Positions 1-64,000 of a stretch of 64,000 nt of DNA are shown here, piece after piece. The notes beneath the pieces are model-generated. The model had not been told where the DNA came from, made no database searches, and saw only the letters and a program-made list of their open reading frames with translations. The stretch covers positions 1-64,000 of the forward strand of contig JAIBAN010000042.1 in assembly GCA_019695185.1 (NCBI GenBank), given 5' to 3'. Numbering within the stretch: the stretch's first letter is position 1; each line of letters begins with the position of its first letter. A program made the position numbers and the translations under genes. Source of the stretch: Blastocatellia bacterium (GTDB lineage Bacteria; Acidobacteriota; Blastocatellia; Chloracidobacteriales; Chloracidobacteriaceae).

Positions 1-127
1 TCTCGGGCAGCAGGGTTTTGAGCCGCGCCTGCACCGTTTCGTCCAGAACCGCCCGGCGGTACTTGGTGACCCACACCAAGTGGTAAGCGATTTGATAGAC
101 GGTGTGCCGCGTACTTTTGATTTTCAT
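1..127 (-). CDS. tnpA: IS200/IS605-family TnpA transposase, N-terminal fragment
   Basis: The minus strand encodes an ATG-started reading frame of 42 codons that runs off the left edge of the window. It contains YQIAYHLVWVTKYRR, the well-known N-terminal signature of the small Y1 HUH single-strand transposases of the IS200/IS605 family, which excise and insert as ssDNA. The catalytic HUH and Tyr residues lie beyond the edge and cannot be checked. A hairpin at 215-234 upstream of the start fits a subterminal palindrome of such elements. No second element gene is visible on this side. Confidence 0.85.
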   Translation of the reverse strand, partial: MKIKSTRHTVYQIAYHLVWVTKYRRAVLDETVQARLKTLLPE

Positions 128-214
128 ACTGTATATGGTATCGCATTTCAGGCTTTAAACCAAGTGAAAAGAGTACTTTACGAAAAATACATACTCAACT
201 CGGACAGCATTCAT

Positions 215-234
215 CCCCGGAATAAATTCTGGGG
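215..234. repeat. Hairpin upstream of tnpA, possible IS200 end palindrome
   Basis: An 8-bp stem with one G-T pair (CCCCGGAA against TTCTGGGG) and a four-base loop lies about 90 bp upstream of the tnpA start. IS200/IS605 elements have subterminal hairpins recognised by TnpA, so this may mark one end of the element. The exact boundary cannot be set from one copy. Confidence 0.45.
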
Positions 235-387
235 TTTTCTGCTGGCTTCCTATAAAATAACTGTCCTCGTTTCCACCGGCCTTGCGGCTTTCCGCCGCCA
301 ATCCGATTCAGCAACCGCTGCCTGACAGAGGTTGGGCGTTTTCCCCGAGGTTCAAAAGTTCGGTCGCGCAATACCACAAAAAACCAT

Positions 388-909
388 ATGGCTCGCAATG
401 TTGAAATCAAAGCTCCCGTCTCAAACCCCGAGGAGATGCTCCGGCAGGTGTTGCTTTTGGCTACCGGGGAACCGGTTGAAATCGAGCAGGACGACACTTT
501 TTTTCACTGCCCCCAAGGTCGCTTGAAACTGCGGGCCTTTCCTGATGGAACCGGCGAACTCATCTTTTACCAGCGGCACAATCTGGCCGGTCCAAAGGTA
601 TCGGAATATCAAATTGTTCCGACCCATTGTGCCGAACGCTTGCGACAGCTTTTGACTCAGGCGTATGGCCAAGTTGGACGAGTCAAAAAACGAAGGATCC
701 TTTTTTGGGCAGGGCGGACCCGAATTCACTTTGACCGGGTTGAACACCTGGGAAATTTTTTGGAATTGGAAGTCGTCCTGGGAGAAACCGAACCCGCTTC
801 CGTTGGAATGCAGGAGGCGCAGGACTTCCTGACGGCGTTGGGAATCAGTCTCCATTCTTTGATTGATTGTGCCTATGTTGACCTGCTCAAAGCTGGAAAA
901 CCTTCCTGA
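388..909 (+). CDS. CYTH-domain protein (class IV adenylate cyclase / triphosphatase-like)
   Basis: A 173-residue protein opening with ARNVEIKA, the N-terminal ExK signature of the CYTH (CyaB/thiamine triphosphatase) fold. Alternating charged strands typical of the triphosphate tunnel follow, for example GRLKLRAF, KVSEYQIV, KKRRILFW, TRIHFDRV and LGNFLELEVVL. The length is normal for a single CYTH domain. Family members hydrolyse triphosphates or cyclise ATP with divalent metal, and the substrate cannot be told from sequence. The gene stands alone between the IS fragment and a convergent peptidase gene. The start was chosen because the signature begins at residue 2; no strong ribosome-binding site is visible. 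Confidence 0.8.
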   Translation: MARNVEIKAPVSNPEEMLRQVLLLATGEPVEIEQDDTFFHCPQGRLKLRAFPDGTGELIFYQRHNLAGPKVSEYQIVPTHCAERLRQLLTQAYGQVGRVKKRRILFWAGRTRIHFDRVEHLGNFLELEVVLGETEPASVGMQEAQDFLTALGISLHSLIDCAYVDLLKAGKPS

Positions 910-990
910 GAAACGGCTTTGTGAAGCAGGACCGGATTGCCCGGACTTTGGTTGGTGCTGGATGAACCAAGTCCGGGCTCCCACCTGGGG

Positions 991-1017
991 GGGTACCGCC
1001 TGGAGCCGGCGGTACCC
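991..1017. terminator. 10-bp perfect inverted repeat between convergent genes
   Basis: GGGTACCGCC and its exact complement are separated by 7 bases, between the end of the CYTH gene and the end of the M28 gene. The position suits a bidirectional transcription end, but no T-run follows, so termination is inferred. Confidence 0.4.
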
Positions 1018-1103
1018 GATTGCTGCTTAGGTTGTTGAGGAGGTGGTCTATGTTGTTTTCATCTGGACAAGTCGTTTGAGACAAGTCACTCGGCTGCTTT
1101 GTG

Positions 1104-2660
1104 TCAAAAACTGGTCTGACCGGCCAAAACCGCTCGTAATACCGTGAGGTCATTGGTTCCCAAAGTCAGGTTACTGCCCCGGCTGGTGTTGGCGTTCACC
1201 GGCACCACATCCGCCGCCAGAATTTGCGCGGTGGTCAGGGTGGTTTGGCCCTGGCTGGCGGCTCTGGCAAGCGCAAAATCATTGGCCTCCATGTTTCCGT
1301 TCCCAGTGACATCCCCCCACATGACAAATACGGGGAACCGGGAGGCAGCATTGGCTTGGTCGGTGACGGTAGCCGGAATGGTTTGGGTGGTGACGGCCGG
1401 CACCCCGGCCACCTGGACGGTCAAATACCCATTGATATTGCCGGTCAATGTGGTTGAGGGAGGGACGGTGACATCAATCCGGGTCGCGGTCACATTCTGA
1501 ACCGTGGCCGGAATCAAATTTGTCCCTCCAAAAAAGACCTGGGTTGAACCGGGCACAAAGTTGGTGCCGAATATCGAAATGGTTTTTCCCGGAAAAGAGG
1601 AAATCGGATAAAACTGGGTCACCGTCGGGAGTTGGACCGGATTGGCCAATTCGTTGGCCCAGGCGGCCACCACCCGCAAGGCCCCGTTGGACATATCGGT
1701 CGAAATATTGGCCGGGACATCTGTGGTCCGATGATAGCCCGGATAGACATCCCAATCGTTCTCAATCACCAGCACCGACGGCAATCCGGCATTGATGAAA
1801 GGGATATGGTCGCTGCCAAACGGGTTGAGCGAAATTACGGAACGCAACGTGGTGTATTGCTGCGCCAGACTGACGGGAAGCGCCGTTTGGGCCTGAAACT
1901 GGGTGGAGGTTTCAAACAGGATGTCCAGGTCCGCATCCGCCGTGTACCCAATCATGTCCATAATCAAAGCCAGTTTCAGCTTGCTGCGCTGTTGGGTGGT
2001 GAGCGAATTGACATAGGCTTTGCTGCCGTACAGCCCTTGCTCCTCACCGGAAAAGGCGGCAAACACCAGCGTCGTCTGGGGGCGGTTGTGGGAAAAAATA
2101 TCAGCCAGTTCCATCAAAGCTGCCGTCCCGCTGGCGTTGTCTTCGGAACCAGGGGCATTCGTTGAGGGATTGCTGTTCGAAATGGAATCGTAGTGGGCTC
2201 CGACCAGAATAAAATCCCCCGTCCCCTGCGGGTCACTGGTTCCGGGTAACACGGCAATGATGTTGCGCCCGGAAACTCCCTGGGTAAACGATTGCGATGT
2301 GGTTTGCAGGCCCAGATTCTGAAAATAGTTTTGCAGGTATTGAGCCGCCTGTTCACATCCGGAGGAAGTGGTATAGCGGCTGCCGAAATTGGCCAGGGTC
2401 TGGATATAGCCCTGATACCGCTGCACATTGATTTGGCTCAGAATGGTGGGGGTGGCCGCTTCACTGCCCGGCAGGCGGCCAATCTTGCGATGAGTGAGCG
2501 CAGCCAGTTCCGCCCCCAGCACCAGCGCCGGGTCTTGACCGATGCGGTGCGGATGATGACAGGATTCATGGGGCAATGCCTGGACTCCGGCATTGCGGGT
2601 CAACAGGCTGGTTATGATAAGACACAAGGCAAACCAGCCCAGAGCTTTGATCTGTTTCAT
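1104..2660 (-). CDS. Secreted M28-family aminopeptidase with IPT/TIG and dockerin-like C-terminus
   Basis: A 518-residue exported zinc peptidase with an N-terminal hydrophobic signal segment (residues 5-20). The catalytic domain (about 80-335) carries the M28 di-zinc set: H156 and D158 in AHYDS, D174 in SEDNASG, E206/E207 in SGEEQGLYGS, D235 in MDMIGY and H310 in YPGYHRTTD. An IPT/TIG immunoglobulin-like domain follows from about 345 (PTVTQFYPISSFPGKTI), then a region with dockerin-type calcium loops (GDVTGNGNMEANDF). The last 174 residues resemble the tail of the SpoIID protein at 60261-62291, including the terminal GQTSF. It probably digests peptides outside the cell or at its surface. The ATG start gives a clean signal peptide. 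Confidence 0.9.
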   Translation of the reverse strand: MKQIKALGWFALCLIITSLLTRNAGVQALPHESCHHPHRIGQDPALVLGAELAALTHRKIGRLPGSEAATPTILSQINVQRYQGYIQTLANFGSRYTTSSGCEQAAQYLQNYFQNLGLQTTSQSFTQGVSGRNIIAVLPGTSDPQGTGDFILVGAHYDSISNSNPSTNAPGSEDNASGTAALMELADIFSHNRPQTTLVFAAFSGEEQGLYGSKAYVNSLTTQQRSKLKLALIMDMIGYTADADLDILFETSTQFQAQTALPVSLAQQYTTLRSVISLNPFGSDHIPFINAGLPSVLVIENDWDVYPGYHRTTDVPANISTDMSNGALRVVAAWANELANPVQLPTVTQFYPISSFPGKTISIFGTNFVPGSTQVFFGGTNLIPATVQNVTATRIDVTVPPSTTLTGNINGYLTVQVAGVPAVTTQTIPATVTDQANAASRFPVFVMWGDVTGNGNMEANDFALARAASQGQTTLTTAQILAADVVPVNANTSRGSNLTLGTNDLTVLRAVLAGQTSF

Positions 2661-2814
2661 GTAAGCATTCCTGGAAAAAATGGTTGAGGTCCGCCGAGCT
2701 TATCATACAGATTCCACTCCGGGGAAAATTTTCCCTGACATTTCCTTTCTCCTTCAGTATTTCCTGATTTACATTATTCTTGAATTTATTCTATAGTTTT
2801 ATTGCCATTCTCGT

Positions 2815-3888
2815 ATGGAAAACCCATCCCCTTTCGAACCACGTTTGACTCTTCAGGAAAGTGCCGGACGATTGCGTCTGACCGATAAACGTGTGTGGCA
2901 GTTTATTGAACAGGGGCGGTTGGCAGCCCATTATGACCGGACGCTCCACCGATGGTTTGTGTTCGAATCCGATTTGCAGGAATTCGCCCAAACGGCGCGG
3001 GGGCCGGGGCGACCCCGGCGAACCACTCCCAGCCCGGTCTCCCAAAGCAACAAGGACGGAGGTCCACCCAAACCAGGACAGGAAAGGAAAACGCCCATGG
3101 CAGAAACACGCACCCTGGCAGTCTTCAATCAAGCGGGCGGCGTTGGAAAATCAACCACCACCAGGGATTTAGGGTACGAACTGGCGACGCGGGGACAGCG
3201 CGTTTTGGTGATCGATGCCGATTCGCAAGGTTCCCTGAGTGACTTTCTGGGCCTGGACCCGTACGGGAAGCCTGAGGCGGAAATTTTCTGGACTGCCGTT
3301 TGTGCCGATATGGATACCGTCCCGCCGCTGGCAACGGCGTTTGGTTTGACCGTTGGCGTTTCAAATCTTTCATTGATTGAAGGAATCGAACGACTGGAAC
3401 GAATGAAGGACCACCTGCGGTTTTTGAAAGTGCTGGATGGCATCAAAGCTGATTTTGACGTGGTGTTGATTGATTGCCCACCTTCGGTTTCGGAAATGAC
3501 GGTCCAGATTTTGCTGGCGGTGGATGAACTGCTGATACCGGTGCAGCCCGAACAAAAAGCCATTGCCGGGTTGGTCATTGTCCAGAAGGAAATCATCAAA
3601 GCCAATAAACGCCGGTTGCGAATTCAAAACCCGTTGCGGATTTCAGGCATAGTGCCGACAATTTTCAACCCCAATCTGAGTGTTCATCTCAACAACCTGA
3701 AATATATCGAAACCATTGCCCAGACCCTGCGCTGTCCGGTTCTGCCTGCGGTCCGCCGGTTGACTGCCGTGACCGAAGCCTCAACCTACGGGCAACCCCT
3801 CAAAGTGTATAAACCTTCCTCTCCGGCCAATGACGACATGGCCCGGATTGTAGACTGTCTCTTTGCGGAAACCGCCGCGTCTGTGTGA
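2815..3888 (+). CDS. parA: ParA-family ATPase fused to an N-terminal excisionase-like HTH
   Basis: A 357-residue protein. Residues about 10-60 (LTLQESAGRLRLTDKRVWQF and on) look like a MerR/excisionase-type helix-turn-helix. A Pro/Arg-rich linker leads to a ParA ATPase beginning near Met95. Walker A reads NQAGGVGKST, with Ala107 where most ParA proteins have the signature lysine. The A' segment VLVIDADSQGSLSDFLGL and Walker B DVVLIDCPPS are present. The ATPase would drive segregation of a replicon together with the ParB encoded 12 bp downstream. An internal ATG at 3097, preceded by GAAAGGA, could give a shorter HTH-free form. This start includes the HTH domain but has no clear ribosome-binding site. 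Confidence 0.88.
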   Translation: MENPSPFEPRLTLQESAGRLRLTDKRVWQFIEQGRLAAHYDRTLHRWFVFESDLQEFAQTARGPGRPRRTTPSPVSQSNKDGGPPKPGQERKTPMAETRTLAVFNQAGGVGKSTTTRDLGYELATRGQRVLVIDADSQGSLSDFLGLDPYGKPEAEIFWTAVCADMDTVPPLATAFGLTVGVSNLSLIEGIERLERMKDHLRFLKVLDGIKADFDVVLIDCPPSVSEMTVQILLAVDELLIPVQPEQKAIAGLVIVQKEIIKANKRRLRIQNPLRISGIVPTIFNPNLSVHLNNLKYIETIAQTLRCPVLPAVRRLTAVTEASTYGQPLKVYKPSSPANDDMARIVDCLFAETAASV

Positions 3889-3900
3889 AGGAACCATCCC

Positions 3901-4860
3901 ATGCCCAAATCAACCAAACCAATGCCCAACCGGATTCCGGTTGCTTTCATCAACCGGGTTGCCAATGAATCAGCCGCCAGTCAGGCCGGCGAGGTTCTGT
4001 TACGGGTGAAACTGGAGCATATCCGGGAAAATCCGCATCAGCCCCGCAGCACCTTTGAACCGGTCCAACTTGATGAACTGGCGGCCAGCATTGCCACCTA
4101 CGGCATGCTGGAACCCCTGGTGGGGCGGGAGGAACCGGACGGCACCTATACACTGATTGCCGGAGGACGGCGACTGCGAGCCGCACGGCAATTGGGGTTG
4201 GTCGATGTGCCAATGGTACTGCGGCGTGCCACCAATGAGGAACTGCTGGACCTGGCTTTGGTTGAAAATATTCAGCGGGCGGATTTGCATCCGGTGGAAC
4301 ATGCCCGCGCGCTCCGCCAATTGGTGGACCGGCTGGGTTCACAGGAGAAAGCCGCCCTCGCGGTGGGTATCAAGCGGAGTACCCTTGCCATGCAATTGAG
4401 TATTTTGAACCTGGCGGAACCGGTACTTGACACCTGCCTGCAGGTTTCGGGGCTTTCCTGGCAGCGGGTCCGGCAACTGCTCAAATATCCGGAAAAAATG
4501 CGGCTGGGCCTGGCTCTGAAGCTGGTTGGCGAGGCAACGGCGGAGGCAACCGCAGATTCCGGCCCTCGCCTGTCGGTGCGGAAAGCCCCCCGGACAATTC
4601 CGCCGAATGTGATTCGGATTGCCGGGAAAACCGGCTCCGCCCGGACCGGATTTTCCGCCCGGATTCGTTTTGCCCGCAAAAACCCGACAGAAACTGAACG
4701 AATCGAAGCATTTCGGACTCTGTTTACCGAAAGCATGAAACAACATGGCAGGCAGGTCCTGGTTTTTGAACTGCCCGCTGATGCCACCCCGGAAGACCAC
4801 ATCAAAACACTTCAGGCAGAGTTGGAACGACTGCAAAAAGCAGCTGTGTCACCCCGGTGA
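3901..4860 (+). CDS. parB: ParB-family partition protein
   Basis: A 319-residue centromere-binding CTPase-type ParB. The N-terminal ParB domain has the ENPHQPRSTF segment, DELAASIATYGMLEPL, the C-motif-like GGRRLRAARQLG (residues 88-99, with Gly in place of the usual Glu of GERR) and VENIQRADLHPVEHA. A KorB/HTH-like middle region follows (EKAALAVGIKRSTLAMQLS). The C-terminal 130 residues are basic and then charged, with a helical dimerisation-like end. It lies 12 bp after the HTH-parA gene and is almost certainly co-transcribed with it. No gid or rnpA neighbours are seen, so this is not the usual chromosomal par context. The cognate parS was not identified. Confidence 0.9.
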   Translation: MPKSTKPMPNRIPVAFINRVANESAASQAGEVLLRVKLEHIRENPHQPRSTFEPVQLDELAASIATYGMLEPLVGREEPDGTYTLIAGGRRLRAARQLGLVDVPMVLRRATNEELLDLALVENIQRADLHPVEHARALRQLVDRLGSQEKAALAVGIKRSTLAMQLSILNLAEPVLDTCLQVSGLSWQRVRQLLKYPEKMRLGLALKLVGEATAEATADSGPRLSVRKAPRTIPPNVIRIAGKTGSARTGFSARIRFARKNPTETERIEAFRTLFTESMKQHGRQVLVFELPADATPEDHIKTLQAELERLQKAAVSPR

Positions 4861-5027
4861 CAAGCCGTCAAGACATCCGGAAAAAGCATTGGCGGGCCGG
4901 AGGTACGGTCCGGCTGGTCTGATGAGCTGATGGTCGAAGGCAAACGTGAATCACACCCAGGCACCGGCGAGGAATCAGCACCACTCTCTGGCACAAAAGG
5001 CAAGGGGGCTTTCTGTGCCTTACCCAA

Positions 5028-5384
5028 TCACCAGGCAATTGGCTGAAAGGAACCACAGGTCTGGCTCCCCCATAATTCAGCCACATTGGCATAATGGCCT
5101 GGTCCCAGGTCAATCGGAAACGGCTCACAAAAATCAGGTTTGTGATAAAACCGCCAAATACCCTGGTGAATCACGATTGAAGAAATATGCCCTTGCCATT
5201 CGGGGGTGACCAAGTTCACCCCCACCCCCAGTCTCAGGCTCAAGCCCGCAAAACAACGTTCCGAAAAAAGTTCACAGTCGGGGTAAATTTTGGCTGGAGG
5301 TTCGAACACTGCCCGCCGTTTCGCACCTCTATTCCCGTCAACTGGAACCGCTGTCGCAAATGAAAGGAATTCCTGGTAATCCAT
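5028..5384 (-). CDS. Beta/gamma-crystallin-like small protein, probably decayed 5' end
   Basis: A 118-residue reading frame whose C-terminal half (HISSIVIHQGIWRFYHKPDF, PIDLGPGHYANV, CGSFQPIAW) has the spacing of aromatic and Gly residues seen in beta/gamma-crystallin Greek-key motifs. It closely matches the gene at 55424-55789. The match begins at about AKIYPDCELF. The first 30 residues do not match, whereas pieces resembling the paralogue's N-terminus (such as GLPGIPF against GLPGSPW) lie just upstream in other frames. A frameshifted or re-started gene is therefore likely. It is convergent with parB. A 35-bp repeat shared with the ECF sigma leader lies about 95 bp upstream. Confidence 0.6.
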   Translation of the reverse strand: MDYQEFLSFATAVPVDGNRGAKRRAVFEPPAKIYPDCELFSERCFAGLSLRLGVGVNLVTPEWQGHISSIVIHQGIWRFYHKPDFCEPFPIDLGPGHYANVAELWGSQTCGSFQPIAW

Positions 5385-5478
5385 GGGTTATGCCTTGTGC
5401 GTTGTGTGATCGGCCATTCTTGCAAACTCCACATACATTCCGGGCAGGTGAAATGTTTTGAGTTTGGTGGCTTTTTTT

Positions 5479-5513
5479 ACTTATTTCCCGGTGAGGGGCA
5501 AAAAGTTGCGGTC
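5479..5513 (-). promoter_or_regulatory. Copy 1 of a 35-bp element shared with the ECF sigma leader
   Basis: The segment ACTTATTTCCCG-N5-GGGCAAAAAGTTGCGGTC (plus-strand reading) recurs at 7169-7203 with only the five central bases different. Read on the minus strand it precedes the crystallin-like gene. It contains CCGCAACTTTTT, reminiscent of the AAC core of ECF -35 elements. In this copy GGTGAG/CTCACC can also form a hairpin. Promoter function is inferred. Confidence 0.45.
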
Positions 5514-5613
5514 TCTCACCAAAAATTTTCCGGGAATTTGGAAAATCAAACAAAAAGGTAGAGTTAAACCATAGTGACAGCTTACTTTCCGGCTTAACTC
5601 TGGTGGTTGGTTG

Positions 5614-6552
5614 TCAATCACCCTGGGGCATGGTTCCCTCCTTCGCACTGTTGGGAAGGGGAGGTGGCTGCTCAAGGCGGTCCACTGCCTTGGCTGGATT
5701 TTCAGCACAGCCCACGGCAAAACCCTGATTATTTCCGGTCGGAGGTACAAACTGAACCCACACGGTAAAAGGTTCAGCGCCGGTTATCAGGGGACGGTCA
5801 CATTGGATTTGGTAGCGCAGCCCTTCATGTTCAAAAGCAAAGATTTTTCCATCAAGAGTTCCAATTGGTTGGGCCTTGGTGCCGTCCACGGGGAATAAGG
5901 TCAAAATAAACCCGCCGGCCTGCCCGTTTTGCACCCACAGGGCGGTTCCTTCCTCGTCCTGCCGGGTGACAGCCACTTCCACCTCATCCACCACCAGCCG
6001 CAACTTGCCTGGAATCAACCGGACGCAATTCAAGCGTTCCAAGGTGGGAATGGGTTTGGCGGTTTCGCCGCGCATGACCGGCACACGGTCCGAAAGCTTT
6101 CCTTTCACGGCTGGAACCGGAATGAAAATCCGTTCTCCGCTTTGGGGTTGTGTCGAAGCGGCCACGGGAATGGTGACCGCCGGTCCGGGAACCAGGTGAC
6201 TGGTGGTGAGCACCACCACCTGCGGTTCCTGCAAAACCGACCACGTGCCAAAGGAAATGACCAGTCCGGCAGTGGTGACTGCCAGCGGCACGGGAATGCG
6301 GACATCGGCAGTCACCGCCCGCCACCAGCCATGGGTCAATTTCCGCTCTTGCTCCTGGTCGAAAGACTCCATCACTTTGGTCCGCAACCGGGGAGGAGGG
6401 TTCCAGGCTGCCGGTTCGGCCTGCCATCCCTGTTCCAATAACTCGGCAGGAAATTCAGGCTGGCGATACAGGTCCATTGGATATTGTTGTTTGGACATTG
6501 AAGTTTTCAAATCACCCGTTCCTTGAGGGCGCTGTGAATGCTGTCTGGACAT
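5614..6552 (-). CDS. Putative membrane-anchored anti-sigma factor
   Basis: A 312-residue protein encoded 29 bp downstream of the ECF sigma gene, in the usual place of its regulator. It has an acidic/aromatic N-terminal segment (cytosolic, about residues 25-75), one membrane segment near 90-110 (PVPLAVTTAGLVISFGTWSV) and an outward beta-rich domain ending in a proline-rich tail. No HCC zinc motif of the ZAS type is seen. Assignment as anti-sigma rests on operon position and topology, not on a recognised domain. Alternative ATG starts occur at 6498 and 6477; the longest form is given, and the first 18 residues look unlike a conserved segment. Confidence 0.55.
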   Translation of the reverse strand: MSRQHSQRPQGTGDLKTSMSKQQYPMDLYRQPEFPAELLEQGWQAEPAAWNPPPRLRTKVMESFDQEQERKLTHGWWRAVTADVRIPVPLAVTTAGLVISFGTWSVLQEPQVVVLTTSHLVPGPAVTIPVAASTQPQSGERIFIPVPAVKGKLSDRVPVMRGETAKPIPTLERLNCVRLIPGKLRLVVDEVEVAVTRQDEEGTALWVQNGQAGGFILTLFPVDGTKAQPIGTLDGKIFAFEHEGLRYQIQCDRPLITGAEPFTVWVQFVPPTGNNQGFAVGCAENPAKAVDRLEQPPPLPNSAKEGTMPQGD

Positions 6553-6581
6553 GTCGGTTCGAGCCTTTCTGGTTCAAAGAG

Positions 6582-7166
6582 TTACTTTTTTCCACCCGGT
6601 TTCAGTAATTTTTTCATTCCTTCCCGTGCCCGAAAGAGAAGGGATTTCACCGCCGGTAGCGTGATTCCCACGGTTTCTACAATTTCCTGCATGGAAAACT
6701 CTTCAGCATCGCTCAAGTGCAACACCTCTTGTTGCCGTTCAGGTAACTTCAAGGTTGCTTTGTTGAGGTCCATCACCTGATTCGCTTTCTGTTCAAACGT
6801 ACTGTCAGTCCCGCCTGCCGCCGCCTGTGGCCTTAACCACTCAAGATACGCAAGGGTCCGCGCCTGCCGCCGCCGATGTTTCCGGATTAACTTGTCGGCG
6901 ATTGAACAAAGAAAAGTTTCAAAAGACACGCCGCGTTCCGCGTCAAAACGGTCCCGGTGTTTCAAAATTTCCAGAAACGTATCTTGAACCAGGTCTTCCG
7001 CCACGGTGACCGAGTGGATACGGTGGACCACAAAACGCCATACGACGGCATGATGGCGGTCGTAAAGCTCGCCAAAAGCCGCCGAGTCTCCTGTTTGGGC
7101 TCGGTCGAGCAATTCCTGGTCCATTCCGGTGCGGAAAAAATCCGGTTCAAATTTTTTGTTTTTCAC
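6582..7166 (-). CDS. ECF-type RNA polymerase sigma factor
   Basis: Up to 194 residues with region 2 (DSAAFGELYDRHHAVVWRFV, VAEDLVQDTFLEILKHRDRF) and region 4 (LPERQQEVLHLSDAEEFSMQ and LPAVKSLLFRAREGMKKLL), the arrangement of group IV sigma factors. It directs RNA polymerase to a small regulon, presumably held inactive by the product of the following gene. The longest frame starts with GTG at 7166. The ATG at 7124 (MDQELLDRAQ) fits better if the conserved element at 7169-7203 is the promoter. The element's second copy upstream of the crystallin-like gene suggests a possible target. Confidence 0.93.
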   Translation of the reverse strand: MKNKKFEPDFFRTGMDQELLDRAQTGDSAAFGELYDRHHAVVWRFVVHRIHSVTVAEDLVQDTFLEILKHRDRFDAERGVSFETFLCSIADKLIRKHRRRQARTLAYLEWLRPQAAAGGTDSTFEQKANQVMDLNKATLKLPERQQEVLHLSDAEEFSMQEIVETVGITLPAVKSLLFRAREGMKKLLKPGGKK

Positions 7167-7168
7167 TT

Positions 7169-7203
7169 ACTTATTTCCCGCAGGCGGGCAAAAAGTTGCG
7201 GTC
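7169..7203 (-). promoter_or_regulatory. Copy 2 of the 35-bp element, upstream of the ECF sigma gene
   Basis: It is identical to 5479-5513 at 30 of 35 positions, with the differences confined to five central bases. On the minus strand it sits immediately upstream of the sigma gene, where an autoregulated ECF promoter would be expected. The surrounding 7167-7607 divergent intergenic region shows nothing else I can name. Confidence 0.5.
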
Positions 7204-7607
7204 CCCCAAAAAATTATTTCTGAAAATTTGCCAACAAGACGGGCTTATCGCTGACCGTTGCCTGCCCGAGCACGCCGGAAGGGAGTCGCAACCTGCGGGA
7301 AATCAGACTGGGTTGGGTTTTGGACTCACACTCGAAACAACAGGCTGACAGGACGATACCAATTCGCCCCCTTCCTTTCTGTGTTTTCCCCAGGAGCCTG
7401 GGGAAGGTGGTTCTCATGTATCAGGCATGATTCCCCGGTACCGAACCTTGTCACCGGAAAGTAAAAATGGATAGCATGATGAAAGTACCCCGGCACAATT
7501 TTCCTTCTCCCAACTGGTTCCACTTGACCTGTACCATTTCGACACGGGCTTTTTTCTGACAGAACAGTGGAACACCAGAATTTTTTCCTGCAGAAAGGTC
7601 CATTTTC

Positions 7608-10403
7608 ATGAAAGCATGTTTGCATTCTGTCCTGGCACTCACCCTGTTGAGTGCCTCCACCTGCCCACCGGCTCTGGCCGGGCAGGCACCGGTACCGGCA
7701 CTCAAACCGGCAGCCGCAGCCGTCACGCTGCCCCAAGGGGTTCAGCGCATCACCAAAGTTGAAGGAATCACTGAATATCGGCTCGAGAACGGGCTGAAAG
7801 TGTTGCTTTTCCCAGACCAGTCAAAAGCCACCATCACGGTTAATATCACCTACCTCGTGGGTTCCCGAAATGAAGGGTATGGCGAAACCGGCATGGCCCA
7901 CCTCCTGGAACACATGGTTTTCAAGGGAACCCCCAATCATCCCAACATTCCCCAGGAATTGACCGAACACGGAGCCCGCCCCAACGGCACCACCAATGAC
8001 GACCGGACCAATTACTTTGAAACCTTCCAGCCCTCGGAAGAAAATCTGAAATGGGCACTGGACCTGGAAGCAGACCGGATGGTCAACAGTTTTATTGCCA
8101 AAAAAGACCTTGATTCCGAAATGACCGTGGTCCGGAATGAATTTGAACGGGGTGAAAACAGCCCCAACCGGATTTTGAACGAACGGATTGCCTCAACGGC
8201 TTTCCTCTGGCACAACTACGGAAAATCCACCATCGGGGCCAAATCGGATTTGGAAAATGTGCCGATTGAGCGGCTTCAGGCGTTTTACAAAACCTATTAC
8301 CAGCCGGATAACGCCGTGTTGCTGGTCACCGGCAAGATTGACGAAGCCAAAACGCTGGAACTCATCAAGGAAAAATTCGGCAAAATCCCCCGCCCGTCCC
8401 GCAAATTGATACCGACCTACACGCTCGACCCGGTACAGGACGGAGAACGGGTGGTAACCTTGCGCCGGGCCGGTGATATTCAGCTTGCAGCCACGGCGTA
8501 TCACATGCCGGCGGCGGCTCATCCGGATGCGGTGGCGCTCCAGGTGCTGGCCGGCGTGCTCAGTGACGAACCCACCGGACGGCTTTATAAAAACCTGGTT
8601 GAAACCAAACTGGCGACGTCTGTGGACGGCGGAGGAAGAGGCCAACGGGAACCCGGTTTACTGTCCTTCGAAGTCGAACTGGCCAAAAACCAATCCCTTG
8701 ACAAGGCCCGTGAGATTTTAATCAAAACAGTGGAACAGGAAATCATCACCCAGCCGCCGACCCAGGCGGAAATTGACCGCGTAAAAAAGGGCCGGGTGGC
8801 CGGATTTGACATCTTTTTCAATTCATCCGACCAGGTGGGACTTGCCCTGAGCGAATTCATTGCCCTGGGCGACTGGCGCATGATGTTTCTGCTGCGTGAC
8901 CGGATGAAAAAGGTAACCGTCGAGGATGTGCAACGGGTCGCCAAAACCTATCTGGTCCCTTCAAATCGAACGTTGGGCCTCTTCATTCCGGAAGAAAAAC
9001 CGGTGCGGGCGGAAATTCCCGTTTCCCCGGATGTGACCGCCCAGCTCAATGGCTACACTGACACCCAAACTGTGGCCAGCGGCGAGGAATTTGACCCCAC
9101 CCCGGAAAACATCGAAGCCCGGACCCTGCGCATGGTTGCGGCCAATGGTTTTCAGATTGTTTTGCTGCCCAAGAAAACCCGTGGAAACCGGGTCAATGCC
9201 ACCTTCTCGCTCCGGTTTGGCAATGAAAAGGCTCTGACCAACCGGGACGAAGCCGGGAATCTGGCGGGAGCAATGCTCATGATGGGAACCGCCAAACACA
9301 ACCGCCAGCAACTCAAAGAGGAAATGGACCGCCTGAAAGCCCTTGGGTTTGCCTTCGGCTCTTCAACCCAGGCCGGGGGATTCGTGGAAACCACCAGGGA
9401 AAATCTGGCGGAAGTATTGAAACTGATGGCCGAGGTGTTACAGCAGCCGGCCTTCCCTGAAGCCGAGTTTGAAAAACTCAAACTGGAACAGGCCACCGGG
9501 ATTGAATCCCGCAAGGGTGAACCCCAGGCCATTGTTTTCCGGGAATTTTCCCGGTACCAAAATGCTTTTCCCAAAGGTCACGTCTTTTATTCCCCAACGG
9601 TTGAGGAACAACTGGAGGCGCTCAAAGGCGTCACCCTCGACGAAGTGAAAAAGTTTTACCGTGATTTTTACGGTGCGTCCAACGGAGAACTGGTCGTCGT
9701 GGGTGATTTTGAACCGAAGGAAGTTGAGTCCCTCGCCAAAGAACTGTTTGGCTCCTGGAAAAGCCCGGTTCCGTATGAACGGATTGCCAATCCGTTTCGG
9801 GAAGTCGCCCCGCTGGTCAAATCCTTTGAAACCCCGGACAAGGCCAACGCGGTGGTGACCGCTGGCATGCTGCTCAACCTGAAAGACGAAGACCCGGATT
9901 ATCCGGCCCTGGTGTTGGGGAATTACATGCTCGGCGGGGGGTTTCTCAATTCCCGGCTGGCTGTTCGCATCCGCCAAAAGGAAGGGTTGAGCTACACGGT
10001 CAATTCCTCGTTGACAGCCGGCTCCCAGGACAACCGAGGCAGTTTCCGGGCTTTTGCCATCTGTGCTCCGCAAAATGCCGAGCGGGTGGAAAAAGCCATG
10101 AAAGAGGAACTGGACCGGATGCTCAAAGACGGTTTTACCGCCGAGGAAGTCGAAGCCGCCAAAACCGGCTATCTGCAATCCCGCAAAGTGTCACGCGCAC
10201 AGGACCGGGAATTGGCCACCAAACTGGCCTCGTTCCAAACCCTGAAACGGACGTTGCGCTGGGACGCGGCACTCGAAGCCAAAATTGCCGAACTCAAACC
10301 GGAACAGATTGTGGCCGCCATGCGCAAACATATTGACCCGGCCAAGCTGATCATTTTCAAGGCCGGTGATTTTGCCAAGGCAAACGCCACGGCCACCAAA
10401 TAA
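7608..10403 (+). CDS. Secreted M16-family zinc metallopeptidase (two-domain pitrilysin type)
   Basis: A 931-residue protein with a signal peptide (residues 1-25, ending near ALAG). The N-terminal M16 half carries the inverted zinc motif HLLEH at 98-102 and the distal acidic ligand in NEFERGE near 178. The C-terminal half (about 500-931) repeats the fold without HxxEH and contains the R/Y-type substrate loop (LNSRLAVRIRQKEGLSYTVN), as in the two-chain M16B processing-peptidase arrangement fused in one polypeptide. It probably degrades peptides in the periplasm. AGAAAGG precedes the ATG. A strong terminator follows, so it is likely monocistronic. Confidence 0.95.
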   Translation: MKACLHSVLALTLLSASTCPPALAGQAPVPALKPAAAAVTLPQGVQRITKVEGITEYRLENGLKVLLFPDQSKATITVNITYLVGSRNEGYGETGMAHLLEHMVFKGTPNHPNIPQELTEHGARPNGTTNDDRTNYFETFQPSEENLKWALDLEADRMVNSFIAKKDLDSEMTVVRNEFERGENSPNRILNERIASTAFLWHNYGKSTIGAKSDLENVPIERLQAFYKTYYQPDNAVLLVTGKIDEAKTLELIKEKFGKIPRPSRKLIPTYTLDPVQDGERVVTLRRAGDIQLAATAYHMPAAAHPDAVALQVLAGVLSDEPTGRLYKNLVETKLATSVDGGGRGQREPGLLSFEVELAKNQSLDKAREILIKTVEQEIITQPPTQAEIDRVKKGRVAGFDIFFNSSDQVGLALSEFIALGDWRMMFLLRDRMKKVTVEDVQRVAKTYLVPSNRTLGLFIPEEKPVRAEIPVSPDVTAQLNGYTDTQTVASGEEFDPTPENIEARTLRMVAANGFQIVLLPKKTRGNRVNATFSLRFGNEKALTNRDEAGNLAGAMLMMGTAKHNRQQLKEEMDRLKALGFAFGSSTQAGGFVETTRENLAEVLKLMAEVLQQPAFPEAEFEKLKLEQATGIESRKGEPQAIVFREFSRYQNAFPKGHVFYSPTVEEQLEALKGVTLDEVKKFYRDFYGASNGELVVVGDFEPKEVESLAKELFGSWKSPVPYERIANPFREVAPLVKSFETPDKANAVVTAGMLLNLKDEDPDYPALVLGNYMLGGGFLNSRLAVRIRQKEGLSYTVNSSLTAGSQDNRGSFRAFAICAPQNAERVEKAMKEELDRMLKDGFTAEEVEAAKTGYLQSRKVSRAQDRELATKLASFQTLKRTLRWDAALEAKIAELKPEQIVAAMRKHIDPAKLIIFKAGDFAKANATATK

Positions 10404-10426
10404 CCGCGCAGCCAGCGGGTTAAACC

Positions 10427-10464
10427 AAAAGCCACCTGAAAGGTAACCATTCAGGTGGCTTTTA
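10427..10464. terminator. Bidirectional rho-independent terminator
   Basis: Fourteen-base perfect arms (AAAAGCCACCTGAA and complement) around a nine-base loop, with an A-run on one side and a T-run on the other. It lies between the convergent M16 gene and the secreted-protein gene. Confidence 0.85.
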
Positions 10465-10514
10465 TTTTAGCAACCGGCCCGGTCAACCGCCGGTCCAATC
10501 ACCTGAGAGACGGT

Positions 10515-11084
10515 TTAGGAACCAGCCACAATCCGTTTGGCAGTTCCCGTGGCGGCATCGGAAAAGAGGGCTTTGCCGGTTGCGTCAAATACTTCGACTT
10601 TTATGTCCTGATTCAAGGCATCGGTTTTTTCATCCAGTTTCAGCGTGATGGTGAGTTTATAGGTACCGAAAAAGGAAAAATCGGCGGGGCTGTTGACGAG
10701 CGCACCGGTCACTGTCACGACATAGGTGCCAGTCCCGGTTTTTTTCCAGGCCCCGTAGGAAGGTGTTGCAAGCGGAGGTTCAAAATCAAGTGTGGAATTG
10801 GTGGTGCAGGTGCCGTCGGCGTGAAATGCTTCGAGGAAAACATATTTGCTGCCGTCGGAACGGGTACCGGTGCCGATAAATGAACCGACCAGAGCGTCGG
10901 TTTTGTTTTTGGCCTGTGGCAGGGTGTCCGCCGCAGGCGGCACCTGCCGGGTTTCCGGTTCCTGTCCCCAATCGGCTGGGCCGGAAGCCAGGTCGCTGCC
11001 ACTGACGCCAAGCGGGCTCAGGCAAAGCGCCAGGGTCAGCAGGCCGGTGGCCAATAAGGTCTTGCGATACGTGTTTGTTTTCAT
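10515..11084 (-). CDS. Secreted hypothetical protein
   Basis: A 189-residue protein from the ATG at 11084, chosen because AAGGAG lies 9 bases upstream and a signal peptide (TLLATGLLTLALCLSPLGVS) follows directly; a longer upstream frame has no such features. The mature part has a low-complexity start, then repeated short beta segments (FIGTGTRSDGSKYVFLEAFH, TGTYVVTVTGAL) ending in TGTAKRIVAGS. The pattern resembles a small lipocalin-like or beta-sandwich secreted protein, but I do not recognise a family. It is divergent from the winged-helix TPR regulator and could be its target. Confidence 0.7.
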   Translation of the reverse strand: MKTNTYRKTLLATGLLTLALCLSPLGVSGSDLASGPADWGQEPETRQVPPAADTLPQAKNKTDALVGSFIGTGTRSDGSKYVFLEAFHADGTCTTNSTLDFEPPLATPSYGAWKKTGTGTYVVTVTGALVNSPADFSFFGTYKLTITLKLDEKTDALNQDIKVEVFDATGKALFSDAATGTAKRIVAGS

Positions 11085-11206
11085 GTGGTAAACTCCTTTG
11101 TCAAATGCGGATGGGATTGCAGCTCCCGAATGTGAGCCACATCCTGCACCGGGCACCGGGGAAAAGTCCTCAAACGGCTCCTCAAAAATTCTCAAAAACT
11201 CTCAGA

Positions 11207-13021
11207 ATGCCAAACCACCACTCTCTTATTCAGGGTTATGAATTCGGTGCTTTTCACCTCAATCTGGGCAAACGCAGCTTGCAGCGGGACGGGGTTGAGA
11301 TTCCCCTCTTTGCCAAAGTCTTTGACGTGTTGGTGGTCCTGCTGCAAAACCGGGAACGGACGGTCGGAAAAGAGGAGTTGATGCAGGCCGTCTGGCCCGA
11401 CAGTTTCGTGGAGGAAAGCAACCTCTCGCAAAATATCTTTGTCCTGCGCAAAACCCTGGGGGAAGACCCGCCGAACCATCGCTTTATTGTGACCGTTCCC
11501 CGGCGGGGCTATCGGTTTGTAGCGGCAGTGCGCGAACTCACCGCCCCCCGTTCAAAGGAAAAAAATCCACCCCCGCCTGCCCTGCCGACGGAAACCATGG
11601 CTCCGCAACCAATTCGCTCCCTGGCCGTGCTCCCGTTTGGCGTCTTGGGGCCGGTCCTGGCTGGGAGCGATGATGAATATCTCGGCGTCGGGCTGGCCGA
11701 TGCCCTGATTACCCGGCTCACGACCCTGCGGCGAATCTGGGTTCGTCCCACCGGGGCGGTCCTGCGTTATGCCAGGGCAGAGGTGGAAGTGCTGGCAGCC
11801 GGGCGGGCCTTGGGGGTGGATGTCCTGCTCAACGGGTATTTGCAGAAAGCTCCGCACCGGCTCCGGTTGACGGTTCAACTGGTGGAGGTGGCGAGCGAAA
11901 CCACCCTCTGGGCGGAAAAATTCGATGTCGCATGGACGGATATTTTTTCTTTGCAGGACATGATTTCCGAGCAAGTCACCCGTGCCTTGCTGGTCAAATT
12001 GGAAGAAGTGGAGCGGGAACGGCTCATGCGGCGGGCCACGGAAAACCTGGAAGCCTATCAGCTCTACCTCAAGGGCCGGTTTCTGACCGCCCGCTGGACC
12101 GCCGATTCGCTTGGCAAAGGCTTTGAATGCTTCCGCCAGGCTCTCGCCCTGGACCCTGGTTTTGCCCAAGCCTACGCCGGGTTGTCTGAAGCCTACTTTC
12201 ATGCTGCGACCTTTTACCTCTCCCCTGAAGCAGCCCTGCCTGCCATGAAGGAAGCTGCAACCCTGGCCCTGGCCCTGGATGACTCTCTGGCCGAAGCCCA
12301 TACCATGCTGGCTGCCGCCCGGATGAACCTGGATTGGGATTGGTCCGGAGCCCTCATTTCGTTCCGGCAGGCCATCCGGCTGAATCCCGGTTTGGCCGTG
12401 GCGCACCAATGGTACGGCTGGTTTTGCATGGTGCAGGGACGACATGCGGAATCAATCCATGAATTGGGGCAGGCCCTCCTGCTTGACCCGCTCTCGCTTT
12501 CGGTCAATTTCTTTCTTGGGTCGGCTTATTATTTTGCTCGCCGGTACCAGGAAGCCGCCGCGCAGTTCCGCACAGTGGTGGAACTGGATGCCAATTACTG
12601 GCCGGCCCATTGGGTAACGGGCGCTTCCTTTTTGGACCCGGCTGCAGCACCTGAAGCTCTGGCATCCTTGCAGCGAGCCATGCAACTGACGGATTCGCCC
12701 CTGATGGCAGCCGGGCTGGGACGCCTGTATGCCATCACTGGCAATCGCCCTGCCGCTGAAGAACATCTGGCTGCACTGTTGCACCTTTCAACCGAACGGT
12801 TTGTCTCGTTTTACTATTTCGCCATGATTTATCTGGAATTGAACGACCATGACCAGGCGTTTGCCTGCCTGGACCGGGCCTGCCGGGACCGGGACGAAAA
12901 TATTCCCCTGCTGGGCGTGGACCCCCGGTTTGACCGACTGCGCGATGATTCCCGCTTTCGCGCCCTGCTGAAACAAATCGGGCTGCCGCAACTCCATCCG
13001 GATGCAGGTGTCAAACAGTGA
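11207..13021 (+). CDS. OmpR-type winged-helix TPR regulator (CadC-like)
   Basis: A 604-residue protein starting at the ATG before PNHHSLIQGYEFG. Residues 10-105 form a Trans_reg_C winged helix (KVFDVLVVLLQNRERTVGKE, ending RFIVTVPRRGYRFVAAV). A linker follows, then a FlgO/TolB-N-like domain (SLAVLPFGVLGP, DDEYLGVGLADALITRLTTL) and a C-terminal stack of TPRs (ALALDPGFAQAYAGLSEAYF and others). No membrane span is evident, unlike CadC. Such proteins are numerous in Acidobacteriota and act as transcription regulators of largely unknown signals. The frame continues upstream, but the upstream residues are not domain-like. Confidence 0.9.
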   Translation: MPNHHSLIQGYEFGAFHLNLGKRSLQRDGVEIPLFAKVFDVLVVLLQNRERTVGKEELMQAVWPDSFVEESNLSQNIFVLRKTLGEDPPNHRFIVTVPRRGYRFVAAVRELTAPRSKEKNPPPPALPTETMAPQPIRSLAVLPFGVLGPVLAGSDDEYLGVGLADALITRLTTLRRIWVRPTGAVLRYARAEVEVLAAGRALGVDVLLNGYLQKAPHRLRLTVQLVEVASETTLWAEKFDVAWTDIFSLQDMISEQVTRALLVKLEEVERERLMRRATENLEAYQLYLKGRFLTARWTADSLGKGFECFRQALALDPGFAQAYAGLSEAYFHAATFYLSPEAALPAMKEAATLALALDDSLAEAHTMLAAARMNLDWDWSGALISFRQAIRLNPGLAVAHQWYGWFCMVQGRHAESIHELGQALLLDPLSLSVNFFLGSAYYFARRYQEAAAQFRTVVELDANYWPAHWVTGASFLDPAAAPEALASLQRAMQLTDSPLMAAGLGRLYAITGNRPAAEEHLAALLHLSTERFVSFYYFAMIYLELNDHDQAFACLDRACRDRDENIPLLGVDPRFDRLRDDSRFRALLKQIGLPQLHPDAGVKQ

Positions 13022-13023
13022 CT

Positions 13024-13884
13024 ATGAAGAAAAATCTGTTTTCCCTGGTTGGGTTGACCGCTGCGGCACTCTTCGCCTTTGCAGCCAATTCCGTTTTATG
13101 CCGCCTTGCTCTGGGTGGAAGGACCATTGACGCCACCAGCTTTACCGCTTTCCGGCTGGGTTCGGGAGCCATTGCCCTCTGGCTGATGTGGCTGATACAT
13201 CCCCACCGGAAAGAGCACCACTTGAAACTGAATTGGTTGTCGGCGGTTTTGCTCTTTGCCTATGCCATTGCCTTTTCCTTTGCCTACCTGGGCCTCAGTG
13301 CCGGAACCGGGGCGTTGCTCCTGTTTGGTGCCGTGCAGGCCACCATGCTCGGTTGGGCCCTCCGGCTGGGGGAACGGCCTCACGTCCTGGAATGGCTGGG
13401 GTTGGTGATTGCCATTGCGGGTCTGGTGTATCTGGTTTTTCCGGGCCTGACGGCTCCTTCGCCGTTTCATTCCGGACTGATGGTCACGGCTGGAATTTCC
13501 TGGGGCTGGTATTCCCTGCGGGGCCGAGGTTCCCGCTTCCCCCTGGCGGATACCGCTTCCAATTTTCTGGGAACCGTTCCCCTGGCGCTGCTTGGAATGA
13601 TGACCTTGACGGCCACTCATTCCCTTTCACCCACAGGTGTTCTGGTGGCTGTCATGTCGGGGGCCGTGACCTCCGGTGTCGGCTACGTGATTTGGTATGC
13701 CGCCCTCAAACACCTCACCGCCACACAGGCGGCCACGGTTCAATTGGCGGTTCCCATTCTGGCGGCCTTCGGCGGGGTTGTGCTCCTGGCGGAGCCGGTC
13801 ACCCTGCGCCTGTTGGTGGCTTCGATATTGATTCTGGGGGGCGTGGGCGTGGCTTTGACAGGTCGGGCGCTTTTCAAAAAATAA
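13024..13884 (+). CDS. EamA/DMT-family membrane transporter
   Basis: A roughly 286-residue protein of ten hydrophobic segments arranged as two EamA repeats, with the second starting near FHSGLMVTAGISWGWYSLRG and ending in the conserved GGVVLLAEPVTLRLLVASIL helix. Members export or import small metabolites by proton-coupled exchange; the substrate is unknown. The start overlaps the end of the regulator gene. GTG at 13018 and ATG at 13024 are both possible, and the ATG gives the cleaner MKKN start. Co-transcription with the regulator is likely. Confidence 0.9.
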   Translation: MKKNLFSLVGLTAAALFAFAANSVLCRLALGGRTIDATSFTAFRLGSGAIALWLMWLIHPHRKEHHLKLNWLSAVLLFAYAIAFSFAYLGLSAGTGALLLFGAVQATMLGWALRLGERPHVLEWLGLVIAIAGLVYLVFPGLTAPSPFHSGLMVTAGISWGWYSLRGRGSRFPLADTASNFLGTVPLALLGMMTLTATHSLSPTGVLVAVMSGAVTSGVGYVIWYAALKHLTATQAATVQLAVPILAAFGGVVLLAEPVTLRLLVASILILGGVGVALTGRALFKK

Positions 13885-13981
13885 AATCCGCTCGCTTGGC
13901 TCTTGCCAAGTCGGTCAGTCCGGGAAACAATGCCCGTCGGACGGCAATTCCCCACTTCTGCACCAGCTCAATCCACTGCTT

Positions 13982-14584
13982 ATGACCGGCAAACCAGCCC
14001 GTTGGGAAATCACCAGGGAAAGCCTTTTTGCGCTTTTGGAGGCACTTGATTCCCATCCGGATAAAGCAGCGGAAAGATTTGAACTGCTGCGGATGAAACT
14101 GCTTCAGTTTTTTCAAACCCGTGGCTGTTTCAATTCCGAAGAACAGGTGGACCAGACCCTGGACCGGGTGGCCATCAAAATTCTGGCAGGCGAAGCGGTT
14201 TTGTCCGGTTCCGACGTGGACCGCTATGCTTTTGGAGTCGCCCGCTTTGTCTTTCTGGATTACCTGGACAAGGTCCGCCCCACCATTGAACTGGAGGAAG
14301 TGCAGGACCGCGAACCCCTGCTGGCAATTCCTTCAGAGGTTGAAACCAATGACCGCCACCAGCAGGAAGACCGGCGGTTTTCCTGTCTGGAAACCTGTCT
14401 GGCGGCTTTGAATGACGCAGACCGGAACCTGGTGCTCAAATACCACGATGCCGGGAAAGACAAGGACAACCGCAAACGACTGGCCGCAGCCTTGAACCTC
14501 ACACCCGGCACGCTGGCCACCAGAGTCTGCCGCATCCGCGACCGCCTGCACCAATGTGTCACCAATTGTATGAAACCTGCTTAA
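13982..14584 (+). CDS. Sigma-70-like factor, cassette A
   Basis: A 200-residue protein with a divergent region 2 (DQTLDRVAIKILAGEAV, VDRYAFGVARFVFLDYLDKV) and a region-4-like HTH (LVLKYHDAGKDKDNRKRLAA, LNLTPGTLATRVCRIRDRLH). It matches the gene at 53649-54260 throughout and belongs to a sigma-like family frequent in Acidobacteriota. The cognate membrane protein is encoded 37 bp downstream. The pair faces the CHAT-TPR/SUKH genes and may control them; that link is inferred from position only. Confidence 0.8.
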   Translation: MTGKPARWEITRESLFALLEALDSHPDKAAERFELLRMKLLQFFQTRGCFNSEEQVDQTLDRVAIKILAGEAVLSGSDVDRYAFGVARFVFLDYLDKVRPTIELEEVQDREPLLAIPSEVETNDRHQQEDRRFSCLETCLAALNDADRNLVLKYHDAGKDKDNRKRLAAALNLTPGTLATRVCRIRDRLHQCVTNCMKPA

Positions 14585-14621
14585 CCGCTTGTAAGCTTTT
14601 GCCTGTTTTTGCCATACCGTT

Positions 14622-15662
14622 ATGAAACCCCTGCCCAACCCATTACAGGAAAACCACCGCCATATGATGGTCCGGTATTTATTAGGACAAACTTCCGAAG
14701 TGGAGCGTGAAGCAGTTGAGGCTCGTTTTTTCGAGGATGACGATTTTTTCGGGGAATTGAAGGCAGTTGAAGATGAGTTGATTGATGCTTTTTTAGCCAA
14801 CCAACTGCCCGCCGAACAGCGGGAACAGTTTGAACGGGAATATTTACGGTTGCCCGAACGAAGGCAAAAGGTGGAACTCCACCGGGCCTTACACCGCCGG
14901 TCTTCCGAAGACAGGTCGGCAAAAACGGATTTGATTTCCCCACCCGACCCAGCCCCAACTCCGGTTGGACCAGCTTCTGTGGTTTCCCTGGAACACCACC
15001 GTGATACCCGGCGATTGGTGACACCTGTCCGACGCATGGCCTGGGCAGCGGCAGTGGCCGCCATCCTGCTCGGTGGCGGATGGGTTTTCTCGGTGATTCA
15101 ATCATTCCGCAATGAAATTGAAAGCCTGAAATCCGGTCGGGCCGAACTGGAACAAAAAAACCGCGCCAGTCAAACGCAACTGGCACAGGAACAGAAACGA
15201 AGCGAAGCATTGGCCCAGGAGGCCGCTGCCGAACACGACCGGGCCAACCGGTTGGAGGCCCAATTGACGCAGGGGCAAAACGGGCTATCGCCCTCCATCG
15301 GAAAGCCCGCTGTGGTTCCGGAAGTGTTGTCCTGCCTGTTGTTCCCTACGCTGACCAGAGGCGGAGGAATCAAACCACTCCATGTGACACCAACAGCCCA
15401 AACTCTTCAGGTCAAGCTGGTCCTGCAACCGGCACCTTCTGACCAAACCCTGGACGCCACCCTTCGGACTGTTGAAGGCGAAGAGGTGTGGCACCAGAAG
15501 GGCTTGCCCGTCAGGCAGGAAAAAGGAAGTTCAATGCTTTCTTTCAGCCTTCATGTCACAACCGTCCCCGCCGGGGATTATGTGATTGAACTGGCCCGCA
15601 AACTTCAGGATAACTCAAGTGAAACAGTGCTCACCTATAGCCTTTCCCTTCGTAGGCCATGA
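14622..15662 (+). CDS. Membrane anti-sigma-like protein, cassette A
   Basis: A 346-residue protein with an N-terminal cytosolic segment (MVRYLLGQTSEVEREAVEAR, then DELIDAFLANQLPAEQREQF) typical of the anti-sigma partners of this family, and no zinc ligands. One membrane segment lies near 130-150 (AAAVAAILLGGGWVFSVI), followed by a coiled coil (RNEIESLKSGRAELEQKNRA and on). An outward beta-rich domain (LQVKLVLQPAPSDQTLDATL, AGDYVIELARKL) ends the protein. The whole layout is repeated in 54312-55292. It likely sequesters the sigma-like protein until an envelope signal releases it. MKPLP at 14622 is taken as start; ATG at 14664 is an alternative. Confidence 0.75.
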   Translation: MKPLPNPLQENHRHMMVRYLLGQTSEVEREAVEARFFEDDDFFGELKAVEDELIDAFLANQLPAEQREQFEREYLRLPERRQKVELHRALHRRSSEDRSAKTDLISPPDPAPTPVGPASVVSLEHHRDTRRLVTPVRRMAWAAAVAAILLGGGWVFSVIQSFRNEIESLKSGRAELEQKNRASQTQLAQEQKRSEALAQEAAAEHDRANRLEAQLTQGQNGLSPSIGKPAVVPEVLSCLLFPTLTRGGGIKPLHVTPTAQTLQVKLVLQPAPSDQTLDATLRTVEGEEVWHQKGLPVRQEKGSSMLSFSLHVTTVPAGDYVIELARKLQDNSSETVLTYSLSLRRP

Positions 15663-15718
15663 AACCACCAAACCCTGTCAACGGTGAAATTCGGGTCACC
15701 CTTTAATCCTAACATCCT

Positions 15719-16312
15719 TTAGTATGTTTCATGTGAGTGCCGCACTGCAGCTTCCAACAAATCCACGAAGGTGGGCCGGTCAGCTTCGCCCACCGAACGT
15801 TCCCGGTCCACTTTCTGAAGGGCATCTGCCACTTCAAGCTCGTGGTCGAGCAATAGAATCGGCCATTCATTCCCTTCCCGTGGTTGCCGCGCGTCAAAAC
15901 AAGCCCAGGCCCCTTCATCCTCCACCCAGCCAAAAGGTATGATACCGAGCGGGATTGCCTCATCCGAACAACCCTGGTCGAAGATTGCATCTTCAAGCGG
16001 TCCAAACGGGTTGTTGGAAGGTGTGCCCGGCAGAGCAATTCCTGCCACTTGCAAACCGTCCAAAGAAAAAAAGCGACGGTGCCATTCCTTAAAAGAAGGA
16101 GGGAGTTGACAACCGATTCGCTGTTCCAACGGGTCGTAGTCGGCCAGTTCCAGCGTCCCCGGTACCAGCTTCCAGGCAACCCAGTTTTCTTCATTCGGCG
16201 GACCAACCAACATGTCCTGTGGAAGACCTTCCATAAATGGGACGGCCATGATGTCCTCGTTTTCGATTTGGAAAACTTCAAAGTATGCAGTGACAAGTTT
16301 TTCGATGTCCAT
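15719..16312 (-). CDS. SUKH/SMI1-KNR4 family protein
   Basis: A 197-residue acidic protein with the SUKH core: EQRIGCQLPPSFKEWHRRFF, GLQVAGIALPGT, GIIPFGWVEDEGAWACFDAR and the C-terminal FVDLLEAAVRHS helix. SUKH proteins often neutralise secreted toxins or serve as adaptors in contact-dependent conflict systems. No polymorphic toxin is seen nearby. Its only same-strand neighbour, 56 bp upstream, is the CHAT-TPR protease gene, so a role tied to that protein is plausible. The frame overlaps another open frame of similar extent on the same strand; this one was chosen because its protein has the family motifs. Confidence 0.8.
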   Translation of the reverse strand: MDIEKLVTAYFEVFQIENEDIMAVPFMEGLPQDMLVGPPNEENWVAWKLVPGTLELADYDPLEQRIGCQLPPSFKEWHRRFFSLDGLQVAGIALPGTPSNNPFGPLEDAIFDQGCSDEAIPLGIIPFGWVEDEGAWACFDARQPREGNEWPILLLDHELEVADALQKVDRERSVGEADRPTFVDLLEAAVRHSHETY

Positions 16313-16368
16313 TTTTCATTCACCTTACTTTTCGATTCTCAACCCTGAACCTTGAACCCTGAACCCAC

Positions 16369-19300
16369 TTATTTCCATTCCCCCTGAAAAACAAAGCCAG
16401 CCCAGAAAGAGGGGTTCTGCTTCGGGTTGCGTTCCCACAAGGCCAGTTGCGCCCGGCGCAGCGCCTTGGCCGGCGGCACCGCTTCCTGCCAGTAGGAACG
16501 GTAAAACCGCTTCATCAAATCTGCCGTCACCGCATCATTCACCGACCATAAACTGGAAATGATGCGGGGTGCTCCGGCATACATAAAACCACGGGTCAAT
16601 CCGTCCAGGCCCTCGGCTTTGATTTCTTTGCCCAAACCCGTTTCACAGCCGCTCAGAACCACCAAGTCCGCTTTCAGCCTGAGCCTATACACATCATGAA
16701 TTTGCAGGAATCCGTTTTGCACCTTGCCGTCACGGGAAACCAGCGACCAGACCAGTCCGGAAAGTTCCGGATAGGCACTGTTCAGAAATCCGTGCGTGGC
16801 AAAGTGGAGACAGCGATAGTCAGACCAGTCACCAGCCAGGATATGCTCCCGATTGGCCTCAAAATCCAGGGCCAACCGGGCGGTTTTGGTGGGAGCCAGA
16901 TTGGCAATGGCCCCGGCTTCGGCACGGGTTCCGGCCAACCGGCCAAGGTAACTTTCCGGCTCGGTGACTCCACGGGTTTCTGTAAGCCATTTGAAGTTCC
17001 GCTCCAGGTTGGCAACCGGTGGTGGAGCGGCAGCAGCCAGTGTGGAAGCCTTCACTCGCGGGTCGTCCAGCTCAAACACCGGGTCAGCCCAAATGGCAAT
17101 ATCCTTGCTTGCCGGAGTGCGGCGGGACAGTTCCTGCCGCACCGCCAAGAGTGAAGCAGCCGACGGCAGGGTGACAATTTCATGACCTGCGAGCAGCGGT
17201 ACGGGTTGAACCTGGGGTTCGGTCCCGGAAATGTGGGGTTCCGGCAGAGCGGCAAACGGAATGTATTGCAAGGCACCATCCGCCACGACCAGCAGGCGTT
17301 TGGTCCCCAATTGGTCTGCCACCGGAGTCAGCAGCATCCGGCTCAGGGTTGCGGCGGCGGGCCAGTATCCGGCCTCCGCAGCGGCTGTCCGTTTGAGATA
17401 TTGCCGGTCGGTTTCCTGTTTTTTTCGCTGGTAGGCTGTCAATAGCTGATAGACCTCACGGGCGGACTGCTCAATGACGGCGCGGCGGGGTAATTCAAAG
17501 CTTGAAATTCCGGTGGCAGTGACCATCCATAACCAGCTCCGTTCCTCGCCTAGCCGGTATTCCAGCAACATTGTATCGGCATCCAGCACCTTGGCCTGGA
17601 GGTCCGCCACTGTGACCGGAACCGGCTGGGTCAAAGCTGCATAATGCGGGTCGCGGGACCGAATCTGCGCTTTGACGGATTTCAGTTTTTGAATGAAACC
17701 AGTCAGTTCTTTTTCCTCCGCCTGGATGTCGCGGGAGGCCCCCGCTGCCTTGGACAACCGAATCAGTTTTTCGTTCTTGACATTGATGGCACGTTCGAGA
17801 GCCTGCTCTTCGGCCACCAAAGGTTCCTTTTCCGGATTGGCCAGGGTGACTTTGGCTTCAGAGAGCAAATCCACCAGGGCGCGGGCGCGGGCCTGTTCAC
17901 TGGCCTGGAGCGCAAGGCGGTCATACCCAACAGTTGGGTTGGCCCGGTGCAATTCCATCAAAATATCCACATACAGCCCATAGGCGACCTCGGCCCCGGC
18001 AAAATACGACAGTCGGTAGTCGGGATTGGCTGTCTGGGCGCGGGTGAATTCAATGCGCTCAATGAAGGTTTCGATATGGGTTCGGGCTTCCTCCAGCCGC
18101 TTCAGTTTATATTCGACGGTTGCCAATTGCTGAAAATGCGAAGGCAGGGGCGGAACCTGAAGGGTTTGCAGCAGGTTATAGGATTCGGTCAGTTTCGCCA
18201 GGGCCTCTTGCAAATCACCTTGTTCAAATGCAATTCCCCCCAAATAGGAAAGTGCCCGCGCCTCAATCGGACGGTTTTTCAGTTCCCTGGCCAACTGCAA
18301 CGCCTGGTTGGCCTGTTCCCGTGCCGCCTGGTTTTTTCCCAGCGCCTGCTGGATGGAACTGAGATTCAGGGTAATGCGCGCGGCAAAATCCCGGTTTTTC
18401 AGCAATTGCATGACCTCCAGCGATTTTTGCAGGTAGGAAACCGCCTGTTCATAGTTCCGCAAGGTCTGGTAACAGGTCCCGATATTGTTGAGCGTGACGG
18501 ATTCCCCCTGCCGGTTTCCCATTTCACCATGCAAAGGCAAAGCCTGGAGGTGATGTTCCAGGGCGGCTTGGGGCTGTCCCAGTTCCTGGAGGGTGAAGCC
18601 GATGTTGTCAAGAAAAATGCCTTCCTGGAATTTGTCCCCTTCTGCCCGCACGGCTTTGAGAGCCTGCTGAAACGCCTGGAGGGCCAGCTCCATTTCGCCC
18701 CGCACCCGGTGCAAAAATCCCAGATTGTTGGTGATACTGGCTTCCATTAACGGCGCATTGACTTGTTTGATGAGTGATTGGGCTTTGGTGCAGGCTTCCA
18801 GGGCTTTGCCAAAATCGTTGGCGTCAATGCAAATCCGGCCAATACTGTTCCAAAATTCCGCTTCCCATTCGGTTTCCCCAGCGAGGTGAGCCTGTTCGAT
18901 GGCTTCTGCATATTTGGCCAGGGCGGCCTGAATTGAAGACCGGTCCCGTTTTTCATTGAGGGAAATTGCTTCGTTCACCAAATTCTGAGCTTTGATGCGG
19001 GCTGAAATCCGGCGCTGGTCGGATTCGGAGGCATCCCGCACCTCCGTCACTTCTATGCGATAGCTTCCCGGTTTGGCAGTGTTGTCAAAGGAACCAACCA
19101 GCAACCGGTATTCGCCTTCGGAATCGGCAATCAGTTTGACGATTTCGGGACCGCGTGGGCCATAAGGCGAATCCACCTCCACCAGTTGTTTGCCCTGGGG
19201 GTCGGAAACCTGCACCAACACATCAATCCCTTTTTGCACAACGGTGACCTGGAGCAACTGGCTGGGCCGCAGCCGGACCTGATACAAGTGCTGCTCCCCT

Positions 19301-19473
19301 CCAGCCATTGGTTTTTCAAGTGGAGCCCCGACAGACAGACCGGTTGGTGTTTGAGCGCCAGGCTTTGGCGCTTGGACGGCATGAACCGTTGTCTTGCCCA
19401 ATGGGGTCACAAACACACAGCCACAGCCAATGAGGACCGCCAGAACGGCCCTCAACCATTTTTTTTGATTCAT
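16369..19473 (-). CDS. Secreted TPR-CHAT caspase-like protease
   Basis: A 1034-residue protein with an N-terminal hydrophobic signal or anchor (residues 8-28), a beta-sandwich pre-peptidase-like domain (about 45-140, GEQHLYQVRLRPSQLLQVTV) and about eight TPRs (180-470, such as EASITNNLGFLHRVRGEMEL and ALEHHLQALPLHGEMGNRQG). A coiled stretch precedes a C-terminal CHAT peptidase (about 640-1034). The caspase-fold dyad is visible: His894 in HFATHGFL and Cys943 in LSGCETGLG. The domain ends with the usual FWAGFVFQGEW. CHAT proteases act in cell-death, defence and proteolytic signalling systems. A SUKH gene follows in the same direction, and a sigma/anti-sigma pair faces it. Confidence 0.93.
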   Translation of the reverse strand: MNQKKWLRAVLAVLIGCGCVFVTPLGKTTVHAVQAPKPGAQTPTGLSVGAPLEKPMAGGEQHLYQVRLRPSQLLQVTVVQKGIDVLVQVSDPQGKQLVEVDSPYGPRGPEIVKLIADSEGEYRLLVGSFDNTAKPGSYRIEVTEVRDASESDQRRISARIKAQNLVNEAISLNEKRDRSSIQAALAKYAEAIEQAHLAGETEWEAEFWNSIGRICIDANDFGKALEACTKAQSLIKQVNAPLMEASITNNLGFLHRVRGEMELALQAFQQALKAVRAEGDKFQEGIFLDNIGFTLQELGQPQAALEHHLQALPLHGEMGNRQGESVTLNNIGTCYQTLRNYEQAVSYLQKSLEVMQLLKNRDFAARITLNLSSIQQALGKNQAAREQANQALQLARELKNRPIEARALSYLGGIAFEQGDLQEALAKLTESYNLLQTLQVPPLPSHFQQLATVEYKLKRLEEARTHIETFIERIEFTRAQTANPDYRLSYFAGAEVAYGLYVDILMELHRANPTVGYDRLALQASEQARARALVDLLSEAKVTLANPEKEPLVAEEQALERAINVKNEKLIRLSKAAGASRDIQAEEKELTGFIQKLKSVKAQIRSRDPHYAALTQPVPVTVADLQAKVLDADTMLLEYRLGEERSWLWMVTATGISSFELPRRAVIEQSAREVYQLLTAYQRKKQETDRQYLKRTAAAEAGYWPAAATLSRMLLTPVADQLGTKRLLVVADGALQYIPFAALPEPHISGTEPQVQPVPLLAGHEIVTLPSAASLLAVRQELSRRTPASKDIAIWADPVFELDDPRVKASTLAAAAPPPVANLERNFKWLTETRGVTEPESYLGRLAGTRAEAGAIANLAPTKTARLALDFEANREHILAGDWSDYRCLHFATHGFLNSAYPELSGLVWSLVSRDGKVQNGFLQIHDVYRLRLKADLVVLSGCETGLGKEIKAEGLDGLTRGFMYAGAPRIISSLWSVNDAVTADLMKRFYRSYWQEAVPPAKALRRAQLALWERNPKQNPSFWAGFVFQGEWK

Positions 19474-19587
19474 ATTGATTCGTTTCCAAAACCGAGTGGG
19501 TTGAATTGCAAGGCCGAAATCCTGCTGTTTTGTTGTGAAAGCGTCAATTCCTTCTTCCTGAAAAAACCTGACCTTTTCAAGAACAAG

Positions 19588-19615
19588 AACCCTGCAAACT
19601 TTGGTTTGCAGGGTT
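19588..19615 (-). terminator. Hairpin terminator of the delta-60 repeat gene
   Basis: Perfect 12-base arms (AACCCTGCAAAC and complement) with a four-base loop, extendable by one G-C pair. Read on the minus strand it lies just after the stop of the gene ending at 19651 and is followed by TTCTTGTTCTT. Confidence 0.65.
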
Positions 19616-19650
19616 CAGGGTTTCAGGTTGCAGAATTTTGGGTTCGGGGT

Positions 19651-22617
19651 TTACGGCAACCCGTTCCAGTCTCCCGTGATGGGAATGTCAGTCGCTACCC
19701 CATAGAAGAACTGAATGTCGGCGAAGCCCGTGGTGTTGGAATTCCGCAGGAACCATTGCCCAGCCCGGACAATTCCAATTGTGTCAATCCCATCACCATC
19801 CCAGTCACCAGCCACCGGAATGTCACCGGCCACCCCATAGAAAAATTCCAGGTCGGCAAACCCAGTCGTGTTTGAGTTGCGCAGGTAGACGAAGCCGTTT
19901 GTGGGTCGAAACGCCCCAATCGTGTCGATTCCATCGCCGTCCCAGTCCCCGGTGATGAAAATATCCGTGGCCGTTCCATAGGAAAACTGAAGGTTGGCAT
20001 CGCCTGAAGTGTTCGAATTGCGCAGGAACACCGTATTTCCGCGAACCACGCCGATGGTGTCGATTCCATCGCCATCCCAATCTCCGGCAATCGGGAAATC
20101 ACCTGGAGCGCCGAAGGGGAATTGGAGGTCCGCAAAACCAGTGTTGTTGGAGTTCCGCAAAAAGAACGTTCCGTTGCGGTAAATCCCGATGGTTTCCATT
20201 CCGTCACCGTCCCAGTCACCCACCACCGGAATGTCATCGGCGGTTCCGTAAAAAAACTCAACGTCGGCAAATCCTTCGCTCAAGGAATTCCGCAAATACA
20301 CAAACCCGTTTGACTTGCGAAACGCGCCGGGTGTGGTTTTGTTGGGTTTGACAGGGATTCGGGCCAGGTTATAGCGCAATTGGCCGCTGACAATTTGAAA
20401 ATTCCCTGCCACCAGGATGGTGCCTTGGCCAACACTTAAATCGGAAAAGCTGATTCCCACTCCTGAAAGATTGAGGCACCCATTGCCCGCATTGAAAGAA
20501 AGGTCAATCGAACCATTGGGATTCAACCGGGCTAAGGTTGGTCGAGATGTCCCATTATATGTGGCAAAACTGCCTGCGATGACGAGCTTTCCATCAGGTT
20601 GGAGTGCCATTTGAGAGACATTATTAGCTCCGGCTCCGGTTGAGTTGAAAGCTGCATCGAGAGTACCATCAGAGTTCACTCGGACCACCCCGAACCGGTT
20701 TGAGGGGCTATTTCCACTCACAATGTTGCCACCAAAAACAATTTTCCCGTCCCGTTGAATGACTGCGGTCACCGGCTTGCCTGTGATTAACACCCCTGGG
20801 TTAAACGTCGGGTCTACGGCTCCTGTGGATTCCAGTCGGGCAATTTTTGGCCTGGAAGCCCCGGCAAAGGTTGTAAAATCCCCGGTTACAATCAATTTGC
20901 CGTCTGACTGACGGTAAATATGATCAATGGTGCCATTGGGACCACCAGCCGGAGCAAAACTTTGGTCAACAACACCAGTGCTGGAAAGACGGGCAATTCT
21001 GTTACAAGGAACTCCGTTGAAAAAACCGAAGGCTCCTACGATGATGACACTTCCCGCTGGTTCGACCACTAAATCATTGATTGTATCGTTTGCTCCGGAA
21101 CTGATTGAAAAAGAGGTGTCAATGCTGCCATCCATAGCCAGCTTGGCCAAACGTGAGCGTGAAACACCGTTGACATTGGTGAAATCTCCTGCAATGAAAC
21201 TCCCTGAACTCACTGGGCGAATGGCATTGATAAAGGGCGGATCCACAAATGCCTGAAACGTTATGTCACGTGTGCCATTCGGATTCAACCGGACCATTGA
21301 GTTGGCGCTTTGCCCGTTAACCCGATCAAACGTCCCCCCGGTTATGATTTTTCCATCGGCTTGGAAAGCGGCTTTTGTCAGAGTAGCTCCAGTCGTTGAA
21401 ATTTTTAGATCGACCAGGGAAGTATCCAAAATTCCATTGGAACTTAATCTTGCCACGGAAACTCTGGCTGTATTGTTGATTCGGGAAAAAGCGCCTGCAA
21501 TCACAATACTGTCATCAGTTTGTTTCAAGATTGCATGACTGACAAACGGGTTATTTAGTTGGACCTGACCAAAAGTCTGATCAACTAATCCAGTTGGTGT
21601 GAGTCGAATAAGGTTGGCACGCAGAACACCACCAAAGGAAGAGAAGTTCCCCGCCACAATATAGTTGCCATTGGTCAATGGAATGATCGAAGTTACGTCA
21701 CTATCAGCTCCTCCAGACGGGTTGAACAACGAGTCATATGTCCCGTTTGAGTTCAACCGCACGATACAACTTTGGACGACCGGAGAAGTGATTGTAAAAA
21801 GTCCACCCACCATGATTTTCCCGCTACTTTCCGGTACAATCTCCTCAATTGCCGCTCCCGCAGTGGGGCCAAGGTTGTAGGGAGTGAAACCCGGATCCAA
21901 GGTCCCGTTCGCCAAATATTGGTGAACTACTAAACGGATATTGGATGAAACAGCATAAGTACCTCCAGCCAGAATTTTTCCGCTACTTGTAACGGCAACC
22001 TTGGTAACCCCTACAATATCGGACCCATTGGAAGGTATAAAATTAGGATCCAAAGACCCATTCAACTGTAACCGAGCGAGATGGAAACGGGTTACCCCTG
22101 CAACTTGAGTAAAGCTCCCTCCAATAATGATATTTCCCGATCCATCAACAGCCAGTGAATTCACCCCACCATTCAGCAAAACATTGAATTGCTGATCAAG
22201 ACTTCCATCCGCATTCAAACATGCCAAACCGTTCCGGGCAATTCCATTGAAATGGGTAAAGTCTCCGCAAACCAGGATTTTTTGGTTGGGCAGTAAAACT
22301 ATATCCCTCACTGTCCCAAACCCGCTACTCGAAGTGAAACCAGTGCCAGTATTAAATCCAGTATCAAAAACACCGACGCTGGAAATCCTGGCTATCCCCA
22401 CAGTGGAACTGCCCGCAGCAGCTTGGAAATCACCAGCCAGAATGATTTTTCCATCATTCGGTTGAATCACCGTTTTGTAGACTTGGCCGTTCCCAAAAGT
22501 AAAAGTGGGTTGAAAACTGTCAGGAATGCCCGACTGCCCCCAAACTGCGAGAGGTGAAAAAAGGCACATGGCCAGGACGAAACCTGCCAAACAAACGAAT
22601 TTGCTACGAAACTGCAT
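19651..22617 (-). CDS. Secreted delta-60 / FG-GAP-like repeat protein
   Basis: A 988-residue exported protein. The ATG at 22617 was chosen over an upstream frame because AGGAGA precedes it and it opens a signal peptide (FVCLAGFVLAMCLFSPLAVW). Residues about 30-760 consist of repeated delta-60 units, each with a core like QPDGKLVIAGSFATYNGTSR and ARLNPNGSIDLSF. The C-terminal 220 residues are five near-identical units containing GDWDGDGIDTIG, a calcium-loop pattern as in FG-GAP/VCBS beta-propeller blades. It is probably a surface or secreted structural or binding protein. No enzyme motif is seen. Confidence 0.88.
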   Translation of the reverse strand: MQFRSKFVCLAGFVLAMCLFSPLAVWGQSGIPDSFQPTFTFGNGQVYKTVIQPNDGKIILAGDFQAAAGSSTVGIARISSVGVFDTGFNTGTGFTSSSGFGTVRDIVLLPNQKILVCGDFTHFNGIARNGLACLNADGSLDQQFNVLLNGGVNSLAVDGSGNIIIGGSFTQVAGVTRFHLARLQLNGSLDPNFIPSNGSDIVGVTKVAVTSSGKILAGGTYAVSSNIRLVVHQYLANGTLDPGFTPYNLGPTAGAAIEEIVPESSGKIMVGGLFTITSPVVQSCIVRLNSNGTYDSLFNPSGGADSDVTSIIPLTNGNYIVAGNFSSFGGVLRANLIRLTPTGLVDQTFGQVQLNNPFVSHAILKQTDDSIVIAGAFSRINNTARVSVARLSSNGILDTSLVDLKISTTGATLTKAAFQADGKIITGGTFDRVNGQSANSMVRLNPNGTRDITFQAFVDPPFINAIRPVSSGSFIAGDFTNVNGVSRSRLAKLAMDGSIDTSFSISSGANDTINDLVVEPAGSVIIVGAFGFFNGVPCNRIARLSSTGVVDQSFAPAGGPNGTIDHIYRQSDGKLIVTGDFTTFAGASRPKIARLESTGAVDPTFNPGVLITGKPVTAVIQRDGKIVFGGNIVSGNSPSNRFGVVRVNSDGTLDAAFNSTGAGANNVSQMALQPDGKLVIAGSFATYNGTSRPTLARLNPNGSIDLSFNAGNGCLNLSGVGISFSDLSVGQGTILVAGNFQIVSGQLRYNLARIPVKPNKTTPGAFRKSNGFVYLRNSLSEGFADVEFFYGTADDIPVVGDWDGDGMETIGIYRNGTFFLRNSNNTGFADLQFPFGAPGDFPIAGDWDGDGIDTIGVVRGNTVFLRNSNTSGDANLQFSYGTATDIFITGDWDGDGIDTIGAFRPTNGFVYLRNSNTTGFADLEFFYGVAGDIPVAGDWDGDGIDTIGIVRAGQWFLRNSNTTGFADIQFFYGVATDIPITGDWNGLP
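19660..20320. repeat. Tandem coding repeats of the FG-GAP-like blades
   Basis: Five units of about 130-143 bp, each containing the DNA for GDWDGDG and LRNSN, are tandemly arranged within the C-terminus of the preceding gene. High DNA similarity between units suggests recent duplication or gene conversion. Confidence 0.8.
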
Positions 22618-22976
22618 TATGTCTTCTCCTGTAGACCAGTTGACACCTCCAAGGCGGACACAGGTGGAACGAGTCCAACCAGTTGAGGGCCAACCGAAAG
22701 AACGTGATTGTCGGAAATCAGACCACAAGACTCCAACGGTCCCGGATTTCAGACAGATGGCAATGTGTGCAAACGGGAATCCATACCAGTGCCCTCAGGC
22801 ACTCTCTGAGTGAGGAACTAAGTCATGACCGAAGGACGCTCCTTGCATTGAAACATGGGACTCCCGGCCATTTCCCAGGAGGAGAACATGTCCCTTACAA
22901 CTGACATCGGAAGGACGGCAAAAGTATTACAAACTTTTTTACGGCTGGTGTGTGAATTCTGATTTGACAAGAAATG
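22618..22976. other. Intergenic region with no recognised gene
   Basis: The region upstream of the delta-60 repeat gene must hold its promoter, but I see no clear -35/-10 pair and no conserved coding frame. Short frames on the plus strand have no matching motifs or ribosome-binding sites. Confidence 0.5.
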
Positions 22977-23056
22977 AACCACAGAGACGCACAAAGGCGC
23001 ACAGTGGAAAACAAATCCTGAATTTCCTCTGTGCGCCTTTGTGCGTCTCTGTGGTT
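22977..23056. repeat. 28-bp perfect inverted repeat at gene end
   Basis: Arms 22977-23004 and 23029-23056 are exact complements over 28 bases and are separated by 24 bases. The arm sequence, beginning AACCACAGAGACGCACAAAG, belongs to a type of gene-end palindrome scattered in many bacterial genomes. It lies just downstream of the stop of the BNR protein gene and could end its transcript. Confidence 0.85.
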
Positions 23057-23065
23057 GAAAGGAAC

Positions 23066-26000
23066 TTATTTTTTCACAAAAACTGAAGGCAGATTGGCTT
23101 CGTGGGCCATCTGGTTGAGTTTGGCCAGGTCTTCGGCTTTGAGTTTGGCCAGTTCCTGAAGCTGGGCGTTGATTTTGCCCGTCACTTCCTCATAAAAAGC
23201 ATACGCCTGATTGGTCGGCAGCCCGTCGGCACTGCCCACCACATCGGCCAGGGCCGCCAGTTTGTTATTGAGTCGAATCGGGAAATTCAACGGGTCCTGA
23301 CTGCTTTGGTTTTTGGTTTGATAGAGCGTTTCCTCAATCTGCTTGAGCTTTTCCTTCAGCTTCTTACCGGCTTCAGTCACCGGCTTACCGGCTTCGTTGG
23401 CTTTCAGCCGTTCGGTCAAAGCGTCAATCTGTTTGTTCACGTCCCGGATTTCAATAATCGCCTCATGGGTTTCGCTCAGTTTGTCGCGGATTTTAAGGAG
23501 CAATTCCAGTTGTTTGGCATAGTCGCCATCAGACACCGCCAGGCGGGGGTCTTGGCGAATGCTAAAGGTTTGCGTGGCTGACTTGCCATCCACTGTCAGC
23601 TTGACCGAATAGGTGCCCGGTACGGCCACCGGCCCGCGAGTCTCCCCAGTCCATAAAATCATGCCGGGAAAGCGTTTGGCGTCCTCATAGCGCAGATTCC
23701 AGACCCACCGGTTAAAGCCGGCTTCAGCCGTTAGCCGGCCACCTCCCCGGCGTCCGAAAAAGCCGCCTTCGTCGCCTCCGCCACTATCGCCGCCGCCCTC
23801 ACGGTCACCGGAGGAAACCTTGCGAATGGTTTTCCCGGTGCTGTCCATGATTTCAAAAGTCATGTCTTTGGGTTTTGCTTTCACCCAATACCCAATCACC
23901 ACCCCGTTGGGCGGATTGGCTCCCAAGGTCGCTCCGGGGGGCAATTCCCCTCCAAACCCGCCGGTGCGGTAGGCATCTTCGGGCTTCAAAAGGGTCAGGT
24001 CGGATTTGGCAGTCTCTTCGGAAATCTGATGGAGAAAGGGCATGTCGTCCAAAATCCAAAAGGACCGCCCCTGAGTTGCCACCACCAAATCGGCGTCCCG
24101 CTTGTGAATTGCCAAATCGGTAATCGGCACCACCGGCAGGTTCAATTGGAGCGATTGCCATGCACCGCCCCCGTTGAAGGAAACAAACATCCCGGTTTCG
24201 GTTCCGGCAAAGAGCAAATCGCGCCGGTTGGGGTCCTCGCGGATGACGCGGGTGAAGGAATTGGCGGGAATCCCTTCAGTGATACGTTTCCAGCTTTTTC
24301 CGTAATCGGTGGTTTTGAACAGGTACGGTTTGAAATCATCCCACTTGTACATGGTGGCCGCAACATAGGCGGTGCCTGGGTCAAACGGGGAGGCTTCAAT
24401 CGAATTGATTTGCGCCCATTCGGGTAAATCCTTGGGGGTTACCTTGTCCCAGTTTTTCCCGCCGTCTTTCGTCACATGCACCAGTCCGTCATCGGACCCG
24501 GTCCAAATCACGCCTTTTTGAACCGGTGATTCCATGACCGTAAAAATCGTGCAGTAATATTCGACGCTCGTGTTGTCTTTGGTAATCGGGCCGCCCGAAG
24601 GCCCCAGTTTGGTCGGGTCGTTGCGGGTCAGGTCGGGACTGATGGCCTCCCAGCTTTGCCCCTCGTTGGTGGATTTGAAGAGGATATTTCCGCCCGCATA
24701 AAGCGTGGCCGCTTCATGTGGGGAAAAAACGAGGGGCGCATTCCATTGAAAGCGGTATTTCATGCTTTCCGCCCCGGCTCCCATCGGGTTGTCGGGCCAG
24801 ACGGAAACATCCCTGGTTTGTCCGGTCCGATGGTCATAGCGGGTAATCAACCCACCGTAGGAACCGGCAAAGGTCACGTTTGAATCTTTTGGATGAGGCG
24901 CAATCCAGCCGCTTTCACCGCCGCCCACATCGTACCAATCCGCTTTATCAATTCCGAAACCGGACGTCCGGCTGGCAATTTTGACGGTTGAGTTATCCTG
25001 CTGCGCTCCGTAGACGTGATACGGAAAATCCTGGTCCAGGGCGACCCGGTAAAACTGTGCGGTGGGCTGGTCCTGTTCAGTCCAGTCTTTGCCGCCGTTG
25101 CGCGAAACCTGGGCTCCCCCGTCGTTGCTTTCAATCATGCGGCGGGCGTCGCTTGGGGCAATCCACAAATCATGGTTGTCGCCGTGCGGTGTTGGAATCC
25201 CGGCAAACGTGCGGCCTCCGTCAATGGATTTGTAAAAGCCGGTATTGAGCACATACACCGTGTCGGCGCTTTGCGGGTCGGCATAAATCCGGGTGTAATA
25301 CCAGGCCCGTTGGCGCAAGCGCCGCTCCTCATTGACGCGGGTCCAGTTTTCACCACCATTTTCAGAACGGAAAACACCGCCGTCTTCGGCCTCCACAATC
25401 GCCCAGACCCGTTCGGGATTGACCGGAGAAATAGTCACCCCCACTTTGCCAACCAGATTTTTGGGCATTCCCGGCTTGCGCGTCAGGTCGTTCCAGGTGT
25501 CTCCGCCGTCGGTGGATTTGAACAGGCCACTCCCCGGCCCACCGCTTTCCAACGTGTAGGGCTTGCGAATCACTTCCCAGAACCCGGCATACAAAACTTT
25601 TGGGTTGGTTGGGTCCAGCGCCAAGTCAATCGCCCCGGCCTTGGGGCCACGGGTGAAAATCTGTTGAAATGATTTGCCCCCGTCCGTGCTGCGATACACT
25701 CCGCGTTGGTCGTTTGGCCCGAAGGCATGTCCCAAAGCCGCCACATAGACCACATCCGGATTCTTGGGATGGACCCGCACCCGTGCGATGTGGCGGGTGT
25801 CGTCCAGCCCCAGATGTTTCCAGCTTTTGCCGGCATCGGTGGATTTATACATGCCGTCACCGTGCGAGACATTGCCCCGCAAGGGTGATTCACCCATCCC
25901 GACATAGACCACGTTGGGGTCCGATTCAGCCACGGCAATGGCTCCGACCGAACCTGTTTTCAGCGCGCCATCCGTCATGGGAGCCCAATTGGTACCAGCA

Positions 26001-26233
26001 TCGGTGGTTTTCCAAACGCCGCCCCCGGTGGCTCCAAAGTAATACACATCAGGTTGGGTGGAAACTCCGGTCACGGCGGTGACCCGGCCCCCCCGAAACG
26101 GCCCGATGTTGCGGTATTTCAGCTCTTTGAACTGGCTGAAATCAATTTTTTGTTGCGCCCAAGCCGGAGAAAACAGCCATCCCGGCAAAACGAAAAATGC
26201 CATCCACACGGAAAGCAGACGTAATTTGGTCAT
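23066..26233 (-). CDS. Secreted sortilin/BNR-repeat (VPS10-like) protein
   Basis: A 1055-residue protein started at the ATG at 26233, which opens a signal peptide (WMAFFVLPGWLFSPAWA). The first 750 residues are a ten-bladed-type propeller with repeated BNR/Asp-box signatures such as GVWKTTDAGTNW, GMYKSTDAGKSWKHL and VFRSENGGENWTRV. A glycine-rich loop (GDSGGGDEGGFFGRRGGGR) leads to an Ig-like segment (GTYSVKLTVDGKSATQTFSI) and a C-terminal helical region. The family is annotated as sortilin-like or BNR glycosidase-like in Acidobacteriota and Bacteroidota; no sialidase catalytic set is evident. Its role is unknown, and it is probably periplasmic or secreted. Confidence 0.88.
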   Translation of the reverse strand: MTKLRLLSVWMAFFVLPGWLFSPAWAQQKIDFSQFKELKYRNIGPFRGGRVTAVTGVSTQPDVYYFGATGGGVWKTTDAGTNWAPMTDGALKTGSVGAIAVAESDPNVVYVGMGESPLRGNVSHGDGMYKSTDAGKSWKHLGLDDTRHIARVRVHPKNPDVVYVAALGHAFGPNDQRGVYRSTDGGKSFQQIFTRGPKAGAIDLALDPTNPKVLYAGFWEVIRKPYTLESGGPGSGLFKSTDGGDTWNDLTRKPGMPKNLVGKVGVTISPVNPERVWAIVEAEDGGVFRSENGGENWTRVNEERRLRQRAWYYTRIYADPQSADTVYVLNTGFYKSIDGGRTFAGIPTPHGDNHDLWIAPSDARRMIESNDGGAQVSRNGGKDWTEQDQPTAQFYRVALDQDFPYHVYGAQQDNSTVKIASRTSGFGIDKADWYDVGGGESGWIAPHPKDSNVTFAGSYGGLITRYDHRTGQTRDVSVWPDNPMGAGAESMKYRFQWNAPLVFSPHEAATLYAGGNILFKSTNEGQSWEAISPDLTRNDPTKLGPSGGPITKDNTSVEYYCTIFTVMESPVQKGVIWTGSDDGLVHVTKDGGKNWDKVTPKDLPEWAQINSIEASPFDPGTAYVAATMYKWDDFKPYLFKTTDYGKSWKRITEGIPANSFTRVIREDPNRRDLLFAGTETGMFVSFNGGGAWQSLQLNLPVVPITDLAIHKRDADLVVATQGRSFWILDDMPFLHQISEETAKSDLTLLKPEDAYRTGGFGGELPPGATLGANPPNGVVIGYWVKAKPKDMTFEIMDSTGKTIRKVSSGDREGGGDSGGGDEGGFFGRRGGGRLTAEAGFNRWVWNLRYEDAKRFPGMILWTGETRGPVAVPGTYSVKLTVDGKSATQTFSIRQDPRLAVSDGDYAKQLELLLKIRDKLSETHEAIIEIRDVNKQIDALTERLKANEAGKPVTEAGKKLKEKLKQIEETLYQTKNQSSQDPLNFPIRLNNKLAALADVVGSADGLPTNQAYAFYEEVTGKINAQLQELAKLKAEDLAKLNQMAHEANLPSVFVKK

Positions 26234-26393
26234 ATTGTTCTGAGTTCGGCTCTGAAATGTTGGCCCGTGGACGAGATACCCGTAGCAGGTGGCGAACCAT
26301 ACTCCGGTTGGCCGCCGGTCGCAAACAAATTTACCAGCCACCTGAAAAGGGGCATTCAAAGGGGGTTGTCAAAGTCGCCCGAAGCAATTTTTC

Positions 26394-26468
26394 TTTCCTT
26401 GTAAACATTTGTTTTCAATTGATTTAAGTGCATTGTCAAAGCTTTGACAATTTCGCTTTTGACAACCC
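26394..26468. promoter_or_regulatory. Copy A of a conserved element with a 20-bp palindrome
   Basis: The perfect palindrome ATTGTCAAAGCTTTGACAAT at 26432-26451 lies between the divergent BNR gene and the LytS gene. Extra half-sites occur at 26366-26374 (TTGTCAAAG) and 26458-26465 (TTTGACAA). TTTCCTTG at 26394 and GTGCATTG before the palindrome recur at the same spacing at 43855-43929. It is a likely operator for a dimeric regulator. Confidence 0.65.
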
Positions 26469-26573
26469 GTTTTTTCCCACTTTGGACATGTATGAAAGAA
26501 AAAAATCTCCATTCTGCCTCAATCCGTTTTAGACTGGGGAAAGTGCAACCCACTTTTGTTTTCCGGAACCGCC

Positions 26574-27728
26574 ATGACAGCCACGATTTCAGCCGCAACC
26601 ACCAAACCTGACCGACAGGGCTTCCTGTGGATGGTCATTTTCGGCTTTTTCACGACTATTGGGCTGTTACAGTTTTGCTACAGGTATCTGGACGATGTGA
26701 CCCGGTGCATTCCAGGCACTTTTTCCACCCGGATGATTGAGGAAATGACCGGAGCCTACACCGGGGCGGTCTTGTTCCCGGTGTTTGTCTGGGCGGCTCG
26801 CAGGTTTCGAATTTCAAAAACAACCTATTATTTCAGCCTGCCGGCTCATGTGCTGGTGGCCGTTGGAACCTCAGGGGCCCATACCAGCCTCATGGCACTG
26901 ACCCGGCGCGGATTGTTCTGGCTGTTCGGTCTGGGAACCTACGATTATGGCATCATGTCCATCCGCTACCTGATGGAATTTCCCAACGACCTGATTTGGT
27001 ACGCTGCGATTGTGGGTTTTATCCATCTGTTTGACCGCTATCAGGTCTTGCGGGAGCGGGAAACCCGCGCCGCCCAGCTTGAAGCCCAACTGGCCCAGGC
27101 GCAGCTTCAATCCCTGCAATTGCAAATCCAGCCGCATTTTCTGTTCAATGCGCTGAATACGATTTCCGCGACACTCTATGAAGACCTGACTGCCGCCGAC
27201 CGGATGATTGCCCGTCTCAGTGATTTTCTCCGGCTGACGCTGCAAACCGCGCATCACCGCGAAGTTCCCCTGGGTGAGGAACTGCACTTTCTGGAACTCT
27301 ACCTTGACATCATGAAGGCCCGCTTTGAAACCGCACTGGAGGTGGTTTTTGACATCCAGCCGGAAACCCACCGGGCGCAGGTTCCCCGGTTTTTGCTCCA
27401 GCCTCTGGTGGAAAACGCTCTCAAATATGCAGTTGACCCCCAAGCCGGGAAGGTTCGGATTGAAATCCGTGCCCGGCACAATCGTGACCGGCTGGAACTG
27501 GAAGTCTGCGACTGCGGGCCGGGACTCACCTCGGAAACAGAAACCACGGCCACCTCCAAAATCGGTTGGGCCAACCTCCGCGAACGGCTGGCGGTTTTAT
27601 ATCCGGACCAATTTTCCTTCACCATTGCCAATCAGTCACAAGGCGGGTTGCGAACCGCCATTGCCATCCCCTGGAACGTGGCGGAAAGCGAGCTTGCCAA
27701 TGTCGGAACTGCGCGTGCTCATCGTTGA
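26574..27728 (+). CDS. LytS-type sensor histidine kinase
   Basis: A 384-residue kinase from the ATG at 26574 (a TTG at 26556 is possible). Four hydrophobic segments (about residues 15-160) form the membrane sensor. A short coiled linker (RETRAAQLEAQLAQAQLQSL) follows, then the His_kinase domain with the phosphoacceptor His188 in QIQPHFLFNALNTISATLYE. An HATPase_c domain comes next, with VENALKYAVDP as N box and CDCGPGLTS as G1 box. It signals to the LytTR regulator whose gene overlaps its 3' end by 29 bases. The stimulus is unknown. The palindromic element at 26432-26451 lies about 120 bp upstream and may control the pair. Confidence 0.92.
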   Translation: MTATISAATTKPDRQGFLWMVIFGFFTTIGLLQFCYRYLDDVTRCIPGTFSTRMIEEMTGAYTGAVLFPVFVWAARRFRISKTTYYFSLPAHVLVAVGTSGAHTSLMALTRRGLFWLFGLGTYDYGIMSIRYLMEFPNDLIWYAAIVGFIHLFDRYQVLRERETRAAQLEAQLAQAQLQSLQLQIQPHFLFNALNTISATLYEDLTAADRMIARLSDFLRLTLQTAHHREVPLGEELHFLELYLDIMKARFETALEVVFDIQPETHRAQVPRFLLQPLVENALKYAVDPQAGKVRIEIRARHNRDRLELEVCDCGPGLTSETETTATSKIGWANLRERLAVLYPDQFSFTIANQSQGGLRTAIAIPWNVAESELANVGTARAHR

Positions 27729-28473
27729 CGACGAGGCTCCGGCCCGCCGCAAAATCCGCCGCTTTCTCGAAGCTGACGCCTCAATCAGGGTGACTGGCGA
27801 AGCAGCCACCGGGCTTGAGGCTTTGGAACAGTTTCAATCCACCAAACCGGACATCATTTTTTTGGATGTGAACATGCCGGGACTCGACGGCTTCGGGTTC
27901 CTGGCGGCGCTCCAGGCCGAACCCCGCCCGCTGGTGGTGTTTGTCACCGCCTATGACCAGTTTGCCCTCAAAGCCTTTGAAGTGGCGGCGTTTGATTATG
28001 TGCTCAAGCCCTTTGACCCGGACCGGTTCCAGCAGGTCCTCCAGCGGATTAAAGAACAAATCGCCCTCCAACGGAAAAGTGAATTGGGAGCCAATCTGCA
28101 CAATCTGTTGCAGAAATCAGCCCCTCGTTTTCCGGAACATGTGCTGGTGGAATCCAAGGAACGGGCTTTTTTTCTTGCCGTGCTGGAAATTGACTGGCTG
28201 GAAGCCGCCAGAAACTCCGTCACCCTGCACACCCAGGGCAAAACGTTTCAGGTGCGCGGTACGCTGGAAGGTCTGGCGCAAAAACTTGATCCGCAAAAAT
28301 TCATTCAGGTCAACCGCTCCCATATTGTCCGATTGGAGAGCATTCAGGAACTCCAGCCCTGGTTTCATGGCGAATACCGGATTCTCCTCAAGGACGGAAC
28401 CGAATTGATGTGGAGCCGCCGCTTTCTGGACCGCCTGCCTGACCTGGTCAATAAATCCAGGGCTGAAAACTGA
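27700..28473 (+). CDS. LytTR-family response regulator
   Basis: A 257-residue protein with an N-terminal receiver (LRVLIVDDEAPARRKIRRFL; phosphoacceptor Asp56 in FLDVNMPG; the conserved Lys in YVLKPFD) and a C-terminal LytTR DNA-binding domain (ILEI-like strand FFLAVLEIDWLEAARNSVTL; FIQVNRSHIVRLESI). The ATG at 27700 lies inside the kinase gene in another frame, so translation is probably coupled. An upstream extension of this frame overlaps the kinase gene and is not real coding. It acts as a transcription regulator of genes that cannot be identified here. Confidence 0.93.
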   Translation: MSELRVLIVDDEAPARRKIRRFLEADASIRVTGEAATGLEALEQFQSTKPDIIFLDVNMPGLDGFGFLAALQAEPRPLVVFVTAYDQFALKAFEVAAFDYVLKPFDPDRFQQVLQRIKEQIALQRKSELGANLHNLLQKSAPRFPEHVLVESKERAFFLAVLEIDWLEAARNSVTLHTQGKTFQVRGTLEGLAQKLDPQKFIQVNRSHIVRLESIQELQPWFHGEYRILLKDGTELMWSRRFLDRLPDLVNKSRAEN

Positions 28474-28622
28474 GTGGGGCTTCCCCTTGCAACGAGGTTC
28501 GTTGATGAAAGGATTCGCCGGGAGGCCATTTTCTTCCAAACCACGAAACTCCGGAGCCCGGACAACCAACCGCCAGTAAGGAAAATATAACGCCCCTGGA
28601 AACTGCCAATGGGTTGGCAGGC

Positions 28623-29012
28623 TCAGGCAAACAACCTCCGGGCCAGGGCTGCTCCCAGGTACACTGCCGCAAAACCCACCAGCACACTCAAAGCGACATA
28701 CAACCCGGCACGGGTAAAATCACGAATTTCAAGAAGTTTTGCCGTTTCAAACTCAAAGGTGGAAAACGTGGTGTAGGCCCCGACAAAACCAACTCCCACC
28801 GCCAAGCGGAAATTTTCCGGCACCTGGACATATTCTCCCGTCAGGGTCAGGAAAAAACCCAAAATGAACGACCCGGTCACATTGATGAGGAACGTGCCGG
28901 TTGGGAAGGGTGCCCCCCAGCGGGCTAAAGGAAGCAATCCGATAGTATAGCGGGCAATGGCCCCCAAAGCTCCGCCGGTGGCAATGGAAAGGTATTTTCC
29001 GAATTCAGACAT
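28623..29012 (-). CDS. crcB: CrcB/Fluc fluoride channel
   Basis: A 129-residue protein with four membrane helices and the Fluc signatures GTFLINVTGSFILGF (second helix) and GFVGAYTTFSTFEFE (third helix, with the Na+-site and pore Phe residues). It forms an antiparallel dimer that exports fluoride from the cytoplasm. The length is standard. It lies 53 bp downstream of an anchored hypothetical gene in the same direction. No fluoride riboswitch is recognisable in the short upstream gap. Confidence 0.95.
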   Translation of the reverse strand: MSEFGKYLSIATGGALGAIARYTIGLLPLARWGAPFPTGTFLINVTGSFILGFFLTLTGEYVQVPENFRLAVGVGFVGAYTTFSTFEFETAKLLEIRDFTRAGLYVALSVLVGFAAVYLGAALARRLFA

Positions 29013-29065
29013 GGTTCAGCAAAGCCTTTGGGAAAAAGATGAGGTGTTTGATTTCGAGCTGCCCC

Positions 29066-29800
29066 TTAATTGGGAAACCGGGCTTTCACTTTGCCGGCGT
29101 CATCCAGAAATTCCAGCTTTGCATCATCGTTTTTATCCACCACCAACTGGGCCCGGACCCGCCCTTTCGAGTCTTTCAAAAGCAGTTGGGCGGCTTGATT
29201 TTTACTTCCCAGAAACAGCCGTTCAACCCCCAAAGCATTGGTTTCCGACCATTCGGTAAACTGTTTTTTGATTTCATCCATCCGGCGCGGCGAGGCTTGG
29301 CGGAATTCCTCCACCAAATCAAGGCTTTTCTTGAAATTGCCGTTTGCAGGGCGGTCAAAAAAGGTCAAGCCGGCCTGAACCGTTGAAGCGTTCTCTTTGT
29401 ATTGCAAGGCCAGCACCTGGTTGTCATGAAAGCGGTCAAAGGACAGATGCCCAATCCCGGCTGTTTTTCCGTTGGGCTGCTTAAAACTGTTGAAGACAAG
29501 TCCGCCCATTTCATCCCCGTCCTGGTTGAAAAAAATCATCCCGGCCATGTATTTCCGTCCCTCGGAAACCTCAACCGGATAGGATTTGCCCTCCATGACG
29601 GGTGGTGCAATCCGTTCCTGATTGGAAATGGCAATCACCGTTTTTCCTTCCGGGCTCACCACATTGATTCGCTCAACCTTGATTTCCTTAAAACTGGTCT
29701 GGGACGAGGTGAACCCGGTCACAACCAGAGCCATCAAGGCAATCAGAGTTAAAAGATTGGTGGCGATCAGCATTGCAACATACTTCGGCGGGAGGTTCAT
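29066..29800 (-). CDS. Membrane-anchored hypothetical protein
   Basis: A 244-residue protein with one N-terminal membrane anchor (VAMLIATNLLTLIALMALVV) and an extracytoplasmic beta-rich domain. The pattern FKEIKVERINVVSPEGKTVI, then AGMIFFNQDGDEMGGLVF and a closing AQLLLKDSKGRVRAQLVVDK is characteristic of a widespread uncharacterised family. No catalytic motif is seen. Its stop is followed by crcB, and the amidohydrolase gene lies 32 bp upstream on the same strand, so the three genes may form an operon. Confidence 0.75.
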   Translation of the reverse strand: MNLPPKYVAMLIATNLLTLIALMALVVTGFTSSQTSFKEIKVERINVVSPEGKTVIAISNQERIAPPVMEGKSYPVEVSEGRKYMAGMIFFNQDGDEMGGLVFNSFKQPNGKTAGIGHLSFDRFHDNQVLALQYKENASTVQAGLTFFDRPANGNFKKSLDLVEEFRQASPRRMDEIKKQFTEWSETNALGVERLFLGSKNQAAQLLLKDSKGRVRAQLVVDKNDDAKLEFLDDAGKVKARFPN

Positions 29801-29832
29801 ACAACCGGCATCTCCTTTTCAGGCTCCAGACG

Positions 29833-31251
29833 TTAATGGAGGCCAACTGTGTTTTGTTGGGAGGCAAAGATTTTGCTGCTGTCATACCCGACACCAGCCT
29901 TGAAGACCAGGGGGATTTTGCGGATGGCCGGCGGGTCTTTGAGCGGGTCCCCGTCAATCAGACTGAAATCCGCCCGTTTGCCTTTTTCAATGCTGCCCAC
30001 GGTTTTGGCCAGACCCAAAAATTTCGCTCCGTTCAACGTGGCAAACTGAATCGCCTGTTCAAAGGGATAGCCGGCTTCGACCAGTAATTCAATGGCCCGT
30101 TTTCCGGCAAAGCCGGGCACCACGCCTCCGTACCCCGTCGGGTCGGTTCCCACGACCAGGTTTCCCCCGGCTCTGACAAACATCTTTTCCAATTCCATGG
30201 CCTTGCTGTAATAGACCTGTTGGGTGGTGTCTTTCTGTTTGGAAACCTGGGTCCAGGTCCGCAGATATTGCTCCCGGATTTCGGGCAGTAACACCCCCAA
30301 CGCATCGGGATACGCCTGCGGACGACCCGGCACAAAGGTTTCAAAAACGGTTGGCGTGGAGGTAATGGTCACCTTGCGCGCAATCAGAAAATCAATCAGG
30401 GCTTTGACCTGAGGGCTGTTCAGGTCCAGTTTGACAAACGACTCAACCACATCCTTGCGGGCCGGGCACTCATCCGGCTTTTTGTTTTCCACAAAATCGG
30501 AAGCTACAAAAAAACCGTGCTCCAGGTTGTCAATTCCCAGGGTTGCCGCCTGCCGATAGGTCACCGAACACAAATGGGCGGTCACGTGATGGCCCTTCTG
30601 GTGGGCTTTTGCAATCACGGCTTTGAGTTCGTTTGCATGAATGTGCATGTAGGCTTTGTAAGAGGTCGCCCCTTCCGCAGCCCAATACTCAACCATGCGC
30701 TCGGCATCGGCCACACCGCGCAGGGCTTTGACCTTCAGTATCGGCAAGCCCGGACCTTCAAGGTAAGGAGCCGTGACATGGATGTCAGGACCGGCAGTGG
30801 TGCCGTTCTCAATCGCCTTTTTCAGGTTCAGGTCACCATACGGATTCATGGTTCCGGCAGTCCGCAGGGTGGTGGTTCCACCCGCCAGATACAACAAGGG
30901 AAACGACGACAGCATTTCCGTGTAATTGGCTTGACCGGTGGGATAGAACATATGTTCGTGAAGCATGACAAAACCGGGAATCAGGGTTTTTCCGGTTCCG
31001 TCAATGACTGTGGTTCCGGCAGGAAAAGGTTTGTCCGGTTTTTCCCCCACAAAAACAATGTTCCCCTGTTCAACCACAATGGTTTGGTTGGTCCGGGCCT
31101 TGGCCCCGGTTCCGTCCACCACCTGAACATTGGTAATCGCCAGCGAACCTTTGGGATAGGCCACAAACCCGGTGGATTGTGCGGCAAGCGGGCCACCGTG
31201 CGGAAACCACACCAAAAGCACCAGGAGCAAAATCAATCCGGAACGAACCAT
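29833..31251 (-). CDS. Secreted amidohydrolase (imidazolonepropionase-like)
   Basis: A 472-residue protein beginning at the ATG at 31251, chosen because GGAGG sits six bases upstream and a signal peptide follows (GLILLLVLLVWFPHGGPLAA). The metal-dependent hydrolase TIM barrel is marked by FVMLHEHMFYP (His98 and His100), VTAHLCSVTYRQA, LEHGFFVASDF and the late ligand segment VVGTDPTGYG; the terminal strand GKRADFSLIDGDPL is typical of the superfamily. It likely cleaves a cyclic amide or dipeptide in the periplasm; the substrate is unknown. Confidence 0.88.
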   Translation of the reverse strand: MVRSGLILLLVLLVWFPHGGPLAAQSTGFVAYPKGSLAITNVQVVDGTGAKARTNQTIVVEQGNIVFVGEKPDKPFPAGTTVIDGTGKTLIPGFVMLHEHMFYPTGQANYTEMLSSFPLLYLAGGTTTLRTAGTMNPYGDLNLKKAIENGTTAGPDIHVTAPYLEGPGLPILKVKALRGVADAERMVEYWAAEGATSYKAYMHIHANELKAVIAKAHQKGHHVTAHLCSVTYRQAATLGIDNLEHGFFVASDFVENKKPDECPARKDVVESFVKLDLNSPQVKALIDFLIARKVTITSTPTVFETFVPGRPQAYPDALGVLLPEIREQYLRTWTQVSKQKDTTQQVYYSKAMELEKMFVRAGGNLVVGTDPTGYGGVVPGFAGKRAIELLVEAGYPFEQAIQFATLNGAKFLGLAKTVGSIEKGKRADFSLIDGDPLKDPPAIRKIPLVFKAGVGYDSSKIFASQQNTVGLH

Positions 31252-31383
31252 TGTTGCCTCCACTTGGGAAAAAGCAGGTTGGATTTCAGGTATCGGGTTT
31301 TGGGTTTCGGGTCTGTTTATTGTGAAGAGCGGTTTCGGTTATTGATGTTTCACCAGAAAAACGAGCGCGGATGCTCCGACCAT

Positions 31384-31416
31384 AATCCACCGCGCCGCAA
31401 CCGTTCTGGGTGGATT
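31384..31416. repeat. 3'-end hairpin of the IscB element
   Basis: Eight-base perfect arms (AATCCACC/GGTGGATT) about 25 bp past the iscB stop codon. The location fits the right-end subterminal palindrome of an IS200/IS605-type element. Confidence 0.5.
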
Positions 31417-31439
31417 TGGTGGGAGCGGAAGCGCCGCCG

Positions 31440-32711
31440 TTAAGAAAAGTGGTATCGATATCCATCATTGCGGTGAATGGGGACACAGAACCGAGCCTGA
31501 ATGCCTGCCACCCGCTGACGTGCCGTCCGAATGTCAAAGCTCCCACTCGCTCGTGCCAGCACCCGGCCCACGTAAGTGCCGGCTTTTTTGCCACGGGTGA
31601 CCACAGCCCGCGTCAGATCGCCGGTTTGAAAGCCAAAATGGAGTTTGCACCGGGTCCGGTGGCGAGTGGCAATGCCACATTCGTTGACGCCGCACATCTG
31701 CCGGTGGCCGTGCCCGGTGGCGGTGATGCGGAAAGGTGTGATGCCTGAAATGAGCAGCGTTGCGGGTGTGCTCGTTCCGACACAACAGGCATCCTGCCAG
31801 TGTCCCTTTTCAATCCCCTGTTGACCGCGATTGAATTTGGTCAAGCCGCCGCTCCCGGTTTCGACTGGGAGACCGAACCGCTTGAGTCGTTCAAGAAGTG
31901 CCCAGCGGGTGGTGTTGACCGCCGCCGCATCCCGGAGCGGGGCTTGGGCCAGCGCCTGGACCTGGGGAAAGCCGAATTCAGCCGCCGTCCGGTTGCCTTT
32001 GGCCTGATTACAGGGGCCACAGGCCAGCGTCAGGTTGGACACCCGGTTGGTGCCGCCCTGGGCGCGCGGGACAATGTGTTCCACTTGCAACGGCACTCCC
32101 GCTTGCCCGCAATACACACAGTGGCGACCGAACTTTTCCAGCAGATACTCCTTGACCTCGGATCCGGCCAGTGTGCCCTGCTGATACTCGATTCCTGAAA
32201 TTTCAGGGTTTTGGAGCATGTGCAGATCAAACCGGACCAGTTCCTGACTGAGGGCGGTGAGGGGGCACCACCGGATGAGGCGGGCCACCCAGGTCACCAG
32301 ATTGGCCACCCGGCTTTCCAGGCTGGGTGGCAACCATCCGGCTTTCCGGGTCCGGTTCAGGAAACGTGGTTTCCGATACCGGGTTTTGCGGTTGCGGCGG
32401 TTGCGCCGCACCACCCGCCGGGCATCAAGTGCAGCCTTGATGTGCTTGCCCCGATGCTCGATTTCCGCTGCGAACACGACTTCTCCGGTGGTGTCGTTGA
32501 CCACCGCCAGACCCGAAACTTTGCTGCCAGGGTCAAGTTTGAGCCGCAGCGGCTGAGGGTTTGGTTTTTCAACCGCACGTTTGAGCAGGATGACGAACGG
32601 AAAGCGGCGCAGGACCGCTGCTTTCCCCGCACTCAGCAGCTTGCGGGCCACTGCCGGGTGACAGGGCTCAAGCGGTTTCCGATTTGTATCGAGCACAAAT
32701 ACTTTGGACAT
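31440..32711 (-). CDS. iscB: IscB RNA-guided HNH/RuvC endonuclease
   Basis: A 423-residue protein with the full IscB order: N-terminal PLMP/RRXRR domain (PLEPCHPAVARKLLSAGKAA), RuvC-I (RLKLDPGSKVSGLAV, Asp60), arginine-rich bridge helix (RRVVRRNRRNRKTRYRKPRF, residues 98-117) and RuvC-II (ISGIEYQQG, Glu175). The HNH domain follows with zinc Cys198/201/231/234 and the catalytic core VEHIVPRAQGG (His212), then RuvC-III (HWQDACCVG, His304/Asp307). All catalytic residues are present, so it looks active. IscB is the ancestor-type relative of Cas9 and uses the omega-RNA encoded directly upstream to cut guide-matched DNA. AAAGGA precedes the ATG, inside the end of the omega-RNA. Confidence 0.95.
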   Translation of the reverse strand: MSKVFVLDTNRKPLEPCHPAVARKLLSAGKAAVLRRFPFVILLKRAVEKPNPQPLRLKLDPGSKVSGLAVVNDTTGEVVFAAEIEHRGKHIKAALDARRVVRRNRRNRKTRYRKPRFLNRTRKAGWLPPSLESRVANLVTWVARLIRWCPLTALSQELVRFDLHMLQNPEISGIEYQQGTLAGSEVKEYLLEKFGRHCVYCGQAGVPLQVEHIVPRAQGGTNRVSNLTLACGPCNQAKGNRTAAEFGFPQVQALAQAPLRDAAAVNTTRWALLERLKRFGLPVETGSGGLTKFNRGQQGIEKGHWQDACCVGTSTPATLLISGITPFRITATGHGHRQMCGVNECGIATRHRTRCKLHFGFQTGDLTRAVVTRGKKAGTYVGRVLARASGSFDIRTARQRVAGIQARFCVPIHRNDGYRYHFS

Positions 32712-32970
32712 CTTTTTTCCTTTCGGACTCTGGTTTCCCAGGTAATGTGTGCCTCGCCCGGTTCCCGCAACTTGTCATGCCCGGCACACCGGCTTCGACT
32801 CCGTATGCCTTTTAATGCCGGGCGATAGAGCATCAGGCTGGCTCGCACCTGATGGTATCGTGATTGCAGGAACGGCTCCGCTGCTGCGGGGGCTGCTCAA
32901 CCCCGGAGCCTGCTGGTCGGTTTCCCCACCAACAAGCTCCACCTATATCGGTTCAACGATGAGGTGGAGT
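32712..32970 (-). ncRNA. omega-RNA (HEARO-type) of IscB
   Basis: The minus strand upstream of iscB folds into consecutive helices: 32937-32944/32962-32969, 32874-32879/32905-32910, 32831-32837/32848-32854 and 32779-32786/32816-32823. An overlapping pairing, 32747-32753/32783-32789, suggests a pseudoknot. The 3' end has two GNRA-loop hairpins in a row, CTGG-GAAA-CCAG and TCC-GAAA-GGA, just before the start codon, a hallmark of HEARO RNAs. The guide should precede the scaffold, at about 32971-32990. Confidence 0.8.
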
Positions 32971-33101
32971 GGTTGACAGCAACGTCCGCCTTCTATCAAA
33001 CCTGATACCCGAAACTTGGTGTCGTTTTTTTCCACATCCTGGGCGCACGCCACCAATTGCCCCACACCACTGCGGCAGGGGCATTGATACTGACAAACCC
33101 T

Positions 33102-33704
33102 TCAGAAATCAAACAAATTCATCTGGCCGTTATTTCCTTCATTCGTCCGTTTTTTTCGGGGCGTGGGTTTTGGCTTTACTTCAGTCGGTTTTTCCGTGTT
33201 CGGCTGTGTTCCAGTGGAAGTCAGGGCAAACCCGTGGGAAGGTTCGGGTTCCACCGGAGGCAACGCCGGAAGCGCAACCACCGGTTCCTGGACAACCGGT
33301 TCCGGAGCCGGGTAAGCGTGTGGTTCAAACCGGGATTCCCACATCTGGTCACGGGCTTCATCCAGGCGGCGGCGAATGCGGCCCGACTCTTCTCCCGCCA
33401 GCGTATGAAACAGGCTGGCCAGTTTGCGACCGGTATCCAGATGGGCCGGTTTGCGCAGGATCCATCCACCCCGCCGCCCCCGCACTCCGGCGACCAGTTC
33501 CACGTCCCTGCCGTCCAACTCGCAGGCCACAGTCAAATAACCGTCCGGCTCTTCTTCGTCGGCCTCGGCCCGGCGCGGCATTTTCTGGACCGGCAGATAG
33601 ATTCCTTTGGAACTGAGGAAGGCAAACGACACCGGAAGCAAAAACCGGCACCATTCACAGCCGGTATCGTCAGCTCCTGCGTCATGCCGGATGTCCCAGT
33701 CCAT
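33102..33704 (-). CDS. Hypothetical protein with a C-terminal clamp-binding-like motif
   Basis: A 200-residue protein I do not recognise. The N-terminal 120 residues look folded (WCRFLLPVSFAFLSSKGIYL, GYLTVACELDGRDVELVAGV, RGGWILRKPAHLDTGRKLAS), followed by a proline-rich linker (EPVVQEPVVALPALPPVEPE) and a basic stretch. The last seven residues, QMNLFDF, resemble the bacterial beta-sliding-clamp-binding consensus (Q-L/M-x-L-F). This would link it to replication or repair if real. The omega-RNA and iscB lie directly downstream on the same strand. The ATG at 33704 opens the frame. Confidence 0.6.
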   Translation of the reverse strand: MDWDIRHDAGADDTGCEWCRFLLPVSFAFLSSKGIYLPVQKMPRRAEADEEEPDGYLTVACELDGRDVELVAGVRGRRGGWILRKPAHLDTGRKLASLFHTLAGEESGRIRRRLDEARDQMWESRFEPHAYPAPEPVVQEPVVALPALPPVEPEPSHGFALTSTGTQPNTEKPTEVKPKPTPRKKRTNEGNNGQMNLFDF

Positions 33705-33866
33705 AAGGCGGCTCCAGGTGAAAAACTCGTTCCCTGTTACATGGTCAAAGGTTCAGGTTGCAACCAGGCATGATTTGCACATAATTGACGGAGATTTTCA
33801 ATCCAAAATCTCGGCAGGGAGCTCAACCTGCCCGCTTCCTTCACCTAACATACATCCCCGGAGGTC

Positions 33867-34430
33867 ATGGTGCATTTAACAATGGAAGAACTGGAGGCCG
33901 GACTGGACTGGATTCGGCAATCCCCCCGCAATACCGGAGTTTTGGAACTGATTGTGTGCCGTCCGCAGGTGGACGAGCGCGAAGTGCTGAAAACCGGCCA
34001 CCTGAACCTGGAAGAAGGGTTGGCGGGCGACAACTGGAACCGCAAAAGAAGTTCCCGGACACCCGACGGCTCGGCCCATCCGGATATGCAGCTCAACCTC
34101 ATGAATGCCAGAGCCATCGCATTGATTGCACGGGACAAAGACCGCTGGCAATGGGCTGGTGACCAGCTTTTTGTGGATATGGATTTAACTGACGAGCACC
34201 TGCCGCCGGGAACCAGACTCTCCATTGGCTCCGCTGTCATCGAAGTCACCAGTCAACCGCACAACGGCTGCCAGAAATTTGCCGACCGGTTTGGGCTGGC
34301 GGCGCTCAAGTTTGTGAATTCACCGGTGGGAAAGGAACTTCATCTGCGGGGTATCAATGCCAAAGTGGTACAGCCGGGGACCATCCGAGTAGGTGACCCG
34401 GTGACCAAAATTGTCACACCCTGTGGATAA
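33867..34430 (+). CDS. MOSC-domain protein
   Basis: A 187-residue protein with the MOSC core: LEEGLAGDNWNRKRSSRTPD, MQLNLMNARAIALIARDKDR, LPPGTRLSIGSAVIEVTSQP, the conserved Cys segment HNGCQKFADRFG and LRGINAKVVQPGTIRVGDPV. MOSC proteins bind sulfur or molybdenum cofactor through that Cys and act in sulfur transfer or reduction of N-hydroxylated compounds. The enzyme partner is not nearby. GGAGG precedes the start closely; ATG 33867, GTG 33870 and ATG 33882 are all possible. Confidence 0.85.
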   Translation: MVHLTMEELEAGLDWIRQSPRNTGVLELIVCRPQVDEREVLKTGHLNLEEGLAGDNWNRKRSSRTPDGSAHPDMQLNLMNARAIALIARDKDRWQWAGDQLFVDMDLTDEHLPPGTRLSIGSAVIEVTSQPHNGCQKFADRFGLAALKFVNSPVGKELHLRGINAKVVQPGTIRVGDPVTKIVTPCG

Positions 34431-34570
34431 CCTGGAGGAAGCCTCCGGTTGCAAAGAATGGAACGGGTAGCCGGACCTCTTGGGTTACAATGCACAAACT
34501 CTTTTCCATGAGACAAGTCGCCTTCATGCGGTCTAACGGAACATATTCGAAATGACACAACCTTTTCACC

Positions 34571-35083
34571 ATGAAAAAAATGCGATTCGTGTCCAAACAA
34601 GCTTACTGTGACCGGGTTTACCACATCACCCCGGACGACCTTCTGGTGGTTTTGAGCCGCATACCGGAACAGTATTGGTCGCGGGTGCGCACCATTCACT
34701 TTAATGACAGAGCCAAGGGAAACCGGATACTTGGCTATGTTGGGGCACGCAGGGATGAAATCACCATGTGCGCCCTTCCTCCCCGTGTGAGTTTTTCCCC
34801 CTTTTTGGTGGCCGGCCAAACCTGTGCCGAATTCGGGGCGGTGTATGGCACGCAATGGCCGATTACCGCCGTCCGCCGGTTTCTGCTCTATGACGTGTTC
34901 CTTCATGAAATCGGCCATTGCCAGCAGGCTTCGCCAGCGGAATCCGAGGACTGGGAGGGATTCGCGGGTGAAAAATACGCCCAGCGGTTCGCTGACCACT
35001 GGCGGCGGAAACTGTGGCAAACCTGTTTTGTACACCATGACCCGGTCCACAATTCCCCTCTCTTGTTTCAACCACAACCATGA
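34571..35083 (+). CDS. Putative HExxH zinc metalloprotein
   Basis: A 170-residue protein containing FLHEIGHCQQ (His112, Glu113, His116), the zincin active-site helix, with a candidate third ligand at Glu134 in GFAGEKYAQRFADHW. Before it, RVRTIHFNDR and DEITMCALPP suggest a mixed beta-sheet, as in minimal gluzincins. There is no signal peptide, so it is probably cytoplasmic. Function is unknown. Its stop overlaps the start of the S9 peptidase gene (ATGA), so the two are translated together. Confidence 0.65.
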   Translation: MKKMRFVSKQAYCDRVYHITPDDLLVVLSRIPEQYWSRVRTIHFNDRAKGNRILGYVGARRDEITMCALPPRVSFSPFLVAGQTCAEFGAVYGTQWPITAVRRFLLYDVFLHEIGHCQQASPAESEDWEGFAGEKYAQRFADHWRRKLWQTCFVHHDPVHNSPLLFQPQP

Positions 35084-37149
35084 AAAAACCTATTTCCAAG
35101 TTGTCTCTGATTTCACTTTTCTGCCTGTGGGCAGGTCTCAGCCTCCTGCCACCCGGGCTGGCCCAGACTTCAGGCAAACGGCTGCTGAACCTGGACGACC
35201 AGGCCCGGATTCGAACCGTCAGTGAGCCACACATTTCCCCCGATGGAGCCTGGGTCGCCTATGCGGTGGAAAGCGTGGACCAGAAAGAGGATGCCTACGG
35301 CAGTGACATCTGGATGACCAGTTGGGACGGCCAGCAGACCGTTCGGTTGACTTCGAGCAAGGAGCGGGATAGCTCGCCCTGCTGGAGCCCGGACGGAAAA
35401 TACCTGTCGTTTCTTTCCAGTCGGCAGACACCCGATGGAACCGACCAGATTTGGCTGCTCAACCGGATGGGCGGAGAGCCGGAGCAAATCACCACGGTCA
35501 AAGGAGCCATTGGGGATTATCGCTGGTCGCCGGACGGCAAACGAATGGTACTGGTGCTGGAAGACCCCGACCCGGACGCTGAGGAATCCAAAGACAAAGC
35601 GGAAAAGAAAACCCCCAAACCGATTGTCATTGACCGGTTTCAGTTCAAGGAAGACAAATCCGGGTATTTGACCAAAAAGCGACAGCGCCTGTATTTACTG
35701 GAACTGGAAAGCCGCAAAATCGAGTGTCTGACACCGGGGGCTTACAATGAATATTTCCCGGCCTGGTCACCCGATGGCAATTCGCTGGTGTTTGTCAGTA
35801 AACGGGAACAGGATTTTGACCGGACCGACAACTTTGACCTGTTCGTTATTGACGCCAAAGCCGGGGCCACCCCTCGCCGCCTGACCACGTTTCCCGGTGC
35901 CGACTGCCAGCCCGACTGGGAGAGCCATCCCGCCTGGAGCCCTGACGGGAAGTCCATTGCCTATCTGCAAGGCGGTCCCAGCAAACTCATTTTTTACGCC
36001 ATTCACCAGTTGGCGGTTATTCCGGCAGCCGGAGGAACTCCGAAACTGCTGGCCCCGACGCTTGACCGCAACGTGGCCAAACCGCGTTGGTCACCTGATG
36101 GAGCGTTTCTGTATTTCCTGCTGGAAGACGACCGGAATCAAGTGCTGGCAAAAGTACCTGCCGAGGGCGGCAAGGTTGTCCCGGTGACTGCCGGGGGCCG
36201 CACCGTCAACGAGTTTGACCTGCATCCAAGTGGAAAAATCGTGGTGGCTGAGGAACGTGGCGATGTACCTGCCGAAGCCTATGCAGTCGAGGGAAGTACG
36301 GTGCGGCCCTTGTCCCGGCAAAATCAGGCGCTTCTTGAAAGTGTTCAACTCGGTACGCTGGAGGAAATTTCCTGGAAGAGCAAAGACGGCACCACCATCA
36401 ATGGCTTTGTGATGAAGCCGCCCGATTTCGACCCGGCCAAAAAATATCCAACCATCCTCCGGATTCACGGCGGGCCGGTTTTACAATACAGCCACTATTT
36501 CAATTTTGACTGGCACTATTATGCCGCTCACGGCTATCTGGTCCTGCTCGGCAACCCGCGCGGCAGTTCCGGTCGGGGCGAGGCGTTTTCCAAGGCCATT
36601 TATGCTGATTGGGGCAACAAGGACGTGCAGGATGTCCTGGCGGGCGTGGATTACCTGATTGCCCAAAAAATGGCGGACCCAGCCCGTCTGGGGGTGGGTG
36701 GGTGGAGCTACGGTGGCATGCTCACCAACTACACGATTGCCAGCGACACCCGGTTCAAAGCCGCCATCAGCGGGGCCGGAATGTCCAACATTCTGGCCGG
36801 TTATGGAACCGACCAATATATCCGGGAATATGAGGCCGAGTTGGGAACCCCCTGGGCCAATCCGGAAACCTGGATCAAAATTTCCTATCCGTTTTTTCAT
36901 GCCGACCGGATTCAGACCCCAACCCTGTTTTTATGTGGGGACAAGGATTTTAACGTTCCCCTGCTCAATTCAGAGCAAATGTATCAGGCGTTGCGCAGCC
37001 TGGGCCGCGACACTCAACTGGTGATTTATCCGGGTCAGTTTCACGAATTCAAAAAACCGGGCTATGAACGTGACCGGCTGGAACGGTATCTGAACTGGTA
37101 TGACAAGTACCTCATGCCTGCCCACGTCGAAAGCAAATCCAAACCATAG
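35080..37149 (+). CDS. S9-family prolyl-oligopeptidase-like peptidase
   Basis: A 689-residue exported serine peptidase. A signal peptide (SLISLFCLWAGLSLLPPGLA) is followed by a TolB/WD40-like beta-propeller (about 40-420; repeated SPDGKYLSFLS, RWSPDGKRMVLV, AWSPDGNSLVFVSK) and an alpha/beta-hydrolase domain. Catalytic residues: Ser543 in GGWSYGGML, Asp623 in CGDKDFNVP and His655 in GQFHEFKKP. The layout is that of dipeptidyl- or acylaminoacyl-peptidases that trim short peptides. The gene overlaps the HExxH gene by four bases and precedes a GNAT gene by 13 bp. Confidence 0.94.
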   Translation: MKKPISKLSLISLFCLWAGLSLLPPGLAQTSGKRLLNLDDQARIRTVSEPHISPDGAWVAYAVESVDQKEDAYGSDIWMTSWDGQQTVRLTSSKERDSSPCWSPDGKYLSFLSSRQTPDGTDQIWLLNRMGGEPEQITTVKGAIGDYRWSPDGKRMVLVLEDPDPDAEESKDKAEKKTPKPIVIDRFQFKEDKSGYLTKKRQRLYLLELESRKIECLTPGAYNEYFPAWSPDGNSLVFVSKREQDFDRTDNFDLFVIDAKAGATPRRLTTFPGADCQPDWESHPAWSPDGKSIAYLQGGPSKLIFYAIHQLAVIPAAGGTPKLLAPTLDRNVAKPRWSPDGAFLYFLLEDDRNQVLAKVPAEGGKVVPVTAGGRTVNEFDLHPSGKIVVAEERGDVPAEAYAVEGSTVRPLSRQNQALLESVQLGTLEEISWKSKDGTTINGFVMKPPDFDPAKKYPTILRIHGGPVLQYSHYFNFDWHYYAAHGYLVLLGNPRGSSGRGEAFSKAIYADWGNKDVQDVLAGVDYLIAQKMADPARLGVGGWSYGGMLTNYTIASDTRFKAAISGAGMSNILAGYGTDQYIREYEAELGTPWANPETWIKISYPFFHADRIQTPTLFLCGDKDFNVPLLNSEQMYQALRSLGRDTQLVIYPGQFHEFKKPGYERDRLERYLNWYDKYLMPAHVESKSKP

Positions 37150-37162
37150 CCTTTTCACCTGA

Positions 37163-37690
37163 ATGGATTTATTTGTGAAAATTCTGGAAACCGAACGCCT
37201 GATTCTCCGGCATCTGACTTTGGAGGATGCCCCATTCATTATGGAACTGGTCAATGACCCGGACTTTCTGCTCTACATTGGAGACAAAAAGGTCCGCAAC
37301 CTGGAGGACGCCTGCCGTTACCTGGAAACCGGTCCCCTGGCCAGTTATGAAAAAAACGGCTTTGGCCTCTATCTGGTGGAACTGAAAGAAACCGGGGCTC
37401 CGATTGGCATGAGCGGGTTGGTGCAACGCCCGGTCTTTAGCGAACCGGATGTCGGGTACGCTTTTTTACCGGCCTACCGGGCCAAAGGGTACGCGGTTGA
37501 GTCCGCCCGCGCGGTGGTCAACTGGGGGCGGGATACGCTGGGTCAGGACCGGTTTCTGGCCATTGTGACCCCGGAAAACAGGAGTTCCATCAAGGTCCTC
37601 CTGAAAATCGGCTTTCATTTTGCCGGGATGGTCAGGATGTCGCCGGATGAACCCGAAATTGAAAAGTATGAGTGTTTTTTCAGCCGCTGA
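37163..37690 (+). CDS. GNAT-family N-acetyltransferase
   Basis: A 175-residue protein with the RimJ/RimL-type GNAT pattern: ILETERLILRHLTLEDAPFI at the start, GLYLVELKETGAPIGMSGLV, VGYAFLPAYRAKGYAVESAR (acetyl-CoA loop) and AIVTPENRSSIKVLLKIGFH. It transfers an acetyl group from acetyl-CoA to an amine substrate that cannot be predicted. It lies 13 bp after the S9 peptidase gene and is probably the last gene of that operon. Confidence 0.92.
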   Translation: MDLFVKILETERLILRHLTLEDAPFIMELVNDPDFLLYIGDKKVRNLEDACRYLETGPLASYEKNGFGLYLVELKETGAPIGMSGLVQRPVFSEPDVGYAFLPAYRAKGYAVESARAVVNWGRDTLGQDRFLAIVTPENRSSIKVLLKIGFHFAGMVRMSPDEPEIEKYECFFSR

Positions 37691-37765
37691 CTTCCCTTTG
37701 AAAGGGTAAGTGATTGTTTTTGAGAGCGCCGAGGTAGCGATTCACTGCTTTTTTTGTTTCACCCT

Positions 37766-37810
37766 GGGGGCGACAAGTCGCCCCCAATCAAAGCGGCGAC
37801 AAGTCGCCGC
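37766..37810. repeat. Twin hairpins built on GCGACAAGTCGC
   Basis: Two adjacent near-perfect hairpins: GGGGGCGAC-AA-GTCGCCCCC (37766-37785) and GCGGCGAC-AA-GTCGCCGC (37793-37810). They share the GGCGACAAGTCGCC core. They lie between the GNAT gene and the NHL-repeat gene and may end the upstream operon; no T-run follows. Confidence 0.7.
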
Positions 37811-37963
37811 ACCCCAAAGCTGGCGCAAATCCTGCGCAGTCGGATTTTTTTAGGACTCCGTGCCTGTTTTTTGGTAAGATTGAGTGATTTTCCCCCTCAC
37901 CTGAATATCACCTTCCATCTCACCATAGGTTCTTTGGGATTCTGTGGCTGCCCGGAGTCTAAT

Positions 37964-40900
37964 ATGAAACATTTGATTGGGGTTTCCTTTTTCCTGCTGT
38001 CTCTTTTTATTTTTATCCATTTTGATTTTTTTCACCTCACCTCTCCTTGGTTCAGCCATGCCCAGCGTTCCTCCCGGTTCCTTCCAGCGGCCACCCAGTT
38101 GAAAATCAGCCAAGCCAATCCGGTGGTGAATGAAAACAAAAAAATCACCCTTACCGCAGTGGATGAAACCGGGGCTGCCGCCAGCGATGTGACCTGGGAA
38201 TCGGGTAGCCCCGATGTGGCCACGGTGGATGCCAAAACCGGCATTGTGACCGGCGTCAGTTACGGATATGCCACCATCACGGCCCGCACCAGCGGGGCCA
38301 GCGTTTCGTCTTTTGTGGTGGTTGCCAAAGTCAAAAACGGCAAGGGTGCCAGCGTACCGGGCGATACCCAGACCGATACCGGGGGCCGCTTTTATATCAG
38401 CGACCCTTCCAACAGCGTGATTTACCAAAAGGATGGCCTGCTTGCGGCAGCCAGCGTTTATGCCGGTCAGACCGGCAGCCGGGGCCGCTTGGATGGCTCG
38501 CGCCTTGCATCCCGTTTTGCCGGACCGACCGCCATTGGGGTGGACAACGGAGCCCAGGGCGGCGTGTACGTGGCGGATACGCTGAACCATTGCATCCGGA
38601 AAATTTCAGGCGACCTGGTGACGACTGCCGTAGGGACTGGTTCCCCCGGAACCATGACCGCCGACAGCACTCCCTTTGCGCAGGCTGTTTTCAGCAGCCC
38701 GCGCGGGATTGTGGCCGACACCGGGGGCAACCTCTATGTCGCCGACACCAACAACCACGCCATTTTTTATGTGGATTTTGCCAAACAGGAAGTCCGGCTG
38801 GTGGCCGGTTCCCCCGGTCAAAGCGGGTTACTTGACGGCGCGGGAAAAACCGCCCGGTTTACCCGTCCGGCGGGCATTGCCCTCAGTTCCGACGGGAAAC
38901 TGATTGCGGTGGCCGATGAAGGAAACAACGTGGTGCGGTTAGTGTCTCCGGCTGGTGCCGTGGCAACGCTGGGCAAGGCGTCCAGCCGGGGTGGTTCCCC
39001 GTTGTTTGAACCGGCCCTGGCCGGAAAATTCTCTGAAACGCAGCTTCGCGCCGAAGATGAGGCGGGGGACGAACTGGTGTTCAATGCCCCTCAGTCGGTT
39101 GGCATTGACAGCACCGGCAACATCTATGTGGTTGACAAATCCAATGCCAAGGTGGTGACCCGCCCGCTTGGAAAATCCGTCGAGGTGGTGTCGGTCGCCC
39201 AGGATGCCGTCAGTTTTTCACAGGCAGCCAGTGTGACGATTCGTGGGTATGACAGCATTGTGCTTGACCAGGGAGCCACCAGTCCGGATGAAGCCATCAA
39301 AGTCGTTTCCATCGGCCCCCCGCAGATTACTTCCGTAACGGAAACCGTGGCGTTGGTTTCGCCCCAAATTCCCCTGGAGGGCGGCACCCAGATTGTGGTC
39401 GAAGGAAAAAACTTTGCTCCGGAAACCCAGGTCTTTGTGGGTGACGGGCAGGCCGTCAACCTCCAGATTGAAAGCGCCACCCGGCTGACCTTCCAGGTGC
39501 CGCCCCAAAAGTCGCCCGGACGGAAAACCCTTTCGGTTGCCACCCGTGGCGGAGTTGACCAAAGCGTCATCAACATCATTCCCAAGGCTTTTTCCGAACT
39601 GGCCGCCGGTGAAATTACCACCTATGCAGGAGGGGTCCAGTTTTTGGGCGACGGCGGTCTGGGAACCCAGGCCAATTCCGGAACAGTCAGTGATTTGTTT
39701 ATTGACGGAGTAGGCAATCTCTATCTGGTGGATGGTTTTAACAGCCGGATTCGCCGCCTGGATGTCAACAGCAACATTATCACCAGCGTTACGGGGAACG
39801 GCACCAGCGATTTCAGCCCGGATGGAACCGTGGCCCTTGGTGCCGGACTCAACAACCCAACCACGGTCACCGTGGACAGCCAGGGAAACATCATTTTTTC
39901 GGATAACTCATATATTCGTCGAATTGACGCCCGGACCGGATTGCTCTCCACAGTGGCCGGAGTCCGGGAAGATGGGTTCTCGGGTGACGGCGGCCCGGCC
40001 ACCAGCGCCAAACTAAGCAAGCCCAAAGATGTGGCGCTGGATGTGGATGGCAATCTGTTTATTGCCGATACCGGAAATAACCGGATTCGCCGGGTGGATG
40101 CCAAAACCGGCCTCATCACCACGGTCGCCGGCAATGGAAAAGCCACCTTCGACCAGGATAACGTTTCGGCCACGCAGGCTGCGTTGAATAGTCCCTCCGG
40201 GGTCATTCTGGATGATAAACGGAACCTCTACATTACCGACCAACGAAACAACCGGATTCGCCGGGTGGATGCGGCCACTGGAATCATCTCCACGGTGGCA
40301 GGAAACGGAAAATTGGGTTTTGACGGCGACAACGGCCCGGCCAAAAATGCCAGTCTGGGTCTGGGCATGGGCGAGGGCGGAGGGTCCGGCAGCATTGGGC
40401 TGGACCGTTCCGGCAATCTGGTGATTGCCGATGCCTTTAACCATCGGGTACGGCGGGTGGATGCCAAAACGGGCATCATTACCACGCTCGCCGGCAATGG
40501 GAACCCAACTTATTCCGGAGACGGCGGGCCGGCACTTGCGGCTGCATTGACAGGTCCGTTTTCCGTGGCGGTGGACGGTCTGGGAAATGTGGTTGTGTTT
40601 GATTCCGGGAATTCACGGGTCCGCCGCATTGACGCCATTACGGGTATCATAACCACCGTTGTCGGAAAATCCTTTGAAAACGGCGACGGCGGGCAGGCGG
40701 TGGGGGCCAACCTGAACGGCCCGGCAGCGGCAATCTTTGATACCAAAGGGAATCTGCTGGTGTGCGACACTCGCAATCACCAGATTCGCAAGGTTGATGG
40801 GGTCACCGGTGTGATTACCACTCTGGCCGGAACCGGCAGCCCCGGATTTGCGGGTGACAACGGGCCTGCCACCAAAGCCCTGCTCAACCAACCGCAGGGT

Positions 40901-42748
40901 CTGGCGGTTGACCCGCGCGGCAACATTTTTGTATCCGACAGTTTGAACAATCGCATCCGCCGGATTGACACTTCGACCGGGACCATTGTCACGGTGGCCG
41001 GAACCGGAAGGCCCGGTTTTATGGGTGACGGAATGAATGCGCTGATGGCGGAACTGGACACTCCGACCGCGCTCGCTCTGGATGAAAAAGGCTTCATCTA
41101 TATTGCCGACAGCCGGAACCACCGGATTCGCCGCCTGGATTTTAACGCCGGAACCATGTCCACCTATGCCGGGAACGGTTCCCCCACCACCAGCAATGAC
41201 GGAGGCCCCGCCCTGACGGCAGGCATCCCCATGCCCAACAGTCTGGCGCTGGACCCGATGGGGAACCTCTTTGTTGGAACCGACAATCGGGTCCGTCGCA
41301 TTGACACCAGGGGCATGATTACGCCAGTGGCCGGAAATGGAATGCCGGTGTCGGGTGCCGACGGCGGTTTCGCCGGGTCAACCTCACTGATTGTTTCCGG
41401 AGTGGCTTTTTCGACCACCGGCGATTTGCTGGTGGCTGAAACGCTCAACAAAGTCCGCCGCATCAGTATGCAGGGCACGGTCAGCACCGTGGCGGGAACC
41501 GGCAGTTTGGGTTACAGCGGTGACAACGGAAAAGCCATTGAAGCTCGCCTCAATACCCCGATGGGAATTGCCTTTGACCCCGCAGGAAACCTGTACATTG
41601 CAGACCAGGGGAATAACTCAATTCGATTTGTGAAAGGAGTTGGGCGGGGAAATAATGTTCCTCCCGCCATCACCCCCATTGCAGACCAGACACTTGACCC
41701 TGGAACGGTCCGCAGCCTGAAAGTCACAGCCCTTGATTTGAATGATGTCAATGGAGTGAAGCTGACACTCAACACCTCGTTGGGCTATGTCACGCTGACT
41801 GACAAAGGGAAAGGCGAAGGAATATTGCGGATTGCACCGGCGGCCACCGAAAAACAAAGTGGCCGGGTGACTATTTCGGCCCAGGACCCGGACGGACTGA
41901 CCGCCCAGATTGCCTTCGCGGTCAATGTGCTTCCCAACAGTGCCCCGACCCTGGCGGTGATTGCCGACCAGGCGGTTTTCTTTGGCGAAACCAGAACCCT
42001 GTTTGCCATGGCGATGGACCGCAACGGCGTTGCCGGGGTGAAACTCTCGTTGGTTGCGCCTCCCACCTATGCCACCCTGACCGATATGGGAAATGGAATC
42101 GGGAGTATCCGGTTGACACCCAAAACCGGGGATACGGCAGCCACCCTGACCGTGCAGGCGGTTGATGTGGGAGGGCTGACCGCCCAAACCTCTTTCAAGG
42201 TTACCGTGACAGCCAACACCCCGCCCGCGCTGGCCTCAATTGCCAATCAGACCCTGCGCAGCGGAGAGGTCAAACTGGTTTCCTATACTGCCACTGATGC
42301 GGAAAGCCCCGGCTCTTTGCGGGTGAATCTGGTGAATCCTCCCCGCTATGCAACGCTTGTGGATAATGGCAACGGAACCGGCGTGGTTCGATTGGCTCCG
42401 GTAGAAGGCGACAATACCGGAACGGTGGCCCTCCAGGTCACCGACAGCGGAGGCTTAACCGCCCAGGTTACGTTTACGGTCACGGTCCAGCCTGCGGCTC
42501 CCAAACTCACCATTTCCAATGTGACGTTTGTTTCTCCGGCTTTGACCATCACCGGCACCGGCTTTGGCACAAGCGAAAACACGGTGACCATCAACGGCAC
42601 CGATGTCAGTCAATTCATCAAAAGCCAATCGGCCACCAGCATCAGCCTCAAAGGAAAAGCCAAAAAGCTGAACCTCAAGACCGGAACCAATCAAATTGTG
42701 GTGACGGCGGGCGGAGTGGCTTCCAACAGTTTCAGTTTTACCTTGTGA
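37964..42748 (+). CDS. Large secreted NHL-repeat protein with Big2 and IPT domains
   Basis: A 1594-residue protein from the ATG at 37964, selected because GGAG precedes it and a hydrophobic export segment follows (LIGVSFFLLSLFIFIHFDFF). Order: a Big2-like Ig domain (AVDETGAAASDVTWESGSPD), NHL blades, an IPT/TIG domain (ITSVTETVALVSPQIPLEGG), then about twelve more NHL units, each with a core like GNLFIADTGNNRIRRVDAKT and ITTVAGNG. Three cadherin-like/Ig repeats (beginning ANQTL or ADQTL) and a final IPT-like domain close the protein. It is likely a surface-exposed binding or adhesion protein. Enzyme residues are absent. Confidence 0.9.
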   Translation: MKHLIGVSFFLLSLFIFIHFDFFHLTSPWFSHAQRSSRFLPAATQLKISQANPVVNENKKITLTAVDETGAAASDVTWESGSPDVATVDAKTGIVTGVSYGYATITARTSGASVSSFVVVAKVKNGKGASVPGDTQTDTGGRFYISDPSNSVIYQKDGLLAAASVYAGQTGSRGRLDGSRLASRFAGPTAIGVDNGAQGGVYVADTLNHCIRKISGDLVTTAVGTGSPGTMTADSTPFAQAVFSSPRGIVADTGGNLYVADTNNHAIFYVDFAKQEVRLVAGSPGQSGLLDGAGKTARFTRPAGIALSSDGKLIAVADEGNNVVRLVSPAGAVATLGKASSRGGSPLFEPALAGKFSETQLRAEDEAGDELVFNAPQSVGIDSTGNIYVVDKSNAKVVTRPLGKSVEVVSVAQDAVSFSQAASVTIRGYDSIVLDQGATSPDEAIKVVSIGPPQITSVTETVALVSPQIPLEGGTQIVVEGKNFAPETQVFVGDGQAVNLQIESATRLTFQVPPQKSPGRKTLSVATRGGVDQSVINIIPKAFSELAAGEITTYAGGVQFLGDGGLGTQANSGTVSDLFIDGVGNLYLVDGFNSRIRRLDVNSNIITSVTGNGTSDFSPDGTVALGAGLNNPTTVTVDSQGNIIFSDNSYIRRIDARTGLLSTVAGVREDGFSGDGGPATSAKLSKPKDVALDVDGNLFIADTGNNRIRRVDAKTGLITTVAGNGKATFDQDNVSATQAALNSPSGVILDDKRNLYITDQRNNRIRRVDAATGIISTVAGNGKLGFDGDNGPAKNASLGLGMGEGGGSGSIGLDRSGNLVIADAFNHRVRRVDAKTGIITTLAGNGNPTYSGDGGPALAAALTGPFSVAVDGLGNVVVFDSGNSRVRRIDAITGIITTVVGKSFENGDGGQAVGANLNGPAAAIFDTKGNLLVCDTRNHQIRKVDGVTGVITTLAGTGSPGFAGDNGPATKALLNQPQGLAVDPRGNIFVSDSLNNRIRRIDTSTGTIVTVAGTGRPGFMGDGMNALMAELDTPTALALDEKGFIYIADSRNHRIRRLDFNAGTMSTYAGNGSPTTSNDGGPALTAGIPMPNSLALDPMGNLFVGTDNRVRRIDTRGMITPVAGNGMPVSGADGGFAGSTSLIVSGVAFSTTGDLLVAETLNKVRRISMQGTVSTVAGTGSLGYSGDNGKAIEARLNTPMGIAFDPAGNLYIADQGNNSIRFVKGVGRGNNVPPAITPIADQTLDPGTVRSLKVTALDLNDVNGVKLTLNTSLGYVTLTDKGKGEGILRIAPAATEKQSGRVTISAQDPDGLTAQIAFAVNVLPNSAPTLAVIADQAVFFGETRTLFAMAMDRNGVAGVKLSLVAPPTYATLTDMGNGIGSIRLTPKTGDTAATLTVQAVDVGGLTAQTSFKVTVTANTPPALASIANQTLRSGEVKLVSYTATDAESPGSLRVNLVNPPRYATLVDNGNGTGVVRLAPVEGDNTGTVALQVTDSGGLTAQVTFTVTVQPAAPKLTISNVTFVSPALTITGTGFGTSENTVTINGTDVSQFIKSQSATSISLKGKAKKLNLKTGTNQIVVTAGGVASNSFSFTL

Positions 42749-42783
42749 CCTGTACAGGTTGCCCCATTGCTTTTCTGATTTCT

Positions 42784-42878
42784 CACCGCAGAGGCGCAGA
42801 GCATACGCAGAGCATACGCAGAGGAAACAACCGATAAACTCTGCGTAAACTCTGCGTAAACACCGTGCCTCTGCGGTG
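42784..42878. repeat. Composite inverted repeat with internal tandem units
   Basis: Outer arms CACCGCAGAGGC (42784-42795) and its complement (42867-42878) enclose two AGCATACGCAG units and two ACTCTGCGTAA units, which are themselves mutually complementary. It sits between convergent gene ends, in style like the repeat at 22977-23056. Confidence 0.7.
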
Positions 42879-42924
42879 AAGTGTTTGTTCCAATCGTCTG
42901 AGGATTGATTTGGATCCAGGGGGT

Positions 42925-43767
42925 TCAGTTCGATACGAGTTGAATCTCATATTGCCTGGGACGCCCTCCTTCACGGCTGATTTTTTGGGGTTCGGGATTG
43001 GCCGAGGGGTCAAGCTGTTTGACCACATCCAGAATGCGGCGGGCTTCGGGCAGTTCCTCATCCTGATGATACCGGACTTCGGTTTGATTTGGCTGAGTCG
43101 CCTTTCCCTGGACAACTGCAATACCCGGTACCAAAAAAAACGATTCGCGCAACCGGCTTTGGATTTTTTGGGCCAGTGGGCGGTCGGATTCGCGGCTGAT
43201 TTGCAAATACACCCGCGCCGGAATTCCCGTCAGGAGTGAATCCGGGAGTTTGGTTCCCTGCCCTTGGTCAATGATGGCGGCGGCGGCTTCCATCTGCTTC
43301 AGTTTTTCGGGTGTGGTGCGACTTGAATCACCTGCCGCCACTGCCACCAATGCCGCCTCCAATTCCCCCGGCAATTCGCCTTTTTGCCGTAGGTAACCTG
43401 AAACTGCCAACGCCAGATTCCGTTGCTTGTCGTCGGCGCTCGCCAGATAGGGAAGCAATGTAATGACCAGATTGGCATTTCGGTTGATAATCTGGGCTTT
43501 CACCTGCTTTTCTTCAATTTCCCTGCGCTCTGTGGCAGCCTGCTGTTCGCGGGCGAGTTTTTCATTGTTCTGGTGAACGTTGTAGAAAAAGGAAATTGCC
43601 CCCACCACACAGGTGGATAAAAACCAGATTCCCAGCGAAGAATTGAAAAATTCCCACAGCAGCCCCTTCCGTTTTGGCTTTTCACCAGCCCCACCAAGCG
43701 TTTGTCTGACCTCATGCCGATATTGTTCTTCCAATTGAATTCGAGTCTTTTCGTCATCATTCAGCAT
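42925..43767 (-). CDS. Single-span membrane hypothetical protein
   Basis: A 280-residue protein: a charged cytosolic N-terminus (DEKTRIQLEEQYRHEVRQTL), one membrane helix (about 48-66, LGIWFLSTCVVGAISFFYNV), a coiled segment (NNEKLAREQQAATERREIEE) and a helical domain. The C-terminal domain (ARVYLQISRESDRPLAQKIQ, VPGIAVVQ, QTEVRYHQDEELPEARRILD) recurs in various bacterial proteins, often at C-termini, and may bind ligand or peptide; the function is unknown. Copy B of the conserved palindrome element lies about 126 bp upstream of its start. Confidence 0.7.
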   Translation of the reverse strand: MLNDDEKTRIQLEEQYRHEVRQTLGGAGEKPKRKGLLWEFFNSSLGIWFLSTCVVGAISFFYNVHQNNEKLAREQQAATERREIEEKQVKAQIINRNANLVITLLPYLASADDKQRNLALAVSGYLRQKGELPGELEAALVAVAAGDSSRTTPEKLKQMEAAAAIIDQGQGTKLPDSLLTGIPARVYLQISRESDRPLAQKIQSRLRESFFLVPGIAVVQGKATQPNQTEVRYHQDEELPEARRILDVVKQLDPSANPEPQKISREGGRPRQYEIQLVSN

Positions 43768-43854
43768 ACCGGTTCCCCAGGATTACAGATGTTGCATCCT
43801 CTGTTCGCACACGCTTTTCAGAACCTTTGGAAAAACTTCACGAAGGAAAAACTT

Positions 43855-43929
43855 TTTCCTTGCAAATAGAACCAAAAATTGAGGTTACGTGCATTGTCAA
43901 AACTTTGACAATTGAAGTTTTTGAACCTT
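43855..43929. promoter_or_regulatory. Copy B of the conserved element with a 20-bp palindrome
   Basis: ATTGTCAAAACTTTGACAAT at 43893-43912 is palindromic except at the centre. It is preceded by GTGCATTG, with TTTCCTTG 38 bp ahead of the palindrome, exactly the spacing in copy A at 26394-26468. It lies upstream of the membrane protein gene at 42925-43767. Confidence 0.65.
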
Positions 43930-44261
43930 TTGAGAAGTGATTCAGGTGAGTGCCTGGCTCTTTGATTTCAGTAAAGGACAGACCGTGAATAGGAATAGGT
44001 GTTTTCGGCTTTGAACCTGCTTTTTTCACCTTTCACCACAAGGTAATGATGACATTTCATCGTAGCCGAAGCAACGCGCTGCAACTTGAAGAAACCCCAA
44101 ATCATGTTTCGCTCAATCGGTCCACAACAGATTTGAACGCTTTGAAATCACCGTTCAACGCCGCAGACGCAACGGGTTCACAGGGGAGGCACAGGGAAAA
44201 ACAATTCAAAACACAGTGTCTCTACGGTGAGAAAATCTGTATCTCACTCATGTGGTCTGAT
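43930..44261. other. Intergenic region with degraded repeat
   Basis: No gene is supported between copy B of the palindrome element and the end of the CPBP gene. Around 44156-44232 the sequence looks like a decayed relative of the CACAGAG/CGCAGAG gene-end inverted repeats. Confidence 0.4.
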
Positions 44262-45248
44262 TTAGGCCGCCGCCTTGATGAACGCTCCACGCCGCCGGGC
44301 GATTTGCAGCAGTAACACAACCGCGACGGTTGATAACACGATCACAAGGAGCGAACTTTCCGGACCGAATATCCCGCCAGTCAGCCAGTCGGGCCCGGCT
44401 GAACGGCTTTCGAACGGTGCTATGGCACGCCAATCTTCTATGCCGGAAAGCGGCACACCGCTCAACAGAATGGTGAAATTCCAGGCACCGTGGTTGGCGA
44501 CCGCAACCCATAAATTGCGTGTCAGGACGAATATCCCTGCCCAGAGGAGGCCCAACACGGTACAGGACACGAGCACAGTCACTACATCTCGAGGCCTGCC
44601 GTCTTTCACGTTTTCCAAATGCGGCAGAGCAAAGACGACTGCCTGAATCCCCAGTGCCGGCACCGTCCCCCAAGCCCGCTCTATGATACGGAACACCAGA
44701 CACCGGTAAACCAGTTCCTCCAGAGTGGCTGCAATTGCAATGAGGGCCGCTACGCCCAAAAGCGTCGGTGAGACACCACGAAACAGGACCAGTTTGTAGG
44801 CACCAAGCGCGAACAGCATGACCAGCGACATTGCCATCAGGCCGCTGCCGGCCCCGCCGCCCAGGAGCAGTGGGATTGGCTTCAACCCTAACTCGTTCAC
44901 CTTCCGTTTTTCAAATCCGCGTACATAGACCCAGTACCCTGCCAGGGCTGCCAGGAAAATGCCGGTGCGCCGCATCACACTGAGCCACTCAGGGCCCGGT
45001 TGGAACACTGTGTTGAACACTGGCAACAGGCCCTGCCGAAAGACAATGATCGAGCCAAGAACCGCTACCCCGCCGAGTAGCAATGAGCCCAGCATCCCAC
45101 CGGTAACACGGAGGTGTCGGGGTGCGACGCTTTCAGCAGTCCCTGAAGGAACCGGGCTGGGCTCGGCACAGTCATGTGAAAAAGCCTCTTGGCTGAAGTT
45201 AGGTGATTCAGGGTTGGGGGAATCCACAGGTTGGTTTTGATCTGTCAT
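44262..45248 (-). CDS. CPBP-family intramembrane metalloprotease
   Basis: A 328-residue protein with a Pro/Ser-rich cytosolic N-terminus and eight or so membrane helices. The CPBP (Abi) motifs are present: EELVYRCLVFR (motif 1, Glu-Glu and Arg), FALPHLENV (motif 2 His) and ANHGAWNFTILL (motif 3 His and Asn). Relatives are the CAAX prenyl-protease type and act on membrane substrates, for example in bacteriocin self-immunity. The substrate is unknown, and no peptide gene is evident nearby. Confidence 0.9.
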   Translation of the reverse strand: MTDQNQPVDSPNPESPNFSQEAFSHDCAEPSPVPSGTAESVAPRHLRVTGGMLGSLLLGGVAVLGSIIVFRQGLLPVFNTVFQPGPEWLSVMRRTGIFLAALAGYWVYVRGFEKRKVNELGLKPIPLLLGGGAGSGLMAMSLVMLFALGAYKLVLFRGVSPTLLGVAALIAIAATLEELVYRCLVFRIIERAWGTVPALGIQAVVFALPHLENVKDGRPRDVVTVLVSCTVLGLLWAGIFVLTRNLWVAVANHGAWNFTILLSGVPLSGIEDWRAIAPFESRSAGPDWLTGGIFGPESSLLVIVLSTVAVVLLLQIARRRGAFIKAAA

Positions 45249-45356
45249 GTCGGCCTAAGTACGACTCTAAAAAAAATAGGTTCACCTTTTTATCCTGGGG
45301 GATAAAGCTTTTTTTTCAAGGACTTTAACTACTTCTTGCAATGTTGGAGGTAAGGT

Positions 45357-48158
45357 TTAGGACAACCGTAGCCCCTCTGGCAGGGATTCGCCAAAGATGC
45401 GGGTTCCCTGCGCGGGAACCAAGGGGACCACTTCGCGGAGCGTCCGGGCCAGTGCTTCGCTGTTGGGAACATCCTCCAGCCGCCGCAAAATACGGGCGCG
45501 CAGGTCGTCGGATATGTCACGAACCGGGTCTTCGGTCAGCGCACCCAGTTGCGCCAGTGTGGAAGCCGTGTCCCAGGTGAATTCCGGCGCAGCCAGCAAC
45601 CGTTTTATCCAGCTTTCCACCGTTTGCACGGGTACCACCCGATTGAGGTGGCCATAGAGCGGAATTCGCGCTCCCAGGCGGCCCAAAGCCCAGAGGAAAC
45701 TCTGGTTGCCGGGCTTTTCCAGGAGCTTTCGAGCCAAAACTTCGCCGTGGGATTCTTTGATGGCTGCGGACAGATGTTCCAGACTGGCCAGCAACCGCCA
45801 GCCGTCACGCTCAATCTGCGGATGCACCCGTTTCGGTTTCTGGCGGGGATTAAGGCCCAGCAAAGCAACCATCCGGTGGTTGATTTCGGTCTGTTGCCCG
45901 GTTGAAAGCCCACCGGCAATGCGGCCCAGCAAAACCAGCATTTCCACCTGACTTTGAATATCGTTGGAAAATGTGACCCCGCGCAGATAGATTTTCCAGG
46001 CTTCCTTGATGCGCCATTCGTCAAGCGTCGAACCAAAACCCGGCCGTAAACAAAAGCCAAACAGGTTGAGCCAGCGCAATTCGTAATTGGCTCGTTTTTT
46101 GCGACCTTCCGCGTTTTCCAGCAAAACATCACACAGCACCCGGATGGTCGCAATCGGCCAGGAATCCTTGCCGTAGCCAAAGAGGTTTTCGAGCCTTCCC
46201 ACCAATCCCTCCGGCGTCAGGGAATCATCTGTGGTTGTGGACGGGGTGGTAAAAACCGCCTGGATTAACTTTTTGGCGGTTTCCAGTGAGGTTTCGGAAA
46301 TGACTGTTTCAGAGGTTTCCGCTTCTTCCGTTTCATCATCAGCGGCCAATTCGGCGCTCCGCAATTCAAACTGAAGCCGCCAGCGGTGTTCGGTCCACCG
46401 CGAAGCACACCACAATTCCAACGTTCCGAGGTCGGTATAGCCTGCCGTCAGCCGCACGGCCAGTTCGGCTTCTTTGGAACGCTTGCCGTAGCGCAACATG
46501 GTCGCCAGCGGGGCGTGCCGATGCAGTTCCTCTTCCGGCAGCGTGACCAGCGCTCCGTGGCTGTCACTGCGAAACGGTGAACTGTAGAGCGTGAACGCCA
46601 CCGGACGATTGGCCAGCACGGTAAAATCCCGGTCGGTCAAATCCAGCGTGGTGCCGCCCTCGGTACCGCGCGGCAGAACGCACACGGCCTGCACCTGGCC
46701 GGCAGGCAAAGACTCACTGGGTGCGACACCAAGGTAAAATGCCCGCCCGCTGCCGCCCGTGATGCGCAGCCCCCCGGTGCGGCGGGTGTGGCCGTAGAAA
46801 GCCGCTCCCAGGGCCACGGCAATATCGAGTGATTGGGTTGACAGTTCCGCCACCCGGTACTCCGAATTGAATTCCCGCCCCCAGGTTTCCAGGGCCTGGA
46901 GCAACGTTTTCCGGACCAGTTTAGGCGTAAAAAAACCGCCGTTAAAGAGCACGGCATCAGGAAACCGAAACTGGCCGTTTTCATCGCGGTTGCGGGTCAG
47001 AAAGGCCGCCAGATGTTTGGTGATGGCCGGCTCGGTGGCATAGGGAAGCCCCAGTTCGCGCAAGCCGATGCGGCGTTCCGCTTTCGGCAGTTCGGTAAGC
47101 GGAGTGAGCGGCAAAAAACCCTGGAGGACGACGTTTTTCACATCTTCCTGCGTCAGTTCGGCAATCATGGCCCCGCCAATCACGGAACTTCCGCTGCCCA
47201 GCACCCGAATCGGAACCGAACGGCTGGCGGTCCCGGCCAGCAATCCCTCTTTGGCTTGGCAACATTGCCGTTGCAGGGCTTTGCGCTGCCGGAGCGTCAG
47301 GCGGGGATGGCCCAGCTTGGCTTCGACCACGGCGGCCAGGGCCAAATCCAGGTTATCGCCACCCAGCAGCAGATGTTCGCCGATGGCTGTCCGGATAAAA
47401 CGGATGTCATCGTTTTCCAGTTCAACCCGAATCAGACTGAAATCGGTGGTTCCTCCGCCAATATCGCAGACCAGCACCAACTGGCCGTCGTGCAGCGTTT
47501 TCGCCAGCCGGTGATGATGGGCGGCCATCCAGGAATAAAAAGCTGCCAGGGGTTCTTCAAGCAAGGTCAACCGTTCGATGCCAGCCGCCTTGGCGGCTTC
47601 GATGGTCAGTTCGCGGGCCTCCTCATCAAATGAAGCCGGAATCGTCAACACAATATCCTGTTGCTCAAAAAGGGCACTTTCGTCACGCCCGTTGTCGGCC
47701 ATGACGGCGTTCCAGGCATCGCATAAATGGAGCAGGTACCCGGTGGCCGCATCCACCGGCGAACAGGTCGAATCAGGATGGTCCGGGTCCCAGGGCAGAA
47801 TGTTGGCACGCCGGTCCACCCGGCTGTGGCACAGCCAGGATTTGGCCGAGGACACGAGCCGGCCCGGCAGCAACCCGCCATGCTCGCGGGCAAAAATTCC
47901 GACCACCGCCGTGGCGTCTTCGTGCCAGGGCAAGGTCAAACGGCCCCGGTCGGTTTCGGATTCATCCAGGAAATAAAGGAACGACGGCAGGGTTGGCAGG
48001 GCCGAGACTTCACCCTCGGCCACCAACTGCGGTATCTGAAAATGATGAACCACCGGCACACCACGCCGGAACTTGGCCCGACTGTCCACATAGGCCAGCG
48101 CGGAATTGGTGGTTCCTAAATCAATTCCAATCAGGAAACGGCTGGTTTCATTTGCCAT
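45357..48158 (-). CDS. Hsp70-family protein with long C-terminal extension
   Basis: A 933-residue protein from the ATG at 48158 (the frame opens earlier, but the preceding residues come from an intergenic repeat). The actin-like ATPase domain is clear: FLIGIDLGTTNSALAYVD (phosphate 1), LVCDIGGGTTDFSLI (phosphate 2), LLGGDNLDLALAAVV and VLFNGGFF (adenosine loop). The substrate domain is atypical, and about 300 further helical residues follow. It pairs with the Hsp70 gene upstream and the DUF2760 gene; such trios are conserved, but their client proteins are unknown. It is probably a specialised chaperone-like ATPase rather than DnaK. Confidence 0.9.
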   Translation of the reverse strand: MANETSRFLIGIDLGTTNSALAYVDSRAKFRRGVPVVHHFQIPQLVAEGEVSALPTLPSFLYFLDESETDRGRLTLPWHEDATAVVGIFAREHGGLLPGRLVSSAKSWLCHSRVDRRANILPWDPDHPDSTCSPVDAATGYLLHLCDAWNAVMADNGRDESALFEQQDIVLTIPASFDEEARELTIEAAKAAGIERLTLLEEPLAAFYSWMAAHHHRLAKTLHDGQLVLVCDIGGGTTDFSLIRVELENDDIRFIRTAIGEHLLLGGDNLDLALAAVVEAKLGHPRLTLRQRKALQRQCCQAKEGLLAGTASRSVPIRVLGSGSSVIGGAMIAELTQEDVKNVVLQGFLPLTPLTELPKAERRIGLRELGLPYATEPAITKHLAAFLTRNRDENGQFRFPDAVLFNGGFFTPKLVRKTLLQALETWGREFNSEYRVAELSTQSLDIAVALGAAFYGHTRRTGGLRITGGSGRAFYLGVAPSESLPAGQVQAVCVLPRGTEGGTTLDLTDRDFTVLANRPVAFTLYSSPFRSDSHGALVTLPEEELHRHAPLATMLRYGKRSKEAELAVRLTAGYTDLGTLELWCASRWTEHRWRLQFELRSAELAADDETEEAETSETVISETSLETAKKLIQAVFTTPSTTTDDSLTPEGLVGRLENLFGYGKDSWPIATIRVLCDVLLENAEGRKKRANYELRWLNLFGFCLRPGFGSTLDEWRIKEAWKIYLRGVTFSNDIQSQVEMLVLLGRIAGGLSTGQQTEINHRMVALLGLNPRQKPKRVHPQIERDGWRLLASLEHLSAAIKESHGEVLARKLLEKPGNQSFLWALGRLGARIPLYGHLNRVVPVQTVESWIKRLLAAPEFTWDTASTLAQLGALTEDPVRDISDDLRARILRRLEDVPNSEALARTLREVVPLVPAQGTRIFGESLPEGLRLS

Positions 48159-48313
48159 TTGCGATTTGCCATTTGCGATTTGCCATTCGCTGTTTTTCAT
48201 TGTGGGATGTTGTTTGAAGGTTGTTTTCTCAGCAAAGGTTCCAAGCAAAACCAATACAACTTCCGGCTTTCAGAACCTAAAATGGCAAATTGCAAATCGC
48301 AAATCGCAAATGG
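48150..48313. repeat. AAATGGCAAATCGC repeat cluster between the Hsp70 genes
   Basis: Tandem units of about 14-15 bp (GCCATTTGCGATTT) at 48150-48186 face the complementary series at 48281-48313, giving an inverted structure around the intergenic gap. The first series overlaps the 5' end of the downstream Hsp70 gene. Confidence 0.65.
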
Positions 48314-48315
48314 CC

Positions 48316-50151
48316 TTATTCTTCCGATTCCCGAATGTTGCATTCGAGTTTCCAGCGGTTTTTGCCGTCAAGGGTGACGCACCACAGTTCGAGCGTCCCA
48401 ACTTCGGTGATTTTGGTTTCCAGGCGGATGGGCAGAACCGCATCCCGCATTCCTTCAAGGTCCAGGGTGACTTCCAGCGGATTGACTTCCTGAATGTCAT
48501 CGCCCCAGTCTTCAATCAGGCTGCCAATCGTGTCGTGCTTGCGTACCGTGGAACTCAGAAAACGGAATTCCGCCGGTTCACCCACAATCAGCCCAAATTC
48601 CCGGTCTCCAACTTTGGCGGAAGTACCTTCCTCCATTCCGAATGGAACCACACACAAGGCTTTGAGTGGTGCTTCCAGGCCGGGAACGGCAGGCATGGCG
48701 CTTTCGATACCGATGTAATAGGTGCGGGGTGAACCGCTGCGAATCCGCACCCCTTTGCCAAGGCGGGCGTTTCCATAATAAACCGCGCCGTGGGAAACCG
48801 CATGGTCCAGGTCCGGAGCATCCAGCACGAGAACCGGTTCAAACCCATCCACCGCCAGCCAGGAGTTAAGCACCTCCACCAGCCGCTCGCGGAGTTCACC
48901 GGCTTTCATCACCCCCCCGTTAAACAAAATATGCGTCGGAGCCGCAAATCCGCTTTCTCCCCGGCGGATGAGCCGCTCCTCTTCGTCGCTTCCGGTTTGG
49001 CGCACCAGAAACCGGGCCAGATGTTTGGTTACGGCAGCATCGGCAGCATAGGGGAGCCCCATTTCCTGCAACCCGATGCGGCGTTGCCGGGCGGGCATGT
49101 CGGTCACTTCGGTTTTGGGAAAGAATCCATTGACGAGGACGGTTTCCAAATCCTCCCGCTGGAGTTCGGTGGTGATGGTGCCACCAATCAGCCGCGAACC
49201 ACGGCCCAGCAAGGTCACCGGCTGGCTTTCGGAATCAGCCTGGGAAAAGAGCTTTTCCTTGGCCAAACGGGCCTGATGCCACAGGCTGTGGAGCTGCCAC
49301 GTATCAATTTTATGGCCTTCCTGTTCCAACCGAAGCTGCAACAAGCGAGCCAACGCCAAGTCCATGTTGTCGCCGCCGAGCAGGATGTGTTCCCCCACGG
49401 CAACCCGCTCCAGGGACAATTCCCCGTTGGCTTCGGTCACCACAATCAAACTGAAATCGGTGGTGCCGCCGCCCACGTCACAGACCAGAATCAGGTCGCC
49501 GACTTTCACCTGTTTGCGCCAGCGGTTTCCCTGGGCTGAAATCCAGGCATAAAATGCAGCCTGTGGTTCTTCCAGCAATACAACCTGTTGCAATCCGGCC
49601 AGATGGGCTGCGCGGAGCGTCAGCTCGCGGGCTTCCTCGTCAAAGGAAGCCGGTACCGTCAGAAAAACCGTTTGACGGGCCAGCGCGTGCTCCGGATTCC
49701 CTTCCCCAACGGTCACATCCCACACAATCCGCAAATGCCTGAGATATTCGGCGGAAGCCTCCACCGGGGACAGTTTCTCCACTTCCTCCGGAGCCTTCCA
49801 GGGCAAAATTGGTGCAGTCCGGTTGACGGTCGTGGCTGACAACCAGGATTTGGCCGAGGAAATCAACCGCATCGGATTTTCCGCTCCGCGTTTGCGGGCC
49901 AATTCACCGACCACCAGCCGGGGCTGTTCGTTCCAGGGCAAAGCCGTGCTGCCGGGCGGAAAATCCCCTTCTCCGGGAACATAGGCAAACGAGGGCAATT
50001 GTGTGAGTGAGGCGACTTCGCCTGGGTTGACACTTTGTGAAATCGAAACCAACTGGATGGTTTGTTCTTCTTCCGGAAGCTGTGTGTCTAAAAATGAAAG
50101 CACGGAATTGGTGGTTCCCAAATCAATTCCGACCAAAAAACGAGTATCCAC
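48316..50151 (-). CDS. Hsp70-family protein
   Basis: A 611-residue Hsp70 relative: FLVGIDLGTTNSVLSFLD (phosphate 1), VFLTVPASFDEEARELTLRA, LILVCDVGGGTTDFSLIVVT (phosphate 2), HILLGGDNMDLALA and ILFNGGVM (adenosine). The length equals that of a standard DnaK, but the C-terminal domain diverges. It resembles the following Hsp70 gene through the ATPase domain, suggesting an old duplication. It is the middle gene of the DUF2760-Hsp70-Hsp70 cluster. The start at 50151 opens directly with the nucleotide-binding motif. Confidence 0.92.
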   Translation of the reverse strand: MDTRFLVGIDLGTTNSVLSFLDTQLPEEEQTIQLVSISQSVNPGEVASLTQLPSFAYVPGEGDFPPGSTALPWNEQPRLVVGELARKRGAENPMRLISSAKSWLSATTVNRTAPILPWKAPEEVEKLSPVEASAEYLRHLRIVWDVTVGEGNPEHALARQTVFLTVPASFDEEARELTLRAAHLAGLQQVVLLEEPQAAFYAWISAQGNRWRKQVKVGDLILVCDVGGGTTDFSLIVVTEANGELSLERVAVGEHILLGGDNMDLALARLLQLRLEQEGHKIDTWQLHSLWHQARLAKEKLFSQADSESQPVTLLGRGSRLIGGTITTELQREDLETVLVNGFFPKTEVTDMPARQRRIGLQEMGLPYAADAAVTKHLARFLVRQTGSDEEERLIRRGESGFAAPTHILFNGGVMKAGELRERLVEVLNSWLAVDGFEPVLVLDAPDLDHAVSHGAVYYGNARLGKGVRIRSGSPRTYYIGIESAMPAVPGLEAPLKALCVVPFGMEEGTSAKVGDREFGLIVGEPAEFRFLSSTVRKHDTIGSLIEDWGDDIQEVNPLEVTLDLEGMRDAVLPIRLETKITEVGTLELWCVTLDGKNRWKLECNIRESEE

Positions 50152-50174
50152 TGTGAATCCTTTCTTGAAACAGA

Positions 50175-50319
50175 GTCTTGGGAGTTTTGGGGGTCTTGGG
50201 AGTCTTGGGAGTCAAAGAAAGCAGTGGTCAAAGGCAGAAGTCAGGAAAGGCAGAAACCGTTTTAGTTCTCTGAATTCTTCGACTCCCAAGACTCCCAAGA
50301 CCCTCAAGACTCCCAAGAC
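50175..50319. repeat. 39-bp inverted repeat of GACTCCCAA units
   Basis: Arms 50175-50213 and 50281-50319 match as complements at about 37 of 39 positions and are each built of repeated GTCTTGGGA units. A degenerate ACCCTAG-type tandem follows at about 50326-50362. It lies between the DUF2760 and Hsp70 genes. Confidence 0.75.
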
Positions 50320-50363
50320 TTAAAAAGACCCTAGACCCTAGGCCCTAGACCCTGGACCCTGCA

Positions 50364-50903
50364 TTATCCTTGCGTCTCAACCTCAGCCTGAGCCAGCACC
50401 ATGCGGCCTGTTCCTTCGGGTAATGGCGGCAAATTGATGGTGGTCACGCGCCAGCCCCGATGGCGAATCACGCCTTTGGCTGGCAGTTTGCCCTTTCCAT
50501 TCCCAAACAGTTTGATGGCGGCAATGTCGCTGCCATTTTCAACGGTCACGCTGTGACCTTCCTTTTCGGTAAAGACCGGCTCCAGGGTGAAATAGGTTTC
50601 CAGGGTTTTTTTACAACTTTGATGGATGTCGCGGACCGCTGCTCCAATCTGGGCATCGGAAAAAGGCGAAATATCCTCAGTTAAAAAATCTATCAGCCGA
50701 CCGTCCCGTTGCATGAGCGCCAAAATCTGGACAGCCCGGTCACCGGGGTCGTCGCGGAGTTTTTCAATCCGCACAGGTGGCGGCGGTGGCGGTGGCGGCA
50801 GTTGCGGCACCAGTTCTTTCGCAATGTCGGAGGGAATGCTGCCGCCAGACAGAATCGAGAAAAAAGTGCGAAACGCATACGATAATCGTTGTCCGAAACT
50901 CAT
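50364..50903 (-). CDS. DUF2760-family protein
   Basis: A 179-residue protein from the ATG at 50903 (GGGAG eight bases upstream). An N-terminal segment, SFGQRLSYAFRTFFSILSGG, is followed by a polyproline run (about residues 36-43) and the conserved domain (DRAVQILALMQRDGRLIDFL, DISPFSDAQIGAAVRDIHQS, GVIRHRGWRVTTINLPPLPE). It is the first gene of the cluster with two Hsp70 genes, a conserved association, and may act as cofactor or targeting factor. No biochemical role is established to my knowledge. Confidence 0.85.
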   Translation of the reverse strand: MSFGQRLSYAFRTFFSILSGGSIPSDIAKELVPQLPPPPPPPPVRIEKLRDDPGDRAVQILALMQRDGRLIDFLTEDISPFSDAQIGAAVRDIHQSCKKTLETYFTLEPVFTEKEGHSVTVENGSDIAAIKLFGNGKGKLPAKGVIRHRGWRVTTINLPPLPEGTGRMVLAQAEVETQG

Positions 50904-51235
50904 AAAAATGACTCCCAAATTTCACGGCTGGGGGCTGCGAAATTCGTTTTGTATAAATGCACCGGCAGGCCCGAAAAAATGGCACCGGTCAAGATGTGGT
51001 TGCCTTTTATCATATTTATTTGGAATTAGGGCAGTCCATTCAGGAAATAGCTTTGAGAACGCTGGGATCCTCTCTCCACTTTCCGGATTTCAAAAATAAA
51101 TGCAACTTTCCCAGAGCTGCTGCCACATACCCCCTCAAAATTCCAAATTTTTGGGAATGATTTAAACTTTGTGCCAGTGAAAGGAAAAAGGGTTCCAGCA
51201 AACAAAAATGTGTGGCTGGTGCAAACCTGAACAAC
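50904..51235. other. Divergent intergenic region, nothing recognised
   Basis: The region between the DUF2760 gene and the S41 peptidase gene must hold both promoters, but no repeat, hairpin or clear promoter pair stands out by eye. Confidence 0.4.
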
Positions 51236-52915
51236 ATGCAACGAACGTCATTTTTTTCTCTTTTGGTTTTCCTGGTCCTGTTGTGCCAACCCCTGTGGGC
51301 AGTGCAACAAGATGCAGATAATCTGGTTGCCCAAGCTGAACAAGCCTATTTGAAAAAAGACTATGCCCGGAGCGCTCAACTGTTTCTGGAGGCGAGTAAA
51401 CTAAAAGCAGACGACACCCGGATACTGTATAACGCCGCCTGCTCACTTGCGCTCTGTGGCAAAAAAAATGAGGCTTTGAATCTGGTCGAGAGTCTTGTCC
51501 GACTGGGCTACAGCGACGGGGCTCAACTGCAACAGGACATGGATTTTCAGTCGCTACACCAGGAACCGCGCTGGAAAAAGGCCGTTGCAGCCTGCCTGGT
51601 TAACGAAAAGCGGGGGAATCTCTTGTGGAATAACCCGGCCCTCACATCGAAATACCAGGAAAACCTGCCCGAAGAGGAAAAAATAGCCGGACTGTCGCGC
51701 CTTTGGTCCGAGGCCAAGTTTAATTTTGCCAACTTCGATTTGGTGCCGGAACTGGACTGGGACCGGCTCTATTTGGCGTATCTCGCCAAAGTCCGACAAA
51801 CCAAAAACACCGCTGAATTCTACCGGGTCCTGGCGGAGTTCCTGGCTCACCTCAAAGATGGACACACGGATGTGGGATACCCGAACGAACTGGCTTCAAC
51901 TTTTTTTGCGGTACCCGGACTGGGAACCCGCATGGTTGAAAACCATGTGCTGGTCCGGAGGGTGGTGGATCCTCAACTGACTGAAGCCGGAATCAAAGTC
52001 GGTATGGAAATCCTGGAAGTCAATGGAATGCCGGTTCGCACCTATGCCGACAAGTTTGTGAAACCCTACATTTCCGTTTCCACTGCACAGGATTTGGAAA
52101 ACCGCATGTTCGGCTCCCACTTGTTGCGGGGTAATGTGCAGGAACCGATTTCCTTAACATTGCAGGATGAATCCGGCAACAAAATCAAAAAAACTGTTTC
52201 CCGTCTCACCGATACTCAATGGGATAGTTTGAAACTGCCCCCCACTCCTTTGCTTGAATTCAAAATCCTCGAAGGAAACGTGGGGCTGCTTTCCCTCAAC
52301 AGTTTCAACGACCCTCAAATCGAAGCGGATTTTGCAGCGGTCCTGCCCCGAATTCAGACTACCGATGGTTTAATCATTGATATTCGCAATAATGGCGGCG
52401 GTAACAGCGGGCATGGGTGGAAAATCCTGGCCCAACTGGCGGATAAAACACTGAAAACCTCTCAATGGCGAACCCGCCAATATCGCCCTTCCTACCGGGC
52501 ATGGGGTTTTGGTGAAAGCTGGTATACCGCCAAAGCTGCGGAATATGCCCCTGAAGGCGGCCACCCTTACCTCAAACCCTTCATTGTTTTGACCAGTCCC
52601 CGAACTTTTTCTGCCGCCGAAGATTTCGCCGTTGCTTTTGATGCTACCCATCTGGGTTTAATAGTTGGCGAGCCAACCGGAGGGAGCACTGGCCAACCGT
52701 TGAGCCTGCCCCTGCCTGGAGGCGGCTGGGCTCGGATTTGCACCAAACGCGATGCCTACCCGGACGGCAAGGAATTTGTTGGTGTTGGTGTGCAACCCCA
52801 GATTTTGGTCAAGCCAACCGTCGCTGATTTTCGGGCCGGCAAGGATACGGTTCTTTTGGCGGCACAGGCTGAGATGAGGAAATTGATGACCACCCGGAAC
52901 GGAACCGCTCAGTGA
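51236..52915 (+). CDS. Secreted S41-family peptidase with N-terminal TPR
   Basis: A 559-residue protein from the ATG at 51236, which gives a clean signal peptide (FFSLLVFLVLLCQPLWA). A short TPR segment (AEQAYLKKDYARSAQLFLEA) is followed by a PDZ-like region (AGIKVGMEILEVNGMPVRTY) and the S41 catalytic domain: GLIIDIRNNGGGNSGHG and the active serine in SPRTFSAAEDFAV, then GEPTGGSTGQPLSLPLPGGG. It belongs to the tail-specific/tricorn-core group and cleaves proteins or peptides at C-termini, probably in the periplasm. It stands alone, with a divergent DUF2760 gene upstream. Confidence 0.92.
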   Translation: MQRTSFFSLLVFLVLLCQPLWAVQQDADNLVAQAEQAYLKKDYARSAQLFLEASKLKADDTRILYNAACSLALCGKKNEALNLVESLVRLGYSDGAQLQQDMDFQSLHQEPRWKKAVAACLVNEKRGNLLWNNPALTSKYQENLPEEEKIAGLSRLWSEAKFNFANFDLVPELDWDRLYLAYLAKVRQTKNTAEFYRVLAEFLAHLKDGHTDVGYPNELASTFFAVPGLGTRMVENHVLVRRVVDPQLTEAGIKVGMEILEVNGMPVRTYADKFVKPYISVSTAQDLENRMFGSHLLRGNVQEPISLTLQDESGNKIKKTVSRLTDTQWDSLKLPPTPLLEFKILEGNVGLLSLNSFNDPQIEADFAAVLPRIQTTDGLIIDIRNNGGGNSGHGWKILAQLADKTLKTSQWRTRQYRPSYRAWGFGESWYTAKAAEYAPEGGHPYLKPFIVLTSPRTFSAAEDFAVAFDATHLGLIVGEPTGGSTGQPLSLPLPGGGWARICTKRDAYPDGKEFVGVGVQPQILVKPTVADFRAGKDTVLLAAQAEMRKLMTTRNGTAQ

Positions 52916-53049
52916 GGAAACCACTGGGGGCAAATTTGGAGTGTGGTGACGTGGCACAGCCTTGACTGGTTGTGACAGGTCGCCACCAGCCACCAGCCAC
53001 CGACCCAGACGAATGTGACCCGAAACCCAAGGTTCACCAAAAACTTTGG

Positions 53050-53466
53050 TCAGGTTGCTGGAATGACCTCCATCCGACGGAACCAAATTAGTTCGATTCC
53101 AACTCCCACCAAAACACCCACGGTATAGCAAACCAAATCCGACCAGACAAAAGTGGTTCCCAGGACCAACCGGCCTGCCAGGGTGTGGCGAACCGCCTCC
53201 AGCCAGCCGGGGTGAAACAACTGGCTGAATTCGACCACATATGAAATAACCAATGCCGCCACTGCGATTTTCCCGGTGGCAAGCCGGTTCCAGACCAGTC
53301 CCAGCAAACAAAAAACCAGTAACGCCCAAAGCGCATCACCAGCGTAGGCGGCGATGAAACCAGGCAGGTGGTGCCCAAATTTTCGGGAGGCCAAACCGGT
53401 TACAACCACGAGCCCCGCAAAAACTGTCATCAACCAACGATTTCTTGTCAATCCATATCCCATCAT
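53050..53466 (-). CDS. DUF2809-family membrane protein
   Basis: A 138-residue protein of four or five membrane helices, with the family pattern LASRKFGHHLPGFIAAYAGD, ALWALLVFCLLGLVW, VVEFSQLFHPGWLEAVR and DLVCYTVGVLVGVG. The function is unknown. ATG 53466 is preferred over an upstream start at 53508, which adds an unlikely hydrophilic leader. It is convergent with the S41 gene. Confidence 0.85.
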   Translation of the reverse strand: MMGYGLTRNRWLMTVFAGLVVVTGLASRKFGHHLPGFIAAYAGDALWALLVFCLLGLVWNRLATGKIAVAALVISYVVEFSQLFHPGWLEAVRHTLAGRLVLGTTFVWSDLVCYTVGVLVGVGIELIWFRRMEVIPAT

Positions 53467-53648
53467 GGCGAAACTGTACTCCTCACTACCTGAAAAATAA
53501 AAAACCATCTCAACGACAAAGGACCAGGGTTGAAATTTTAAGCCCGTCCGTCAATGATGAAGTTCCAATAATGCCTGGCTTCTCAAAACCGCACGCAGAT
53601 GCAGGTGACCGGGCACAACAGCACGCATTCCTTTGGTTCTGATGAACA

Positions 53649-54260
53649 ATGACGACCGAAATCACCTCTGAAACCTTTGGGAAACTTTTGGCTTGGTTTG
53701 GCTCAGACCCCAACCAAGCCGGGGAACGTTACGAAAAAATCCGCCGCAAACTGATCAAACTCTTTGAATTTCGCGGTGCCCTTTCGCCCAATGACCTGGC
53801 CGACGAGGTTATCAACCGGGTGGCCCAAAAAATTGCCGATGGGGTGGAAATTCAGGCTTCCGACCCGTATGTCTACTTCTATGGCGTTGCCCAAAATGTG
53901 CTTCGGGAGGATTGGAAATCACCTGAACGGGAGATGGTCCGGCCTGAAAGTCTGACGGTAACTGATGAACCAGTCCAGGGACTTGCCGAACTGGAACAGG
54001 CAGCAGCGCAAGCCCAACTGCGAGAACACCGACATCAATGCCTGGATTCCTGCCTCTTAACCCTGAGCCCTGAGCAGCGCTCGTTATTGGTGCAATACTA
54101 TCAGGGAGAAACCACCGCCAAAATTCAAAACCGGGAACGGATGAGTCAGGAGTTCGGCATATCGGCCAATGCCCTGCGGATCCGGGCCCATCGCATCCGG
54201 GAAAAAATCGAAGCCTGTGTCACCGCCTGTGTCAACCGACTCGGGAAAGGCAGGACATGA
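53649..54260 (+). CDS. Sigma-70-like factor, cassette B
   Basis: A 203-residue protein similar to 13982-14584 over its length: FGKLLAWFGSDPNQAGERYE, LADEVINRVAQKIADG and VYFYGVAQNVLRE (region 2-like), then LLVQYYQGETTAKIQNRERM and ISANALRIRAHRIREKIEAC (region 4-like HTH). This family is common in Acidobacteriota. Its partner membrane protein is encoded 51 bp downstream. No target gene can be named. Confidence 0.82.
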   Translation: MTTEITSETFGKLLAWFGSDPNQAGERYEKIRRKLIKLFEFRGALSPNDLADEVINRVAQKIADGVEIQASDPYVYFYGVAQNVLREDWKSPEREMVRPESLTVTDEPVQGLAELEQAAAQAQLREHRHQCLDSCLLTLSPEQRSLLVQYYQGETTAKIQNRERMSQEFGISANALRIRAHRIREKIEACVTACVNRLGKGRT

Positions 54261-54311
54261 AATGTTTTTTCACGTTTTGCCACCTCACAATGGAAGGGAG
54301 GTACCCGTTAC

Positions 54312-55292
54312 ATGCCAAAATTAAACCAGGACCCGGAAGAAGGTACCGTTATTCGGTATCTCCTGGGTCAGCTATCTGCTGCCGAACAAGAGCGGGTTGA
54401 ACTGCGATTCTTTCGTGATGATGAATTTGCCGAACAGGTCTGCGCCCTTGAAACCGAATTGATTGACCGTTATGTCACTGATTCCTTGACTGCTTTGGAA
54501 CGACAAAGTTTTGAAAAAAAATTTCTGACTTCCCCCAGCCGCAAGGAGCGTGTTGAAATTGCCAAAACCTTGATTCAGGAGGCTCCTCAATCCTTTCCAG
54601 TGCCATTGGAACAGAATACGCCGACCACGGTTGCTTCCTGGAAAAAATGGTTCCAGTGGATTCAATTGCCCCGGTTTGAATTCCAACCGGCGTGGGCGGC
54701 TGCCTGTTTGTTCCTGGTGGCGGTTGGAACCTGGCTGGGTTGGAATGCTCTCCAATTGCGACAAGATTTGTCCGTTGCTCAGAATGAAAAAGAGCAATTG
54801 CACCAGCAAAACCGAAAACTGGAAACCAATCTGGCAAGCGAAAAGCAAACCAATGAGCAACTCGCCCAAAGCCTGAAGCAGGCTGAGGAAGCCCGGAACC
54901 GCCTTGAGCAGCAGGGTGCTGTACCGCCTACGCCAACCCCTCCTGTGACGTTGCTTTCATTTTTGATCGCTCCAGGACTTGTGCGGGATTCGGCTTCAAG
55001 TAACCCCTTGGTACTCCCTCCAAAGGTTGGCTCGGTTCAATTGCTTTTGCTCTTGACGCAGGAGGACACTTACCCATCCTACCAGGTCGTCATCAAAAAC
55101 AATCAACAGAAAGCTGTTTGGAAAGCCGGCGGATTGCATTCCCGCAAAGTCAAAAACGGGCGCGCCGTGGCTGTGGTGGTACCGACCCCACGGCTGGCTG
55201 CCGGCAGTTACAGTCTGACCCTGGCTGGTGCGACGGCAAATGGTACCGCAGAAGAATTAGAAGATTATGTTTTGGAGGTTCAGAGACATTAA
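54312..55292 (+). CDS. Membrane anti-sigma-like protein, cassette B
   Basis: A 326-residue protein with the same layout as 14622-15662: an N-terminal VIRYLLGQLSAAEQERVELR and ELIDRYVTDSLTALERQSFE segment, a membrane helix (about residues 132-152, WAAACLFLVAVGTWLGW), a coiled coil (SVAQNEKEQLHQQNRKLETN and on) and a C-terminal Ig-like domain (VQLLLLLTQEDTYPSYQVVI, LAAGSYSLTLAGA). It probably holds the preceding sigma-like protein at the membrane. GGGAGG lies about ten bases before the ATG. Confidence 0.78.
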   Translation: MPKLNQDPEEGTVIRYLLGQLSAAEQERVELRFFRDDEFAEQVCALETELIDRYVTDSLTALERQSFEKKFLTSPSRKERVEIAKTLIQEAPQSFPVPLEQNTPTTVASWKKWFQWIQLPRFEFQPAWAAACLFLVAVGTWLGWNALQLRQDLSVAQNEKEQLHQQNRKLETNLASEKQTNEQLAQSLKQAEEARNRLEQQGAVPPTPTPPVTLLSFLIAPGLVRDSASSNPLVLPPKVGSVQLLLLLTQEDTYPSYQVVIKNNQQKAVWKAGGLHSRKVKNGRAVAVVVPTPRLAAGSYSLTLAGATANGTAEELEDYVLEVQRH

Positions 55293-55335
55293 CCTGTTCC
55301 CAGATGGTGCGCGGAACCATTCTGGGAGGGCTGGC

Positions 55336-55358
55336 GGGGAGTCGGTTCCTTGACTCCC
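55336..55358. terminator. Weak hairpin between convergent genes
   Basis: GGGAGTC (55337-55343) pairs with GACTCCC (55352-55358) around an eight-base loop, after the anti-sigma-like gene and before the end of the crystallin-like gene. The T-run is weak. Confidence 0.35.
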
Positions 55359-55423
55359 TCAGTCTTTGCCAATTGGTCGTATTTTCCGATCATTCAGCCG
55401 GTTCCTGGGGAAAAATCTTCCCC

Positions 55424-55789
55424 TTACCATTTGATTGGCTCAAAGGAACCACACGTTGAGTTCAGCCATCCCAAAAAATCCAAATTGGCATAATGACCTG
55501 GCCCCAGGTCAATGGGGTAAGGGTCCTTAAAATCGGCATTTTGATAAAATCTCCACACCCCTTGATAAATAATGATTGAAGCAATTGTATTGTGCCAGTT
55601 TTCACCCAGGCGGGAACTCTTGAAGCTTGTCCGGAAATGGGTTCCCTCAAAATGTTTACGTTCAAAAATTTCACAATCCGGGAGGATAATTTGGATTTTT
55701 TTGTTTGGCTGTTTGATTTCTGTTCCCTCCCAAGGACTTCCGGGCAGGCCAATCACCCAGTTATTCACTAAAATTTCGGGATTATCCAT
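55424..55789 (-). CDS. Beta/gamma-crystallin-like small protein
   Basis: A 121-residue protein with two Greek-key-like motifs: KIQIILPDCEIFERKHFEGT and TIASIIIYQGVWRFYQNADF followed by PYPIDLGPGHYANLDFLG. The aromatic and Gly spacing matches beta/gamma-crystallin domains, some of which bind calcium. There is no signal peptide. It is homologous to the gene at 5028-5384, which appears damaged; this copy is complete. Each paralogue lies beside a partition locus (here divergent from parA, 250 bp away). The function is unknown, and the fold assignment rests on pattern alone. Confidence 0.68.
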   Translation of the reverse strand: MDNPEILVNNWVIGLPGSPWEGTEIKQPNKKIQIILPDCEIFERKHFEGTHFRTSFKSSRLGENWHNTIASIIIYQGVWRFYQNADFKDPYPIDLGPGHYANLDFLGWLNSTCGSFEPIKW

Positions 55790-56039
55790 AAACTTCCTTT
55801 TCCTTTTATTAATGATATTTGTGTGGCCAATCCTGAAAAATTACGCGTGAACAAATAATAAATTGGTCAGATGCACGACATTTTCTTTGGTAAGTGAAAA
55901 TAATTGAGGGACACCTGGCAATTTTATGATTTCCGGATAAATGACAGCTTCCCTTCCGGCATGTCCAACCTCGAACTTTCCTCCCTGCCTTGCCTTCGTG
56001 TATTCTTAAATCCTTTCTTTTTTCGATTCAGGAGGAGCT

Positions 56040-56855
56040 ATGGTCGTCATTGCCGTCGCCAACCAAAAAGGCGGAGTGGGAAAAACCACCATCACCCGTG
56101 AACTTTCCGCCTGCTGTGCGTTGCGTGGGTATCAGGTGCTGTCAGTTGATTGTGACCCGCAGGGAAACCTTACCCAAAGCTGGGTCAAATCCGATTTGTA
56201 TGAAGGAACCCTGGCACATGTTCTGATTGAACCTGAAGCTCAGCCCGGACAACGGCGGGAACCACTTTCCCTGTTTGACACGATTGTTGAAACCCCGGTC
56301 AAAAATCTGGACCTGGTTCCCTGTGACATTCGGCTGGCCCGGTTTGAACAACAACCCGAATACCTGATGCACCGTTTGAAAAAACAGCTTTTGGAACATG
56401 CCCACGGCTATGATTTGGTGTTCATTGATTGTCCGCCCCAATTGGGCAAACTACTCACCGCAGCCCTTTATTCAGCCCATTTTGTCCTGATTCCCTGTGC
56501 GGCTGATGCGATGGGGCTGCAAGGGCTGGCCGACCTTTCCCATACCATTGAACAGGTTCGGTCCAACGTGAATGCCGACCTTAAAACGTTGGGGGTAGTG
56601 GTCAATCTTTATAAACCCACCCGGAATCTTTCGGCTGAATCGAGGGCTGCCATCGAGGATGTTCTCCCCATGGTGAATTACGTTTTTGACACCAATATTC
56701 ATGACTATGCCAAAATTGCCGAAGCCCCCTCCCAACAGCTTCCGGTTGTTCTCTACAGCGAGGAACACCGTTCTGCCGACCTGTTTTGGGGCTTTACTGA
56801 TGAAATTCTGGACCGTTTGAAACTGTCCCGCCAAAAATTATCAGCCGTGAGGTAA
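56040..56855 (+). CDS. parA: ParA-family partition ATPase, locus 2
   Basis: A 271-residue protein with canonical motifs: VANQKGGVGKTTITRELSAC (deviant Walker A with signature Lys10), VLSVDCDPQGNLTQSW (A' motif) and YDLVFIDCPPQLGKLLTAAL (Walker B). It has no N-terminal HTH, so it is of the short type Ib/Soj size. It hydrolyses ATP to position replicons on the nucleoid. AGGAGGAGCT sits right before the ATG. The next gene, eight bases away, encodes a probable ribbon-helix-helix protein expected to be its DNA-binding partner. Confidence 0.93.
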   Translation: MVVIAVANQKGGVGKTTITRELSACCALRGYQVLSVDCDPQGNLTQSWVKSDLYEGTLAHVLIEPEAQPGQRREPLSLFDTIVETPVKNLDLVPCDIRLARFEQQPEYLMHRLKKQLLEHAHGYDLVFIDCPPQLGKLLTAALYSAHFVLIPCAADAMGLQGLADLSHTIEQVRSNVNADLKTLGVVVNLYKPTRNLSAESRAAIEDVLPMVNYVFDTNIHDYAKIAEAPSQQLPVVLYSEEHRSADLFWGFTDEILDRLKLSRQKLSAVR

Positions 56856-56862
56856 TCGGTGT

Positions 56863-57903
56863 ATGACCAAACCCAAATCCAAAACCACCGCTGCTGATGT
56901 GCTGCGGAAGCCCTCCGCCAAAAAACTGGGCTTGAAAATCAACCCTTTGGGAATGCCCCATGACCTGCTGGTGCGCGGCCATCAAACCCCGCCTGAACCG
57001 ATTGCCCCCCCGGCTCCCCTTTTGGTGACTTTGGCTGAAAACCCGGTGTCAATCACGCCTTCAACCCAAAGCTATACAGACCTTCAAGCCCAAAGCTATA
57101 CAGACCTTCAAACTCAAAGCTATACAAATTCTGAAAAACAAGTACAAATCAATAAAAACAAACAACTTACTCAGGTTCCAAACCAAAGCTATACATCCCT
57201 TCAAAGTCCAGGCTATACAACTGAAAAAGTGTATAGCTCGGTGTATAGCTCGGGAAGTTCAGCAAAAACAGGGAAAATTCCAGAAAATTCAGAGCTTTCA
57301 AACCCAAGCTATACACCCCTTCAAAGCCGCTTGAAAAGCCGTCAAACGAAACTGGTTGCCGTTCGCCTAAATGTTGACTTACTTGAGTTTATTAAAACTT
57401 TCTGCGAGCAGAAAAACGAGACGTTCAAGGAGTTTCTGGAAAAAGCCGCTATACAACGCCTTGAAGGGCCAGCTATACACACATCAAACCCTATGTATAG
57501 CCACCATGATGATATGATGATAAATACGGAGGATGATATTATCATCCGCGCGCACGCGAGATTTGCTATACAACCCTGGACGAGGCGGGATTCACGGGAT
57601 GCGCGGCGCTTTCACGGAACCGACCCCCGCATCATCGAAATTGCAATGATTTTGACGGTCGAAAGAAAATTGCGGGGAAACACTTCAAAAATCCCAATCA
57701 AGAGCTTTGCCTACTTCATCCCGGAAATTGAAACCCTGTTGGACGATTTGAAGAACAAACGCCTGCCGCTGGCATTGGACGACTACCACCGCTATGTGCT
57801 GGACAACTGGGAACGGAAAATAAAACCCCTGCGCAACGAAAAGTGGAACATTACCGACGCACAGGAACAGGAAGCCCTGCGCAGATGGCAACCCCGTGAA
57901 TAA
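56863..57903 (+). CDS. Putative RHH centromere-binding partner of ParA with embedded site array
   Basis: A 346-residue protein. Residues 1-65 are basic and proline-rich. Residues 66-155 are low in complexity, with repeated QSYTDLQ-like units. Residues 162-200 (KLVAVRLNVDLLEFIKTFCE, then TFKEFLEKAAIQRL) read as a ribbon-helix-helix: one strand, a turn and two helices. A C-terminal helical domain of about 110 residues follows (IPIKSFAYFIPEIETLLDDL). RHH proteins are the usual DNA-binding partners of short ParA proteins, and this gene directly follows parA. The low-complexity coding region and part of the RHH region contain the GCTATACA array. The N-terminal basic tail could act on ParA. The role is inferred. 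Confidence 0.65.
   Translation: MTKPKSKTTAADVLRKPSAKKLGLKINPLGMPHDLLVRGHQTPPEPIAPPAPLLVTLAENPVSITPSTQSYTDLQAQSYTDLQTQSYTNSEKQVQINKNKQLTQVPNQSYTSLQSPGYTTEKVYSSVYSSGSSAKTGKIPENSELSNPSYTPLQSRLKSRQTKLVAVRLNVDLLEFIKTFCEQKNETFKEFLEKAAIQRLEGPAIHTSNPMYSHHDDMMINTEDDIIIRAHARFAIQPWTRRDSRDARRFHGTDPRIIEIAMILTVERKLRGNTSKIPIKSFAYFIPEIETLLDDLKNKRLPLALDDYHRYVLDNWERKIKPLRNEKWNITDAQEQEALRRWQPRE
57071..57572. repeat. GCTATACA site array (12 copies) inside a coding sequence
   Basis: Copies on the plus strand start at 57071, 57095, 57119, 57188, 57212, 57308, 57448, 57472 and 57565; reverse copies (TGTATAGC) start at 57230, 57242 and 57494. Several extend to AGCTATACAnnCCTTCAA, and four neighbouring pairs are spaced exactly 24 bp. 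Copies fall in more than one reading frame (SYT, AIQ/AIH and VYS/MYS are all encoded), so protein repetition does not explain them. Chance expectation for one octamer on both strands in 500 bp is well below one. Confidence 0.9.
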
Positions 57904-58382
57904 CCCAAACCGGTTTATTTGACTTTTAAGCAAAGAAAAGTAACCGGGTAATGGTCTTCCAGGGGTAGACCAAAAAAAACGCACCAGAAAGGCTCTCAGC
58001 CCACTTCATGGCCATCCGGGAAAAGCGGGAGAGCCCCCCGAATTCACAAAACGGGAAAGGTGCCCCCCTCACGGTTCAATCCCAATCAGCTCAAAGCATT
58101 CCAAAAAACTTTTCGAAAAAAAACCGCCAAGACAAGGTAAAGTCAACCAAAACAAGAATTTGTACCGGTTTTCAATCTTCACCTGCAAACTCACCACCCC
58201 CAAGTTTCGGAAACAAAGATTGAATTGAAGCAAATTTTGTAGGATTCTAGCGCGCTTTAGCCAAACCCAACCGGAGCTTCCTGATTTAAAACACCAGTGA
58301 AGTTCAATTAAAATAGCAATTTCAGTTTTGATTTTCAGCTTTGATCCGTTTCCAAAAAACGGAATTCCGGAGGATTTACCTT
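57904..58382. other. Intergenic region before hpnH, nothing recognised
   Basis: This AT-richer 480-bp stretch has no supported gene; a 71-codon frame at 58008-58223 is low-complexity and lacks a ribosome-binding site. The hpnH promoter should lie in its right part, but no clear signal was seen, and no further GCTATACA copies were noticed. Confidence 0.4.
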
Positions 58383-59387
58383 ATGCGTTTCCCCCTTGGC
58401 TTCACGCTAACCCAAGCCAAGCACCGGGCAAAAATGGAGCGTGCCGGACAAAAACGGTACCCTACGGTTTTGATGCTCGAACCGCTTTACACCTGCAATC
58501 TGGCCTGTATTGGCTGCTCAACCGAACGTTACACAGGAAAACTGAAAGACCGAATGTCGGTTGAAACCTGCTTTAAGGCGGTCGAGGACTGTGGCGCTCC
58601 CATCATTAACATTTGCGGTGGGGAACCAACCTTGTACCCGGAATTGCCGGAACTGATTGCCGGCCTGATTGAACGGGGCAAGTACATCATTTTGTGTACC
58701 AATGCACTGAAGCTGGCGGAAAAAGTATATGGGGTGATCCCACCCAGCGACCACCTCTTCTTGATGGTCCATTTGGATGGAATGAAAGAGACCCACGATT
58801 ACGTCTGCAACCGTGAAGGGGTGTTTGACAAGGCAATTGAGATGGTCCGGGAAGGCAAGAAACGGGGCTATTATGTCTATCTGAACACCACCGTCTATAA
58901 GGAAACCAAAATTGAGGAAGTCGAAGCCCTGTGCAAGTTGGTGGATGAATTGAGTGCGAACGGGATTTTGATTTCTCCGGGCTACGAATACCAAAGCGTG
59001 GAACGGGATATTTTCCTGACCAAGGAACAGACCCACGAAAAATTCCGCCGGATTCGGGAACTGGCCAAAAGTTACAAAATCAATGCCACCCCAACCTTCC
59101 TGGATTTTGCTGCCGGAATGGTGGATTTGCCCTGTTCTCCCTGGTCAACCGTGAATTTTACCCCCAAGGGCTGGAAAGCCCCCTGTTACCTGATTGAAGG
59201 TGAAGGCTATTACCAGGACTGGAACGAGTTCTGGAACAAAACCGACTGGGCTTATTGGGAGCGCCGTGAGGATTCCCGTTGTACAAACTGCAAAATGCAC
59301 AGCGGTTCGGAACATAGCGCAGTGGAAGAAGCCATGAAAACCTGGAAGGGCACCCTCCGTTTGGCAGCTTGGTCTTTTATGGGATAG
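58383..59387 (+). CDS. hpnH: Adenosyl-hopene transferase, radical SAM
   Basis: A 334-residue radical SAM enzyme. CNLACIGC (Cys38, Cys42, Cys45) gives the 4Fe-4S CxxxCxxC motif, NICGGEPTLYPEL the GGE motif, and LMVHLDGMKETHDYVC and SPGYEYQSVERDIFL the barrel segments. The start MRFPLGFTLTQAKHRAKMER and the end CTNCKMHSGSEHSAVEEAMK match HpnH, which joins 5'-deoxyadenosyl to diploptene in extended hopanoid synthesis. Other hpn genes are not in the window. ATG 58383 is chosen because GGAGG lies nine bases upstream. Confidence 0.92.
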   Translation: MRFPLGFTLTQAKHRAKMERAGQKRYPTVLMLEPLYTCNLACIGCSTERYTGKLKDRMSVETCFKAVEDCGAPIINICGGEPTLYPELPELIAGLIERGKYIILCTNALKLAEKVYGVIPPSDHLFLMVHLDGMKETHDYVCNREGVFDKAIEMVREGKKRGYYVYLNTTVYKETKIEEVEALCKLVDELSANGILISPGYEYQSVERDIFLTKEQTHEKFRRIRELAKSYKINATPTFLDFAAGMVDLPCSPWSTVNFTPKGWKAPCYLIEGEGYYQDWNEFWNKTDWAYWERREDSRCTNCKMHSGSEHSAVEEAMKTWKGTLRLAAWSFMG

Positions 59388-59439
59388 AGGGGCGGGTGCT
59401 GAAATCCAAAGTGTTCGGCAGTGACACTCAAAACGCAGG

Positions 59440-59476
59440 GGCGGAATGAAATGGTATTCGTTCCGCCTTTTGCTTT
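59440..59476 (+). terminator. Rho-independent terminator after hpnH
   Basis: Arms GGCGGAATGAA (59440-59450) and TTCGTTCCGCC (59457-59467) pair with one mismatch around a six-base loop and are followed by TTTTGCTTT. Confidence 0.75.
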
Positions 59477-59508
59477 GCCAAGGGAAACAGGCACCTGTTT
59501 GCAGGTTT

Positions 59509-60009
59509 TCAGACGCGGCTAAAAAAAGAGTTCCGTTCATCCTCCAACCGGCTCCTTAATTTCATCAAATCAGAAACAGATTGGGTTCCTGGAAGGAAAG
59601 GGACTTCAACACCGGTTTCAACTTCCACATCAACAACAATTGGCAAAAGGGTCAGGTCAACCTCGATTTCCTCACCTGAAACACGGACCTGGGCAGGGCT
59701 CAGCAAATCCTCTGCCGCAGCCTGAAGCCGGGACACGAGAATTGTGGCGAGGCTGGGGAGTGAACCCTGGCTGGAGCATAACCAGGCTTCCCAATGTGCC
59801 ACCGGCTGGGGCTCAGCCACTGCGGGTGGTTCAACCAGGTGAAGGGGTTGGGCCGGTTGTTGCAACACCTCAATCAGGTTTCTTTCAAAAAGAGCTGAAC
59901 GGGGAACCTTGGAGCTGGTTCCACCGGCCAGTTCGGTGGCTGCATCAAGCATAAGGCGGCGGGGGGGAGTTTGAAAATTGGCTCTGGCGGAGAGGGATAC
60001 CGTTGACAT
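59509..60009 (-). CDS. Hypothetical protein
   Basis: A 166-residue protein with no recognised domain. The N-terminus (STVSLSARANFQTPPRRLML) is basic. The middle has a proline-rich stretch (EPPAVAEPQPVAHWEAWLCS), and the C-terminal part is acidic and beta-prone (SGEEIEVDLTLLPIVVDVEV), ending in a charged helix (LMKLRSRLEDERNSFFSRV). There is no signal peptide or membrane segment. GAAAGG precedes the ATG. It is convergent with hpnH, and the SpoIID gene upstream runs in the same direction. Confidence 0.6.
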   Translation of the reverse strand: MSTVSLSARANFQTPPRRLMLDAATELAGGTSSKVPRSALFERNLIEVLQQPAQPLHLVEPPAVAEPQPVAHWEAWLCSSQGSLPSLATILVSRLQAAAEDLLSPAQVRVSGEEIEVDLTLLPIVVDVEVETGVEVPFLPGTQSVSDLMKLRSRLEDERNSFFSRV

Positions 60010-60260
60010 AAAGCAACCTTTCGAAATTTCAATTTAATTTCTTTGTTGGAAAGGTAAATTCGCAAATGGTATGCCACATTGAAATCAACCCTCACCCCAG
60101 CAAAAAGTAATCAAAGGCGAGATTTGGTTGTGATGGAGATCACTTGGGTTTCCGGAATTATTGGAAAAACCAGCTTGTTTTCAGCCACAAATAGCAGAAT
60201 TTAGCAGGGGAGGCTTACAGGTTATAAAAAAATGGGAGGTTGGGAAAAGAAATTAAACCG

Positions 60261-62291
60261 TCAAAAAGAGGTTTGCCCAAACGAGACAGCCCGCAAAAAG
60301 GTGAAATCAACCGAGGAAAGTTGCCCGTTTCCCCGGCTGCCGTTGGCATTGAGAGGCGTTACATCAGCGGCAAGTTGTTGGCTGGCGGTGGGAGTTGCCT
60401 GAAACAGAAGATAGGCACGGGCCAGTGACAGGTCATTGGTTTGAAAAACCCCATTCCGGTTGACATCTCCCCAAAGAACAAACTCCGGAAAAGTCGAGGC
60501 AGGGTCTTCCGGGTGCGTTACATTTTGCGGCAGGGTTTGCGACGTTGCTTCAAAGGTGCTGCCCACCCGAACCGTCAGGTAGCCGTTGATATTGGCTGCC
60601 CCGGTACTGGAAGCAGGTACTTGGACCGAAATCTGGCTATCACTCAATACACTCACATCGGCAGCCGGAACAAGGTTTGAACCTCCGAAAAAAACCTGTG
60701 TGGCACCGGCCACAAAACCGGTGCCGGAAACCAGGACCGTTTTTCCCGGAGCGGAGGCAATCGGATAGAACTGGGTAATGGTGGGGGGAGTCCCGGTTTT
60801 TTTCAAAAAATCCTCGACGGACCATCCTCTGGCCCCGTTGCTGTATTCCACTTCCCACCAAGTCAGATAGGAATCAGGCGCAGCCAGATTGCAGAGAGGC
60901 CGCTGGGGACCGCTCACAATCCGGCCTGTGGTTCCGCTTGGAACATTGGTGATAACTGTTGGGCCACAAGCCGAATTGCGCACGTTCAGGCCGGTGGTGG
61001 TGACAATCTGGTCACCCACGCCGAAACCGGGAGTATTGGTTAAAACAATGTTGGTGTAATACGCCTGAACGATTTGTTGCCAGTCCCGGCCATCACGCCC
61101 GGCAAATTGTTGGGCTCCCCGTTGGCACATGCCAACTCCGTGCCCATAGATAAATTGCTGCCGCCCGCCAATGGTTACAACACAGCAGGTTTCGGTCGTT
61201 TGAGAGCAATTCACATGGCCACTGCACGGGCGGGAGCGGGCATAACCGAGGGTTCCCACGCCGAGGCCGCCGGGAATACAGGTGGTGATATTGGAAAGCC
61301 CGTCTTCACTGTTCAGGGTGAAATCTCCATGACAGCGGGCGGAAAAATAGGCTGGAACCACCTGGTTGTTGAACAAAAAAACAATGGCGTTGGTGTTGTA
61401 CGTGGCATTGGTGCTCTTGTTGCCGTGGGTGGCCGTGTAGGCTTGCCCGCCATTGGCAACACCAGTCCGATTGAACCGTTCCAAGGCGTAGGTCCGGGCA
61501 CAGACAGCCTGATTTTTAAGCGCCTCAAAGGGAAACCCGTCACCCATTTCAGCCGAAACCACCCCGGCAATAAACTCATTGAAATCCATCAATCCGGTGA
61601 AGCCAGCCAGATTGACCACCTGCACCTGGGTGGGGACGGCCAAAAACACTTCTCCCGTGGCGGTTTTCACCGGAGGAGTTGTGATGGGGACTTTCTGCGC
61701 AAAGGAATCAGTGGCAGGGAATTTTTCGGGTTGGGAAAATTCGGGATGTTCAAGCACAAGCCCCTGCCGGACTTGTTCATGCAGCGTTCTCAATTGTTCG
61801 GTTTCGTTGGGGGTAGGTTCCGCCTTTGCGAGGGAAAAAATAATTTCAGACCCTGCCTGTTCCCCGGTCCAGACCATAACCTGATGTTGTGACAGATAGC
61901 CGGGGCAGGTGGCTTCCACGGCCACCAGGGGGCAATCGGGAGTGGAGACCGGGACCGCAAACCCACCTTGGGTATCCGTGAAAGCCTTTTTCAAAAGCGG
62001 GGTTGCGTGGTCCAGCCCAAGCAATCGGAGGGTTCCATCGGGGAGCTTTTCAAGCACACGTTTCCGAACCTCGACACGGGCACCAGCCAGCGGTTTTCCC
62101 GTCAGGGCATCTTTGACAGACCCCCGCACGAGACTTTGGTTTGAACCGGGTCGAACCAGGGCTCCGGCGGGCAGGGTGAAAAACAACCCCCAGAGAACCA
62201 GCCAAACGCCTGTATTCAGCAACTGGCTGAGCTTCGAAGGCGGCTGCAAAGCAAACCGGACCTGTTCAGGCAAGGTGAAAAAAGACTGCAT
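60261..62291 (-). CDS. SpoIID/LytB-like secreted protein with SH3, IPT and dockerin-like modules
   Basis: A 676-residue protein. After a hydrophobic export segment (about 25-45) comes a carboxypeptidase-regulatory-like beta domain (VKDALTGKPLAGARVEVRKR). A SpoIID domain follows (FNEFIAGVVSAEMGDGFPFE, LKNQAVCARTYALERF, and the ending YGHGVGMCQRGAQQFAGRDG), the pattern of lytic transglycosylases that cut peptidoglycan glycan strands. Then come an SH3-like domain (GLNVRNSACGPTVITNVPSG) and a 174-residue tail with IPT/TIG plus dockerin-like calcium loops (GDVNRNGVFQTNDLSLA), matching the M28 peptidase at 1104-2660 and ending in GQTSF. It likely acts at the cell wall outside a sporulation context. 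Confidence 0.9.
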   Translation of the reverse strand: MQSFFTLPEQVRFALQPPSKLSQLLNTGVWLVLWGLFFTLPAGALVRPGSNQSLVRGSVKDALTGKPLAGARVEVRKRVLEKLPDGTLRLLGLDHATPLLKKAFTDTQGGFAVPVSTPDCPLVAVEATCPGYLSQHQVMVWTGEQAGSEIIFSLAKAEPTPNETEQLRTLHEQVRQGLVLEHPEFSQPEKFPATDSFAQKVPITTPPVKTATGEVFLAVPTQVQVVNLAGFTGLMDFNEFIAGVVSAEMGDGFPFEALKNQAVCARTYALERFNRTGVANGGQAYTATHGNKSTNATYNTNAIVFLFNNQVVPAYFSARCHGDFTLNSEDGLSNITTCIPGGLGVGTLGYARSRPCSGHVNCSQTTETCCVVTIGGRQQFIYGHGVGMCQRGAQQFAGRDGRDWQQIVQAYYTNIVLTNTPGFGVGDQIVTTTGLNVRNSACGPTVITNVPSGTTGRIVSGPQRPLCNLAAPDSYLTWWEVEYSNGARGWSVEDFLKKTGTPPTITQFYPIASAPGKTVLVSGTGFVAGATQVFFGGSNLVPAADVSVLSDSQISVQVPASSTGAANINGYLTVRVGSTFEATSQTLPQNVTHPEDPASTFPEFVLWGDVNRNGVFQTNDLSLARAYLLFQATPTASQQLAADVTPLNANGSRGNGQLSSVDFTFLRAVSFGQTSF

Positions 62292-62508
62292 GGGGGATGG
62301 CCTTTCCGGGTGAGGATTGACTGGAAGCTACCACTTGAGGGATTTGCTTCAAAGCAATTTTTCATTCCAATATGAGTTTGCTCGTTCCCACTATTGACCT
62401 TTCTGTGGTTTCCCCCTTAAAAAGCGGCCCTAATCGGTTGCTCAAGAGGCAACATCGGGTGCATTGCAGCATTTCACAACCCGCACTCCCGGACTGACCT
62501 GACCCAGC

Positions 62509-64000
62509 ATGGATTTGGAAAACCCCCTACAGCACAACCTGGAAGACCTTTACCCCCTGTCACCCATGCAGCAGGGCATGCTGTTTCATGCTTTGTTGGA
62601 CCAGGAGTCCCGGCTGTACGAGGAAGTTTTTTCAATCCGGCTCCGGGGAACCATCAATCGGGAAGCCTTTCAACACGCCTGGCAATTGGTGACCGACCGG
62701 CACACCATCTTGCGGACGGCTTTTGTCTGGGAAGACCTGGACGATCCATTACAGGCAGTTTTTGCGAAAGTCGCCATCGCGGTGGAATTTTTGGACCGCA
62801 CCGGTTTGAACGCCAAAGAAGTGGCAGAGGAATTCAGCTCAGTCAGTCAGTCAGGTTTTTTCCGTGAACCAATCAATCTGGCCATCCCTCCATTATTTCG
62901 GGTGGTTTTGGTGCAACTGGCTGAAAATGACTTCCTGTTCGTCTGGAATATTCACCATGTGCTGATGGACGGCTGGAGTGTACCCCTCTTGTTACGGGAG
63001 GTATTTGCCGGTTATGAAGCCGCCTGCCAGGGCCGCCAACCCTGGTTGCCGCCGGTTGAACCATACCGGACCTACATTGGCTGGCTTCAGGAACAAAGTG
63101 AGGCGGAAGCCCAAAAATTTTGGCAGGAAACGCTGGCCGGATTTACCGGACCAAATCAATTGAACGGGTTGTTCACCGTTTTTCAAACTTCCACACCCAC
63201 AGAATTTGCCTTTGACCGGAAATCAATAGCTTTCTCCCCGGCAGAAACCCAGACCTTGACCGAACTGGCGCGGGTTTATCATCTGACTCTCAATTCTCTG
63301 GTTCAGGGAGCACTGGCTCGTATTCTGGGAATCTACAGCCAATCCAACGACGTGGTTTTCGGTGTCACAACCTCAGGTCGGCCCGGCGAAATTCCGGGAG
63401 TGGAATCAATGATTGGGTTGTTTATCAACACGATTCCTTTCCGGGTTTTCATTGACCCGGAGAAAAAGCTCGTTGAATGGTTACAGGCAGTCCAGCGGGG
63501 GATGGCAGAGGCAAACCGGTTTGACTATGTCGGGCTGTACCAAATCCAACAATGGAGTTCCTGCCCGCCCCCGACGCCACTTTTTGGTTGTTTGCTGGTA
63601 TTTGAAAATTTTCCCGGCCTGGAACCTGGCGCAGGGAAAGAATCAAGTTCAAAGCGATTGCAGGTTGGCGAAATCAGCGGGTTTGAGCGAACCAATTATC
63701 CGTTGGCCGTGGTGGCTGCACCGGGAAGGGAATTACACCTGCACGTGACTTTTGATGGTAATCAGTTTGGTGATTTTGCCATTACCGCGCTGCTTTCCCA
63801 TTTGAAATCCCTGCTGTTGGCGGTTGCGCAACACATTTCGGCCCCCGTTTCTTCCTGGATTCCCGCTGACCAAAGAGAGCTTGAAAAGTTGGAGCTTTTC
63901 GGTCAGGGGCCAACGACCCCGCTTCCTTCAGGTGAAACCGTTGTCAGCCTGATTACCCGACAGATGGAGCAAACTCCGGCAGCCACAGCTTTGGTGTTTG
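62509..64000 (+). CDS. Non-ribosomal peptide synthetase, N-terminal condensation domain (partial)
   Basis: An open frame of at least 497 codons that runs off the right edge. It begins with a condensation domain: DLYPLSPMQQGMLFHALLDQ (C1), DRHTILRTAFVWEDLDDPLQ (C2), the catalytic NIHHVLMDGWSVPLL (C3, HHxxxDG), FGVTTSGRPGEIPGVESMIG (C5) and LFINTIPFRV. The condensation domain comes first, so this module should receive a substrate from an upstream protein or a starter such as a fatty acid. The last codons (VVSLITRQMEQTPAATALVF) look like the start of an adenylation domain. No clear ribosome-binding site precedes ATG 62509. Confidence 0.93.
   Translation, partial: MDLENPLQHNLEDLYPLSPMQQGMLFHALLDQESRLYEEVFSIRLRGTINREAFQHAWQLVTDRHTILRTAFVWEDLDDPLQAVFAKVAIAVEFLDRTGLNAKEVAEEFSSVSQSGFFREPINLAIPPLFRVVLVQLAENDFLFVWNIHHVLMDGWSVPLLLREVFAGYEAACQGRQPWLPPVEPYRTYIGWLQEQSEAEAQKFWQETLAGFTGPNQLNGLFTVFQTSTPTEFAFDRKSIAFSPAETQTLTELARVYHLTLNSLVQGALARILGIYSQSNDVVFGVTTSGRPGEIPGVESMIGLFINTIPFRVFIDPEKKLVEWLQAVQRGMAEANRFDYVGLYQIQQWSSCPPPTPLFGCLLVFENFPGLEPGAGKESSSKRLQVGEISGFERTNYPLAVVAAPGRELHLHVTFDGNQFGDFAITALLSHLKSLLLAVAQHISAPVSSWIPADQRELEKLELFGQGPTTPLPSGETVVSLITRQMEQTPAATALVF

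Follow-up and report, generated by a model that had tools for sequence, protein, structure and literature searches.

The window, by which we mean the whole 64-kb stretch of DNA that was analysed, belongs to contig C199 (64,458 bp) of an 8.33-Mb genome in 222 contigs and contains a cassette of two genes on the + strand. The first, parA (56040..56855), encodes a 271-aa Walker-type ATPase that lacks an N-terminal HTH and matches AAA_31 (E=1.2e-41; Walker A NQKGGVGKTT). The second (56863..57903, 1041 bp) starts 7 bp past the parA end and encodes a 346-aa protein, here termed the adaptor, which its open reading frame, its sister genes and an AlphaFold2 model divide into an N-tail, linker 1, a ribbon-helix-helix (RHH) domain, linker 2 and a C-terminal domain (CTD). 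Linker 1 (57040..57342, + strand) is of low confidence or disordered in the model. The RHH domain (57343..57477, + strand), assigned by profile matches and by the model, comprises a predicted DNA-reading strand, KLVAVR (residues 163–168), followed by two confident helices (residues 171–183 and 188–205). The linkers are modelled with low confidence at about residues 62–156 and 204–221, and the CTD (57517..57900, + strand) is confidently helical from residue 222, with a pLDDT of 90 when modelled alone. Short ParA proteins pair with RHH proteins, and the first-pass annotation had proposed such a partner for this ParA; the family profile indeed matches the RHH structures 2kel (E=7e-4), 6noy (E=4e-4) and, weakly, MazE6, in agreement with the modelled helix pattern.

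The single adaptor sequence had no match in Pfam, NCBIfam or PHROG. In particular, the Pfam search found no ParB_N, RepA_N or Phage_rep_O domain in the adaptor; the 16 ParB_N genes of the genome are other genes, and Rep_O was found only in the relative L047. CTD members gave weak and scattered matches to PHROG, and Foldseek searches with the whole adaptor model and with the CTD returned nothing significant among solved structures. A DnaD-like CTD was considered and rejected, as Foldseek matched it neither to DnaD nor to any other solved structure. The CTD does align over 59 columns with the C-terminus of L047, a Rep_O-type protein encoded in G011, a genome of the same order (hhalign probability 95.8%, E=7.7e-9). 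The long N-terminal region of L047 itself (746–2410) is marked by in-frame repeats, which may be a further intragenic iteron array.

Within the adaptor gene, the octamer GCTATACA occurs in twelve exact copies, nine on the + and three on the − strand, which span 57071–57572; no copy lies elsewhere in the 64-kb window, and dinucleotide shuffles of the window contained 0.08 copies on average and one at most. Eight sites fall within linker 1, namely 57071..57078, 57095..57102, 57119..57126, 57188..57195, 57212..57219 and 57308..57315 on the + strand, and 57230..57237 and 57242..57249 on the − strand. The four others are spread over the last part of RHH helix 2, linker 2 and the beginning of the CTD: 57448..57455 (+) uses helix-2 codons in another frame, 57472..57479 (+) marks the start of linker 2, 57494..57501 (−) lies in linker 2, and 57565..57572 (+) occupies CTD codons, where the protein reads FAIQPW and most sisters read YTxQxW or similar. 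A spacing of 24 bp recurs four times in the array, and the extended form AGCTATACAnnCCTTCAA has four occurrences. Forward copies are read as SYT in one frame and as AI[QH] in another, and reversed copies as VYS or MYS. In copy number, orientation, recurring spacing, extended form and mixed frames the array is as it had been described in the first-pass annotation, which had also proposed counting the octamer beyond the gene and comparing it with codon-shuffled versions. Genome-wide the octamer is rare: 12 of its 49 copies lie in this gene and the remaining 37 are dispersed, compared with 86 copies of a control pattern in which the octamer is read in reverse order. When the codons were shuffled under preservation of the protein (n=300), the commonest 8-mer never exceeded five copies, against the twelve observed.

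An orthologue of the adaptor in another genus of the same family (G003:C43), preceded by a ParA that is 83% identical to that of the window, keeps the motif of C199. Between the two genes, 90/93 site bases (97%) are identical, compared with 242/442 bases (55%) in the remaining linker, and the RHH and CTD are 61% and 68% identical. Among codons for the same residue, 21/22 (95%) are identical within sites and 68/154 (44%) outside them (p=3e-6). Since site bases and site codons are thus kept far above the level of the linker, selection acts on the DNA, as had been suspected from the mixed frames and orientations of the copies; in this alignment of homologues, a check that the first-pass annotation had proposed, the DNA motif persists where the linker drifts.

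The same genome holds 12 further complete adaptor genes on 12 other contigs as well as a truncated CTD on C97; G003 has three cassettes, and more distant relatives are found in G013, G081, G086, G028 and G046. These relatives emerged only from whole-genome searches within the class. A genome sample of the phylum added no further ones, scans of genome-contig and viral-contig collections and tblastn searches of PLSDB and phages yielded no adaptor relative, and a search for the Rep_O-type L047 also yielded none. In 18/19 genes the top 8-mer outnumbers that of all 300 synonymous shuffles, the exception being G028 and the smallest margins those of C97 and C76. With roughly 6–12 sites per gene, the cassettes differ in their 8–10-bp motifs (GCTATACA, GCAAGCCAC, GCTGGCTAC, TGTAGCCAC, GACGGCTAA, GCCGTCCAC, GTTAACTACA, AGACGTCT and others), most of which fit a common frame, G-N-Y-N-N-C-Y-A. 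A matrix of genes against motifs is diagonal, so that the arrays are mutually exclusive; off-diagonal cells are mainly those of C199 with G003:C43, of C35 with G003:C110, and of part of the G013 array with the C179 motif. Despite their different motifs, C179 and G003:C51 have eight coincident sites, and each shares seven with C93; none of 300 shuffles reached such numbers. Spacing and orientation are hence kept between cassettes with different motifs, and all sites of an array must therefore have changed together. In the flanks of the sister cassettes no other shared iterated site was found.

Several cassettes show peculiarities of their own. The array in G081 (L044, 1435–2226) mixes GGCTCCCAC (nine copies) with GGAGCCCAC (7–8 copies) and is perhaps a specificity in transition. 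Truncated or second adaptor relatives lie beside intact cassettes on C97 (L024, 1993–2298) and C80 (L022, 2874–3335), possibly as relics of module exchange. On C207 (L030), about 1.2–1.35 kb upstream of the adaptor gene, there are 16 tandem copies of an 8-bp unit in CTTGGAACC, and on C52 a 7-bp tandem repeat, GTCCAGG, precedes the ATPase gene.

Across cassettes, distances between RHH domains are correlated with those between motifs (r 0.59–0.63, p=0.0005), a relation that CTD distances do not show (r −0.13 to 0.04). C56 and C88 are 93% identical in the CTD and 26% in the RHH, C187 and C35 are 81% and 29% identical, and in both pairs the motifs differ. Such low RHH identity beside CTDs that are 81–93% identical is the pattern expected if linkers, RHH and array are exchanged as one unit, as they appear to be, on a nearly constant CTD. 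Pairs with the same motif have RHH identities of 69% and 62%; one of these is C35 and G003:C110 (RHH 69%, CTD 53%). The correlation between RHH and motif partly reflects the physical linkage of the RHH codons with the array, and only two arguments, both noticed after the fact, bear on recognition itself. The first concerns strand residue −4, which among 14 non-redundant cassettes is K, R or H together with G at motif position 4 in 7/7 cases, and is uncharged together with A in the others (0/7 with G; p=5.8e-4; maximum-statistic permutation over strand columns 3/200). On the CTD tree, all four well-supported independent contrasts agree with this association, four being too few for significance alone. 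Comparable p-values are also obtained for other columns, chiefly against motif position 7; these resemble clade signal or linker codons.

The second argument comes from MetJ. By alignment, residue −4 is the equivalent of MetJ Lys23, and the strand R-H-T-L-R-L-P of C35 and G003:C110 is similar to the MetJ strand. The sites of these two cassettes equal the met box, whose consensus is AGACGTCT (PMC4239095). MetJ is an RHH protein that reads the very site sequence found in C35 and G003:C110; unlike the cassette adaptors it is a metabolic repressor, and the same strand residues are presumably used convergently. From the diagonal matrix, residue −4 and the correlation of RHH with motif, we strongly infer that the RHH of the adaptor binds the array inside its own gene. 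The earlier idea that the sites lie within the gene of their putative binder thereby gains weight: the array is inside an RHH gene and is very probably the binding site of the encoded protein.

In every cassette whose upstream side could be read, the gene immediately before that of the adaptor encodes an ATPase. This is ParA in 14/19 cassettes, the window included, and an AAA_22 ATPase in the other five (C52, C80, G003:C51, G013, G081), a MuB/ExeA-like AAA+ protein annotated as TIGR03015 and, in PHROG, as a MuB-like 'DNA transposition protein'. The N-tail of the adaptor is basic and MTKxK-like with most ParA partners, and (G)SFALLYE-like with several AAA_22 partners. As the array layout is common to C179 (ParA) and G003:C51 (AAA_22), the motor seems to be exchangeable while the array is kept. 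A mechanistic kinship of ParA gradients and MuB had previously been proposed on other grounds, and the use of a MuB/ExeA-like ATPase in place of ParA within one type of cassette would, if functional, support it.

In all eight longer contigs, of which seven are from this genome and the eighth is G003:C43, the GC skew is V-shaped at the cassette: within 10 kb it is negative on the left side and positive on the right, whereas canonical parA-parB loci show this shape in 1/9 cases (one-sided hypergeometric p about 4e-4). The cassettes were masked for this test, which holds on either cassette strand, and the flanks are short on one side in some contigs (C187, C207). With masking, the global skew minimum shifts away in C52 and C76 and the local V-shape persists. 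A rule that the skew minimum always lies 3′ of the adaptor gene was dropped, because the composition of the cassette genes themselves biases the minimum. Taken together, the cassettes look like the origin regions of separate replicons. Neither end overlap of contigs nor genes across the junction gave evidence of circular closure, the contigs being linear fragments. The first bases of C199 fall within an IS200/IS605-type transposase and the last within an adenylation (NRPS-like) domain, so that the contig is a fragment of a larger replicon; C187 carries a tRNA-Pro. An RRXRR and HNH protein with the domain make-up of IscB-type nucleases is encoded at 31440–32711 (− strand) of the window.

Canonical partition genes are also present. 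At 2815–4860 of the window, at the cumulative GC-skew maximum of C199, there is a parA (357 aa, with HTH) with a parB (ParB_N), and on the homologous G003:C43 the equivalent canonical parA-parB pair lies about 3 kb from the RHH cassette. The 16 ParB_N genes of this genome (G000) are on 16 contigs, and the non-chromosomal ones on C6, C222, C199 and, less closely, C60 lie at or near GC-skew maxima, not minima. An exact chromosomal-type parS, TGTTNCACGTGNAACA, occurs only on C111. Non-chromosomal ParB genes number 15 here against 13 cassettes, and in G003 there are 11 ParB genes against three cassettes, so that a one-to-one pairing of cassettes with non-chromosomal ParB genes is not decisive. The genome has no Rep_O, Rep_3 or RP-C initiator, and its single RPA initiator is on another contig (C49). 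The ATPase and adaptor genes are the only ones that the cassettes have in common, and no AT-rich unwinding region was seen at a fixed place near them.

On balance, we regard it as probable that this is an origin-linked maintenance cassette of two genes, whose adaptor binds the array in its own gene and which acts in partition, alone or together with replication. The RHH would bind about a dozen short sites inside the adaptor gene, and a protein–DNA array would assemble at the origin region of the replicon. Through its N-tail the adaptor may engage the upstream ATPase, ParA here and the AAA_22 MuB/ExeA-like protein in some sisters, which would position or separate replicon copies, with the array as the centromere, a role suggested by the ParA partner. 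The CTD, common with a Rep_O-type protein, probably ties the complex to replication, a step of which we are less sure. Because binder and sites occupy one stretch of DNA, a new specificity would move as a unit, and 13 cassettes could thus share one genome, none of them reading the array of another.

A different reading, which we consider possible if doubtful, is that the array consists of replication iterons without a role in partition: the adaptor would be an initiator whose RHH binds an intragenic origin and whose CTD recruits the replisome, and canonical parABS would partition the replicon. The skew minima at the cassettes and not at canonical parAB, the CTD homologous to a Rep_O-type C-terminus, the lack of Rep_O, Rep_3 and RP-C beside a single RPA on C49, and flanks and gene content that share only the ATPase, the adaptor and its sites all argue for replication. 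So do the canonical parA-parB genes on C199 and G003:C43, with which partition may already be provided for, and the 15 non-chromosomal ParB genes alongside the 13 cassettes; origins within initiator genes have a precedent in pSK41 (PMC5703833). Left unexplained, however, are the ParA or MuB-like ATPase directly adjoining the adaptor gene and the different N-tails that go with the two kinds of ATPase. G003 moreover has only three cassettes for its 11 ParB genes, no AT-rich unwinding element stands out, and the CTD fold matches neither DnaD nor any solved structure. ParA, RHH and array are the anatomy of partition, and one protein that performs both partition and replication would fit all of these observations. 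The maintenance cassette might then be a module of replicon identity, in which one gene is both reader and multi-copy address, centromere binding is combined with recruitment of replication, specificity is swapped in one recombination step, and the motor is ParA or a MuB-like AAA+ protein; this we suggest tentatively.

Autorepression of the operon is common among RHH partition proteins, and the array could conceivably act as a roadblock within the second gene. That it serves solely as an operator through which the parA-adaptor operon regulates itself is nevertheless improbable, as the sites first appear about 1 kb beyond the start of parA, occur in both orientations and at roughly 6–12 per gene, and are missing from the promoter, where they would be expected. 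Selection for peptide repeats such as SYTxLQ, with the DNA motif as a by-product, is very improbable: six forward copies do encode [SG]YT in one shared frame, but others use a different frame or the opposite orientation, no synonymous shuffle attains the observed count, site codons are conserved beyond the residues that they encode, and sister genes with unrelated peptides retain the array layout.

ParF-ParG of TP228 and delta-omega of pSM19035 likewise combine a Walker-type ParA gene, a following RHH gene and iterated short sites. In these ParA/RHH (type Ib-like) systems the operon is preceded by the sites, and the RHH proteins are small. Here, in contrast, 12/12 sites lie inside the second gene and none upstream of the operon; the adaptor combines long linkers with a large CTD, and its partner ATPase may be of the AAA_22 type. 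In phage lambda, origin sites lie inside the gene of the initiator O. The same holds for pSK41/pT181 plasmids (PMC5703833). In pSK41/RepA_N initiators the intragenic sites encode the linker between a DNA-binding and a replisome-recruiting domain (PMC5703833). Lambda O has this arrangement as well. The cassette resembles both in its intragenic array, part of which encodes the linker between the RHH and a CTD that may recruit the replisome, whereas the adaptor has an RHH instead of a RepA_N or O winged helix, an ATPase gene directly upstream, and far more sites, which extend across two linkers and into both domains. In the SCP2 ParA-ParT-parS system a single parS lies inside parT, the gene of the DNA-binding partner of ParA; this parS is a single inverted repeat of 18 bp, recognised by a sliding clamp, in contrast to the 12 short sites and predicted RHH reader of the window (PMC12260392). 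Plasmids of C. perfringens have about ten mutually exclusive ParR/parC binder–site pairs, which allow related plasmids to share a cell (PMC9426499). Their motor ParM is of the actin type, whereas the upstream gene of the window is a ParA-type AAA_31, and their families are spread over strains, whereas here a single genome holds 13 pairs whose sites are part of the binder gene. The layout had been thought to be undescribed. This does not hold for single intragenic parS sites (PMC12260392) or intragenic origins (PMC5703833), but it stands for a multi-copy array inside an RHH gene, of which the open-access literature that we searched contains no description; nor does that literature describe an exchange of RHH and array as a unit or a replacement of ParA by a MuB-like ATPase.

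Plasmid incompatibility rests on binder–site pairs that must change together. With both partners in one stretch of DNA, the origin of new specificities becomes directly testable on 13 natural, mutually exclusive pairs, and the arrays yield a partial RHH reading code, from residue −4 to motif position 4. Thirteen genes with different sites in one genome look like a way to keep replicons apart in the cell, and the set of cassettes would point to an unusually large number of coexisting secondary replicons in one bacterium.
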